Positions 1-64,000 of a stretch of DNA of 64,000 nt are shown piece by piece. Origin of the DNA: Atopsyche davidsoni (lineage: Eukaryota; Arthropoda; Insecta; Trichoptera; Hydrobiosidae); assembly GCA_022113835.1 (NCBI GenBank), contig JAILWY010000012.1:7130001-7194000 (forward strand), in the 5' to 3' direction. Under the pieces are notes generated by a model. That model was not told the DNA's origin. It did not search any database and was given only the letters and a program-made list of their open reading frames with translations. Numbering within the stretch: the stretch's first letter is position 1; every line of letters starts with the position of its first letter. Position numbers and translations under genes: made by a program.

Positions 1-1065
1 AAAAAGTCAACAAATGACGTTTTTGTGACAAGAGATGATATCAAAAGTTTGAATGATATTAATAACTAAAATCCATATGTTATTAAATAATTTTTTTACT
101 ATATTTTTTCAATTTACAACTTTTAATAGTCTGAACGTGATGAGTAGAATGATGATAGGCATTCGTTTTTTTTTTGAGAAACAAAAAAACCTAAAACGCG
201 CGAAGGACAGATTATATTTATTATTTTGAATACCCAGAAATTTTTAATGATACAATTCTGATATTATTATAAAATAATATTTAATGTTTTTAAAAGGCAC
301 ATCTCTATAAATGCGCCATGTGCGATTTACTTCCACTATGAAATGAAAGTATAGATAATTCTTATATGCTGACATTCATGCTCATCCATAAATATCCTCG
401 CTGCATGCCTTCACAACACGCTGTTAACATTTAAATATTAAAAACCTTTAACAAATAGTTTGCACTGACGCAAGCAATATCACCGCAAGCCATCTACGAC
501 CGAACCGCAAGCGCGATCTCTATTTCATCACTATATGATTTACCTATCATACCTGAGATCAAACGTGCAAACTCACGGCAAAAATCTTATGATCCTTAAC
601 AATACGTCTACAAATTATATTAAATATCGAGTCTTACAGAAAGTTGAAGGCCCAATGTGCATAGAAACAACTGCGATTTTTTTATTGGCATGGTGATTTT
701 TACTACTCATGGGCTATTGCTTTAATAAAAAATTCCTCGTAAGAAGAATATTGAGTATTAAAGATCAAAAAAATTTGTGGATGTTATTCTTATAATTTTT
801 AAGAAAATTAAGCCCTGTTTTGGTAAGAGACAAAAAGTGTTATAATATCAAACTCAATAATTGTTTAATTGATATATGAACCCTTCATATTATTTGAAAG
901 AAACAGTACTTTTGTTGAGTCGTTCGACGAAATATATTTTACTCGCATGTAATAGACTTATATTGCGTGTAAATTGTAAATAAATGTACAGTTGAAAACA
1001 TGCGATAATATAGATAATATAGCAAATAATTTACATAATCAAACAATTTAAAAATATACACATTG

Positions 1066-1095
1066 ATCCGATTAAACTTACCTGTTTAATCGGAT
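1066..1095. repeat. Short perfect inverted repeat
   Basis: A 12-bp arm ATCCGATTAAAC pairs perfectly with GTTTAATCGGAT across a 6-nt loop. No function is assigned. Confidence 0.8.
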
Positions 1096-2384
1096 GGAAA
1101 TGTATTATGTTTACCAAAGGAAATCTATAAATAGCAAGGATGAAGTCGACTCTTGTTACTTGAGACAATTCTGACTTTCTCAGATTACCCTGGAATTTCA
1201 CTAATATCGGGTGTGGTAGAATCGATCGATCTCAGTCAAAGTTCCTGGTACTTCTATCGACATCTCACATTTGCCTTCATATCTGCTTACATATTAAGCT
1301 GAGCAAACTTGTAATAACGTGGCTTGATCCAAACTCTGCGACAACTTGTAGCAACTAATATAATTTAATACTGTTAGTGTTGTAATCAATCATTTTACAG
1401 ATTACTTACCTCTTCATTAGCAGAGCTCAATTATCATATAAAAGTGTTTTGAACGAGCGTGAAAAATTTATTACACGATGTCCAATTTCTGACAAATATT
1501 TAATCCGAGTCATCATTAAACAAGCATAATGTATATCAATGCATTATTTGAAAATCTATTTGGAAATATATGTTTTTGATAATTTTTTAGTATCGTATTG
1601 TGGATAGAAAAAAAATGCATTTGAAACAAAAAAATATTTGAACACAAAAATAATTAAAATCCACAGTACATATGCAATAATACATAAAATTCATTTAAAA
1701 CTTATTTAACACTAAATTAAATTATCTATCTAAGACTTTATTTTGCAACATTGAACTTATATTATTTTTTAAAAAATGTAATCAATCTATGTTTAGGTAA
1801 TCAAAATATATTTATAATCCGTATGTTTTTAACATTTATCATTTAATCCATAGATTACATCATATAATATCCATTGCTTCAAGCAATCAAAATACAGCGT
1901 GTAAAACCAATTTTTGATTTTATTAATTTTCAAGTTGTATTTTCTTTTGAAACTTTAATTTGTAAATTCAATAAGTATATAGGAAATATTGCTTATAATA
2001 TTAGTAAGAGAGGCGAAAATGAAATTTGAAAGTAATTGAACATTTTAAAATTACAATTCTTTTAATCTGGTGAAATCTAAAATTTAGATGACTATATTTT
2101 TAAACAATTATATGACAATAGAGTTATATAAACTTCCAAAATTATTAAATTGCTATCAACACAAAAGTATTATTAGAATAAATAATGAATTATATAATAC
2201 AATGAATGTTCATAAATCAAATCCAAAACCAATTGAAAATATTTTTTCGGAGAACGTCCAAAAATGAAAATTTTTAGAACCTTTGAGACTTTCTCACTAC
2301 TTTTGAGGTGAAAAGATAGCCCGAGGGGCGAATCAAATATCTTTAGTGCCAAAAGTTTTCTTCGCCCGTAATTAAGTGTCAAAA

Positions 2385-2600
2385 AATATTCCGTTTTCGG
2401 ATCTGGGTCAAGTTCGTGCGGATTCGGGTCACGTCATCACTTTTGACAGTCGCTTTTCTAAATACATATTAAATGGCCGCAAGCCGAGACAATGAAGGAT
2501 GAGTCGAGGGCCGCGAGGTCTCAGGCCAGGTCACGGGGAGTGAATGGGAAATAGTGCAGCATGACTGGAGACCGAAGACTGATGGCCGGTGAATGGTAGC
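2385..2600. other. GC-richer island with a CACGTCATC motif
   Basis: GC-rich sequence with several CpGs sits in AT-rich DNA about 3.3 kb before OBP exon A. It has no frame longer than about 20 codons. It includes a CRE-like CACGTCATC near 2430. A regulatory role is possible but unproven. Confidence 0.4.
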
Positions 2601-3198
2601 AGCATACTTCCGCTTACTAACTGTACTATGATGATAGGCCATAGAAACCTTTCACGCATTTGGCATTTTACGCTCACGCGATGCTTTGGGTCGAACAGAA
2701 TAGCATATTGTTGCTTTTTATGTTGTATGACTAAATAAAAAAGTATATTTTATTAAAAACGACGCCTTCTGGTTTATTTGTAAAAATGAAAAACTTACAG
2801 TCAATTTTTGTAATTATGTTAACCGGTTCGATCCGCGTTTTTAACATGTCTAGTTGTGACTTGTGATAATTTTGCAAAAAATCGTAAATGTTAATAAAAA
2901 TGCTAACACGTTAAATTTAACGTAATAAATAGTTTGTTTTGTGATATTTAAATCATTCATATTATATAAGTATTTATGTACTACTGTCGCTCTGAAATAA
3001 GTATATATTATCAGGTATATTTAATATTACAGTTTTGAAAAAACCTTATTTTTAAGCTACTGCTTTTTAAAATCACAAAAGTCATAATATCAGTAATAAA
3101 ATAATTAAAAAAACATATCTTCTGGTAGATATAAAAAACACCATTTTTTAAAATTAACATATAATCGCATAGTTGTCTATGACTAATAATAGCAAACT

Positions 3199-3240
3199 AA
3201 AAACTTTCACTTAAATCTATATATTTAAGTGAAAGTTTTT
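3199..3240. repeat. 18-bp perfect inverted repeat with a 6-nt loop
   Basis: The arm at 3199-3216 (AAAAACTTTCACTTAAAT) is the exact reverse complement of 3223-3240. The loop is CTATAT. No surrounding gene uses it. Confidence 0.85.
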
Positions 3241-5400
3241 TTCAATTATGTTTTTATAATTTAGATCACAACTTCTTTTGGTATTTCAGCAGCTACTAAT
3301 AACACTGTTTTGAACATTAATTCCATATATTTCATATAACCTAAAATTTAAATAAAATATGAGTTATCAATGAAAACAATGGCTTAAAATGTGAAACTAA
3401 TTTATGATGGTAAACTAGTATTTATTATTACCGTTTGATTTCTAATAAAGTCAGATAAATCAAGAAATTATTGAATAAAAAATGTAACTCATCACTCTAC
3501 GAACTATTTATTTTGTTTTAATGTATCAGTTACTCATTTCGTGATATCTGGTGAAATTGACCTGACAAAAAGTACGATGAAAATTCTTAAAACTTAGACT
3601 CAAAAACAAATATAAACTATTCTACGTTAAAACAAGCATACAGTTTTTAGAAGTACACTTGCTCGTTAGTGCGGTAAACAGAATCGATAATGGACTCTCC
3701 CACATCAATTATGAGAAAATTAACCAAAATTATAGTCACGAGCGAAAGTAATTACTATTGAATTTAATGAAATGCAAACTGTGTTTCGCTGTAGTGCCGG
3801 AACTCCGCCGACTAGGTGAGGTGCAGATGTTTTCAACGAGTAAATTAACTAAGTTTAAACCTTTCAAATTATAAAATAGATTGCTAGCATGTTTACTGTG
3901 ACTTTTTTCCTTCCAGTTTTATAATAAATTAGTTTAGATATTCAGTTTGTTCATACAGACAGTAATTTATAATTTTATTCATTATTTTCACTGAATAACT
4001 TCAAACCCTTAACTTTTAAGAAGAAAAGTACATCAATTATAATTTTTCATCGAAATAACTATTTTAATTTTAAGTATTAATTATTGGTTAAAATTGTGCA
4101 AACCATTATTTAATTAAATGATTTATACTTTAGCAAATCTTATTTATTCGATTTATGATATCACTCATAATGATAACATTAAATTATAATTATCTATCCT
4201 CTTCTATTATGCCTTTTTTGTGAATAAATAAGCATAAGAACTATGTTTAACAACTGATACCCACCATCGTTTTCTCGTAAGGACAAGTTCAAATTACCAA
4301 CATGTATCAAAAAATAGAAAACAATTTACTATATTCTAATTTTTTATCTGATATTTAAAAATATTTTTATTATTTGAATATTAATTTATTAATTACTAAT
4401 TTAATTTAGATTGTAAATGTTGAGTTTTCCTGGATCTTTGAGAGCAACGCCAATTGGAACAACGGCCGCCTGCACGGGACATGATTGCATATTGAACTTT
4501 GTGATAGTGATTAGATCCTTTGGCACATACAAGTAACACAAAATTATCATGTTGAAGCTGTCAGGAAACGCTTAAGTCTTATGAAATATAATTTCAATTT
4601 TAGTTTAAATTTTAGTTTAAAATTAAGAATTCACTCGTTTAATTATTTTATAAACAGCAATCAAAATTATTATTTAGTTTAAAATAAAAATTGTCAAGTA
4701 AGAAACGCTTATAAAACTATTGCAGCGTTCACAACTTCCCAAGGTTGGAAACTCGGATGTTGATAATTTTATTTTATTAGTAGCGACATAAAAACTTTAT
4801 TTTAATTTGGATTCAGTTGGATGAAAATTAGAAGTATTTTTTAAAAAGTTTTTAAATGTATTTCAAAAGGGGAAAAATATTTTAAATCATCCAAACGTAT
4901 AATTCATATTTAATTATTATGATTATCCATAGATTAATACCAAACATCAATCCTGATAAATTGTAGTACCTGTTAATAAGTAACATGGTGAGTATGTTTG
5001 TGTCATTTTTAACTGAAATGAAAAATAATTGGAGTAAATAAAACATATACTTTTATTTACACTGTAATATATTTTTTCATGTTTTATGCATAAAAAAATT
5101 TGATGTAACAAGAAATATTTTACTAGCATTAAAATATTAAAGTAACAAGATCTAATCAAGCAGTTTATGACATGCGTCTTAAGTATCAGATAATTTCACG
5201 TGAAGTACCAATACTTGAAGCTGTATAACCCGAAACTAAAAGCCATATGATAGTTATATCTTGACAGAATTATCTCCCTGGGTAGCGAGGTATCTGAACG
5301 CCACCAAGAAATGCTCAGGGCAACGTCTAACTTAGTTTATCGCACACCAAGAACCTCTAGGCACGTACCGAGAGACTCGTGGAGCCAGATTAAGTACAAG

Positions 5401-5481
5401 ATGGACGATATTAAGAAGAATATTATGCTATTATATGTACTAGAAACTATAGTGTTATGTGCACTTTGGACTGAGACTTGA
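5401..5481 (+). other. Candidate signal-peptide ORF upstream of the OBP
   Basis: An ATG in good context (ACAAGATGG) opens MDDIKKNIMLLYVLETIV, a short charged start followed by a hydrophobic run typical of a secretion signal. It lies 0.5 kb before OBP exon A. However, the frame ends at TGA (5479-5481). The only GT in the phase needed to join exon A is the weak AGT|GTTATG at 5454. It is listed as a possibility, not as an exon. Confidence 0.25.
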
Positions 5482-5917
5482 GGGCGTTTGTAATATCTTA
5501 AGTAAGATAGCAGCAGAGGGTATACAATATCAGAGCAGCTTACGGACTATGAAACACATCAGATTTTTGTAAAAGTGCTTGGGGAAAGTTTGTTTTTATA
5601 TTTTACAAACCAATTTAACTAAATAAATCAGAACCATTTATCATTTATACAGGAATTGGTTGATTTTATTTGACAAAATCCTTTTCATTCACCAATGATA
5701 CTACAATCCGGTATGGATCTTGATTATCATACGTTTATTTCATCAGATTGTTATTACCCGTGTTTTTATTTTAAAAAAATAACGCTCTAAAATAAATGAA
5801 GGATCTTAATAAAAGACGTGATTTTATGTTTGAATATATTTTGCTTTATTTTATAGATGTCACGATCCGAAAGTTATATTAGCTACGTGTTCCAAAATTT
5901 CTTATTAATATTTTCAG

Positions 5918-6140
5918 CACAAATATTACGTCTCAATCAACACCATCCAGTAATACTAATCGCTACCAGCGAGTTTGCTGTGGAGGAGACAAGGATGAAC
6001 TGAAGATGCACGGAGAGGCCCTCAAAGAACTGAGAAGAGAGTGCTTCCAAATGGTCAAGAAAGCCCGAGGAGGAAGGTCGGAAGGACCATTGAACATGTT
6101 CAGCTGTGAAAAGGTTGGCAGGACTAAGGACGACCTCGTT
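5918..6140 (+). CDS. OBP exon A (N-terminal mature region, C1)
   Basis: The acceptor is TTTTCAG ending at 5917 and the donor is GTAAGT at 6141. The exon begins with the last base of a split codon. It encodes a Ser/Thr/Asn-rich leader with an NIT glycosylation sequon, then a CC pair followed by GGDKDEL, the C1 helix (ELRRECFQMVKKARGG) and an extra cysteine (MFSCEK). It ends at a complete codon (phase 0). An alternative acceptor CTACCAG ending at 5969, with a TACTAAT branch-like motif upstream, would drop the leader and keep phase 0. Confidence 0.85.
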
Positions 6141-9100
6141 GTAAGTAATTCAGTTATTAAAAATATATTATACATCACCACTTGACACATTGCTTACTTT
6201 TTATCGATCGATAACTTAGTCCTATCTTGGCATAATTAGAAAAAAATATCCGGTCATGTTATTTATATGTAAATCAAACGCCCTTGTTTTTTATTTTTAG
6301 TGTGTCATGGAGTGCGTCGGGAGGAAGAAGCAGTTGGTAAGGAAAACACTTTATTGTTTACTGTAATTTTAAATTTTATACACCAAAGATAGTTGTTTCT
6401 GCATTTAAAAAAATATATAATAGGAGACTTATAGTTTACATGCTACATAAAATAAAATCATTGAAAGACATATTATAAATCTTGCTACAGTTAACGGTTT
6501 TATTTTTTACAATTGTATACAATATTTTGTTTGGAACAAACTATAAATGCATGCTTGTTCAAGATTTTGTTGAAAATGTGGATTATTGAAATTATGAACG
6601 TTTTTTTGTCATTAATTGTTATAGTATATTTTATTCGTATGAGTGAAAATACTAACAACGTTTCTAGAGACATACAAAAATATAATTTTGATAAACACTG
6701 CAGTACATAATTAGTATAAAAATATATTATTTATTTGAATCACTCTGGAAGCAAATAGTCTACGGCTCATTAGACGGATAATTCGCTACTCAAACCCGAG
6801 CGTCAAATACACAGCACCTCAGCCGCAGAGCACACAGCGGGCGTGGCGTGCGCCGGGCGGCCGGGACAAACAAGCCGGCGGTGAGCTGCATCATACACGG
6901 GCTTGTTTATTGTTTACTTCTCGCCACGGTCGCGGCGACTCGCCGGCCGGGGAACCGTTAAGTCCTTAATAGCCCTCACGTCTGGCTCGGACACTTAGCA
7001 CCCAAGGCTGATTCCATCAGCACCGGCGTGATCGTTGCAACGGAGAGGAAGAGTGACGTCACGAGGTCCTCTCTTCCTTGCATGTACTTTGCATGTTATA
7101 TTAATACGTACGTCTTACCCATTGCGTATGTGTTTACCAGATGCGTATTTATTACCCATTTCGGGTTTATCATATTAATATTATAAATATTGGTTGGCCT
7201 GGGCACATTGGTTCATATGTAGAGTATGATTGTTAAAAATTCTCGATAAAACGGAAGTGATTCGTTAGTACAAGGGTTAGTACACCGACCATGTAAGCCA
7301 GGGGATGTGGGTTCATATCCCACACAAATCACGATGATCCTTTCCTCAGTCACTGATCAGTTCCTTTAAATCATCTTCTATGTATGAACTAATGTGCCTA
7401 ATCATATTAGTAATTATATTAATACGACACGTGGAATCGTATAATCAGCCCACACACGTAGAAATACAATTGACTACCAATCTATAATTATCCAATACTG
7501 GTAGGATGTTTATATTATAGTTTTTTCTGCGTTATTAGTTTCTTACTATTTGATTTATTTCACTATTATTTATATTACTGCAGTAGTCCCGGGGACCCAC
7601 TACACTATTTTCCCCTTAAAAAAACCATGATCACTGGTTCAGTATGAGTATATTCCCAGCAAAATGATCGCCAACCTCCTTTGAGAAGAGACACTTGATG
7701 AATAAGAAGTAGACTTAAACTCCCATTTAAATTTAATTAGCTTTTTTTTAACAATTAATTCACTGAAATTGTTGTCATACGATTTAATTATATATTTATT
7801 TCATGAATTTATACTTTAATATTATATGTATTCAAAACAGTTAATATATTCAATATTTTTACAATTAGAAGTCGATTATAAATATGCTTTCAAAACCTGA
7901 ACGGGAAGTCCGGATGTCATAAAATGCCCGCCATTATTCTGTCTGCCGAAATATGGAAATTCTCTGAGCAATCTGTAAAAATAAAAGAGGATTCGTTCAG
8001 AAAAAAAAACAGAATTTATAATATATTCCGCAATCAGGCAATGTTCATCAACTTTACCACGCACGCCAATGTAAACATAACAATCAAAAATGCAAATGTA
8101 AGCTCTGTTTGGCTTATTATTTTGTTTGCCGGTTCTGATTTGCGGGTCGTTTTGAATTATTGATATTTGTTTTCTCTTTAAAGCAAGCCATTTAAAATAT
8201 GACTGTTTTTGTGTCATTTTGCTGAACGCATGATTTTTAAATCGAAATAATCGTAAAAATATCTTGATAGAGTAAGAGATAGAGGCTCACTTCGAGTATC
8301 TGTAACTAGTTTGTAAATGAGAATTGCCTCAAAAAATTGTTCAATAAATATAACAGACATGATTGTTAGGCTTGTCACGTACAAACGGAGTCTAGTCCAG
8401 TACTCCCCAACTATGGTACTAGGAATTTTTCATAAAAGAAAACATCTTACAACAACAAAAAAAACACTTAGTTATCAAAATTATTTTTTTGAAATTGTAT
8501 TTAGGCATCATTTCTGTCAACCAAAGTATTTTTATGTGAATCGAAGTTTTATTGTTAACAACGGTATAATAAATTAGTACTATGTAGTTAAGAGAGAAAA
8601 AAAACATGGAAATGATTCAAACTTATTGATTCATTAAAAAATCATATTGACTTAGTTCGTATCAATTAAAGTTAAGGCTGTAACATGCTATGATAATCAC
8701 AAATTTATTTAGTCATTTGAATTTCAACAAGAATAGCAAACAAATTATACGTTCAGAACAAATACATTTTAACGGGAAAAATTAATGCAATAACAAATCA
8801 CATCTGCGATAAAAAACAAACTTGAAAAAGTACAATAAAATATTATTTACTAAAATCATATACCAAACAACGAGAATGAATGATTAAATGAAATTTAAAA
8901 AAATACGCTTATCTAATTGTTGATTATTAGCTAAATTAGTTTTACATCGATTGCTTTAATTATAATTCACAAATACTGAGAGTAAATAAGCCAATTGATA
9001 GCTACATTTAAATAATTGAGAAACTACTGTAATATTTCAATTATATTTTTTAAGTCAACTTTTTCTGAACTACTTTCAAACACACAATAGCATTCTGAGG

Positions 9101-11699
9101 AATATCATGAATTCTAATCAAAGACATGATTGATTTTAAAAAAATGCTTTCGTCCATCATATTTTTGATTGGATAAAGTATTATTATATACATTATTTGC
9201 ATCTATGAAATAAAATCACAGTCACTTCAATTGTTTCAATAACATTTCACGATTGATTTTTACACACTGAGCGATTCTCCAAAACAGCTCTCCTCGAATA
9301 GTTTGCTATCAATGCAATCTGTGAAATAGACCTAATTCATCATTTTCTTTTGAACCAGGTCTATGATGTTGATATAAGAAGGTATGAAACAGATTATATA
9401 TAAGATATAGATACAAAAAAGCTATAAGATAAATTGAACCATAAGACCATAGTATATAAAAACTGCTCTAATATTTTAAGAATTTCCATAAAAAACACGC
9501 TTTTTGTGTTTAAACCAAGAACGCCCTTAGCTTATGCATCAACCTAATATAATGAGTAATAAAACCCTGGCATGCCCGAACGATAAATGCTTCAGTTTAT
9601 ATTAGCGTTAATATCTCAGAGCTTATTATCCGTAACACATAGTGGGTAACATCACCCGCGGGACCCGGGATATTAGGCGGCAGTAGATAAGGCACCCCCG
9701 CGGTACTCCTGCCCGTAGACGTGATCGGACTGCCGCGAGCACCTTGGATTCAGGCACTTGCTCTATTCTATTTGAACAACAGACACGGATACACATTGAC
9801 CCAGAAGTATGCGGCTGTCAGTGGAGGCAGCCGGTCTCTTGCGGGTTGAATACTGTTGCTATAGTCACTGTGCTGTACAGCGCTACCTGCACTGACAACG
9901 AGAGCTACTTAAAAAAAATAATTCAATCTTGCAATTGCAATTTAAAATATGCTCGGTGTTTTGATTATTGCAAATGTATGCTGTAAAATGCATTCGTGGA
10001 AATATTTTTTTTATAATCATGTTATTGGAAATCGATTCACACTTGTACCCTGACTATATAAGTACTATTCGAGATTTTATGCTTTTCATATACACGACAA
10101 TCTTTCATTGTAAAGTGCATTAAAAAGCAGGAAAAACGACCTATAAAAGAATTACACTTTTAAATTTCGTTATGTTTTTTCTACTTGCTTACGCGTTTTT
10201 ATGTTTAATATTAGATTTTTATTAAAGTCAAGTGTATTTGTTAAGAAATAAATATATAAACATAGACTTTGTTCATTTAAAATGGTCTAAATAGTTTTAT
10301 ATACAAATAATCTGCTAGAGTACACAGACTATGGTGTCGATGTAGAGTATGGGTAAATGATGGGAAGTGTAAAGGGAATTGGAGTTGACTAAAAAAAAGA
10401 GATTTTTCTGATATATTGGTGTGTGTATAGTTTCTAAGTAACGGCAATTTAGCACAGAAACTAAAACTAAGCTTAGTTAACGTACACATTAGTAAGAATG
10501 ACTCGATTCTCGTGGTTAAATAGTATTTTAATAAATGAAGCAATATTTTTAAGTTTAATATTTTCTGCCAACTCATGCGAATATTCTTTCAGGTGGACAA
10601 GGACGGTAATCTCTTGCCCGAGGACGTGACCAAGTTTGTGAAGACTGACCTGGTCACTCAAGACTGGCAGAAGGAGATCATCGACGACGTCATTGCCAAG
10701 TGCCTTAAGGTAATCATTTAAATAAAAAATAGACAGACAAAACAAACATTATTTTTCTTTAAATATACAAAAGTTAATTTTTTTTTTTAAATTAAAATGT
10801 ACTTAAATACATTCGTACTCGTTAAAAACTCATACTTTACAAATATTGATGCATGCATTAATATTTGAAGTTAGCCTAGTTTCATTTTGAGCAGTTTAAT
10901 AGACTAAGTAATTTAAGAGCGCTATTTTATTATAAAAATTAAGTATTAACAATGAAGGCCAATTTCATTCATAGGCTACGAAATAAAAGTTGAAATATTT
11001 CTACACAAGGCTTACTTAAAACTATAAAAGTCAGGTAATAATTAAAAAAAACTCGTATTTCGCGTAGTAACAAAAATAACACTTCTTTATTCTTAAGGAT
11101 GCTTTTAAATTATTCTCCTCAAAAATCAAAAACATGGAATAGAAAAACTGCTTTGATATTTATGTAAAACTCCCTGTTATGAATACATAATTTTGTCACG
11201 TTTATTACCAATGATATTACACAGCATTTGTTTATTATACTAAAAATAGTTAAAATATTCGAGATTCCAATTTTAGTAGATGCATATTTTTGGGAGGCTC
11301 TAATGCATTCCTTGTTCTACCAAAGACAAATAATTGTTAAAAATAAGGTTTTTTAATGTTTGGATTTATAAAACAATGGGTATCTTATTTTAGGAAGTAA
11401 ACACTCCAGCCAATAGTACGGTAGGATCTTCAGGAAGAGCTGACGAATCGTCGACTACAACCACCGCCAGCCCCACGATGCCTCCGACACCCTCCCCTCC
11501 CAAGTGCAACATGTCCAGCCTCAAGTTCAGTCATTGCATATGGCGAGAAATGCAGCTATCTTGCCCCAAGAACCTCATCAAGGACACCAGATCCTGCCAG
11601 AGGATGCGCGAGAGGCTGCTGAGAACCCCGTACCCGAAAGTGAAAACAGTTGTGAAAAGTAATAAGGGATCGCTTGTCAAAATCAACAGCAAAAACTAA
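5918..11699 (+). CDS. Odorant-binding protein, Obp59a-like (5'-partial, 4 exons)
   Basis: Four exons join in one frame: 5918-6140, 6301-6336, 10593-10709 and 11394-11699 (TAA), giving about 226 residues without a signal peptide. All internal junctions are GT-AG. The six-cysteine OBP pattern is present: C1 in RREC, 32 residues to C2, CVMEC gives C2-X3-C3, 43 residues to C4 (AKC), 49 to C5, and HCIWREMQLSC gives the diagnostic C5-X8-C6. Extra cysteines lie at the N-terminus (CC pair), between C1 and C2, just before C5 and ten residues after C6. The C4-C5 loop is stretched by a Ser/Thr/Pro-rich segment. OBPs are small secreted helical proteins that bind hydrophobic ligands in sensillum lymph. 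The long C4-C5 loop with extra cysteines fits the Obp59a-like lineage (linked to humidity sensing in Drosophila); that orthology is inferred from memory of the family. The signal-peptide exon and promoter are not identified. Codons favour G/C at third positions, unlike the surrounding AT-rich DNA. Confidence 0.88.
6301..6336 (+). CDS. OBP exon B, 36-nt micro-exon (C2-X3-C3)
   Basis: This exon encodes only CVMECVGRKKQL, which carries the C2 and C3 cysteines. It is flanked by a pyrimidine-rich acceptor (TTATTTTTAG) and a GTAAGG donor, both in phase 0. The intron before it is 160 nt and the one after it 4,256 nt. Skipping it would keep frame but remove two disulfide cysteines. Confidence 0.87.
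6765..7075. promoter_or_regulatory. CpG-rich intronic island with a TGACGTCA site
   Basis: This dense CG-rich block lies at the start of the 4.3-kb OBP intron. It contains repeated CGGCCG/GCCGGC-type words and a perfect palindrome TGACGTCA (7054-7061), the CREB/ATF consensus, inside GTGACGTCAC. It has no long frame. It could be an intronic enhancer or alternative promoter; this rests on base composition and one motif only. Confidence 0.35.
7100..7420 (+). mobile_element. tRNA-derived SINE, copy 1
   Basis: This copy lies in the OBP intron. It shares three blocks with the copy at 40.25-40.57 kb: GATGCGTATTTATTACC, a unit beginning TTGGCCTGGGCACATTGG, and the tRNA-like domain at 7257-7332. The block ATCTTCTATGTATGAACTAA follows. 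It lacks the left inverted arm seen in copy 2. Confidence 0.7.
7257..7332 (+). pseudogene. tRNA-like domain of SINE copy 1
   Basis: The domain is 76 nt with a near-complete 7-bp acceptor stem (GTGATTC/AAATCAC), a D-arm-like GTACAAGGGTTAGTAC, and a T arm GTGGGTTCATATCCCAC containing a good B box. The anticodon loop CATGTAA resembles a threonine tRNA (TGT) but lacks the usual T before the anticodon. It is judged a SINE head rather than a working tRNA. Confidence 0.65.
7575..7690 (+). mobile_element. LINE 3'-tail fragment
   Basis: The blocks CAGTAGTCCCGGGGACCCAC...ACACTATTTT, then AAATGATCGCCAACCTCC and GAGAAGAG, match in order the reverse complement of 54.28-54.40 kb. They resemble the ends of the other LINE tails here, which read like GTCACCAAC...GAGGAGA. 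Confidence 0.5.
7700..9630. other. AT-rich part of the OBP intron
   Basis: Nothing recognisable was seen. Overlapping frames on both strands at 7876-8217 and 8317-8607 have lysine/asparagine/phenylalanine-rich translations typical of AT-rich noise. Confidence 0.6.
9640..9990. other. GC-rich intronic patch with a Cys-rich frame
   Basis: The patch includes CCCGCGGGACCCGGG. A plus-strand frame (9744-9986, 80 codons) contains CGCQWRQPVSCG and CNCNLKYARCFDYCKC. Third-position GC is not clearly raised, and no splice sites give a fit to the OBP. It is judged more likely non-coding. Confidence 0.3.
10593..10709 (+). CDS. OBP exon C (to C4)
   Basis: The exon is 117 nt and encodes 39 residues, starting VDKDGNLLPEDVTKF and ending DDVIAKCLK. 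The acceptor is TTCTTTCAG and the donor GTAATC. DKDGNLLPE is the typical OBP turn after C3, and AKC supplies C4. Both ends are in phase 0. Confidence 0.9.
11394..11699 (+). CDS. OBP terminal exon D (linker, C5, C6, C-tail)
   Basis: The exon follows an acceptor TTATTTTAG and runs 101 codons to TAA at 11697-11699. In order it holds a Ser/Thr/Pro linker of about 37 residues, KCNMSSLKFSHC, WREMQLSC (C6), an extra cysteine in DTRSCQRM, and a basic tail rich in Lys and Asn. No AATAAA was seen within about 350 bases downstream, so the mRNA end is unknown. Confidence 0.9.
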   Translation, partial: EVNTPANSTVGSSGRADESSTTTTASPTMPPTPSPPKCNMSSLKFSHCIWREMQLSCPKNLIKDTRSCQRMRERLLRTPYPKVKTVVKSNKGSLVKINSKN

Positions 11700-12208
11700 C
11701 TACAACAAAAATCTTCAAACACTTGTGGAGGAAAAGGGTTATTAATTATTTATATCACTTATTTATTTTTTAAAACTAAATATCAAATGATTTGTTTTGA
11801 TTTTTAAATATACTTATAAAAAACATGTTTTTCACTGTGTTTATTTTATTAGAAATATATTTATCACCGGAGTACTCAATCAAAAAAACGACATACTTAT
11901 AACACCATATATTCAGAATTATAAATTTCGATACACATACAATGTTAGTTTAATTTTTTTTTTATTTGGAGCATGCTTTCTTTTTGATAGGTTTTATGTG
12001 TGTATCGTGCACCGAACAATTTTTTTTTTTTTCAACTTATTGAAGTCAGCAAAAATATTATAATACTAACACACTAAAGGCGGGGAGGGTACTAGTACCC
12101 GTTTCGCGGACTACTGTCTGAAGGCGGGGCGCGTATTAATATGTTTACTCTAAAAGCGGCAGAAGGTCATTTTATTCTTTAGGTTTACAGCTCGAAATGT
12201 TTATTTAG

Positions 12209-12436
12209 GACTCGTCAACGTTACTTCTACTAATACTGTCCAGTGATTCTGAACAAAGTCACAATGAAGAAGTGGATTGGTCAGAGAATGATAATCCTCC
12301 AATTATTGAACAATTTTTAGGACAAAGTGGTGTTGTTGGGATGCCAGGCAATCCGCAAAGTGTGTATGAAGTGGTTCAACTTTTTACAGAAAACGATTTA
12401 TTTGACTACATGCAAATCAAAGAGTGTATAGAGTAG
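12209..12436 (+). pseudogene. piggyBac-like transposase, N-terminal remnant
   Basis: This open frame of about 75 codons has no clear ATG and stops at TAG (12434-12436). It reads SSDSEQSHNEEVDWSEND, then FLGQSGVVGMPGNPQSVYE and VVQLFTENDLFDYM. The acidic Ser-rich start, the GxSG-type linker and the lF-T-E-d-lfd- helix match the N-terminus of piggyBac/PGBD transposases, which are normally 500-600 residues. Everything after the helix, including the catalytic aspartates, is missing. The frame runs into the internal repeats. Confidence 0.65.
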
Positions 12437-13074
12437 ATTTCACACGTGCAATTTTACGCGAATTTCGTCCGCTTCGCACATCAGTTTTGTCAATTTGGTT
12501 ACCCGCTTAAAATATAAATATAATATAAGCTATTGTGTAACAATAACATTTAATTTATCAACAAAAATCTCATAATTAACTCGGAGTTGCTAGGCGGAAG
12601 AAAAAGTGCTAATCAAAGAGTGTATAGACTAAATTTCGCACGCGCAATTTTACGCGAATTTTGCCCGCTACGCACATCAGTTTAGTCAATTTGGTTACCC
12701 GCCTAGCTATTGTGTCACAATAACATTAATTTAATAACAAAAACCTCATAATTAACTCGGAGTTGCTAGACGGTAGAAAAAAAATCAAAAAGTGCAAATC
12801 AAAGAGTGTACAGACTAGATTTCGCACGCGCAATTTTACGCGAATTTTGCCCGCTACGCACATCAGTTTAATATTTTTGAATAAAATACTTGAGTGATTT
12901 TCCCCATTTTCGTTTTTATTAGTGACCGGTTTTGCCAACATTCACGAACATGTGGAAAATCACTCAAGTATTTTATTCAAAAATATTAAAATGGAATTCC
13001 ACCAAGTACTCTCTGTCAAAAATATTGAATTTCTTCACATCAGTTTAGTCAATTTGGTACCCGCCTAAAGTGTG
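12414..13074 (+). repeat. Three direct repeats inside the piggyBac-like element
   Basis: Units start near 12414, 12611 and 12796, each opening AATCAAAGAGTGTA and containing ACGCGAATTT, ACATCAGTTT and GTCAATTTGGT. Unit spacing is about 197 and 185 bp. Each unit resembles the element's 3' end (GGTTACCCGCCT), as if the terminal region had been duplicated inward. Confidence 0.8.
12871..13035 (-). mobile_element. Hammerhead-like foldback family, copy 1 (nested)
   Basis: Inserted in the third piggyBac repeat with a perfect 12-bp target duplication CACATCAGTTTA (12859-12870 and 13036-13047). Arms of about 42 bp (AATACTTGAGTGATTTTCC and its complement) flank a shortened centre with GTGACCGGTTTTGCCAAC. 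The tail TGGAATTCCACCAAGTACTC follows. The stem II partner is lost, so no ribozyme fold is possible in this copy. Confidence 0.85.
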
Positions 13075-13096
13075 CTAATAATATAAAGGTGCAGAA

Positions 13097-13290
13097 ATGT
13101 TGGCGATACATTGCCGATATTTCATCTGCTTGCGCCTACTACGTGAGCCCGCCTCGGCGACCTCCTCGCCGCCTGTTAGCGCGCTGACCCGCCCGGTGAG
13201 CGATGGGTCCCTCGGGGCCGGACGTATATACGGCCAGCCGGTACCGCTTCGTCTTCATCACCTCCCGCCACCCCAGCAAGAACGCAGTTG
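13097..13290 (+). other. GC-rich island with coding-like third-position bias
   Basis: The island lies just after the piggyBac-like element. One frame (13097-13291, MLAIHCRYFICLRLLREP) runs to a GTGAGC donor at 13198. A second frame from an ATG at 13202 reads GPDVYTASRYRFVFITSRHP with almost every codon ending in G or C, like the OBP exons. The two frames do not join simply. It could be an exon remnant or only a CpG island. Confidence 0.3.
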
Positions 13291-13299
13291 AAAAAAAAA

Positions 13300-16200
13300 C
13301 CAGATTAAAACGATAAAAAAATAATCTCCAAATAGCACGACAAAATAAATCCTCATTTCCCGGTGTTGAAGAAACATGTTGCCGAGATTTACTCTCGGAT
13401 AAGGCATTTTACTCCGCAGAAAAAACGCTTCCATGCAATCAGTAATTAGCTAGGTCTTCCGTCATTCTGTACTACTGACCCGGTTTGTGCTGCACCTCGG
13501 GTCAAACTGCAGTCACGCAGATTGCATGTGCACTTAGCTTGCGACCCAGATTAAATTATTTATTTGAGACGAATTGGAAATAACAAAAAATATATAAATT
13601 TAATTATTTTATTAAATATTTAATTGTATCAATTAAGAATCCAGTGCAATGTTTATGAAGCTATCGAACTTTTCAAAAGTGCTCAAATTATCTATGATGT
13701 CGGTCCATTCAAGTAACTAAAGTTGCCTTTAAGTGCTCTGTATTACCCCCATCGTCCCGATTATCATCAAATTAAAGTAGGTGATGCTAACGTGATGGTA
13801 TGCTGTGAGGTTTTTAATACAATTTTCTCATACATGCGAGGGAGAAACTTCGGATGCATTACTCTTAAGGGTGACTAAAGTGATAATGTTATTACTCTCG
13901 GTGATTTTAAGCTATATAAAAAATATAAAATATATTATCACTTTTCAATAAATGTGTTATTTTAATAAGTTTATTATATAGTTTATAATAAAGATATATG
14001 GTACAAATCGTGTTCTCTCCATTTTCATAAACACCTCAAATTTGTACAAATAGTCATGGAGACGAATAATAATATATATTGGAATAAACATATCACATAA
14101 GTAAGCCAATCATCATATTTTACCCCATGTCTTAGAATATTACTAGTTTATATATAAAGTAGCAAACTATAAAATAATATTTATAAATTATTTTTTTTAT
14201 GCGTTGTTTAAATTATAAATTTTATTTTGTGTAGATTTTTATATTTAGAAAGAAAGTAGTTTGAAAATTTAATTAATAACCTGGAGAGCAAATTTATTTT
14301 TGTCCTTTATGAGTTGGTATTTTCAATATTAATTACTCACTTGGGAAGTTACTTAAAGCCTGGGTACGTGCTCGTTAGAATATTTATGAGCTTTTATAAA
14401 ATTTAATTAAGTAGTGAACGGTCAAATTGAATATACTTATGATAGATTGTATTGTTAGCCTTTTTTCATTTACTTTCTTTATGACAACTGGGGCTAATAA
14501 TATTTTTAGGGCATTTAGTAATTTACTTAAATTTAAATTAACTGATTCCGAAACAATACTATTATATATTTGAAATCTTTAAGAGTCTCTTACACCTTTA
14601 ACATGACTTTTATGAATGTGATTTGCATTGAAAATTTATGTGTATCTATAAATAATTAAATGATATAAATTGATGCCATTATTCCGCTCAACAATACATA
14701 AAACCACAGAGCAATCATATAGGAATGCAACACACAAGCTTCGATATAAAAGAGCTTAATCACCAGTGGAGTGCTACAAAAATGTTGGGATTGTGAAATC
14801 ACAAACGGCGTTACTGAAGAGGGTGGTAAATATACTGCTACACAGTAGTCAGTGATAGCTATGGCGCATCCCTCCCGTGGTATCTAAATAGATCTACAGT
14901 GGTGTGACTATCCCATTGTTCTGACCCTTAATGTACATAACTACATTTTGAATTGTAAAATGACCGAGCAGGAACAAACAGCGAACGCAGAAGGGGTATT
15001 TGCATATATGGGGTGTACCCATTTATATGCAACCCATGAGAAATATAAAATCATAAACTAACTTATTCATTTTGAAAACCATGCAAAATGTATGCATATG
15101 CTAATTCATATTTTTTTATTAAGATTATAAAGGAAGTTCTAAAAATATAGAAGTCTAATTTGTGCATATATACTTTTTAATATTTACAAAAATATCTTAC
15201 TGAAAAATTGAGCCCCTAGTAGTACAATTGTTTTAATATGATTGATTTAACATATAAAATAAATCAACCTGCCTTATAGGAGACAGTCATTTTTATTCGC
15301 TTTGTGTATGCGTTATTGCAGTACTCCAGGGGCTAGCCGTATTCACGAAAATAGTTACAAAGTTTCAATCAGTATATACTTACATCTTATCTTAGGTAAA
15401 TATTATGACACCAAAGTGTAAAAACAGACCTTTAAAATATCTGTCTGCATGCCTTGCACTTTAATAAAGTGGCTGGTTAGATTGTAGCATACGTGAATTC
15501 GTATTTACTTTCCTGCATTTCTTATCCTTAAGCGACTTGACATGCAAGAGACTACTGTTTTTGTCAGGTAGGTTCTGTAATTAATTACAGATAATGACAT
15601 TATTGATTCTTTATTATTTTTTAAAAATTTGTTTCGTCTTGCATATAAAGAGAGTTTTTTCATATTTTTTTATCAAATGTTAATATTATTAAAAGAAGTC
15701 ATTTGTATTAAATTTAATATTTAATATTTAATAAAGTACACACATAACTAATCTCACACAAACTTATTCACTGAGCTTAATAGTAGAAAATATTAAAATA
15801 CGTTGAAATTTGTCATTTCAATAAATCCAAATCACCAATAGAAAATACGAAATTCTTTATTTTTATATTACAAAGACATAAATTAACAAAGACGGTAGGC
15901 AGCATACTTTTTGTTTTAAATATTTTATTTTATAAAATAAATTAAGTTAAAAATGTTATATTTTAAAAAATCTAAGGATATTTGTAATAAGCATGTTGCG
16001 TATTATTTATGAGAAAGAATATAAAAACTGGTATAAAAAGTTATGACAAACACCCTAGTTATTCGTAACTTTATAGAAAGTTTCATATCTGATTTCTATA
16101 GAAAAATGTTACTAAAATTGATTACATAGATAAGGTTGAAGAAAAATTTGTATCAGCAAAATTGGGTGCTTTCTTGAATTGATTTAATTTTTTCCATGAG

Positions 16201-16960
16201 CGGATGATGTTTCTTTTTTGCAAAATAAAAAAAAAACTTTCCCTCAACTGGTTCCGACACATTTACCTTTTTTTGTATTTTTCACGATCGAACTTTTTCC
16301 TTAGCGCCGAAGAAAGATATTATTTACGAAAATCTTTTCAATAACCCCCGGAGCAAAACACTTTTTGTTATGTACAACAAAGCCTTTCATATTATTTTTG
16401 GAACATAGAATCTTCAGCCTTATATATAATAACAATCAAATCAGTCTGACTGTCCCTACTGGATGATTGTAATCCATTTCATCTCAGAAAATATCTTTCC
16501 ATTCTCCGACGACCGCTTTCCTGCAGACACCTTTCCCGTTTTTGCAACACGAGTAAACGAAGGCTAACGAATAATACACCGCAAACGACATTCTATTATA
16601 CGAGTTACCATTCTGTGCGAAAACATTAAAATACTCATTGAAATCGATAAAAAATATATAAAATATGAGTTATCAATATATCAAGAAGAATTATATGATA
16701 AATTTTGATTATTAATTTAATTACAGAAGTCAACGATGATAATGAATCATTTCTGCATAAATAGTTTACACGTACCATAATATTTTTATTTACCAATTAA
16801 AATAGTACACAGTTTAAATATAAACCATTGAATATATATGCTTATTTATCTTTATAATATATATATTTTATCTTGTTGAGGGACAAGGCATTTAAATGGT
16901 GAAGATCCATTATTTTAATTATAATTATAAAAAGTAACTTTGTATTTTTGTCGTCACTTT
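13300..16960. other. AT-rich DNA, no gene seen
   Basis: No coding signal was found. A slightly GC-richer section at about 14720-15020 and a moderate one at 16240-16620 have no usable frames. The rest is A/T-rich with simple runs. Confidence 0.6.
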
Positions 16961-16969
16961 TGAGTTTAT

Positions 16970-17091
16970 TGAAATTATTTGCTTAACTAGTTTCGACCCA
17001 ATGACCGGGTCATCATCAGACACATGACTAAACTAAGTTTAGTGATGATGACCCGGTCATTGGGTCGAAACTAGTTAAGCATATTATTTCA
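16970..17091 (-). mobile_element. Foldback repeat with complete hammerhead-like core
   Basis: Two 49-bp inverted arms (16970-17018, 17043-17091; about three mismatches) flank a 24-nt loop. On the minus strand the left arm reads CTGATGA (17019-17013), then a stem GACCC/GGGTC closing a 7-nt loop, GAAA, and the palindrome ACTAGT followed by T. This is the order of the hammerhead core: C3-A9, stem II, G12-A14, a very short stem III and the cleavage base. One extra U sits before stem II, and stem I pairing is not evident. The right arm (plus strand) has GTGATGA instead of CTGATGA. Similar minimal hammerheads are known in Penelope-like elements and retrozymes; activity here is inference. Confidence 0.6.
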
Positions 17092-17269
17092 TATATTTTA
17101 ATTTTATTTTTACAATATGCTGGCAAATATTAAAGTTTACATTCAAGTGCTATTCTTAATATTCATAATTAAATTGTAAAATGTAAACTTTAATTTACAA
17201 AGCACACATCTAGAGACTGCATGTGTGTTGTTTGAATATTCATAAGTTAATATTCTACCCCTTAACTCG

Positions 17270-17430
17270 GCTTTAAGTGAATACGGCCTGATGGAATCGC
17301 CTCTGGCCACCTAGCCCTAGAAATAAATAATACTGGAACACAAAACAGATTGCACCCCCGCGCTCGGGAAGTCGGAAGGGGTAAGTTACTGCAGTGACCG
17401 GGTGGGTTGGTCCTTTGTACAGGATATGTG
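17270..17430. other. GC-richer island
   Basis: Contains CACCCCCGCGCTCGGGAAG and nearby GC-rich words, with no frame. It lies 180 bp after the 17.0-kb foldback. Confidence 0.35.
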
Positions 17431-17439
17431 GCTATTTGG

Positions 17440-18480
17440 ATCTTTGTTTGATGAAGAGGGCTAGAATTGAAATTTACTAAAATATGAGATGTATTCGAAG
17501 ATAATTATCATATACCTATAAAGTATACATTACAATATACAAATAAAGCCTATTTTATAAATTACAATAATACAAACATGTCGTATTATTTTCATGTTGT
17601 AATTAAACACAAAATCTCACTGTCAAATAAATATATTGAATTATTAAACAAACATGAAAACATTTCACTGGCAATAGCCGCAACGTACGAAAGTTATTAT
17701 ATAAATATAAAACAGTAACTTGATTAAGCTTTAAATCATTTATACCTTAAACATATATTTTGAACATTAATATCGATTTAAAAATAAAAAATATCTTTGA
17801 TAATTTTTTGTGGTATAATTTAAAAAATATAAACAAACTTTACTATCAATTTCATAGCAAAATTAAAAATAATTTGTGTCGCCAACACCTCACGTAAACT
17901 GTGAAAATCTCCAGGACATCAATCACCTCCTCTCCCATCATAAAACCCGGTTTTAATAACATGTCATTCGGGGGCTGATTTTTTAAAATAATTTGTTAAA
18001 GATATTATAATGTGATTGTGTTACGTCGCGTGTAATTTTAAAAGTATTTTATCTGTCAAAATCGCTTTGCGCACCAAGAGAGCGAGTTTCTTAATTCGTT
18101 TAAAATTCCATACAAGTACACGAAGATAAAATGTTAAATCAATATATTTTTAAAAACAAAGATACGAGAAATGAATTTTTATTTATGTTCATTTATTTAT
18201 TTTTGCCTCTTTAGTTATAAATTAACGTGACAAATGTCAGGGTGCTATTAAAATAATAACTAGCATTTTTATAAAAGTTGGTTATAAATTAAATTAAAGC
18301 GTTTTTAAAAAACCGAAGGCTTAATAAAAGGCTGGTTGATAATATATGTTGAAATTATATACACAATAAACAACCAATACTCCAAAATTGTATGGTATTT
18401 GATATTTTAATATATTTTTAAATGCTTTGAGTCAGTCAAAAATCAACCATCAAGCCAAGGATAATTTTTCCTTCAATATT
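17440..18480. other. AT-rich DNA, nothing recognised
   Basis: Very AT-rich with no frame, repeat or island of note. Confidence 0.6.
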
Positions 18481-18484
18481 TTAA

Positions 18485-18621
18485 ATATAATAAAATACTT
18501 GAGTGATATTTCTATATGTTCATTTTTATTGGTGACCTTTTTCTCCAAAATATCACGTTGGCGTTATCAAACTGAGTATTTTATTTAAAATGGAATTCCA
18601 GCAAGTACTCTCTGTCTTTAC
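18485..18621 (-). mobile_element. Hammerhead-like foldback family, copy 2 (degenerate)
   Basis: Shares AAAATACTTGAGTGAT, TTTTTATTGGTGACC, GTTGGCGTTATCAAACTGAG and TGGAATTCCAGCAAGTACTC with the other copies. The central TTATCAA (minus-strand UUGAUAA) is kept, but GAAACCGGTC is changed to GAAAAAGGTC and stem II is damaged. A possible 8-bp duplication TATTTTAA (18477, 18622) is low complexity. Confidence 0.75.
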
Positions 18622-19004
18622 TATTTTAATTTTTGTTTGCTTAATTTTAATTGCTGTTTCGTTCATTTTTTTTAGGATGACAATTTTTTCAAAAACTGTT
18701 ACTTTCAATTTATAAAATCCTGCATATAGTTTTATTGTTTAATAAAATATTAGCAAACAAATATTTTAGACACAAACGAAATGTAATGTTTGTATTATAC
18801 ATGTTTAGCATACAAAAAAAAATTCTCGTCATTTTATTGTTTTGCACACAACGGGGTCTGGATTTCCTGAAATAACAGTAGTTGACGCCATATCTAAAAA
18901 TAAACAATAATTTATCCGTGCGTTTTCTTTATGATGCTTCTCCAACACGTATTCAAATGAGTAAACAAAAAACAGCGACACCTGAAATAATTTCAAATTA
19001 CCGG

Positions 19005-19430
19005 CCCGCGTACCATAAACAGATTAAGCCCAAAAACAATCCGGCGGCATAAAGAGTATCAAAAAGAGCGGAGAGAGTCGTCGAGAGAGAGTCGGGCGCC
19101 GCGCGGGGCGGCTCGTTAGGCCTCCATTGTGCTTCTTTGCTCCGCGCTTTTTATTGGACCATCCGAAATATTTGAAAACTCGCCAAGAGAGAGCCGCTTT
19201 CCCGCCAAGCACGCCGCTGGGGTCCATTAATGCGGCCGTGATGGAAGTTTATAATTGAATTATCTTACAAACTACGTGTTATCCTTTGTTTGGGCCCAAG
19301 CCTCCCCCCTTCCACCCCGCTCTGATACATATCCGCACCCCCGTGCTCTGCCCCCTCATCCCCGCCACTCGTGTACAGATTGTGTTTGTGTTTGCGAGCG
19401 CGATATTTGTGCTCTCGCGTTCGGGGCGAT
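19005..19430. other. GC-rich islands with GAGA repeats
   Basis: Two adjoining patches: 19060-19230 with GTCGAGAGAGAGTCGG and GGGCGCCGCG, and 19290-19430 with C-rich runs. A minus-strand frame (19024-19227) is an accident of composition. GAGA-type words suggest possible open chromatin. Confidence 0.35.
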
Positions 19431-20039
19431 AATTTTTTTTTGTCGTTATAATAATAACACTTGTTAAAACCGCTTCCTGAACTCTTGAAAATTTATAAAA
19501 ATGGATAAAAAATTATACGTACTCATTAAAAAAATAAATTATAATTGTTTGTCCTTAAAAATATTAGCATGTATATTTTTTATCTGGTCGTATTTCCACT
19601 AGTCGCAAATTTAACATATTTAAGAAGTAATATATTTGCAATACGATTATATTTGCAACAAACACAAATATACGTTGTGGGTACTTTTTATTTTTATTTT
19701 ATATTTTCATTGAAATACCAGATTAGTAATTAATTGCTATGCCAATAATTAACATTTTTTTATTTTGCTTTTATAATGCAGATGGGACAATGAATTATAT
19801 AATGACTATTTTTTTAAATATATACAAGCGATTATAAAAGGCGTAGATTGCTTTGGCACAGATGCCTAATCTCAATTATAACATGGTATTTTAGTGAATA
19901 TAAACTGACAGTAAATAATGATTCCATACTGCATATTCAGTTACTTTATTTTTTAAATGTTTTTTCAAGCTACCAAAGTCGGTTATTTTATATTTATAAA
20001 CTGCTTACTTAAATAACAATTTATCATTACAATTTTATT

Positions 20040-20160
20040 AATAATACATTTAACTTCTTCTGGTGCCTCTCTTCATAAGAGTTTGGTGACCATTACATCG
20101 AATATATTCCAACTTTCAGCCACTGGCATAAATTCCGCATCTAAGTAAGTTTTCTCCTTT
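20040..20160 (-). mobile_element. LINE 3'-end fragment (minus)
   Basis: CTGGTGCCTCTCTTCATAAG, GTTTGGTGACCAT, CAGCCACTGGCATAAATTCC and TAAGTTTTCTCCTTTCAATG follow the same order as the larger copy at 26.6 kb. Only the end of the ORF and the tail remain. Confidence 0.65.
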
Positions 20161-20589
20161 CAATGACTATTTTTTTTACTTTTCCTTGTAAATTTATTAA
20201 TTTATAATTGTTTATAGTATTTATTGTTTCAAAAAATGCGGCCGAAACAGCAGACCTTACACGTTTTTTTACCATTGTAATAATACCATGAAATAAGAAA
20301 ATATGCATGAGATTGAAACCAAGCCCACAACTATTTAACTTTAATATATTCAAACTAAAGATAATAATAAAAAAATATTAATACTGACATATAAAGTATT
20401 ATTCTTAAACCCAGCATGCTCAAACATTGCAAACTAAAATATTTTTTTATAATTTAATGTCTCAATAATTTTTTTTTTATTTTGCATATTCGTTGATCAA
20501 AAAATATCGCATGGTTATTAAATTTAAAAAAAACAATGCACGATAGTATATGTGGTATTATTAGAAAATCCATAATTAAAACAAAGAGC

Positions 20590-20770
20590 AACCAAACGCA
20601 AAGAGAGCTTTGTTATCTGCATGGGGCGCGGACACAGAGTGGCTCGGAACTGGCGGCCGGTCACGGCGCCGTAAATCCATTTGCGGGACACACGCCCTCA
20701 AAGAGCACGTATCTCTTTGACTATTATTTATGCGAGAGAGATAGCTTATCGCGGTCCCGCTCCTCATTGG
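20590..20770. other. GC-richer island
   Basis: Includes GCGGCCGGTCACGGCGCCG. Frames on both strands overlap (20536-20802 plus, 20576-20767 minus), a sign of composition rather than coding. Confidence 0.35.
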
Positions 20771-20852
20771 TCAAATTAAATATTGTCCTAAACACAAAAT
20801 AAAAAATATGACGCGCTTTGGTGAGAGCGACACTCTTTAGGTGAGATTTATT

Positions 20853-20865
20853 ATACACACACACA
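20853..20865. repeat. Short (AC)n microsatellite
   Basis: About six AC units. Confidence 0.8.
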
Positions 20866-21559
20866 AAAACTTTTATCATGTTTTGTTCATATTGTTTTAT
20901 TTGAATTTACACATTATTTTTAGGCAATACTATAATTTCAGGTTTGGACTATTTAAATACCAATTAGAATCGTGTAGCATAGAGCTTCGCCCTAATTGAA
21001 CAAATACGTTAATCTTTTGAACGCCTTGACAAGAAATGGTTTTATCAAATATTGTTTTGTAATTACAGTTTAGAAAATTTAAGTCTATCAAATGTATTTG
21101 TATATAGATGAATCTAATGACTGTATTCATTTATGCGTATCAAAGGCCACGCTTACAGCTTTCTATCATAACTGACCATTAAGGCCTAATTTTTTTAAGC
21201 TCATTATATTTTTTTATGTAGTACAATACTAACATAGTGCATAAAAAATTACTTTTCATAACTACTCATCTACATTAAAGTGTTGCTGTAGTCTTGGCAG
21301 CATCAGCTAAAAAACGCATGAAAACGCTTTAAGTAGGAGCTGAGATTTACTCGTGGCTGTGACACTTTTAAATATTTTGATGATACGTATATTCTGCTAT
21401 TATAAATTAATTTCCATTTTACTACAATTAAAAATTATTAGAAAAAATACCTTTGTCACAACCAATCATACATGCTTTTGTAATATTCACAAAAACAATA
21501 ATTTCATGAAATAACTTGCGTCTAATAACCCCACTATTCTCTACTGGCTAGGGTATTAT

Positions 21560-21740
21560 CTATCGCAAATTATTCCAATTTGCACTTGCCCCTCTAGTCC
21601 CAATCCCTGTGGGGATTGCAAAAACCGGGCGACATCAAAAAGCATTAAGTCATAAGTTAGGGATGATTCATGGTCTGGTGGTCACAGTTGGATCATCAAA
21701 GGGTGGCGAGGGCTATTGTAGAGCTGCACGGACAGGGTAA
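21560..21740. other. Unclassified GC-richer segment, possibly transposon-derived
   Basis: Contains CCAATCCCTGTGGGGATTGC, a near-palindrome, followed by ACCGGGCGACATC and TTCATGGTCTGGTGGTC. The composition is unlike its flanks. No frame, family or second copy in the window was recognised. Confidence 0.3.
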
Positions 21741-21749
21741 ATGACCAAA

Positions 21750-23800
21750 TTGACATCTGCCAACAGAAAACTAATAATTCAACAATTAAAATTGTCACAA
21801 TCGCCATGCTAAAGATCACGTGATGAGTTGCTTTATAAACAAAACTATAAAATTTTGTAAATATTATACATTATCAAAATATAAAAAGAGTACATGTGTG
21901 TCAGATAAATACAACAATTTTTTTTACTTTCACAATTTGTGCAACGGTGAAATTGAACAAACTAATTTTAATTGTTTTTCTAAATGTTTTTTTAAAAGAT
22001 TGTGTAAATATCAAATAAATTCATTTTATTTATTCGATTTTTTAAAATTGAAACCTAGTTTTAAAAATCAAACATATTTTTTGCAGCTTCCTGCACTCTA
22101 AATTCATTTCCGCTGATAATTTTATTTACTCAGCGTGTATGAAAAATACAATCTGGGAAATAGGAAGAGAATGATTGATTTTTCCCGTTCGAACGCTCCA
22201 AAGCCAACATATTAAACCAATTTCCACGTTCGTTCAATCCTCAAAGATCAAACAATCAAAACATGCAAAACTCGATTAAAAACCGGTTCTACCAAACCGT
22301 TTATAATTCCCATGATGATTCAATAAACTGCGGAAAATAAAAGCAACCCAAACAACGACACGTCATAAAACCCAGCGAACCAATGGAAAGACACCGCGTA
22401 ACGCAAGAGTTGAAACTTGATTACGAAAAATGCATTAAAAATATTTTTAAAAAAACCGGTTTTAATATTGAAGTATTAAATATATAATGACAATGAAATA
22501 GCCAGAGACAATAACATTTAGTAATTTCTGTTACGATAGGTTGATAAAAAATTGGCAAATCTGGGCGACTATTTTTGATAGGGACCCCTATTTTTAGTGC
22601 TTTACGAGTAAAGAAAAATTTCATATTTTCTCTTTGTTAAACGTTGATATTTTGAGCAACAACGCTGGGTATTATTGCTGGAATACCATGCAAATATTAA
22701 TGAATCTGTTATAGTAGTTATATACGTAAAGATTAAAATAAGATGCATGTAATAACTTTTATAATAAAGACAAAACTATTTCAAATAACTTATTTGGTGA
22801 GTCATTTTAATTACAACATTTCGCAAAACCGAAAGACACTGCCAACTGAGCGGTCTGTACTTTGGCAATGTTGATCAAATTGCAGCTAAATTTATCGATA
22901 CAATATATTATAATATTATAATAAATACTTACTACCTACTTCAGGTTTTTTTCACACAAATTTTACAGATATTGCTATTGTCATTGACATGACATTTTAA
23001 GGTATTTTTTTCTCTTATTACATAGTTCACCCCCGCGTGTTTACATAATACGAAGTTTTCATCAAAACAACCTTTATAAATGTTGCGCCTTTGATGTAGA
23101 GGGAGATTTGATAAATTGTCGTCTGCATTGTAGGAACTATTCAAATGAATTTATGGCTGTGACCTTTAACTTGCTTAGATTAATGAAAGGCATTGTTTTT
23201 ATGCCAAAAAATAATTACCCTAAAGCACATTCTTGTTTTATTTACGTAACTCAACGGTGGAAAATAAAAGTTATTACTGGACATCGGTGATTGGAAAAGG
23301 GTTAAAATTATCAAATAAACCAAATTACTTTTATAAAATAAATTAAATTGTATACATTTTGAATTCATGCTGGTTTGCAACTTGTCATATACTTGACCTA
23401 GTCCCTCTTTCCAATCGTGATGTGATATATATTTTGGGATTGTCTTATATAATGTATGCAATTGCTTCAAATAATATAATAAAACACTATAAAAATATAG
23501 AGAAGAATTTGTTTTTAATATCCTATCCGATTCTTAATCCAGTAGTTACCACTCTTTCTAACTGACAACTTGTATCAATTATTAGATAAGATACAATTTA
23601 TCACGCTCTTTAAAAAAAATTTAATGCGTAAACTAAATATTTGATTTAAAAAAATATATGTCCTAGATATTGAAAATATATAAAATAAACTATACATATT
23701 TTTCGTTTTTTTTCAAAATTTATTTGAGCAAACAGTATTCCCGGTAGTACAAAAGCGTTTGGTAAGCATTTCAATGGCAGTATACCACTTGGAAAGCATC
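21750..23800. other. AT-rich DNA, no gene seen
   Basis: Several 60-95-codon frames on both strands overlap each other and show no codon bias. Nothing else was recognised. Confidence 0.6.
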
Positions 23801-23804
23801 ACAA

Positions 23805-24075
23805 CTACACTCGGGAAAAAAAAGTACAAATGCAGCGGGAGAAATACTCGAATCCGAATCGCGCGAAGCAGCGCACCCCGCCAAAACCAAAACTGGGGGA
23901 AATAGAATATCCGGGGTTTATTTTTAAACACGCCGCCGGATGTGGCGGGCGGCCATAACTTGTTGTCGCCGGGTTCCGGTCGCACGTCCCGCATCGCCGC
24001 GCCCCGCAGCCGCACGCGGTGCGCGATGCCGCATGGAGGAATATCTTGAGCATCCACGGTCGAGAGCAAAGCTCC
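23805..24075. other. CpG-rich island
   Basis: Dense CG around 23940-24060 (CCCGCATCGCCGCGCCCC). Two overlapping minus-strand frames (23713-24087, 23805-24095) give unrelated translations, so neither is trusted. Confidence 0.4.
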
Positions 24076-24239
24076 ATGAATCCACATTTAATCATTAATT
24101 CGCAATAAATTCATTTATAAACTATGTTTTTTTTTTTTTATATATAGGTTTGGTACCTTGCTTATTATGTACAAGGTTTGTCGTTACAATTTGGGGAAAC
24201 TTTCCAAACTAGTCGATCGAATTGATCTATATATGGGAG

Positions 24240-24625
24240 TGACTGAAGCTACACCCCCTGGTATATCTTCTTTATGGTTCCGATGACACGTTTCAAGAAG
24301 CCATCCAGTGACTTCATCAACTGAGGGTGTCTCGCCACTGACTACAGGTCATCCAGGCACAGGCCTTCCTGTCAGCATTGGCTCTCCAGTTGGTGTCTCT
24401 GAAGACCAAAGATGGGGCATGAACCCACAAGGTGGATCACTGTTTGTGGAGTAATATCATCACAAGGGCATGTGTCGTCGCTCGTCAAGTGGAACCTGCG
24501 GAGATAGCTTCTCATCGCTCCATGACCCGTTAGAAGCTGAGTTGATTCAAAGCTAATCCCGCAGGTATTCCTGTATACAGCGGCGTCCGTAACAGAATCA
24601 AAGAACACCTTAAAAGTGAGGATTG
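24240..24625 (-). pseudogene. LINE ORF2 C-terminus (after RNase H, CCHC motif)
   Basis: Reading down the minus strand from about 24620, the frame gives TDAAVYRNTCGISFESTQLL, then TGHGAMRSYLRRFHL and CPCDDITPQTVIHLVGSC. The TGHG block after RNase H and the C-X1-C-X9-H-X4-C knuckle are typical of R1/jockey/I-type non-LTR retrotransposons. A second frame further down (SVARHPQLMKSLDGFLKRVI) continues the C-terminus after stops. The reverse transcriptase and endonuclease are absent. The fragment ends next to a foldback copy starting at 24642. Confidence 0.7.
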
Positions 24626-24641
24626 TGATATTATTAATAAT

Positions 24642-24840
24642 AAATTCAATATTTTTGACAGAGAGTACTTGGTGGAATTCCATTTTAATATTTTTGAGTA
24701 AAATACTTGAGTGATTTTCCACATGTTCGTTTTTATTTGTGACCGGTTTCGCCAACCTTTCACCTTGGCGAAATAAACAATCACGTCACAAATAAAAACG
24801 AACATGTGGAAAATCACTCAAGTATTTTACTCAAAAATAC
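24642..24840. mobile_element. Hammerhead-like foldback family, copy 3
   Basis: Begins AAATTCAATATTTTTGACAG and GTACTTGGTGGAATTCC, then a perfect 55-bp inverted repeat (24689-24743 with 24785-24839). The 41-nt spacer holds CGGTTTCGCCAACC...TTGGCGAAA. Stem II and the GAAA are visible, but the UUGAUAA box and ACCGGT are disturbed on the right side. No clear target duplication was found. Confidence 0.9.
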
Positions 24841-24934
24841 TCGTAGTTCAAAATATTTTGAACGTTGAAATTACGAATTTGTTTTAAAGAATATAAATAT
24901 TTCTAGAACATTTATTTACAAGTAAGGTGCATAT

Positions 24935-25085
24935 AGGGGGATTTGAATAAGGAGACTTACGTGGATGCGGAATTCACGCGAGTGGCTGGAAATCGGAAGC
25001 ACGGCCGAATTAGTGAGACTGACCCAGGATAGGAATATCTTTGATAAAATGGTCACCAATCTCTGATGAGGAGAAACAATAGATG
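24935..25085 (+). mobile_element. LINE 3'-end fragment (plus)
   Basis: CGTGGATGCGGAATTCACGC, GTGGCTGGAAATCGGAAGCA and TGGTCACCAATCTCTGATGA match the tail of the minus-strand copies at 26.6 and 39.5 kb in reverse orientation. Confidence 0.65.
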
Positions 25086-25854
25086 AAAAGGATGATGTTA
25101 TTATTAACAAAATTAGAAGTTAAATAATTTATTACTATATGTTTCCTTAGTGACATTATATTATAATTTTTAATAATATTAAATAGTTTAATTTATAAAG
25201 ATTTTAGAGCAGCCTCTTAACATTATAGCCTTCTTGATATTTAAGAGACAAGACCTTCCCAAGAAAATGCAGAGTTGCACCTATATTTTAAGCTGTGTTA
25301 ATGTATGTTGAATACATTTTATTTCCATAAAACAACGCGAATTTAAAATTCTTCTCGTGGTGTGCCTTCGCTTTTGATAAGCCAAGATGTTTGCACAATA
25401 CATACATTTTTATATCATAAAATAATGTGCAATACACTTTCAAGTATCAATTTATTTGATAATTAAAAATATACTATGTTTTATACACAGCCATTTAATC
25501 CACCAATAAACATTTAACATACATTAAACAAGAATCTTGCCTCGCAAAATAAACAATATTTTGTATTTAAATATGAATGTTCTATTACTATTCAATTTCT
25601 TTGTATGTGTATATTTTTAATTTTTAAAAAAACTTTGTTGTAAACTATTAATTTGCAAACGAATCAAAAAACTTAGTGCATTTAAACAGATATCAACTCT
25701 TATTTGAATAAAATCTCAAATATATCAAAATTGAACAAAAATGATAAAATAAAACCATAAATTTCATGTTTCGTTTTAAAAATATATTTCACGACATAAC
25801 TTATTGCTCTTCAAAAATACCATAACAAATCTATTTTACAACTTTTCTAAAACG

Positions 25855-26070
25855 CGCCCAATTCGAAAAAAAATCCGGCCGAAAAAATGGAAGAGCAAAG
25901 AAGAGTTTGAGACCGCCGGCAGTTAGAAATAGATCCCCGCAGAACACCTTGATAAAAGTTCCGGCGGAGTGCATGCTCCTGGCAGCGGTGAAATAGTGGG
26001 GGCGACTGGAACACGGCCCCGCTCCTGGGGACGACAGCCCGAGCTATGGACCCACCCCGGCTCCTGAAGG
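25855..26070. other. GC-rich island
   Basis: GAGACCGCCGGCAG, GTTCCGGCGGAGTGCATGC and CGGCCCCGCTCCTGGGG lie in an AT-rich setting without a frame. Confidence 0.35.
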
Positions 26071-26269
26071 CCTGATATTTTATTATTTTATTTCAATACA
26101 AAACCAACTGCTCCAGAAAACTCCATCCCATCTGAAATCTATGTAAAAATCAATTTATCAAATTAATCTTTAAATTTCTTACGCAGTCTGTTTTGAGCAG
26201 CATAAAATTCTCGTAATATCCTTTATCGATATTTGATTCTGTATAAATAAATTATTATTTTCCTTTTCT

Positions 26270-26580
26270 GGTTGATGACCGTTTCATCGGTCGTGCTTCC
26301 GGTTTTCACCCACTCGCGTGAATTTCGCACCCACGTAAGTTTCCTCCTCCCAGTGCCTCTTTTTCCTTAGATTTTTTCTTGGACAATCAGCTATGTGCTA
26401 TGGGATGCTATATTGTTTCGAAAAATGTGATCAAAATAGGAGATACAGGACTTCTCTTTATTTGCGCATTCTATGCAAGACTCTTATTCGTGACGCGGTC
26501 AACCCATGATATTTTAGGAATTCTTCTATTAAACCACATTTCAAACAGATTAATTCTATGCATTGTAGCTGTCTTAAGTG
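26270..26580 (-). mobile_element. LINE 3'-end fragment, second tandem copy
   Basis: Same block order as the neighbouring 26585-27000 copy: the CACTCGCGTGAATTTCGC tail side, AATCAGCTATGTGCTATGGG, TTTGCGCATTCTATGCAAGA and TGACGCGGTCAACCCATG. It is also minus-strand. Two truncated copies of one family therefore lie head to tail. Confidence 0.65.
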
Positions 26581-26584
26581 TCCA

Positions 26585-27000
26585 AAATATAGTATTTTCT
26601 TCTTTTGTTACCTCTCCTCATAGGAAGTTGGTGACAATTTCCTTGAACTTGTCTCGGCTGCACTTCCGATCTCCAGCCACTGGCGCAAATTCCGTATCCA
26701 CGTGAACTTCCTTCTTCCAATTCCCCTTTTTTTTGTACAATCAGCTGAAGGATGCCATACTTATTGTTGCGAAAAATGTGGCCAAAATATGAGACCTTTC
26801 GCTTCTTTACCAACATCAAGAGTTTCATTTCTTTATGCATTCTGTGCAATACTCTTTGTGACGCGATCAACCGATGGTATCTTAAAGATTCTCCTATATA
26901 GCCACATTTCAAACGCTTCAATTCTTCGTATAGTAGCGGTCTTGAGTGTCTAGGCTTCAATTCCATAAAGGAAAACTGAGACGACATAACACTTTGATAT
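26585..27000 (-). pseudogene. LINE ORF2 C-terminal fragment
   Basis: The minus-strand frame reads VLHRMHKEMKLLMLVKKRKV, then SYFGHIFRNNKYGILQLIVQ. This is the block after the reverse transcriptase domain in a widespread arthropod non-LTR family (usual pattern: evLrRm...K+.YfGHi.Rn.+y.iLqLi.qGK). Upstream, VMSSQFSFMELK corresponds to the normal YxxSvLLYG...WTLK block after frameshifts. It is 5'-truncated and inactive. The tail matches the fragments at 20.0, 24.9, 39.5 and 61.6 kb. Confidence 0.8.
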
Positions 27001-27230
27001 ATAAAGTATAGCATGAGAAGCACTTAAAAATTTCGATAAAAATATACATTGAAATAAAAATCTGTAGGCGGTTTATGGGGCTGATTTTTTATAAGCATTT
27101 AAGTGAGTATAAATATATATTTTTTACCCCAATTTTTCTGCATCGTATAAATCTCACACTCAGCAATAAGTCCACTCAGTACCAGGAGGCACATAAATTT
27201 ATTCATTCTTCCCCGAAGTGATCGCCGTAC

Positions 27231-27390
27231 CTCGGATATTAGCTCGCCCTGCCGACCGCGAGTAAACATGTCTCCCTGGTCGTGCACAGACATGGCCGCG
27301 ACTCCGAATGTGCTGATTTTCTCACCGACGGGCATCCTCAGATACTTCCTGGCTCCACCCATTCCCTGGGGACACAAGAAACTTCGACGC
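27231..27390 (-). CDS. Possible coding exon, product unrecognised
   Basis: The minus-strand frame reads SFLCPQGMGGARKYLRMPVG, then EKISTFGVAAMSVHDQGDMF and TRGRQGELISE. It follows an acceptor AATATTGTAG at 27391 and ends at AG|GTACGG, giving a 160-nt exon. Third positions are richer in G/C than second positions, as in the OBP exons. No protein family was recognised, and no partner exons were found. The whole open frame is 142 codons, one of the longest in the window, and lies in a GC-richer patch, so chance is a real alternative. Confidence 0.3.
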
Positions 27391-27539
27391 CTACAATATT
27401 CAATGTTTTCATAATAGTTCACTCCACGCGAATTCCTGGTATTTTTACAATAATACAACATCTTTTTATTGTGTATTTTTCTTTTTAAAAGCATTGAAAA
27501 AAAAATGTGATTCTCACCACGATTCACTCCTTTTTATTT

Positions 27540-30500
27540 TATTATTACAGTTATATATTTTTTTATTTACATTGTAATTCTCGCCACGATTTCACAACTA
27601 TCAACATTATGTAAGTAATTCGAAATATTTCTACTGTTAAAAATAACATATCGGTATTTTAATAAATAAAATATACTCAATTCATGTGTTAGCAAATTCA
27701 TTTAAGATGTTTGAGTTCTCGTTCAAAACGCTTTCGATGAATATTCTTCGAATTCCTTGAATATTTTTATATAAAAGCTACAAAAAATAATCATAAAACA
27801 CAATCACACTATGAAGTTACTTATATATAGTAAATCATTTTTTTAACACTACAAACAGCAGATTATTTAAACAAATATATGCATTCAAAGTTTATAAAAT
27901 TTTGGTGTCAAAATTTAAAGTTTTAACTTCTTACTGTCAGGTGATTTGATACTACCTGTGGTGGACGATAAAAGAAGGTGAAAAAACTAAGGTGACTCCG
28001 GGCGGCAATTATGTTGAAGTGCGTCATGGGGTTTATGCCTTTATTCTGTTTAGTGTTTATTGTTTGGGAGATGTTGATTGTTTCATGTTAAAAGGGTTTA
28101 TTGAATCACTGAGGTCTTATCTGAATTCCCAGGAAGATTGACATAATGCTGAAGATATCGTAGCGAGTATTTATTTAATATATATACTATACATTGTGTT
28201 GGCTATTTTAAAATAATGTGGAAAGCGGACTATTTTTACATAATTTAAAATTTTTAGAGATATTCAACTATTTTCGCTTTTTATTATTGTATAAATATGC
28301 AAACAGAATTTTTTTTAATGCATAAAAAAATAATAAGTTTATAATCTATCAATACGTCACACAGGTTGTGTAAATCATTGACGCTATTTGATACTAACAA
28401 ACTTTAATAAAAAAATGGTTTTTACTTTCCAATCAGAATCGATAATATACCACATCAAATTGCTTTAAAACACGATTACGACTAAAAAGACAGCATCTGA
28501 TTTAGACGGCCATTATTAAATCGTTTTCATGCTTCTTTTGCGACTGCATTGAGTATCTGTCTATTCTTTGTTGAGCATATTTGCCTTTATTTTTCAAATC
28601 AAACAATATAAATAATCATTTTAAAAAAAATCAATGCAACATTTTCTAAATTGAATTTTAAATTTGAAGATTTATCGTTGTTGATTTTTACCAGCGATTT
28701 CAAAATATTTTATCTAAAATTCATATTTTCTTTTCATTCTTTTGTTCATTAATATTTACACGAGTTTCGAATGACATGTTTATAAAAAATATATTTAAGC
28801 AAATAAACTGCAGACATTCAATTTTCAATCACAACTTTGAAACGCAATATTCTAGGCCGTGAAGGTTTGAGAAATGATATTTCAGATATCAAACAAGATG
28901 AAGTAAAAATTGAGAAAAAGGGACTCGCGTCTCGGAGTTTCCCAAATTGATTATTCTCGTAATGTTTTTTTAAAATAGCTGAAAAGTCTTCGGTTTTTCC
29001 GTTTAATCTTTCAGTGGACATTCTCTTAAAGTTCCACGCCCGACACAGCTGCAGAGTAATTTTCGTTCGGCTAACACAGAAAAAAGTAATATTTCACACT
29101 GCGACAAACAAGCGGCATAACTCGTTATTCATTAAGCGAAAAAGGCTTTCCCCGTTTCTGAGGAAAACTTTTGATGTTCGCGGAGCTCGAACATGATTTT
29201 TCTCTTTAGAAACACGGAAAAACATCCTATATTTGAAATTCTATAATTTTTTTTTTAAACGACGTAAGTCCGCCATGTTTCTTCGCTGTGTATTATTGAT
29301 ACTCTTTATAAGTAAAGATATTGTGAATATATAAATTAAATTTCAAATCCCGAATTAAAGATGTTTTTTTTATTTTTAGTAAATCAAAAAACACTTATTT
29401 GAAGAATTTTCGATAAACCATAATATAAATTACGAAAAAATTTATCTTATGAGGTATTTCATTGCTTATTCACGTTAAAAATGTGCAAAGCGAATGTTGC
29501 ATCTCGATTAACTAAATTACTAAAAGATAATTTTATAAAGAAGATAATATTTTATTAATTTTTGTGGGGTTTTCTATTCTTTTTTTTAATTTTTAATCAT
29601 AAAATTTCTTTTTTTTTTTTTTCATCAAGAGCATCTTTTGAGAGGATCGAAACCAGGTACAAATATCCTACTGACTTTATAATTAAAGACATACGCTCTC
29701 ATACGATCGAAATCAATATGGACACCTGAAATAATTTTCACCACATTATCAAACGAATTTAAAAGATTTTACGAAAAATATTCATATATTGAATAAACAT
29801 CTTTTTTAATATTTTATGATTTGTATGGTTTTCTTCCCTTAGCATTTTTTATCAATGATAAATAAAAAATATTTGAATAAAATAATTAACAATGTGACAT
29901 ACAAAATTTAACTATATGGTCAGTACATTTAAAAAATATGTTTTTTTTAACCACAGAACAATGTCATAGTACAGCAGCATAAAAACCAGTATCCAATTTC
30001 AACTGCTATATATTACAGGGTCATATTTATTTAAATTATGCATGTTTCCCTTCTGTTGCGCGGCTCGCTTCGTCTCTGTCTTCGATAAGGGAGTTCGCAG
30101 AGCTGCTGCAGTAAATATTTCATTTTTACAAGTTCTTTTGCACAAAAAGAAGATAATTGATGGAGCGCTCGAGCTCACGCCTGGACAAGGTGCAACTAAA
30201 TGAGACAAATGCATCACGGTTAGTTAACTACCGAACAACCCGGTTATCTTTGACGTGCATTAATGTTAAATACAACCGACCATTTGTTTGCAGTCAAACG
30301 TTTTTGGTTTTGGTAAAACATTTTCCATTCTACATACATATTAAAAAAATAAGACGTTTTTAAATGGCTACGTTTAACTGACTTCATTTGCACGTAAACG
30401 TCTATTTAATTTTTTGTTGAAAGTTCACAGAAATAAGACATTACATTTACTTGAATTTTATGAAAAATAAATTTATCAATTAAAAATAAAAATATGAATA

Positions 30501-31140
30501 TTCTTATACATTATATAATTTTGGTAATGTTAACTAAGGGATAAAGTACGAGCTTATTTCTAATAGTATTTGTATTATACGTATTACAAGTATACGTGTA
30601 CTATACAAATAATTTTATCCTTTTTAAATGATTATTTGTAATAGGTTTAGATATAGAAGTAAAAAAATAATCATGTTTGATACACTTCTTTAAAAAATTG
30701 TCTGGCCATAAAATCGATATCCTGAATGTTTTTGTATATTCATGCCAACATACAAGTGTATATAATAACATAAAAAGCATACTCGATATATATATATATA
30801 CATATAACAATGAAGAGAATTCAGAAAAGAGAGGACAATTTAAATGAAAGTAAAACGAAAACATCCTTGTAATATATGAAGAGATAATATATGAAAATAT
30901 TTTATATTTTTCATGTAAATTGATGAGAGAGTTGCTTAAAATATTTAATTAATATTTTATGAAGTTTATCTGATATTGAACTAGAGATAACAGTAAGCTC
31001 TAACATAATTCAGCTAATTCTTATGAGAAATTCATCGGGAATCTATGAACTCACAAAGCGTAAGAATAAAGATAAATCTTATAATATTGAACTTATTAAC
31101 TGCGGAAAAAATCTGGAGAATGCTATGAGAAGTATATAAG
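27540..31140. other. AT-rich DNA, no gene seen
   Basis: Only short composition-driven frames (28818-29021 minus, 29014-29196 plus, 29999-30217 minus, 30601-30864 minus). An (AT)n run lies at about 30786-30800. Confidence 0.6.
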
Positions 31141-31149
31141 TCAAACAGA

Positions 31150-31445
31150 TAAATCTATTGAAGCAAGACGGAAGACCACGGCCGCTAATTTTTAGCATCA
31201 TAAAGCTCTTAGCGCAAGAAGGACGGCCATATTTTTATCCCATTACGACTAATACGCCATGTCCTGCGATGATATACACCGCCACTCCTATATTATAATG
31301 AAACTTTTGGCCAGAATGTTATCACTCAGGCGGCAAGAGACGCGGGGGGCGCAATAAAAATGATTTGTACCATAACTTGTAGATGCGCTCCCGATTATCA
31401 ACGCTCGCAACTTACCGGCCGCAATTCGACACTCAGAACCCGTGA
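31150..31445. other. GC-richer island
   Basis: Includes GAAGACCACGGCCGC, GGCGGCAAGAGACGCGGGG and CTTACCGGCCGCAATTCG. Frames are broken in all readings. Confidence 0.35.
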
Positions 31446-31459
31446 CCCACCACCATGTT

Positions 31460-34400
31460 CTGACCAAAATTGAATCAACTTTTAATGGTGTTATGTAAAA
31501 TCATCTGCCAAACTACCAAACCATGTTTTTAATAGCAAAACGGAAGACACCCAACGTCATTTAATCTTAACATACAACATAAATTTAAAAAAAAAAAAAA
31601 AAACATCATAAAAAGAAACAAGTGAAAAGCTGTTGCTATAATTAAATTTATTTATAAATTGTGTAATTTTGTTTAAAAAGGTCCCAAATTCTTAAGGAAA
31701 TATATAATATATAGATACAATACATGCTTAGATTCAAATCTTTCAAGAACAATTTATGTTATGTTATTTGATATTATAAAAGCCTAAAATGTCAAAACAG
31801 CTGCGATAAATTTTTGTATATCTTCTTTTGTTTCAAACAACTACATCTAAAATAATGATAATATTAAAACAGGTATTTTTGTAACTTTCAGTTTATTGAA
31901 TCAACCAACTATTAAAAACCTTTAAATTGATTCGATAAATTTATTTCGGAGAACTTTTCGTGTTTTCCATGGAGACATCCTCAGTAGAATCAAATATGGT
32001 TTCGTCGCCATCTTAGATAAGGTTTTGTGGGCACTTTTCGCGGGCTATGTAATCACCATGGGGTGGAATAAGGGATGTCCCGTTTTGCATTAATTTTTAA
32101 TGTTTATAGGCCTACTTGGAAACATTGTGTGAATAGGTTATCTGAAGACAGTTTTTACGCGAAAAAAGCAATGCGGCTGAAAATTGTAATTTGAGTAATA
32201 AATCAAACGACAAAACATCTAACATCTGCGCTCTGCTGTGCTAGCTTTTTTAATAAACAATTTTTTTTAGATACACTACAAAATTTCTAAATTAGATTAT
32301 ATTCTAAAAACAAGTAAGGATGTGTGTTTAAATTTTTGTGTATTAACCTCATATTTACTTTATTCAAATAATAGTTAAACGTTTTAAAATATATTAATTA
32401 AATTGAAAGTAATCAATTATAAAGCTACTCTTGCACTTTTAGCTAAAATAACAGAGGAGCGATAACATCTTTAAAATGTCTTGAGCTGTGTCCTGTGCAA
32501 TTACATATCCAAGCGGGGAAATTCTCGCAGCTCCCTTACGTTTAATGTTTTTGCGAACATAACACAACATACAGAATTTCTGCTTTCGCCACGTCAGAGG
32601 TAATATCTGTTATAATAGCCAGAGAACACAAGACGTATTACCCGAACAAAATAGTAAACAAAGAGTATTCGTAACTTGGTAACAATACTTTCATAGACAC
32701 AAAAACAATACAAGTACTGCATACCATTATAGTATTGATTAAACAATTCCAAAAAAAATTTAATAACATAATCCGATTAAATTATTTTTGTAAAATTGTA
32801 TATTTGTTACAAAAAATACTTTGTCTTTTTATTTTCAGATATATTGAAAAAATATTACCAATTGAGCCAGTTCATCAAATGGCCTTAAAATAAACAATGA
32901 GAGATTCAGTATATTAAACGGTTGAAACCTCTCATAATTGTGTAATTATGAATATATTGGTTTTTTTTCATATTGTCTCTATTACAAAAAATAATTTTTG
33001 TTCTGCAGTATAAACGAGATTTTTATTATCTATTTGTTGGGAAAGTTTTTAGCAGAGGCTTTTGCGTTTAAGCTCCTAGATTATTGATTGCTTGGGTATT
33101 AAGGGATCGTAAAGGCTTACTCGTCTTGTGAAACGCGACAATTCGTTTAGCGATGATCGAGAAAGATAAAAAAATGCTAACGGTTGTTTTACCCAAAGTC
33201 AGACATTTACACTACCGTGCCAAGTTATTATATCAAATTATAATAGAATATAAAATATATCTTTTTGAGACGACCAATATTCTGTAAATGTGAATTATAT
33301 GGAAAATAGTTACAATTAATGAATCTATTATGTTTAATTGTTCAATTAATTACTAAAATGTAATTGTGATCAACGAACCAATTTAGATATTACTTCTATA
33401 CATTTGGCTAATATTATAAGTCTATTGAAAGACGCCTATCGATTAGACTTGTACGCTATGTGCTTAAACACATATTATGTTCAAGTTTGATAGTAAATTC
33501 TTAAAGTCACGTTAATTTTTAATTTTTTAAAAAGTCATGAGCACAGTTCGGTGGTCGCTGTAGTTCGGTTCGGTACATGCCATACATCGTGGCTTAAGGC
33601 GCGAAATGAGGATGCGTGTAGATAAGAACAACCATTAATGGAATTTGAAATAGGCCCCCGTAATATATTCATGAAAGAATACACGGTGGTTTATTTTAAT
33701 ACCCGGGAGGCAGGGTGTGTATGAAAAAGCACCAAAATGTATGAATTATGTAGAAAAAATATGAATCTCTAATGAAAACTTTTACAACCCCAAAATTTAA
33801 GGTAACTCTGATGCTGCATAATCACGAAATAAGTTTATTTTTATTTTTGTACTCTGAAAGCCTGACACATACATGGAACTGTAAAGAAAGCGTTGAAAAT
33901 ATGCAGTCTAGCTTTAAAAAAGCAAAACACAGTATTATAATTTGTTAAAAAATTCCACGTAATTTAAAATATGTATTAAAAATATGCACATTAGTTGAAT
34001 CATCTAGTTATTCAAAAATGAAAAAATATTCAATCAATAATAATGTTAAACTGAATAAAATTGCTAAAACATTCATTAATGCAAGCCAGAAGTGCTTTTT
34101 GATTAACCTCGTTCTGCATTGTATCTGCAAATTACTAGCAGAGAACCAACCAAGAAGCAGTTATCTTCTGACTAATAAATAACAACAATTAATATGTTAT
34201 TATCGCATATTGCAACAATACCCTCACCACATAAATTATGCCAACAAAACTGTTTGGGGAAGAAAACAACACAATACCTAATGGAAATCTCACCGGAGCC
34301 ATTGTTGCTACAACTACGATAGATAAAAAGGGCTTTATGTTCTAAGTTTTTTTTTGTTTCGCTGAATTAATATCAGATCAGTAAAGTTTTTTTATGGTAA

Positions 34401-34850
34401 AGAAATAAAGAATCTATTCTCGCTACAATAAACAATATTTTGTATCCTGGCACATTGATTTTAATGACAATAAAATATATTTATTTCTGTATGGGTCATG
34501 AAATTTATTTGCTCTTCAATAAATACCTTTCTTTATTGTATATACACATTCAATATATAAATATAGTATTAATAAATCTATTATAAATATATATATAACT
34601 ATAAATTCGGCAATTAGTAAAATAATACATATTAAATCAAAATTATAAAGCTTTAAATTTAAATGCTATAAAAATCATCAAGAGGCTTTAAAAATTTATT
34701 TAGTTTGTCAGCGCTGTCACTTTTTTCGGCTTTTCATAATGAATCTGAATGTGAGTTTAATCAGTCGCTGTCACAAAAGCTTACGTTAACTATAAGTTTT
34801 TAAAACCTTCCCTTCACGTAGTTGTTATTGGTCCAATTATCCCTTCAATT
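31460..34850. other. AT-rich DNA with one weak GC patch
   Basis: A modest island lies at 33540-33720. An A16 run lies at about 31590. Nothing else was recognised. Confidence 0.6.
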
Positions 34851-34914
34851 ATCACTACGCAAACAGCCTTGATCCCTGATTAACTTAGGATTTGCATTTC
34901 AGGACGAAGACAGA

Positions 34915-34980
34915 GTAATCTAACTCTGAGTCGCAAATCAATGATACTAACCACTAAGTAAATAAGCCAATTCTACTACT
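34915..34980 (-). pseudogene. Degenerate tRNA-derived (SINE-like) fragment
   Basis: The minus strand reads TTAGTGGTTAGTATC, close to an A-box/D-arm, then a 5-bp stem CAGAG/CTCTG around TTAGATTA that resembles a T arm. The anticodon arm is not recognisable. Confidence 0.3.
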
Positions 34981-35481
34981 GATATGCTTATATGCAGACA
35001 CTGGATCCATTTGGCCATTAATCTGGAATGATAGCAACGCCAATCCCGGAACAGGCCTGCTTGCTTGCCACGTAATCAAGATCTTCCTATAAATGACTTC
35101 AGGAAGCTGTTTTGGTGATGTGTAACAGGATCTGTTAGATCATTGCACCTTAACCACAACGCTTGACTCGGATGATATTGCATGATAAGTGTCATCGTGT
35201 TCACGAATAGAATATATTAAATATATAAATATATTATACCTTAAGAAAAATCAATGGTTTGCAAAATAAAATCAATAACTATTAGAAATATGCTAAGAAT
35301 AAAATATTTTTGTAACAAAGAACGTTTGCCTCGAGGTTTAATACTTGAATAAATATGTGCAAAAAATTACAGAGTATATAGATAAAATTAAATATACGTT
35401 TCCTGAGAAAGTTTCACTAAGATATAATTATTATTTCAAACATACATACAATTAAGTACGATTTTCCGCTTGGCCAATTAG

Positions 35482-35653
35482 GAAGAAACTCCCGCCCGGG
35501 TACGAGTGTGGCTTTATATGTACATCTGAAGAAGCGACTGTCAAGCTCCACCTGCAAGGGAAACTTCTGTGGAAGTTGGCGAATTCAAAGACTCCGATAA
35601 CTGCCTGGCAGAAGTTGGTGTTGGGAGATATTATCTCGTCAGCAGGTATTGAC
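35482..35653 (+). CDS. Possible terminal exon, product unrecognised
   Basis: After an acceptor CTTGGCCAATTAG the frame reads KKLPPGYECGFICTSEEATV, then KLHLQGKLLWKLANSKTPIT, AWQKLVLGDIISSAGID and a stop at 35651-35653. The patch is GC-richer than its surroundings, with mixed third-position use. It ends 100 bp before a foldback copy, so it may be transposon-derived. No family was recognised. Confidence 0.25.
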
Positions 35654-35763
35654 TAACTACCGCCACCGCAGGAACCTATTTTCTTTCAATGCCGCTAATT
35701 TGGTGTGTACGTGAGTCTTGGGTACACATCGAAATTAGTGTAAATTAGACTTTTACAGAAATA

Positions 35764-35924
35764 TTTTTGAATAAAATACTTGAGTGATTTTCCACATTTT
35801 TATTTTTATTAGTGACCGGTTTCGCCAACCTTTCACGTTGGCATTATCAAACAGAGACAAGTATTTTATTCAAAAATATTAAAATGGAATTCCACCAAGT
35901 ACTCTCTAACAAAAATATTGAATT
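35764..35924 (-). mobile_element. Hammerhead-like foldback family, copy 4
   Basis: Flanked by a perfect 13-bp duplication TTTTACAGAAATA (35751-35763, 35925-35937). The minus strand reads TTGATAA, one U, the hairpin GCCAAC/GTTGGC with a GTGAAAG loop, GAAA, then ACCGGT and C. The right arm is short (AAGTATTTTATTCAAAAATA), followed by the shared tail TGGAATTCCACCAAGTACTC. Confidence 0.85.
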
Positions 35925-36529
35925 TTTTACAGAAATAATAGAAGTGTAAAATTATTCCAACAAACTTTTTTCAAATATTTAAGTGTGTTTTTATTCTTTA
36001 AAAATATAAATAATTCTGATATATATTTTAAAGAAACTCTTGTTCCACTATCTCAAATTTGTTTGATATGGTAAATAAAACTACAATATTTTGAATATTA
36101 AATCAGAAAGGTCTACTTTTTAGAGGCATGCAATGCCTCGCATGCGTTCCAATATGAATTCATTTTCGATAAATTTTATTACTTCAAATTGCCAAATAAT
36201 TTATGACGAATTAAATATTCATCGTGCTAAAATAAAAAAAAAGTCACAGCTGCTGCCACCGTGCTTTTTTCTAACTTAACATTATTTAATACGGTATTAT
36301 TATTAGATAAAATAAATGCCTAAAAATTAGGACTAACTGCTAAACTTTTACTAACACTGAAAATTTTGAGTGCATTTGAAACCCAATCTGGTTCAAAGAG
36401 CGAAAAAAAACGAGCGGAAGAAATGAAAATAACACAGCGTCAATTTTACATAGCCGCAAAGAGGAAATATAATCACGAGTCTCCAAGTTTTATCACGCAG
36501 TTGGGTACAATTTTGAATATTGCCTTCAA

Positions 36530-36620
36530 TTCCGCAGGCTGTGATACGCCATGAGTCCCGGGCCGCGTATGGGTGGAGAGCGACCGGCCCACTGCGTTAT
36601 CGCGGCCTATTTTTTTAAAG
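36530..36620. other. GC-rich island
   Basis: GAGTCCCGGGCCGCGTATGG and GAGCGACCGGCCCACTGCG are surrounded by AT-rich DNA. Confidence 0.3.
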
Positions 36621-37659
36621 GTAGGATTTTCCGCAAGAAGATTTAATGTTGGTGATACTTTGAATTGGAAATTTATACCACTGCAGAAATGAATCTTTCA
36701 AAAAATAATAGAATCGCTGATTGAATTTTCAAATTTTATTTTCTTACTGCTGTGACGAAATTTACTTGGAAATCAGCTATGAGGTTTGAATAATTATGAT
36801 TCTACATTTTTTTACTCTTCATGAGATCTTCAATATAATGGAACTAAGGTGGACATAAATGTGTATTTTGTCTTTGATGATTCTCTTATTCAAAATTTAT
36901 ATACATATTTTTAATTTATATAATCCATTTCTTGCAAGTTATTAAAAAGACTTATACTTTAAAAGCTTTTACTATAGTGCAAGGTTTAATTATTAAACAA
37001 TCTGAAATAACGTTTAAAAAATTTGTAAAATCATATATCACCATCATCATCATTTGTTCATTCACTAATAAATCCCTGCAAAAAATCCTCATATTGTATA
37101 TTAATATCGTAAATGTATGAACAAAAAAAAAATTCACATTGGTTTCTGGACATTTTTGAGAAGTCTGGTTTTATTGGTTAATTTATTTGCATTTATAATA
37201 AATATCAAATTATACGTTTTTATTCACCGTTCTTTTTACAATGTGATTATTTTACCTTAAAAAACTTTTTTATTTAATGATGAAAGTGATATTTATAATA
37301 ATTAAAAAAATATATATAGAAAAAAGCAATCCATGTGAATTTTTATTTTCAAGGAATATTTTAATAGAATCAGTTAATTTCACAAAAACCAAAATATAAA
37401 TATAGTCTCGAGTATAAATACAATAATTTTTAAACATAAAATTTTATTCATTCATAAAAAGGAGCGACTTAATTGGCAAGGTGATGTATCTTTTTAAGGT
37501 AATAAATCAACTTCACAATAAATAATTAATATCCAAGCAAATATTACTTTAAACCCGGAATATTTAGTACGAAACACCCAATGAAAAATAATCCGCGCAA
37601 ATAAAACCAGAAATAAACAACCCAATCGATTAATTAACCCAGCGTAGCACCTTTAAATA

Positions 37660-37930
37660 ATTACACGTGCCTGCGACATTATAATCTCGACAGAGACAGA
37701 GCACCGCGCCGTCTTTGTCTAATTCCTAATTTATACGTCTAGGGTAGTTTAGATTCGGTTTAATAATAACCGCCTAATACAGCAAGGGTGAATAATATAG
37801 GACGATTCACACAATCCACGCCGGGTGTAATTCTGTTAGGCGCGGTCCTTGTATGGACTAAATACGAGTAGTGCGGTGGTGAGACCAGCCCGGGTGCACA
37901 GTGCCAAACTCAATTGCCTCGTATACTAGA
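37660..37930. other. GC-richer island
   Basis: Islands around 37690 (AGAGCACCGCGCCGTC) and 37830-37915 (TTAGGCGCGGTCC, AGACCAGCCCGGGTGC). No frame. Confidence 0.3.
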
Positions 37931-38639
37931 CGTGATGAGTCAGTACCCTGTTTTGATCTGCTGGCAATTTAATTACACAAATCGTAAACTGAATCTGTAT
38001 TTCCAATATCAACAAAGTTGGTTAATTGATATTTATATCGTGATATAAAATTTAGCCGTGAACATTCAACTCAATGCTTGTTTTTAAATTCACTGAAATT
38101 ACAAAATAATTTTATACAACTATAGCTGTCAATCCCTTTATTAAAATCTTAAAATCATTTTAATTCAACACGCCCTCGTTAGCTATTTTTGTATAAAATT
38201 AAGACATAACAAAATGTAACCCTATATAGCCTTGTAAGTTTAGTGTAGGTCATTTTTTTAAACACAGCTGTAAACGAATACTCATATATACGAATGTATA
38301 GTTTCTCTCATCGTTAATTACTTTTTGGGAATAATATTTTTAGTAAATGTATTTCACACATAAATTCTAACATTTATTTTAAAGTGTAATTTATTACTAA
38401 TTTATCTTTGTGGCTAATTTGCTTCGCAATCTGATTATCAAAATCTCTGGTTAAAAAGGTTTTTTTTTTATTAAACCAAAATTAAAACCAGTAATTACGT
38501 AATTGCGGATTAAAAAAATCTTTCTGCGCTGAAAACAAAAAAGGTCGCATAAAAATAAAATATTCGTTTCATTATTTTTTAACTTCCACCATAATCTTTA
38601 TCTTTCAATATTATTTAGCATTTTCGTGTTAATTGGCTT

Positions 38640-38880
38640 TCGTTTTTCTCGCAGGCGAGTTGAATTAATTCAAGAAACGCTAATAAGTTTCACTCCATAT
38701 TCCTGGGAGCGAAAAAAACTTTGTGTTTGTATAAGAAATTTGCATAAACCGGGTGTTGTTGGGTCTTACTGGGGGATTTGAGATTCCTTTTGACTTTTTG
38801 TAGCAACCTGAGGAATACCGAGAGCGGCTGATTGCGCTAATGGTCCGGCGAATAAAGCGGGCTTCTCGAGCAACGGATAG
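38640..38880. other. GC-richer island
   Basis: Contains TTCTCGCAGGCGAGTTG, a small palindromic region, and GAGCGGCTGATTGCGC. No frame. It looks like a non-coding element rather than an exon. Confidence 0.3.
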
Positions 38881-39160
38881 TTTTTTCTTGAATTATTCTT
38901 TTATCTATTTTTTTGTAAGATAAAAGACAAAAGAATCTTTAAAATGCTCGACGTGGTTTATTGGATACGCTTTATAAAATAAAACATATTTAAAACAATC
39001 ATAACTAACAGCCGGAGAAACATAATTTTTTTAATTGTGTTTTATTAAAGAAAACAACAATGTTAAAATTAAACGTTTTTAAAGTAAATATTTGATAAAT
39101 TACATTGTATATTTGTGCCGCATATTTACCAAATTACTTTTAACTACTTTTGGTTTTAGA

Positions 39161-39198
39161 GTCTCATTACTAAATATGTACGTATTTAGTGATGAGAC
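39161..39198. repeat. 16-bp inverted repeat
   Basis: GTCTCATTACTAAATA pairs with TATTTAGTGATGAGAC across 6 nt, with one mismatch. Confidence 0.75.
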
Positions 39199-39484
39199 AT
39201 TTTAAGCATTACTCGAGTACTATTTAGGGCTGGTAAATAAATAAGCAAACTCATTAACAGCCTCATAGTACACATCTAATCGTTTTAATGATTTAAAGTG
39301 ATATGGCGACCAAATTCTCACTGTAAATATTAGACTCTGTATACTACATTACGTATTGTCTTTCGACAGTGTATTATAAGTGCAAAATTAATAAAAAGTG
39401 AAGAAAAAGTGTTACGTTTTTCAAATATTCAAGAATAAAATTTACATTAAATAACATAAATACAACTTTATTAATTAATCTTCT

Positions 39485-39745
39485 TCTACAATTGCCTCTC
39501 CTCAGAAAAGGTAAGTGATTATCTCAATGATGATATGTTTGTCCTGAGCCAGTTTTACTAATAAAGCTGCCCTTCCGATTTCCAGCCACTGGCGCAAATC
39601 CCACATCCACATTTGTCTTCTCCTTCTAATGCCTTTTTATCCTTGATTTTTTTCCTAAAATATGGCCAAAATAGGATTCATTGCGCTATTTTAACTTCGT
39701 CAGGAATTTTCCGTCTTTGCGCATTCTGTGCAAGACTCTTAATCA
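39485..39745 (-). mobile_element. LINE 3'-end fragment (minus)
   Basis: TGCCTCTCCTCAGAAAAGGT, TTCCGATTTCCAGCCACTGG, CGCAAATCCCACATCC and TTTGCGCATTCTGTGCAAGA match the 26.6-kb copy in order. Confidence 0.7.
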
Positions 39746-39829
39746 ATAATATACGGAATATCACGAATCCAAAATGAAATTATTTAATTTGGAAGTTTCA
39801 GGGTGTAAGACGATCCCGCAGCGCAAACT

Positions 39830-40095
39830 AACTATTTGGTCAGAGGAGTTGCTTGTTGATTATCAAATCCGGTTTTGTTCCCGGCCGAGTCACTTTCGAC
39901 TGTTGCCAACTTGGATGATTAATAATTTGTTATCAAAACAAGAAAAGTTGTCGCAGTGAAATACGCTCATCGAGATACGGGCCGGGGGTACTGCAGTCGG
40001 CGCGGGACTTGGGGACAAAATGCTTTATTCCGCGCGGGCGTGTCCTTATCTGCCCGATAACGGCGTGACAGAATAAAGCAATATTTTGCAGATTC
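39830..40095. other. GC-rich island
   Basis: The core at 39960-40080 includes ACGGGCCGGGGGTACTGC and CGCGCGGGCGTGTCC. The overlapping 61-codon frame at 39774-39959 has no splice or codon support. Confidence 0.35.
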
Positions 40096-40248
40096 GAGAT
40101 GATTAATTGCGAATGGTTAATTTGTATTGTAACTTCCTAAGTACATACACTCGAGTTACATACAAAACTACGCATTTAGTAAATTGGAATATTGAATACT
40201 TGAGTTTACTACTTGTATTAATTATAATGTAAGTATGTTGTATAACTA

Positions 40249-40525
40249 TTACTAATATGATTAGGCATATTAGTTCAAACATAGAAGACGATTTAAAGAA
40301 ACTCTCAGAAAAATATCATCGTGATTTGTGTGGGATTTGAACCCACATCTCCTGGCTTACATGGCCGGTGTACTAACCCTTGTACTAACGAATCACTTCC
40401 GTTTATCGAGAATTTTTAACAATCATACTCTACATATGAACCAATGTGCCCAGGCCAATATTTTTCTGAGAATTTCTTTAAATCATCTTCTATGTATGAA
40501 CTAATGTGCCTAATCATATTAGTAA
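40249..40525 (-). mobile_element. tRNA-SINE foldback, copy 2
   Basis: Two 67-bp inverted arms (40249-40315, 40459-40525; several mismatches) containing CTAATATGATTAGGCA and ATTTAAAGAAA...CTCAGAAAAATA enclose a 143-nt centre. The centre holds a 76-nt tRNA-like domain and a spacer shared with the 7.1-kb copy. The tail ATAAATACGCATCTGATTG follows to about 40570. Confidence 0.8.
40321..40396 (-). pseudogene. tRNA-like domain of SINE copy 2
   Basis: On the minus strand: the acceptor pair GTGATTC/AAATCAC, D arm GTACAAGGGTTAGTAC, anticodon arm CCGGC-CATGTAA-GCCAG (one mismatch) and T arm GTGGGTTCAAATCCCAC with a good B box. It is closest to a threonine TGT tRNA, but the base before the anticodon is A instead of T. 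Confidence 0.7.
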
Positions 40526-40579
40526 TAATCTAATAAACCCGTAATAGGTAATAAATACGCATCTGATTGACGTTTAATC

Positions 40580-42185
40580 AAAAAATCGACATATGTTGTA
40601 TAATCGCTCAATGACCAAATAATTACCTTGACCTGTTATCTTGTGCAAGAACTTGATGAAGTGGAACCACAAAATATTTTCAATGTTTATTACAAACATA
40701 TTCAGTGACTTAATAGAGTTTAATGGTGTGTGGTTTTTTATATTTTCACATCTTCCTTCGCCATTTCATTTCATTTAATTGAAACACCCTATCAATTCGA
40801 TTCGACATGTATATAAATAATCATATTTATTTGTTTACTGTTTCATTTATACAAAGATAAAATACCACACTTTATAAGAAAGATGATCAAACTTTCCTAT
40901 TTCATCTCAGCAGGTATTTCATATTTTAAACAAAACAAAAAAATTACCTCTCAAGTTTCTAAACGGCGAACTTCTCGCAGAGCACACACCCACACTTTCA
41001 GAAAAACACTGGCGAGTAAGTAAGCAAGTAGCGCGTAATAAAGTAAAGTTTATTTGTAAGTGTTCTCCGCAGCTCATAACTCAAATTTCTTTAAAAACCA
41101 GTCTACTCGCAGGCAAGAGTTTGCGCCGCACCGTAAGGCAGGCCTTCGCAATGATTAATGGGACTTCCCCGACCAAAAGTTAAAAATCACGACAATGGCA
41201 CTGCGAACCGGAAATACTCCTCTTCTATTGAAACGAACTTAAAATTATTACGAAAAACTTGCATTCACTTTCCGTTCCTGATAACGCAGAGATCTTAGAT
41301 AAGGCTGCAAAGTGTTCAAGTGATAAAAAATAGTTCGTGAAGATGAAACGCGATCATTTGACTGATAAACGATAATTCGTTTAGTTTTTATTCAAAAAGA
41401 TCTTACAATAGACCAGTTAAATACTTTAAGATATTATAAATGTACAGAATAACAATCATTAGTGAACCTATCACGCTATTTTCCACTTTGGTTTAATAAG
41501 TTTTTTAGATAATATATTCAATATTTTTGATATCATGCGTTAAAGTTTGTAATTAAACAACAGGATCTTTGTTAATAGATCAAACTTGAAATTTTTATAT
41601 TAAAATGTATCAAAAAGTTCATTTATAAAAATATGATTTCATTTGAATCCAAAATTCATTCACAAACAAATTTAATGGAGGATAACTTTATTTACAAGTA
41701 CACTTTTTTCATTAGTGTATCTTTTTTTGTATAATAGCCAATTGTTTGATATTTAATCTATAGACACGATTTTTAATACAATAAAATATTTTTAAATTCA
41801 TTGGAAAAATACCTGCAAAGTGTAAATAAATCGTTTTCAAGGCGTTATCAATATTTAATAAGTAAAAAAATTGCTTAAATCTTTTCTGGTGTAAAAATAA
41901 AAAAAAGGGCTTTTCTAATAATATTATATCGCAAATCAAGATCCCGAGGCACCATTTAATGTCAGTCAAATACCTGAAAAATAAATCTTTATGAAAAAAA
42001 AATCTTTATATTACGTACGCCTCTGGTAATCTCTTTTTTCTTGAAGCTACAACAAAAAATATTATTTCCAAAAGTGTATTAAGTAATTTAAATTCTCAGA
42101 GTGATCTCCAGAGGAAGCCTTATATTTTTAAATTACAAAAAAAGCTTAAAGATAACCTACTTAAGGAACATGGCCAAACTTTACC
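40580..42185. other. AT-rich DNA with a small GC patch
   Basis: A modest island at 41095-41215 (GAGTTTGCGCCGCACCG). No gene recognised. Confidence 0.55.
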
Positions 42186-42189
42186 TTTG

Positions 42190-42430
42190 AATTGCTTATT
42201 CCCCTTGGAAATGGGTTAAGGCCGTGGCTGCGGACCGCGCGGTGCGAGGCGCCAAGAAAATTGTCTGGAGCGACGCAACACATTATAGGGAAGATAAGGA
42301 GCGACAACCCTTAACACGCCGAGAGGGTAAGTTAGTAAAAGCCAACTTAATTACTTGTAGCTTCGTTAGGGATGTTTTCCCGGGCGACTCGGGGTGAGGA
42401 GCTTTGCCTCCCTCCTCCTCGCTCGATCAG
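42190..42430. other. GC-rich island
   Basis: GCTGCGGACCGCGCGGTGCG and TTTTCCCGGGCGACTCGGGG flank smaller AT-rich words. No frame is open across it. Confidence 0.35.
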
Positions 42431-42979
42431 GGCCTTTTCGTTGTATAAATTATTGAATGTCGTCGCACACAATTTACCGAATTAGGCAAATCTTTAAAAA
42501 AATGTGTTTAAATATAACACATGAGTTCTAAATGTTATAAACATCAAATGTAAACTTTTTAAATAATATCTTTAATAAGTGGTATTAAAAATATGAGATC
42601 CGATGTTATAAGATTTCATCAGATAGTTATTATAACTTAACATTGTTAAATACATATAGAAAAAGAGACATTACTTCATTACATGGAAGTAGTAAATAAC
42701 ATTTACATGTGTCGCTTCAGAGGGCTTAGGGGATTACTACGTTTTCATGATTCAATAAAGTTGAGAAATCTGTATTTTTTAATATTAAAATATCTATATT
42801 CGCGGTTTAATTTTTCTAAATTATGATAAAAGTAACGATATAGAGATGAGACCATTTTAAATATTTGACATATTCACCACCAAAACTAGTTGTACCGGTT
42901 TCTCTAATTTCTTAAAATTGTAAAAAAAAACCATGAATTGTGATTATTTAATTGAAAGCGGTGAACATTTTTCCTTCTT

Positions 42980-43160
42980 CCCTAGAACTGCGGGCTATTT
43001 ATTAGGGGCTGTTGGGGTAAATTTCATATTTCACTAGAAAGAACGGCTAGAAAATGGGGAGCGTGTTAATATGGTAAGTCTGAGATATTTATGGTGACGC
43101 GGGGGGCGACAGGGACGTCGATCCGGGACCCAAATGCTTGCAAGGATAAGTCCTGATTAA
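42980..43160. other. GC-richer island
   Basis: Includes GGTGACGCGGGGGGCGACAG and GACGTCGATCCGGG. No frame. Confidence 0.3.
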
Positions 43161-43169
43161 ATCTGTATG

Positions 43170-44540
43170 TAATATAATATTGGATATTAATGTAAATAAA
43201 TAACTCAATGTCCACGTTGTATTCAAAGGATGGTTTATTTAAAGATATATTTAAATATGATTTTCAAAGGTTTACTTCGTTTTTCTAATATTTTTATATT
43301 CGTGATTTTTATATAAATTGATAAGAATACTCTCCGCCGCTACTTAATAACGTATTACTTGATTAAATAATATATATTATAGTGATTAACTTTCCAAATA
43401 AGAGATTAATATAAAACTCAACAAGAAAAAGTAAATATATTAAATTGATTTTAAAAAAAGTACATGTTTTAATATTATTATATTCCGTATAATGTTGTCG
43501 ATTAAATTGAAAGTATAAATAATCCATATTTTATAAAATATAAGTACGATTACTTACTATTGTAAAAGTTTTCAAACAAGCTCCAGTGGTTTGAGAATTT
43601 TGAGACTATGTTAAAAAAATGTTTTTTTTACGTATTTTATTTTAAAATTGTTTATATTATTATAATACTGCGTAAAAAAAAATTTGCGATTTTTATTAAA
43701 AAGTAAGTTTTGCTATTTTAATAAATCGTGAATGTTGCCTATCCCTGGCATAAATTGTTATTACGAACATGTGCAAGGAAAGCACTTGATAGAAAGTACG
43801 TTATAAATGATTGCACCAATATTTCATAAAAAAGCCTCACCTTTATGTGAAAATATTATGTGAGATTTACAAGAAAATATTTGGGTCAGATAATATCATA
43901 TTTTTTTCTTTAATTTTGTTCTCTTTTATAAATATTACTAAAGTATTTTGCGCATAGCAATTATTTTATAAATTTAAAAATGAATTATTTACCATAAATA
44001 TATATCATTGTCAAAATATCACACATGGATCTAAATTCCAATATTCACTTAATAACATTATGTTAATATTTATAATTTAAAAAAAATACATTTATCGATA
44101 TTAATTATCAATACAGTTGATTAAATGCATATTAAAATATAACTAAAAATAGTTAAAACAAAAAAAAAACCGTCTGTTTTTTTTTTAATTAAGGAAATGA
44201 AGTATTTTCATTTTACCATAATACATTTATAATTAAAAACAAAAATCGTTACAATTTTTATGGGAAACCCAAATAAACTCTAACCGTAGCAAAAACAAAA
44301 CTTGTTTATCTGTTCCATCCATGATCAAGTTAGAGTATAACAAATAATGACCAAGACAAGATTGTTATTGGTTTGGTGTACTATAATAACTCAACTAATT
44401 TTACTCGGCAGATGTGTCTTGTGATTTAACGTGTATTATTTATTCATTTTAATCTATAATATCTTTTATCTAAAAAGATTTTATTAAAAAAAAATTACTA
44501 TTAAAAAGCCACATGAAGTTAGTATACTAATAATAATATT
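43170..44540. other. AT-rich DNA, nothing recognised
   Basis: Very AT-rich with poly-A/T runs and no open frame of interest. Confidence 0.6.
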
Positions 44541-44549
44541 GTTTTCCAG

Positions 44550-44597
44550 GTCCATCTCTGCAACAATATCCTCATGCAGCGAGGATGGCAAGACTGA
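44550..44597 (+). CDS. Possible short terminal exon
   Basis: A strong acceptor (ATTGTTTTCCAG ending 44549) is followed by VHLCNNILMQRGWQD and TGA. Most codons end in G or C. No upstream partner exon was found, so this is a weak candidate. Confidence 0.2.
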   Translation, partial: VHLCNNILMQRGWQD

Positions 44598-44728
44598 TTT
44601 GATAATTGGATAATGGCCTGAAGTTGGTAGCTGTTACCTATCGGGAAGTAACTTCCGGCGGTCGTACGTGTTGTTGCCAGCAAAGCGAATTATACACAAT
44701 CCACAAAGTAAATTACTGAATATCACAA

Positions 44729-44923
44729 CTAGGAAGATTTGCAAAGATAGTTCGTACCGTTCAAGTGAATAAGCCATTTCGGTTCCTTCCATACGCCGTT
44801 TGCATATTGATCAGTCTTGTTTGACTTGATACAAGCTGAAAAAGGAATATAAATGAGATGGTCGGGGAACGGAGAGTACACCACTGTGAAAAAGAGAAGA
44901 CTTGAAATAGTCGTGAGTAGCAA
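44729..44923 (-). other. Short ORF with signal-peptide-like start
   Basis: The minus-strand frame begins MLLTTISSLLFFTVVYS, which looks like a secretion signal, and runs 64 codons to a stop. There is no recognised domain, splice partner or codon bias. It may be chance. Confidence 0.15.
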
Positions 44924-45289
44924 AATATTTATTTCTTAAAGTATAACAAATATCATATGTATTGAAAACATATTTTTATATTCCTCTTGGGTAGTAATTT
45001 TTACGAAGGATACAAGTAAATTTTCGTTTGTTTATCTCGTTAATGATATATACGCACTTATGCAACAAAACCAATTATAAATAATAATGTTTAATGTATA
45101 TATTTACATTGTATAATTAAATGCTGTAATCTTCTAACTCTTTTTTCTTATCACAAAAAGACATTTTCAAAGTAGCCTTAAAAATACCTCCAAATAAATA
45201 TTTTCCTTCGAAAATGCCTTCTTCGAAAAATTACCTTTCCTAATTTGGACAGATAATTAAAAAAATCTTTTTTGTCGTTGCGAAAATAA

Positions 45290-45430
45290 ATACGGAGGGC
45301 CATTATTGTTCGGGATTCTCGCACAAGGGCGGACTCGGTCGAGAATTAGGTAAATACCTTCAACGTTTAGGGGAAAATAAAATAAAAAATGGGCGCAAAT
45401 CTGTCATATCCGCCCCGGGGGTATTTATCA
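45290..45430. other. GC-richer island
   Basis: Includes AAGGGCGGACTCGGTCG and CATATCCGCCCCGGGGG. The overlapping 75-codon frame (45389-45616) lacks codon support beyond the island. Confidence 0.3.
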
Positions 45431-45619
45431 CTGTATCTGCAAACAGAGCGGCCCAAGGACGACCTGTGTAATATTTTAAATCTCCCTTATTTATGTGAAT
45501 ATGAAAAAAAAACATTATGGCCGCATGAAAAATGGCGAAAATTTTCTAGAATGTCCCATTTTCACAACCTACATTTTTTAATCTTAAGAATTGCTGCAAT
45601 ATTTTTCTGCTACTAAATT

Positions 45620-48600
45620 CTAATTTTTTTTTTACTTACGCTGCAAGACTGGAAAAATTAAGTACCTAATTTTGTCACAAGCAGATCATTCAAATTTAAA
45701 TCTCATTTTATTCATATCAAAATACTACTATCAAAGCAAATAAATATTTGCAATTTTTAAAAACAAACGAACAGTTAACGGCTGCTTCATTTAATAAATA
45801 TGCATATACAAGTTGAGATAACAATCGTTCATTTTTTTTCTTATATTATGTAGTCATAAGTCATTTCAATTACTTTAAATATATATTATGTCGTTTGGTC
45901 TTAATAATCCTTATATAGCTTTAATATCTGCAATAAATATCACTCCGCTTTATACTCTTATATGTCGAGCATACTCAAAAGCGCTTTTAAAACCTTTAAG
46001 TGAAATAGGTAAGATGAGCTCTTTTTTTCGAAAACGCAAGACGTGTTTTGTCTAAAAATTATTTATAGTATTGCAACCTCCAATATACATATTCCAGCAT
46101 TTTCACAAATTACATATATTATGATAACAATTATAAAGAACATTTATTATATATCCCATTTAAATTATCTTTTTAAAAATCTGTTAAAAAATAAAATGTT
46201 TCAATTCATAATTTATTAAAAACTAAACGTTTTTTCCAGTTATTAATATTTCTAATGAACATGTGACTGCCTGTTTCTACTGCTCTTGGTACATTATCAT
46301 ATTAAAGTTCATAAGATTTGACAGTTTTAGTTTATGCAAGGACCTTACTTCTTATGGTAAGAAATCAATTAAGACTCACGAAACTATTATTTTCTACACA
46401 TTGTCAACTATAGTGATAAACAAAACCAAGTCATCTACATTTTACAGTTAACACGTTTACATGCAGCAAGTATTATTAGTTACCGCAAATAATATTTCAC
46501 TTACACAATAGAGCACTAAGTATCTGTCTATGCATAATTTAATTATAAATTTTCTCACTGGTTTTTAATGAAAAAAAATTGTTTTGTGTATTTTTTAGTG
46601 GGTATTTTTTCGTCTTACGTATAAATATTTTTAAATGTCAATACAAACTTACAATTATTTTCATGTGATTTACTTGTCCATTATTAATTATAACTGAAAC
46701 TGTATAAATGTTTTAAATTGGATAGACTCAAAGTATTCGCGACAGACCAGTTTAATTTAAATACTACTTATTTTCATTTCAAAAAATCCTTTGAAAAGCG
46801 AAAACTCTCGCGAGAAATTATGCTCTTAATCTCCCAATTTTATGGTTATTCATATTTCTTACCTCGGTCAGAATTAAAAATCAAACAAATTCAAGACTAT
46901 TCGATATGCTTCTAAGACGAGAAAGGTCACGCGCTCGACTCCTTGGCGGCGCTTTTTCACCGATTGTTAAAACGTTGTTTATGTAGAGAATATATTTCGG
47001 AGTAGGGGAGGCTAAAGATTTCCAGAGCAATTTCACATGAGATATCATCTGTAACGTATCTGCAGCATTCAGAAAACGATAAAAGGCACTAGACGAGCCG
47101 GGCTATTACTGGCGACATATTGAACTGTTCTCGGAGCTGGAAAACGAACTCAAATAAATCGCTTTTCTACGCTATTTTCTGTTCCATATTTTTTACACTC
47201 GAGCCAAAAAGTGCTCGGACTATTTTGCTGTACGCATATGAACAAAAACTCGAGAAAACAGCCGTGAAATTTCTAAACTAGTATCAATTTTAAATAAAAG
47301 TATATAAATATATCGACTTTATATCGGCTGTCTTAACAATAGATTACTTTTACAGATTTTTTTGTGAGATGAAATTAGTATCATCATGTTCAGTACCAGT
47401 TTAATACACATTAAAAGAGGATAGCAAGCTTTTTTAATGATGAAGCCACCACTGCGTTAAAAAACAGAATATTTGTTGATTTTAGTTTTTTTAATCCGCA
47501 TTGTTAATTTATTACATTGTTTTATTTTATTTTTATAGTGGCATCCAATCGCTCTTTAGCTTAGTCACTGCTGATACAAAGAACACACTTTCAGCAAGTC
47601 GTAATATGACTCGACTATAAAGCTGGCGTGTAAGATCTATTAAAATATAAAAATTAATTAATCAAGACGCTATAATTTATCATAAGAAGAGCTTGCTTCG
47701 TATTTTTCTCCGTACAAAACAGAAACAAAGGACTTATAGCAAAATTAATCCGGGCCTCTTTACTTCATTAGTAACTTTGCCTTCTTTACTATTTGGACAA
47801 CAAAAGCTCGGCTTCGTCCATAACAAATTGGCTTCTGGTCTAGAGGACTCGCTTACTGGAACATTATTAACATAGCAGAGAACGTAATTACTCTCTGTCA
47901 AAAAGTTAAGAATCAGCATAGGTTTTGAAACTGAGTAATTTGCCTAGCCACAGCAGTTTTACATTTTTCAAAGGAAGTAAATAATTTTGAACAGTTATTC
48001 TTAAAAGAGTACCAAGTCACTGCTTATATTATATAAATATTTTCTAGAGTCCATTAATTATTTTTTTATGACTTTTTTAAATATATAAAACGTAACGTGT
48101 ATGACACATTTGTAAGGCTCAAAAATTTCACTCGTGTCTACTTTAAAATCTGTTACGAATTCTATTTGAAAATAAAAGCTTCTTATATTTTAAAATAGAA
48201 AACAATAATAAAGAAGTAAAATATAAAAGTTTTTATACGGTAACTAAAAGAGGTAATACACGTTCAATTTACAATCTCTATTGTAAATTATGTCTCTTTT
48301 TGGATTATTTCAAATTAATCATACGTATTTTTTTCACTTAAAGCTTCATATTAGTCAAAAAAAAATATCTTTTAATTACTATTTATTTCTTATAAATATA
48401 AGAGTATATTATTGAATTCAAGTAAAAGTCAAAAAAGAATAATTCATTTATTACTAAAAAGTATATTTGTGTTTTCAAAAATAATGCATTTTCTATACAT
48501 TCGTTTCGAAAATGGCCGTAAATATTTTGTACTACTGAATATTCCTCGCAGGTTTCAAGATTCGCTTTCTTAAGCACAACTCAAGATAAAAAGACAACAC

Positions 48601-49690
48601 CCTCCTCGAGAGATGTATCCGAGAAATTCTCAACTCTTGAACATTGAAAAGAAATGTTCAATAGCGTTTCCGAACAACACTTCAATACGGTGCCAAGCCG
48701 GGCGGACTGCGATCACGGCATATAAAATTTTGCAGTTTTATTGTGACAGCGAGTAAAGAGACAATAAAATAACGATTTAACACTCTGCATGATGTGTTTT
48801 CTTATTCACTCTACAGCTTACGCGAGCTTATACCAACACAAGAAGGAAAACTCAAGCTCAGAATAGGCAGAATATTTAATATTATATCTTGAATACAATC
48901 TTCATCGCTGTTCGGCTAACGTATATAAGTATATTTAAATATTTAATGGAGGCTTTCATTTGAATTATTTATTAAATAAAGCATTGAACCCATAGTTTTT
49001 TGTCAAATTTGATTCGATAGTCACATGGCACAAAAAATATAAATATTTGCAATGAAATCCCTTATTTATTTGTATTTTTCAAAGTATGTGTTTCTTATTA
49101 TGTCAAGCTTTTTTCCTTTTTTTTAAATTTTTTTTATAATTATCGTGTTAATAAAAGTTCTTATTCGAGATATAGGAAAATTGTGGAATCACTGAAGATC
49201 TGCCATTAATGGCCAAATCTACGGTTTCTACAAAAGTAAAGCACAATTATCATAAAACAAACATTTTAAATACATTCATCTTTATAATTGAAAAATTCTT
49301 TTTTTTGCTCATCACAAATCTCGTTTTCGAAAAAAAAAATATTTATTTTTTTTAAAAATATTTGTTTTTTTACTGTCTTTACAGTTTTATAGTCTATTCA
49401 TGCAATAAGCCGCACATGCTTTTTAAAAATACAATCACTTTTTTAATTAAAAAGTATACTCATTCAAATCGTATACCGAAGAGAGCTCCGCGTAAAATAT
49501 ATAACCAATAAAGTCAGAAGCGCAAAAAATTGCCAGAAAAACCCCCTCAGATTATTTAGATTCGCAATGATAATTCGAGTCGTAAAAAAACGGTCACATC
49601 TGTTTACCGAAATTCTCTTTAAGAGAGGATCGAATATCCGGGACTGCCGTATCGATTCCGGATGACAAATAGAATGCGTCGAAAAAGTCA
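45620..49690. other. AT-rich DNA with two weak islands
   Basis: Moderate GC around 46920-47130 and 48660-48720 (GCCAAGCCGGGCGGACTGC). Frames are short and overlapping. No gene or repeat was recognised. Confidence 0.5.
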
Positions 49691-49699
49691 AACATGACG

Positions 49700-50030
49700 G
49701 AGATAAAATATGTAAATGAATGCAAAGCGGAAGGACGAAATGTTAGATTGTACGGGCGGAGAGTTCATTAATTCGCCGTTTTCGGAGTTGACCCGGGCCA
49801 GGGGAGGGTTTCAGTTTGTGGAAATGGACGCAACGTTTTCCCGAGGGAATAATCAATCCAATTTGCATCCTAAACTTTGTGTCGGGTGTGTATCAACCCG
49901 GTCCGTACGTGCCGGAGGCTCGCCTGCGATAGTCGGCCCTAAGATACGGGCGCAAATTCAATCATTGGGGCGCGCCTCCCCTCCCCGCGTGTGCGGGACG
50001 TGTCGCGTCTAATCGCAGTTTTGATGCTGC
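49700..50030. other. CpG-rich island with a 98-codon frame
   Basis: Spans words such as TTGACCCGGGCCAGGGG and GGGGCGCGCCTCCCCTCCCC. The frame at 49716-50012 contains LCVGCVSTRSVRAGG and RVCGTCRV, but no family was recognised and there is no splice evidence. It is more likely a non-coding island. Confidence 0.35.
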
Positions 50031-50849
50031 CTGCTTGAGATGGAGTGACATCATGCAAATTTTTAGCAGCTTTAATAGATACATGAGGCGTGAATTAAAT
50101 TATGCATTCACATTGTCTGACTTAATAAATTTGCTGCTATTATATGTATGGAGCTATGTAAAATATGCAAAATAGATGTTTTCTCAAGAGAACATGGATG
50201 TACAAATGAGATATGGAATAATTCATAACAAATAAAATATACGTGATAGCTCATAAACGCGTGATACATGTGTACTCAATTATTATTACTTTTAATTTTA
50301 ATCACTCCTAATTTCTCTCTATAATCCGATAAAATTCTGTTTTAATATAAAATTTATTTTAAATAACGTTTTATGGGCAGTAAAATTTAATGGACATTTG
50401 AATAATTCTATAACAAATAAAATATTAGCGATTGACGCATTTTGCATAAAAAAAATATTCTTGAAGGAAATGGACTCAACACGTTGAGAATTACAGAAAA
50501 ATAAGTAATTGTTATTTAATTTGAAGCATCATGTTTACACTCAAAATTGATGTCATCCGTTTGCAACGGAAATTTAAAAATAAAATACACTTAATAATTA
50601 ATATTCCTTTCACGACGCATTTAATATACCATAATGTAAAAAAATTACAAAGGCAATCTTCTTTGAATAAAATAAGTTTATTTATTTCATGTCTAAAGAA
50701 TCCAACCCAATTATCTCTACAATTTCCAAAAAAATTCAAGACAACGACACAGCGGAGATCGCAATCCTCCGAGACGTGACGTGAATTCTGCCATATTGTC
50801 AGAAGCAATACCGAAATTATTACAAGCAGCGCTTAGCAAAAAAAAAACG

Positions 50850-50980
50850 ACTCGTCACGTTTTCGATCAGTCCGGGTCGTATGTGCAAGGAGCGAGATGC
50901 TCTGGGCTACGAGGGACCGGCTCTAGACGATGTATTCTGATAAAACACTAGAAAACCCAATCGCCGCTTTTGCCCTAAAG
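50850..50980. other. GC-richer island
   Basis: Includes TCAGTCCGGGTCG, GGGCTACGAGGGACCGGC and CAATCGCCGC. No frame. Confidence 0.3.
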
Positions 50981-51239
50981 ATGACGGATTAGGTATTTAT
51001 TATTATTTTTTTGCATTTTGTTCTCCTTGTTATCAATAAATAGTATGTATATGCAAAGCAGAGTAATAATCCACGATCATATCTGGTTGGCATCAATGCC
51101 TTGCTTATACTAACTTATATGCAGTTACTTACTTACTGGGGTCAAATAATATAGTGTCGCAAACTGGCTCAGATTTTTTTTTAATTTAGTGCTTTTATAT
51201 AGTAAATTTACTGTTTATTTAATTGCAAGAGTGCGCTTT

Positions 51240-51480
51240 ACAAGGAGAGCAGCCTGGAAACATTATCGGTAGGTACAGATGTACAGGGATGGAAGGGCGG
51301 CGTAATGAAATGCTTGTTTAATCAGTAGCGGCTAGCAGGGCGGGCGACTCATCTCCATACAGACTTGGGCGGGGGCGGCATTATGGAATTAGCCGTCTGA
51401 TTGGGCGGATGACGCAGCGGAGAGGATTCCCGAGATAAGTTATTCTAAATAATACGTTAAATGCTCCAAGTCTGCGCGTC
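51240..51480. other. GC-rich island
   Basis: Includes GGAAGGGCGGCG, GCAGGGCGGGCGACTC and GGGCGGGGGCGGC. No frame. Confidence 0.35.
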
Positions 51481-52369
51481 GTTAATCTCAGCTGGACTTT
51501 CTGTTTTTCTTTCTGCATAAATTTGAAAAATTATTTTTGTAAGAAGTTTAATCAAATTTTAAGAGTTTCTCGTGTTTTTGTTGGTTGCTCCTTGAAATAA
51601 AATGATTTCATGCCACCCTTAATTTTGGGGTGCGAAAGTTACAGTATTTATATTTTTAAAAAGTATTTAATTGTTATGAAAACTAAGAATACTAAAATTA
51701 AACATATGGAAGTATTTTTTCATAAAAATTTAATGATAATTCAATGATTAAATATTGTTTATTGTTTGTAATACCTTTACATAAAACATTGAATTAATAA
51801 TTAACTTTAAGCGTCTATATTTTTAAAATGAGTTTTTATTATTCTAGCGATACTTAATTGTTTTCTGATTTTACATTCTGACTACAGTGTATTAACTATA
51901 TAAATTACTAGGAAGTACTTAAATTACTATGTAAAATGACCATTACTAGGAAGATATGTAGTAAGAAACACATATCCTTGGATAAAAATAGATCACAAAT
52001 CAGACAATATATACTTTTCGTTTTCGAGTTTATAGGAATCCATAATTAGAACAAAAAAAAGTTATTGCTTAAAGCAGATTTATTTATTCAATATTTTGAA
52101 ATAGGTTCAATACTAAACTATTCGGTTTTGGTCATCTTAATTTTTTAATTTTTAATCAATTTAATTTGAGTATATTTTATAAGCGTTATTTTCAAAGTTC
52201 TTTCTTAATGCAAATATACGTAATAACCCCTCGATTTAAACGGGGTAATATTCTAGCTTTAAATTCGTCGAGTCTCTTTCGCGAACGTTAAATTGCTGAA
52301 GGGCCATAATTTATATTAGTCCCAACAAAACCGAGCATTAAGTTATTAGATACTGGGAAGATAAAACAA

Positions 52370-52460
52370 GATCTCTAATTACGATCTCAAACAGTTGGCC
52401 GGCCCCTCCCCGTGCCGTCCCTGGCGGGGCAGTTAGTTCTGCGGCGGGCCAAGTACGACC
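52370..52460. other. GC-rich island
   Basis: GGCCGGCCCCTCCCCGTGCC and GGCGGGGC lie within AT-rich DNA. Confidence 0.35.
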
Positions 52461-52697
52461 CTGTAAAAATTAGACAAAACATATTCACTTTATTATATTT
52501 CAAAAATAAATTAGTTTGTAATAATATAAAATGTTTTTTTTTTCTGATAAATTGTAACACCAATTTAAAGCATCTTTGATCAAATTAAAAAAAGTTTTGA
52601 GTCCAATTACACGATTTACAAATTTTCTATGACGAAAATCAAATCGATTGTTTTTTTGTCAATTAGTCAATGATCTAACAATCTTACAATATGTATA

Positions 52698-52712
52698 TGT
52701 GTGTGTGTGTGT
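52698..52712. repeat. Short (TG)n microsatellite
   Basis: About seven GT units. Confidence 0.8.
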
Positions 52713-53039
52713 ATAATATACGTATTTATTAATTTTTACGTAATCAAAGTAGTCCAATGATAAAAATAGCTTGATTTGTATAAAATATAAATTTAGAAAT
52801 GTTCTAGAAATAGAGTATGCTTTAATATAAAATTGATAAGCAATATACCAATATTTAATTATTATCAATATTTCAAGTTTCGATTATATTTAAATATGAT
52901 ATTTTATTTAAAGAAACTACTGTCAGTTCGTTTGTAAATACTTTTGATTAAATATACAAAAATTAAATAATATATAAGTTAATCTTTTGGGTTTACTAAG
53001 CTTAACCCGGGACAGCTGAAATATATTCCAAATCATCCC

Positions 53040-53220
53040 TTACAAATCACCCTTAAGTCTTCAGTAGGGTGCTTCCTTTCAGTTTCTGTTTAGCAAGTCC
53101 ACAGGCGTCCATCCAAGATCGCTGCTTCTCGTTTTACTTCAATCATTAGCTGGAACGGTCTTTGTTTCCACTGCCTCCAGCGTGGTGGTCTTTTGTTCCC
53201 TTGCGTGATACGTTGTATAG
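53040..53220 (-). mobile_element. Possible LINE ORF fragment (minus)
   Basis: The minus strand encodes a stretch like RPPRWRQWKQ followed by basic and acidic residues in neighbouring frames. This resembles the linker between endonuclease and reverse transcriptase in non-LTR elements. The match is short and frameshifted. Confidence 0.3.
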
Positions 53221-53827
53221 AATTTTAAATTAACAACTATGACATATAGACACTGAAATTTGTGTAAATATGTTTACTTCTGAGATAATTTTTTTTAAAT
53301 AAGTGTTAAAAACACATTAATGATAACTTTTAAAAACACATATTATTTTTAAGGAGGTATTGTCTTCTTATATTTTTTCATAAAACCAAAAGATATTCTA
53401 AATTATCCCTTTCTGAAGGCACGTAGTGAAGGTTTATATAAGTTAACTATGTTAAATCAATGAATCTTTCAGTAAGCTATAAATCAATCTCAATATTAAG
53501 CTATAGGAATTTAAAATAAATAATATTCTATTATTTAATTATTTATTATTATTATTTTTACATAATTAGTGATTATTAAAACAATATAACAGATTTAATC
53601 ATGTTTTAAAGCTCATGAGGTCATTTTACACGTCTATTCGTGGTCTTAAAAATATTTTTTAGTAAAAAGTTTTAAATTTATATATATAAGTATATATACA
53701 CACATACATAAACACAATATCATGATTTGAATAATTTTAGGAACTCTATAAAATTTGTTTTAAGTAGTTCTTGGAGAGAAGAGTGAGATTTGTTTTTCGC
53801 GATTCTCGAGTTCGCACGCGATGCTTC

Positions 53828-54010
53828 ATGGCGCGGACTTTAATACCGAAACGTAAACACGAAGTACGGCCAGATGAAGATTTCACGCAAACATTGTCAT
53901 GCCATGTAACAAATTCTAGCCACTTAACATTTACAGAGGTTGGTCCATTCGGGGGTCCCGTGCAAACCGGATCTGCCCCAAAAGGGTCTCTGAAAGATCT
54001 CCCACAGGAA
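53828..54010 (+). CDS. Possible first coding exon, product unrecognised
   Basis: From an ATG at 53828 the frame reads MARTLIPKRKHEVRPDEDF, then TQTLSCHVTNSSHLTFTEVG and SAPKGSLKDLPQE. It ends exactly before a strong GTAAGT donor at 54011. The frame is also open upstream to about 53771. No downstream partner or known domain was recognised. Codon use is mixed, so chance cannot be excluded. Confidence 0.3.
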
Positions 54011-54280
54011 GTAAGTACAGTGGTTTCACAAAAGGCGGTGTTGGTTTAAATAAATAAATCACATCTATTGCATGCAAAATATTATTGCTACGAAAACATT
54101 AAAATATTTTAACATAATGCTAGACAGCTAGACTATCGTCTTGTTATAAAAATCGACGATATATAAAGTTAGTCCCTTCAATTCAATTTTGATATCTATA
54201 TTTGTATAAATTGTATGTATTTTTTGTCGCACTGCATTTTAAAATTATTTTTTTACTCTAAATTTTTGTTTATGTGTCTC

Positions 54281-54400
54281 CCTAAGAGGAACTGGTGACC
54301 ATCTCGCATAACATATTTATCTGTTCATAGTTTTCTTAGGGTAAATAGTGTAATAGGTCTACGGGTCCTACTACGCTGGTTAATCTACATTATTATTTTA
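54281..54400 (-). mobile_element. LINE 3'-tail fragment (minus)
   Basis: GTCTCCCTAAGAGGAACTGG, TGACCATCTCGC, AGTGTAATAGGTCTACGGG and TCCTACTACGCTGG match the reverse complement of the 7.6-kb fragment in order. Confidence 0.5.
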
Positions 54401-54419
54401 TGACTCTTTAAAAATAACA

Positions 54420-56570
54420 AAATCTAAACATATTTTCCAAAGCCCAAAAGAAATTATTTTTTTGCACAGAATATAAAATATTTTTAGTTTTTTTAACCGC
54501 GTGACAAAATAATACTTTAAATTGTGATAGTCTGTCGCTAAAGGTGTTTGTAAGATAACAAATTTTACTCTTTTAATAAAAATCTAGATTTAAAACATCA
54601 CAAAAAATACATGTTCATGCTCAAAACTACTGCGAATATTTTTAAATATATTTTTTTTAAGCTGACGGGAAAATTTCCGGCAGTTCAAAGTAGATTATTT
54701 TTTTGCAAAAATATTTTTAAATATATGTCGTTACGATAAAATCACGGAAACACATTCATTAACATCAGATTTAATTATTTAAATGAAACCAATCTAGAAA
54801 TTTAGATATATTTTTTTACTAATTGTCATTCAAAGTAAAAGTCATTTGTAACAATAATATTGCTTATACTCACTTATAGTCACTCGATTTTATTCCTCCA
54901 AAGGTTGCGTTTTAATTTCTTCGCTACATTTTTTATTTTTCTGTCTTTTCACATAAATATGTGACTCATTTTTCGGTATTATACTACTATATTTGGTAAC
55001 GACAAATAAAAACCAATACTAATACAATTCATGTTGTAAGAAGACGACGGATTATCCTTCAAGTTTTCAGACAGTATATCGCCACTATGAGCATAAATAT
55101 TTTTTTTGTTATAATAATTTGTAAATGTAACAATAAATAAAAATCAACATATTTATTTATTGCTATTGTAAGCGAGTTTATGTATTTGATTTGTTAAACA
55201 GAAATTAATTGTGTTTTCATAATTAAAATTTTATAGGTTTATTCGTCTCGCTATAGAATTTAATTTTGTAAATGTGTTGTTATTGTGATTTATGTGCTGC
55301 AATAAATTATGATAGAGATAAAAGGACGCGTTTCGTTAATTTTTTTCATAATATTTCGGTTTAATCTTTGGAGGACGACACAATTCGTATGGTAATACGT
55401 TTTATATTTGCATGTAATTATCACGAAAAATGATAATAAAGCTAATTTTGGAATACTGATTATGTTTTATTTTTTTGACAAAGGCACAGGGATAATTTAT
55501 TTCTTTTAAATTTAAACTCAACACTATCGCGCAAATGTTTGACCGCGTGTCGTACGTATCATTCGCAGCTGAATCACATCGTCCACACAGTGAGAGGTTT
55601 GGACATTTTAAATTTGCAACAAAACATGATCATATAAAAAATAATATTTTTTTAAATCACATTACAAATTTTACTTTTTTCCCTATATAATAAGTACAAC
55701 ATCGTCAAATGCGTCCCCTTCCGATGCACTATTTAAATATTCTGAGTACCCTATTAACCGTGGGTTTTTTTTAAATATCTAAAGTGAAATCTTTTCGATG
55801 TGTTTTTTTATGCATACAAATATTATATGTACTTACAAGTAAGTAAGTTTTTTTTTTATTTTAGTTCAAAAATCAAAGTTTTCAATATTTGTAATAAATT
55901 AGAATTCTAAGTAATTGTGATATCTAACGATGTCGTGTGTATCTTATCTACCAATTATAAAGTTGACATTTTTAGTAAAAGTCAAAGGTTAATTTTATTT
56001 TGTAATTGCATCAAAACAAAGCATCACATGTGATACAGCAACATTCTGCAAGCAAAATGACTCAGCTGCGCCTATGCAAAGCTAACCCTAATGAGGATAA
56101 ATGATTCCCAGAGGGTTGCAAACTGTCTGTTTACCCTATTATCTGATATATTAGCAAATTAAAAATATGATTAAGTGAACACGTGTCTACGTTATATTTA
56201 TCTATTCGTTTTATTTCAAAAACAAATAAAATAAAAATAATAACAACCAAAATAAACGATTATGCATTGTAAATGCTAAATTTATTTGAAGTTAGTTATT
56301 TTTATAATTTACTGTATCAATAGACAGCAGCACTTTTAGTTTGCAAGCATCTTGAGATTCTAGATATACCTTCTATCAAGTCTGAACATTGTGAAAGCGA
56401 TCTACCTCATCACGATTTTTTTTAAACTTTCTTAGGCATACATATCATTTCGCATTAACTTCTTTATTCTAAAGTAACCCAAGTATTCCAGAATCATCAG
56501 CAGTAAAACCTGAAATGCACCAACAAAAAAACTCGGTTGTAAAATTTTTACATTTTACGTCTTAGGGAAT
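54420..56570. other. AT-rich DNA, nothing recognised
   Basis: No frame, repeat or island of note. Confidence 0.6.
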
Positions 56571-56579
56571 ACTAAAAGA

Positions 56580-56780
56580 TACAGTGCAAAGTTAGTCTTA
56601 ATTAGGTTAAACGCCTCCCTAAGGTCGTCCTTCCATCCCTCCAGTCTGCAACCCCCGCATCACTCACCAGGGATAAGTAGGCTCGATCGCCATTTGCATT
56701 CATCCCTCTAAACTCTTGCCGCCCTAATCCTCTTGTTTTTATCATTTCCGAGCCACTGAGCCCTGATGCTTGTTTCGTAG
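56580..56780. other. Moderately GC-richer patch
   Basis: Includes GGTCGTCCTTCCATCCCTCC and CTGCAACCCCCGCATCAC. No frame. Confidence 0.25.
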
Positions 56781-57159
56781 CTTTAAATATATATGGCTCT
56801 CGCTTTAATGATGTCTTTTTTGTGAGTGCTTTTGGATATATTTTTTTATATAATGTGTTATTTTTATATTTTTTAGGCTACCACATGCTCTCTTGAGTTG
56901 GCGACATTCTTAATAAAAAATCACCTCTTCGAATTTAGTACACTTCTCGAACATAAAGTTTTTTTAACTAAAAAAAACCCATGATTTATTACGAGTATTA
57001 TACCCATATACATAAATAATAAACAAGTATCTCTCTTTTTCAAAACCAGGTTTTTATTACGTTAAATACTTATAATCCTATATTTATCTAAATACATTAG
57101 TTATCTTCTGTTAGTATTACTCATACAAATTTTACTAGAGTATTTTAAATAATTATTAA

Positions 57160-57510
57160 CTAAAATAAAATACCTGAGATTACAAACAACTGCCTCTTCA
57201 TTAGGGTAGTTTCTCCGTATATAAACCTTTCTTCAGTCAATACAAGCGCAATATCTCGCTTAGCATAATATCCCAGCAGGTAGAGTACCCTCCGTAAGTT
57301 TGGTTCCCCATAAGATCTCAGGACGTCTGCACAGAACTCTAGCGCGATATGTTTTGGCATTCCATTACCGAATAATTCACACCATACCTGCATAGTTTTA
57401 GCTGCATAGACTATATTTGTTTGCACAACGAATACAAAGGATATCAAAATTGCTTGCACAATCTTAATGTGATCCGGTGTAGGATAAAAAGCTTTTGTTG
57501 TTTGTTGCAA
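57160..57510 (-). other. Unrecognised 116-codon ORF with one membrane-like stretch
   Basis: The minus-strand frame reads IVQAILISFVFVVQTNIVYA, then MPKHIALEFCADVLRSYGEP, NLRRVLYLLGYYAKRDIALV and RFIYGETTLMKRQL, ending VIS before AG|GTATTT. It has ordinary amino-acid composition, unlike the Lys/Asn noise nearby. It could be an exon of a membrane protein, for example a chemoreceptor, together with the 60.8-kb frame, but no diagnostic motif was seen. Confidence 0.3.
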
Positions 57511-58059
57511 TATAAAAAGTAATATCTAAGAATATGTTACTTGCAGACAAACTAATAAATAAATACATACCAAACAAACGAACACACATATCTGCAAATA
57601 CGAAAAGGTTATCTTAAAATTAACAAGCCTTAATTAGAATGAGAAAAACCAATATATATTTGTGGCTTTAAATTTTAAATTTACTACAATAAAAATGCAA
57701 GGATCGAGTCTTATTTTTCTTTTAATTTGTTTCGTTGAATTACTTGAAATAAATCTATTGGGTTTTTCTGAGATAAATTTTGTATAAAAAGCTGTTATTG
57801 TCGAAACAATAATACCAGATTTTTGTTTAGCATATTTTTTTCACTTAAATATTTATTACAAATAAGTTATTTTAAATGCAATAAAAAATTATTTTCAGTT
57901 TTTTTATTGCAGAAACCTCAAAATAGCTCACGGATATACTTCCATGGCAATCTTTCGCAGTCTCTACTTCATTTTTATACATGAAAAATTTCTCTCGGGT
58001 CTGATATGATATCAAGCTACAATTTTTAAGTAAGATTGAATAAAATGGGCCTCATTTCC

Positions 58060-58260
58060 GAGTACATCCAGCTGGCTCCTACATCCGGTATAATTCGGTT
58101 CTAAGTTGGACCGAAGGCGGGGGAGGAAGTGATGTCACACGCCTGCTCGTGACGTAGCATCGCCTAGAAGGGTGGAAAATTAAAGGCTGCAACGCGGAAG
58201 GGTTGCGGGGAGGACGACTGCACGGTGCACATGGGAATAGGGGTGGAGACTGTTTGTTAA
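58060..58260. other. GC-richer island with CRE-like words
   Basis: Includes GAAGGCGGGGGAGGAAG, TGATGTCACACG and CTCGTGACGTAGC. Proline-rich minus frame 58079-58300 is a composition artefact. Confidence 0.3.
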
Positions 58261-58864
58261 AGGCATTATATGTTGTTTTATTATGCTTACTTATCATCAT
58301 GCTGATGAGTTTTGTGTAAACTTACTGACATCATTTTTAACAATGAGGGTAAAATTTTTAGAAACTTTTTTAATATTATTTATTTAAATTAGATCTAAAT
58401 ACAGAAAAAAGCAACAAAAATTTATCTAATAAATATACTTATGGCGTATTTTAAATGAGTGCAACAAAATGTTGATTTCCTTTGGTATTTATAAATAACA
58501 AAAGATTGATAACTTATTAAAAAAATAATTATTATAATGAATGCGTATTTCCAAATGTTGTATTATTTTATAATATTTTATGATTTATGATTTTATTTAC
58601 CTTAATCTAAGAAACGTTGTTTTTTTTGAGTAATGAAATGTTACAAACTCCCAATTTTTTACTATACTAGCCACTATATACATGATTTCTAAATAAAACT
58701 ACTTTCAATTTGTACAAAACAAATTAGTACCATCAAGAGTATGATTTTTTTTCATTGATTCCGCTGATTTAATACTTTTATCGAAAACTAGTTTACCCAC
58801 CCCTAAACTTTGCTACGAGCTGCGCCGTCCCATATCTCGCTTATTCCAAAGCAAATATAATATA

Positions 58865-58990
58865 TTCGCCAGAGGTAAGGCGATTTTTTAATACCTGTAT
58901 GAATATACCAGCGCCTCTGGCTGGCGTTTTCAATAAGAGCGCGGGTTCGAGTCTCGGCTCAGCCGCCAAATCCTCTGAGGGGGATCCGCT
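58865..58990 (+). mobile_element. tRNA-related SINE fragment
   Basis: CAGCGCCTCTGGCTGGCG, AATAAGAGCGCGGG and a good B box GGTTCGAGTCT (58944-58954), then CGGCTCAGCC. It resembles the head of a tRNA-derived SINE different from the 7.1/40.3-kb family. Confidence 0.4.
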
Positions 58991-59239
58991 GTATCAATAT
59001 TGATAATGGTAGCACATGACTGTGCATTATTTCACACTGCACTGCATTAACATAATAGTCATTTCGTGGGAACACTTGGATAATTTTATGCGTGCACATT
59101 GCACGCTCGAGTAATTCTTTGGTAAAGATGAATAATTTTAAACTCGTCTGGTGCTGAAAGTAATTTTCCGCATGGGGTGTTTTTTTAGCTCCGCTTGCTG
59201 CGCCGGAAAGTCTTTGTTCGTAGACTTGTTATTGTATCT

Positions 59240-60700
59240 GATACAAGAATATGCAGCGTCTCTTTGGTGGGTTTGTCGTGTGTAGCGTGCATAAATTTTT
59301 TTTATGTCAGAAACATTATCCTCCTTGCTTAATTAAGTTGTTTTTTTCAAAATGTAGCTAATATTCAAATAATATACTACCAAAATAATAGTTAAGCTGT
59401 GATATATTTTGTTCTACTATTGAGTTTTTTTTGATACTCAAACTAAATAAATTATTAAATATTACAAGATACGATTATATAATCGATGAAAAATGTATTA
59501 TTTAATAATTATTTTTTTGTTTAGAACTAATTATACACAGCATTTCACGGAATAAAATTCACGATGAATCGATAATTCGATTATTTCACGTTTTTTTTAA
59601 GGATATGCCATCAGTTTATACTTTCTTTCTCAAATCAAAGACTTAATAAATACAGTTTTGAATAAGTAGATACTTTCGAAAAGTTCAATATGCCTTTTAA
59701 ATTTCCGGCAGATAAGACACTCCGTAGAGTATACAAATACTTGGGTTTTGTTCCGAACAAGTTAAATCTTCACGGAATGCTTTTTACCAAAAATATATAC
59801 TAGCACAAAAAAACAATCTTTTACCGCTTGGCATTTCAGAACAGGGCTGGTTTTAATTATTCAGAACCGTTCTCGTACGCATAAGTTCAATAAGAAAACT
59901 TCCAAATTTCAAAATACCATTATGAACGTGCGCTGAATCCAAACACACCGGGACATCAAGTTGTTATGAACAAGAGGATATCGTATTTATATATAAATTT
60001 TAATGTTAGAGACTCAACGTTTGGTTGTTAATATTATAAATTAATATTCTTGTAACCAAACATCAACCTTTAAAATACTGTGGTTGAAAGTTGGCAACAT
60101 CCGCGACAATATTTTTTTCGTAAATACCAATGCAGTTATAGAATTAATTTCTTGATTTATTTATGTAAATAAAATGCAGTTTAAAAATATCAAAACCGAT
60201 ATAATTTCTGTTGTTTTGTATTTAAAAAAAAACAATTTTAAATGCTGTATAAAAAGTTTAAGAACTTCGGGCAATTTTATAGCACAAATAGTCCCGTTAC
60301 AATCTAAAATCTGATTCCCATAATATTTTGTATAGAGAACTATAAAAATTTGTATCACTAACTATACTTTTAAAAAAGTGCACAGATCTGTTTTTTGTCT
60401 CATCTTGTGCATATTACAATAGAATATAGCCATTTAAATTTAAACATTATTATTTACGCATAAAATACGTGTCTCTTGAAAAGTTCATAATACAATGGTA
60501 AAACTTGGTACAGTGTTAGTAGGAGAACTGTTAACAAAGAGAATATTCTCAAGTAATGTTATTAAAGTTACGATCTGTTTTTGTTGTACGACAGCTGGAA
60601 ATGAGCAAGATGAAGCCCCAGTATTGGACAAACATTTGTAACAAACTCAGTAACGCTGTAATGCACTTGCCTTGAGGCGGAATCGAAATATTAAATAATA
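59240..60700. other. AT-rich DNA, nothing recognised
   Basis: Only short frames without codon bias. Confidence 0.6.
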
Positions 60701-60737
60701 TACATAACGTGCCGCTAGCTCGTAATTTTTTTTATTG

Positions 60738-60960
60738 TTAATTAAATATCTGTACACAGTATCGAGGTGATAGATATTTCGCAGCCACAGTCGCACAATA
60801 GATATGCTTAGTTTTGGGAATTACTGCCGTGCTTTGATGGATTATTCCGCTGGTGTTTCGGATCAACTGCAAAACCCTACTTACGACCGTGATCCGAACA
60901 AGGGTCGTGTAACTAATCCAAAACGCAATCACCAGAATTACATATTTACCGACATCAAAA
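60738..60960 (-). other. Unrecognised ORF with membrane-like start
   Basis: The minus strand opens after a TATATTTTAG acceptor with DFDVGKYVILVIAFWISYTT, then LVRITVVSRVLQLIRNTSG. A GTAAGT donor lies within it, after VRITV. Alternatively the frame continues to a stop at 60738. The hydrophobic run resembles a transmembrane helix. No family was recognised. Confidence 0.25.
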
Positions 60961-61559
60961 TCTCTAAAATATAAATATAGGAATTCTTTAAATAACTTTC
61001 TTTGATTCTTTTACATATTATTTGGCAAAAATTATAAGTTAGGGTGAAGAATATTATGTTGATATTTTATGTCTCATTCAACATCTTGTCATCGACTGTT
61101 GGAAAAGCAAGTTGTGATGGTATTGGATTTCTTTTATTGTATTTACTTGATAAAGACTCACAATAATTGAATATGACTCAAATTTATCAAATATGGTTAT
61201 GTTTTTTCTGTTATTTTATTAAAAAATATTTATATACCCAAAGCGAATACATTCAGCATCAAAATACATGTAAAAACTTTTGCTTTATTATGTATCGTTA
61301 TTATTTATTTTATTTTGGACTGTTTTTTTGTAGAAGTCACTTTATTATTCCAATTGTTTTTTTTTCTGTTTACTATTTAAAAACATTCACAAAAAAATTC
61401 TATGAAATAAATATTTATCATCTCAAAAATATATTTTTCAACAAAATACAATTCACAAGCTACGCAATAGAATTCTTTATAGAATTAACATAATAAAATA
61501 ATATTTTTACAAAAAGATATATCATTTATCACTGAGCTTTTCTCTCTGTCGAAATACAG

Positions 61560-62270
61560 CCTTCTCTTAAGAAAAGTCATCTTAAGATGTCTTTTAAAAT
61601 ATCATTTTCAAGAGTCATGATGTCGTGCAATACCCATCTAGAGCTCTACATAATGTATAGAATAACAAGATGCCAAGAAAATCAAGATATAAAAGTATCC
61701 CCAAATGAAGCGATCCCCACAAAAAAATGTTGAATAAATAAGTTAATTTACAGCAAAGGAAGCACGAAGTCCGTGGCGCTGTAAGCTTTTACAAGCAGCT
61801 AGCAAGGGGTGCCAACAATCCTTCATCCTTCCTATCTTGTACAAATATTCAAATAACTTAGAGTTATGCATTTGGAAATAATTACATATTTTATGGACCA
61901 TCAGCTGTGGGATGCTATACATACTGTTGCTAAAAAATGAGATTTTACGTTTCTTAACCAACGACAGGAGTTTTCTTTCTTTGCGCATTCTGTACAAGAC
62001 TCCCATTTACGACACGGTCAATTCATGGTATTTTAAGGATTCTCCTATATAGTCACATTTTACACGTCTTAATTTTTCGCATAGTAGCCGTCTTGGGTGT
62101 CCAAGCTTTAACTCCATAAAGAAGAACTGAGATGACATAACATTTGGTGAATCTCCAGCGAAGTTTCAGTGTCATATCTCTTGAGAATAGTGCTTTATTA
62201 TAATCAACCAACCCTCGCATACTTGCAAGTGTACCGGCGGCTTCGTAGCAGCCCTGCCCCGCGGCGGGGT
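61560..62270 (-). pseudogene. LINE ORF2 C-terminal fragment, frameshifted
   Basis: From about 62270 the minus strand reads YNKALFSRDMTLKLRWRFTK, then CYVISVLLYGVKAWTPKTAT and MRKI. After a frameshift it continues as LYRMRKERKLLSLVKKRKIS. The YxxSvLLYG...WTpK block and the KKRK block match the 26.6-kb family in order, so this is the same LINE type with more of the region after the reverse transcriptase. Stops and shifts make it inactive. The frame further upstream (to 62595) is not recognisable LINE protein. Confidence 0.8.
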
Positions 62271-62645
62271 GATCGAGCCACATTTTGTTTCCCGTCCTTT
62301 GTTTGTTCAGATCTGCTTTTTCGTCAGCCTTTTGATAAATTGCGCGTCTCCGTTTTTGCCAATGATGTAAACAAGCGAAATCGAAATTTATAACGCTGTA
62401 TCGCTTTATCTGACTGAATTCCTTTGCTCCGGGACTAGTTCTTTGTGTATTTCGTGTTTGATTTCTTTGGTTCCCGCGAAACGTTTTTAGTGTTTCTTTT
62501 GCCACTGACGCAACATTATTCATATTCAAGTTACCTATATGTTTTTTTGGCTTTTTGATATTAAATCGAGAATGTACTATGTAAATAAACAACACTATTA
62601 TTTATTTACATTGATTAACCATGAAAATATATGAATATAAAATTC

Positions 62646-62781
62646 ATGTGATTAAGCATATTTTTTCACACATTGAAAACGATTAAAGAAAAATCTCAGA
62701 AAATATCATCGTGACTTGTGATATTTTCTGAGATTTTTCTTTAATCGTTTTCAATGTGTGAAAAAATATGCTTAATCACAT
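62646..62781. repeat. Perfect 63-bp inverted repeat (SINE-foldback relative)
   Basis: Arms 62646-62708 and 62719-62781 are exact reverse complements, 63 of 63, around the 10-nt loop TCGTGACTTG. ATTAAAGAAAAATCTCAGAA and the loop parallel the arm and start of the tRNA domain (ATCATCGTGATTTGTG) of the 40.3-kb copy. The tail AATAAATACGCATCCTGATT is shared too. The tRNA core is missing. Confidence 0.95.
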
Positions 62782-62984
62782 AAATATACTAATACCTGCA
62801 TGGGTAAATAAATACGCATCCTGATTAACATTAATCTAAAATTAATATAATATAAAATTCATTATATATTTTTCACCGAATGGAGTCCGTCACAAAATAT
62901 TGTGTCTTTACAGCATAATAACAAATTTTACAGACAAATTATTTTTAATGAAGTAATTACATTACCATAAAAGGCATATTACTA

Positions 62985-63210
62985 AACATGACTGAACAAA
63001 AGCATGCACAGTCGGCTATGACGGCTTTACCATGGAGGTGTGTGATTGTTACAAATTATTTACCTACCCATGGGAGCGGTTGTTCAGCTGCGACACGACG
63101 CCATTTTCATTTTGACTTGAAGACAACTTCACATTATGAAGTCAGAGCAGCAGGTGCACCGCGTCGTTTTTGCGGGACACGTATCACTGTTTATTTCTAT
63201 TTATAAAATT
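62985..63210. other. Moderately GC-richer patch
   Basis: A 72-codon plus-strand frame (62988-63206) includes TNYLPTHGSGCSAATRRHFH. No family, splice site or codon bias supports it. Confidence 0.25.
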
Positions 63211-63329
63211 TATTGTACGATCATATTTTTAAGATCTCTGTGATGTTTTAAAAGACGCCATATTTGTATTTATTTCACTGAAAAATGCAAACAAAAAAGC
63301 TTAATTGTAAAAATATTAACTTAATGGTA

Positions 63330-63550
63330 GAGAAATTCAATATTTTTGAGAGAGTACTTGGTGGAATTCCATTTAAATATTTTGGAATAAAATACTTGAG
63401 TGATTTTCCACATTTTTGTTTTTATTAGTGACCGGTTTCGCCAACCTTTCACGTTGGCATTATCAAACATTTGACTCTGTTTGATAATGCCAAAGTGAAA
63501 GGTTGGCGAAACCGGTCACTAATAAAAACAAAAATCTAAAATCAAAAATA
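63330..63550. mobile_element. Hammerhead-like foldback family, copy 5 (best preserved)
   Basis: A 9-bp duplication TTAATGGTA flanks it (63321-63329, 63551-63559). Inverted arms of about 56 bp (63414-63469, 63478-63535) surround an 8-nt loop. On the plus strand the right arm has TTGATAA (63481-63487), stem II GCCAA/TTGGC (63489-63493, 63503-63507), GAAA (63508-63511), palindrome ACCGGT (63511-63516) and C at 63517. The left arm carries the same on the minus strand (63466-63460 for the first box). Confidence 0.9.
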
Positions 63551-63559
63551 TTAATGGTA

Positions 63560-64000
63560 ATGATTTAACTAAAAAAATAATTTTATATAATTTGTTGTGC
63601 TACTTTTGTCACAATAAATTATGTATACTAATTTTAACAAATCAAAGATATTAGAATAAAATTTATAAAATGGTTAAACAAAACATGCAATATTGTATAG
63701 TATTAAATGCATTTCTTTTTAAACTATAACAAATTACAAGTAACAAAAATATTTTGATGGATAAAACTACCATTGCTTACATGAAACGTTTGTCAAACTA
63801 GTTTTTTTTTCTACGTCATATATTTTGGATAACTAAAATTACACAAAAAGAAATAATAGAGCAATTCTAAAATGTAATTTAATATTCCACAAACTTGCAA
63901 GGCTATTATTATGATATATTTTTTTATGAATAGTGTAACACAAGCAGCGTCATCATTCTGCCGTTTAAAACGCAGCCATGTTGGCAGGGATAATGAACCG
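63560..64000. other. AT-rich DNA to the end of the window
   Basis: Nothing recognised. Confidence 0.6.

What the first reader, a model, noticed from the sequence alone, without database searches (positions are those of the whole stretch)
63330..63559. Foldback retro-insert with a hammerhead-like core in which positions 3 and 8 have co-varied
In the order UUGAUAA - stem II hairpin - GAAA - ACCGGU - C, everything matches a hammerhead ribozyme core except two positions of CUGAUGA: C3 is U and G8 is A. In the known active fold, C3 pairs with G8, so U3-A8 would keep the pair. The same UUGAUAA occurs in both arms here and in the copies at 18.5 and 35.8 kb, so it looks like a family feature. Stem III is the self-complementary ACCGGU, as in minimal hammerheads of Penelope-like elements and retrozymes that work better as dimers; a foldback supplies a second copy. 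Caveats: an extra U lies before stem II, and stem I is at best two pairs.
Basis: partly seen in the sequence, partly recalled or inferred. Interest (0 to 1): 0.75.

Follow-up and report, generated by a model that had tools for sequence, protein, structure and literature searches.

The report
Penelope retrotransposon copy with hammerhead-like leader
The palindromic insert is one of thousands of short copies of a Penelope-type jumping element in this insect-like genome; its RNA leader carries a hammerhead-ribozyme-like motif whose altered base pair is the normal state of this element family, and the sampled copies look as if that RNA was usually not cut when it was copied.

Summary
In detail: both arms carry UUGAUAA-U-GCCAA..UUGGC-GAA-ACCGGU-C. 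The host assembly (370.7 Mb) shows what it is: a head-to-head pair of leader copies of an autonomous Penelope-like element (PLE1; 810-aa RT/GIY-YIG ORF, 11 intact copies found, 99-100% identical). Positions 3/8 are U/A in 72 of 74 sampled arms. Two other PLE families here (41-42% identical proteins) carry the motif at the same place, with different stem II, different self-complementary stem III, and 3/8 = U.G and C-G; the 'extra' U is in all three. So it is a PLE-type minimal hammerhead relative; natural U3-A8 was published in 2011. The dimer idea fails: the second arm is antisense, and the arms form a -91.7 kcal/mol hairpin. New here: in a tail-selected sample, arm starts pile up at the presumed transcription start (29 of 96 tailed arms, 46 of 74 partners within RU 2720-2737), not at the predicted cut (3 of 96, 0 of 74), so most informative templates look uncleaved. 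In 30 of 31 scored pairs one arm is tailed and one tail-less, with TSD words mostly 12-13 bp, as if both target strands were primed from two RT start sites. Catalysis is untested.

The parts
63321..63329 (+). left target-site duplication TTAATGGTA
   Evidence: read by eye; TSD-like words of the family have modes 12 and 13
63331..63469 (-). tailed arm: copy of PLE1 leader RU 2732-2872, inner end at the centre of the foldback
   Evidence: RU = L134:1233-4107
63331..63375 (-). tail: start of the PLE1 ORF (ATGGAATTCCACCAAG...), the stretch between the two inferred RT start sites
   Evidence: N-terminus MEFHQV shared with homolog P0002
63430..63466 (-). hammerhead-like motif, identical to the PLE1 reference: UUGAUAA-U-GCCAAC-GUGAAAG-GUUGGC-GAA-ACCGGU-C; predicted cut between 63430 and 63429
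63474..63544 (+). tail-less arm: RU 2728-2800 by BLAST; an internal deletion follows, the end CAAAAATATT lies near 63543-63552
63481..63517 (+). second hammerhead-like motif on the other strand, one stem II pair broken (GCCAAA); C17 = 63517
63551..63559 (+). right target-site duplication TTAATGGTA
   Evidence: read by eye
12864..13035 (.). PLE1 foldback copy (tail-less arm 12864-12946 minus, tailed arm 12944-13035 plus), 12-bp TSD word, core lost
18472..18616 (.). old PLE1 foldback copy, 78% identical arm, decayed motif with UUGAUAA, partial tail
24638..24839 (.). PLE1 foldback copy (tailed arm minus, tail-less arm plus); 5' part of the core replaced
35760..35929 (.). PLE1 foldback copy with intact UUGAUAA motif (minus), 13-bp TSD word
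16970..17091 (.). foldback of a PLE3-type element: CUGAUGA-U-GACCC..GGGUC-GAA-ACUAGU (one arm GUGAUGA)
   Evidence: PLE3 motif in L138, L142, L187-L189

Best explanation
The insert is a short, ORF-less copy of the autonomous Penelope-like element PLE1. Shown: PLE1 has an intact 810-aa RT/GIY-YIG ORF, and its leader, just upstream of that ORF, carries a hammerhead-like motif. That motif is of the minimal PLE type (loop-less self-complementary stem III, weak stem I) in the state U3/A8, with one extra U between A9 and stem II. Inferred: PLE1 mRNA starts at the A of TCACTC, 7 nt before position 3. The PLE1 enzyme cuts both target strands about 12 bp apart, and each end primes reverse transcription on leader RNA at one of two internal start sites, one strand giving the tailed arm and the other the tail-less arm. 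The two cDNAs run to the RNA 5' end or stop early, and join head to head, which makes the foldback. The templates had usually not been cut at the hammerhead site. The motif itself is a descendant of the PLE hammerhead, plausibly able to cleave only as an RNA dimer or with protein help; in the foldback DNA it is a passenger.
For: PLE1 ORF and motif in one element: L134, ORF 1253-3685, motif in the 3' pLTR; RVT_1 E=3.9e-11; GIY-YIG region aligns with P0012, which has PF01541; 431 homologs, 120 listed, of those with an organism name most are insects; 11 copies covering residues 1-810 without stop at 99-100%. Motif upstream of the ORF in all 3 PLE families found. U3/A8 in 72 of 74 arms. One tailed and one tail-less arm in 30 of 31 pairs, 0 with two tails; in the tail-selected sample no partner arm of 74 is tailed (the one row flagged by the script is a neighbouring older element). 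TSD words of 12-13 bp in 15 of 30 one-tailed pairs; mismatched flanks give 4-10. Arm starts: 29 of 96 tailed and 46 of 74 partner arms within RU 2720-2737, mode 2728; 3 of 96 and 0 of 74 within RU 2770-2774; 61 of 96 and 65 of 74 start 5' of the cut. Independent arm truncation: L134 main arm from RU 1, inverted arm from RU 1805. Published: PAc (a PLE) cleaves and extends both target strands, starts RT internally at two sites, and the tail is the sequence between them (PMC11167929); head-to-head inverted pLTRs with a tail on one of them are typical of Penelope (PMC3846280).
Against: No RNA data: the transcription start is inferred from arm ends and an initiator-like TCACTC. Arkhipova et al. 2013 explain the palindromes by self-priming on an antisense template instead, and many short copies have nearly equal arm starts, which self-priming would also give. 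No GIY-YIG Pfam hit on P0001 itself up to E=1. One of 31 pairs has no tail on either arm (L131:9318, 79% identical, old); 4 of 30 pairs gave no TSD word, and 7 gave words of 6-8. Tailed arms are spread widely, with only 29 of 96 at the pile-up, and one unit (L151) starts exactly at the cut. Arms that start 3' of the cut (35 of 96, 9 of 74) do not tell whether the template was cut. Rfam hammerhead models match none of the motifs. Absence of cut-site ends could also mean that cleaved RNA is a poor template.
Confidence: 0.8

Rival explanations
1. The motif is an active dimeric hammerhead with a U3-A8 pair that processes PLE1 RNA in vivo; cleaved RNAs are simply not used as insertion templates because the leader 5' of the cut is needed for the enzyme.
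For: Core UGANNA, GAA, A15.1-U16.1, H17 and stem II kept in three PLE families with changed stem II and stem III; free cofold of the PLE1 and PLE2 motifs gives the stem III duplex and is below two monomers (-29.3 against -21.0; -27.9 against -17.0 kcal/mol). In PAc the shortest active 5' truncation was +20 and the cut is at +26 (PMC11167929), so a cleaved RNA may be a poor template there.
Against: Stem I is 2 bp in PLE1 and 1 bp in PLE2; extra U next to stem II; no insertion-end signal at the cut; PAc hammerhead showed no cleavage without protein, and no RNA-seq reads began or ended at its cut site. PLE3, with the best stem I, prefers another fold in free cofolding.
Confidence: 0.3
2. The motif is a fossil in PLE1: inherited from a PLE ancestor with a working hammerhead, no longer catalytic, kept because the leader has another role (protein binding, RT start, translation).
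For: Weak stem I, U3/A8, extra U, templates mostly uncleaved; hammerhead mutants did not affect PAc insertion in vitro.
Against: Three divergent families in one genome keep the core, the extra U, a paired stem II and a self-complementary stem III although the rest of the leader aligns poorly; 3/8 stays pairable (U-A, U.G, C-G). Only three families were compared.
Confidence: 0.45
3. The foldbacks arise by self-priming (snap-back) of one cDNA, or template switching, rather than by priming from both target strands.
For: Proposed for rotifer Penelope from palindromes at the inverted junction (PMC3846280); many arm pairs start within a few nt of each other.
Against: Snap-back would copy the tail into both arms; 0 of 31 pairs and no partner of 74 have two tails. 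Arm starts can differ by hundreds of nt (L134, L117, L124).
Confidence: 0.25
4. It is a DNA foldback/Mutator-like transposon with long terminal inverted repeats; the hammerhead resemblance is chance.
For: Long inverted repeats, TSDs of about 9-13 bp, thousands of copies.
Against: The arms are the leader of an RT-encoding element, inner junctions differ copy by copy, ends are asymmetric; motif in 0 of 4000 shuffles per leader.
Confidence: 0.02

Closest known systems
Penelope-like elements with inverted pLTRs and optional tail (Adineta vaga Penelope, PMC3846280, passages read)
   Same: [quoted passage not shown] tail on one of them; pLTR plus tail include the first codons of the ORF; palindromes at the junction; short TSDs (8-10 bp there).
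   Different: Here mostly short leader foldbacks in thousands of copies, TSD words mostly 12-13 bp, and the one-tail state holds in 30 of 31 pairs.
PAc, Poseidon of Anolis carolinensis, with protein-assisted hammerhead (PMC11167929, main text read)
   Same: RT/GIY-YIG protein, hammerhead motif at the pLTR/ORF border, internal RT start at two sites bounding the tail, unprocessed RNA the main insertion substrate.
   Different: PAc ORF starts at stem II and has C3/G8; the PLE1 ORF starts 93 nt downstream of U4 and has U3/A8.
Minimal type I hammerheads of PLEs that cleave as dimers (Cervera and de la Pena 2014; Lunse et al. 2017)
   Same: No usable stem III in the monomer, pLTR location.
   Different: Not compared in detail: neither paper was held; described from passages of reviews PMC6155905 and PMC7761336 and recall.
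Natural hammerheads with U3-A8 (Perreault et al. 2011, PMC3088659, section 8 and passages read)
   Same: Positions 3 and 8 covary to U and A in several natural examples; palindromic stem III and dimers discussed for Aedes repeats.
   Different: Here combined with an extra U before stem II and a loop-less stem III.
Metazoan retrozymes (PMC7229834, passages read)
   Same: Small repeats with type I hammerheads, low GC, co-occur with PLEs.
   Different: Retrozymes are tandem direct repeats spreading as circular RNA; here head-to-head foldbacks, copies of a PLE leader.

Membership tests
Penelope-like element (PLE1) | Reverse transcriptase of PLE type | tested here: met
   RVT_1 3.9e-11 on P0001; 120 listed homologs 27-49% identical, most with PF00078, some with PF01541
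Penelope-like element (PLE1) | C-terminal GIY-YIG endonuclease | tested here: met
   P0001 SGIYKL...YIGQTGRSFNTR aligned to P0012, which has PF01541; no direct Pfam hit on P0001
Penelope-like element (PLE1) | pLTRs, inverted 5' copy, tail on one arm | tested here: met
   L134; 30 of 31 pairs one-tailed (the L134 row there was scored on the ORF-internal copy of the tail, its true 3' end is tailed too)
Penelope-like element (PLE1) | Target-site duplication | tested here: met
   words of 11-14 bp in 18 of 30 one-tailed pairs (one of them, at 63.3 kb, is element sequence), 0 of 30 in the mismatched-flank control; 9 bp by eye at 63.3 kb
Hammerhead ribozyme | Core C3 U4 G5 A6 N7 G8 A9 | tested here: not met
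   U3 and A8 in PLE1 (72 of 74 arms); U3/G8 in PLE2; C3/G8 in PLE3
Hammerhead ribozyme | Positions 3 and 8 able to pair | tested here: met
   U-A, U.G, C-G in the three families
Hammerhead ribozyme | A9 directly followed by stem II | tested here: not met
   one extra U in all three PLE families and in 73 of 74 PLE1 arms, C in one
Hammerhead ribozyme | Stem II, then G12 A13 A14, A15.1-U16.1, H17 | tested here: met
Hammerhead ribozyme | Stem III | tested here: inconclusive
   ACCGGU, AGAGCUCU, ACUAGU are self-complementary without a loop: a full stem only between two RNAs
Hammerhead ribozyme | Stem I | tested here: inconclusive
   2 bp (PLE1), 1 bp (PLE2), 5 bp (PLE3)
Hammerhead ribozyme | Match to Rfam hammerhead models | tested here: not met
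   none at E<=10 in the window or in eight stretches with PLE1-3 leaders; PLE3 with canonical core is missed too, so a weak test
Hammerhead ribozyme | Self-cleavage at H17 | not testable with these tools
   indirect: no excess of insertion ends at the cut
Metazoan retrozyme | Tandem direct repeats of a non-coding unit with hammerheads | tested here: not met
   head-to-head inverted arms of a coding element's leader

The most novel reading that the evidence does not exclude
PLE1 insertions are a genome-wide record of a concerted two-strand reaction: an enzyme dimer cuts both strands about 12 bp apart, and obligatorily starts one cDNA at RT start site 1 and the other at site 2 on uncleaved leader RNA that begins at the transcription start, so that every insertion has exactly one tail; the hammerhead acts, if at all, as an off-switch that destroys template competence rather than as a maturation step.
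Probability: 0.3. Interest if true: 0.72.

Novelty: new member of a known kind. Interest (0 to 1): 0.5.

Why it matters
[quoted passage not shown] Thousands of short insertions in one genome preserve where their RNA templates began, and in the sample measured most of them cross the predicted cut site, which bears directly on that question. [quoted passage not shown] Three co-resident PLE families with intact ORFs and U-A, U.G and C-G at positions 3/8 give natural constructs for testing that pair.

Tried and rejected
Rejected: (1) Chance motif: 0 of 4000 shuffles per leader. (2) Foldback as a second ribozyme copy: the other arm is antisense. (3) microRNA precursor: many Rfam miRNA families match the long hairpin, all below their gathering scores; I take this as the effect of any long perfect hairpin. 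(4) Relatives in viral and prokaryote contigs: patterns TGATGATG..CGAAACCGGT (35 loci) and ..CGAAACTAGT (69 loci) gave 104 stretches, the longest stem II next to the core being 5 bp in one, taken as chance; P0001 found no relative in viral contigs. (5) First reading of the extra U as the AUG start codon overlapping the ribozyme (as in PAc): in PLE1 the homolog-supported ORF start lies downstream, and AUG CCA ACG UGA stops. (6) The first sample of arms (L113-L132) was chosen by a pattern that spans the cut, so start points were counted anew on a tail-selected sample. One search lists 100 places (exact matches, 86 on C1 and 14 on C2, so young copies from two of 80 contigs); 97 were examined. The three left out: two are ORF-internal copies (one in L134, one in a full-length element on C1) and one is the 3' end of that same full-length element, not fetched. 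96 tailed arms could be placed, 74 with a partner within the stretch. A smaller count (41 arms, 33 partners) left out places that I already held and is superseded. Arm starts come from BLAST edges, good to a few nt; seven tailed arms with starts at or before RU 2514 reach or nearly reach the edge of the stretch or of the query. (7) Dimer energies with forced hammerhead pairing failed in my script (value 100000), so only free cofold values are used.

Not obtained: genome-wide counts of C3/G8 and mixed 3/8 states, an Rfam hammerhead search of the own genome, a PF01541 search, and a search with P0042; the machine stayed busy.

Full report
What is in the sequence. The two arms at 63412-63469 and 63478-63535 are 98% complementary with an 8-nt loop. 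The minus-strand motif equals the later-found PLE1 reference; the plus-strand one has lost one stem II pair. Four other copies lie in the window (12.9, 18.5, 24.7, 35.8 kb), and a second foldback family with CUGAUGA-U-GACCC..GGGUC-GAA-ACUAGU lies at 16970-17091. No Rfam hammerhead model matches in the whole window or in the two 161-nt stretches at E<=10.

What genome it is in. The window lies in an unnamed assembly of 370.7 Mb in 80 contigs. Of the listed homologs of the element's protein that carry an organism name, most are insects, four of them butterflies or moths, so an insect is likely and a lepidopteran possible; neither is established. The pattern GCGAAACCGGTCACTAATAAA with up to 3 mismatches has 6571+6545 places against 4+1 for the reversed control. 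The tail pattern has 2437+2430 with up to 2 mismatches against 0+0.

The parent element. L134 (G000:C1:6326100-6330400) holds an intact ORF of 810 codons (L134:1253-3685, P0001) with RVT_1 (E=3.9e-11) and a C-terminal region that aligns with the GIY-YIG domain of P0012; P0001 itself gets no GIY-YIG Pfam hit. Homologs P0002, P0005, P0008 and P0010 start with MEFHQV or MDFRK, which supports an ORF start at ATGGAATTCCACCAAG. That start lies inside the 48-nt 'tail' that ends one arm of the foldbacks. The hammerhead-like motif lies in the 3' pLTR of L134, and in other copies just upstream of the ORF (L139, L144). Eleven copies cover residues 1-810 without a stop at 99-100% identity (only 56 of 1001 candidates were scored, so counts are lower bounds), so PLE1 probably moved recently. 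Two more families are 41-42% identical to PLE1: PLE2 (17 of 18 copies covering residues 1-802 without stop) and PLE3 (4 copies covering 6-802). Searches with P0010 and P0098 added a PLE2-like copy with a stop on C20 (motif in its 3' flank L146, none in its 5' flank L145) and fragments whose flanks proved to be PLE3.

The motif in three families. PLE1: GU-UUGAUAA-U-GCCAAC-GUGAAAG-GUUGGC-GAA-ACCGGU-C-ACUAAU. PLE2: CAGUC-UUGAAGA-U-GCCG-UGUU-CGGC-GAA-AGAGCUCU-C-GCUAUA. PLE3: UGCAU-CUGAUGA-U-GACCU-..-AGGUU-GAA-ACUAGU-A-AUGCA. Of seven 5' flanks read, L139, L144 (PLE1), L143 (PLE2) and L142 (PLE3) have the whole motif, L135 (PLE2) only its 3' half, L137 (PLE3) and L145 none, as expected of 5'-truncated copies. 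U4 lies 90-101 nt before the ORF start. U4 G5 A6, A9, the extra U, G12 A13 A14, A15.1 and U16.1 are shared. Stem II stays paired with different letters (PLE3 closes it with a G.U), the six- or eight-letter stem III is self-complementary with different letters, and 3/8 is U-A, U.G or C-G. The full arrangement occurred in 0 of 4000 dinucleotide shuffles of each leader. With three families I cannot say how many changes this represents. In PLE1, 72 of 74 arms are U3/A8, one C3/A8, one gapped at 3. In stem I, 1.1 and 1.2 are invariant and 1.3 varies (58 T, 13 A, 3 C), which fits a stem I of two pairs; columns after about RU 2760 are partly fixed by the pattern used to choose part of these copies. 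Stem I is 2, 1 and 5 bp in PLE1, 2 and 3. Free cofolding of the PLE1 and PLE2 motifs gives the stem III duplex between two molecules (-29.3 against -21.0 for two monomers; -27.9 against -17.0 kcal/mol); PLE3 prefers another fold. Rfam hammerhead models also miss PLE2 and PLE3, so the Rfam negative says little.

The foldback. With RU = L134:1233-4107 as reference, an insertion has two head-to-head arms. One runs to RU 2875 (tailed), the other stops near RU 2825 (tail-less). In the window plus L113-L134, 30 of 31 scored pairs are one-tailed, one old pair has no tail, none has two (the L134 row was scored on the ORF-internal copy of the tail, but its 3' end is tailed as well). In the tail-selected sample no partner of 74 is tailed, and 63 of 74 end at the inner site (one row flagged by the script is a neighbouring older element). 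TSD words have modes 12 and 13 bp (9 and 6 of 30); 18 of 30 are 11 or longer, one of them spurious, against 0 of 30 for mismatched flanks, 4 pairs gave none. Arm starts can differ widely: in L134 the main arm starts at RU 1 and the inverted arm at RU 1805. This matches the published Penelope layout (PMC3846280, passages) and the PAc biochemistry: both target strands cleaved and extended, RT started internally at two sites, tail = the sequence between them (PMC11167929, main text read). I infer priming from both target strands, each using a different start site. PAc itself showed no difference in start site between the strands, which does not favour my strict version. Self-priming, proposed in 2013, would put the tail in both arms.

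Were the templates cut? If the hammerhead had cut the RNA first, arms should start at RU 2772. In the tail-selected sample of 96 tailed arms and 74 partners, starts pile up at RU 2720-2737 (29 and 46), mode 2728, the A of TCACTC; only 3 and 0 lie in RU 2770-2774. The background in RU 2738-2830 is about 3 per 5 nt for tailed arms and 1 for partners, so there is no excess at the cut. 61 of 96 tailed arms and 65 of 74 partners start 5' of the cut, so their templates were intact across it; the rest start 3' of it at scattered points and do not tell. One unit, in L151, starts exactly at the cut. The sample is young (exact tail) and from two contigs. RU 2728 as transcription start is an inference; the initiator-like sequence is recalled knowledge. 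PAc work likewise found unprocessed RNA to be the main substrate, no RNA-seq ends at the cut, and cleavage only with protein present. A cleaved RNA may also be a poor template: the shortest active PAc RNA began at +20 and the cut is at +26. The data therefore do not decide between an inactive ribozyme and one whose products are not inserted.

Comparison with the known. PLE pLTRs are known to carry minimal hammerheads without helix III (PMC6155905 and PMC7761336, passages; Cervera and de la Pena 2014 and Lunse et al. 2017 are known to me by title and recall only, not held). U3-A8 in natural hammerheads was reported in 2011 (PMC3088659, section 8 read), and the same paper's figure legend describes palindromic stem III and dimers for Aedes repeats (passages). 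So neither the motif class nor the altered pair is new. I saw no paper stating a one-tail rule or using insertion ends to ask whether the hammerhead cut its templates; this rests on the listings of searches of an open-licence library and the papers opened from them, no more.

Verdict. The insert is ordinary in kind: a leader copy of a Penelope-like element. I do not file the motif as a proven hammerhead, since the canonical core and A9/stem II adjacency were tested and not met; it looks like a derived PLE hammerhead. The useful new points are the record of uncleaved templates and the one-tailed pairing.

Noticed in passing
16970-17091: Second foldback family, PLE3-type, with canonical CUGAUGA in one arm (GUGAUGA in the other) and the same extra U; stem III ACUAGU.
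   Followed up: yes
62642-62785: Near-perfect inverted repeat (67-nt arms, 99%, 10-nt loop) in which I see no hammerhead motif by eye; another foldback.
   Followed up: no
7138-7417 and 40247-40565: Two copies of a repeat, in opposite orientation, each containing a tRNA match above the Rfam threshold (7259-7331 plus, 41.0 bits; 40322-40394 minus, 50.9 bits); part of it also near 62735-62791.
   Followed up: no
12411-12891: Three copies, 186-196 bp apart, of a 99-nt unit; the 12.9 kb PLE1 foldback lies in the third.
   Followed up: no
62053-62601: 182-aa open frame (minus) that looks like the end of a non-LTR retrotransposon reverse transcriptase (by eye, recalled).
   Followed up: no
L119:6786 (own genome C1): A further hammerhead-like motif, GUGAAGA-U-GGUCCC..GGGACU-GAAACGUCGG, perhaps of a fourth PLE family.
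   Followed up: no
L151 (own genome C1:1685930-1686560): Two tailed PLE1 units in tandem, the first starting exactly at the predicted cut site RU 2772.
   Followed up: partly
own genome C5:12160369-12161991 and L141: Old PLE1 relative (66% protein identity, 14 stops) whose 3' pLTR is 89% identical to PLE1 and whose motif is nearly the same.
   Followed up: partly
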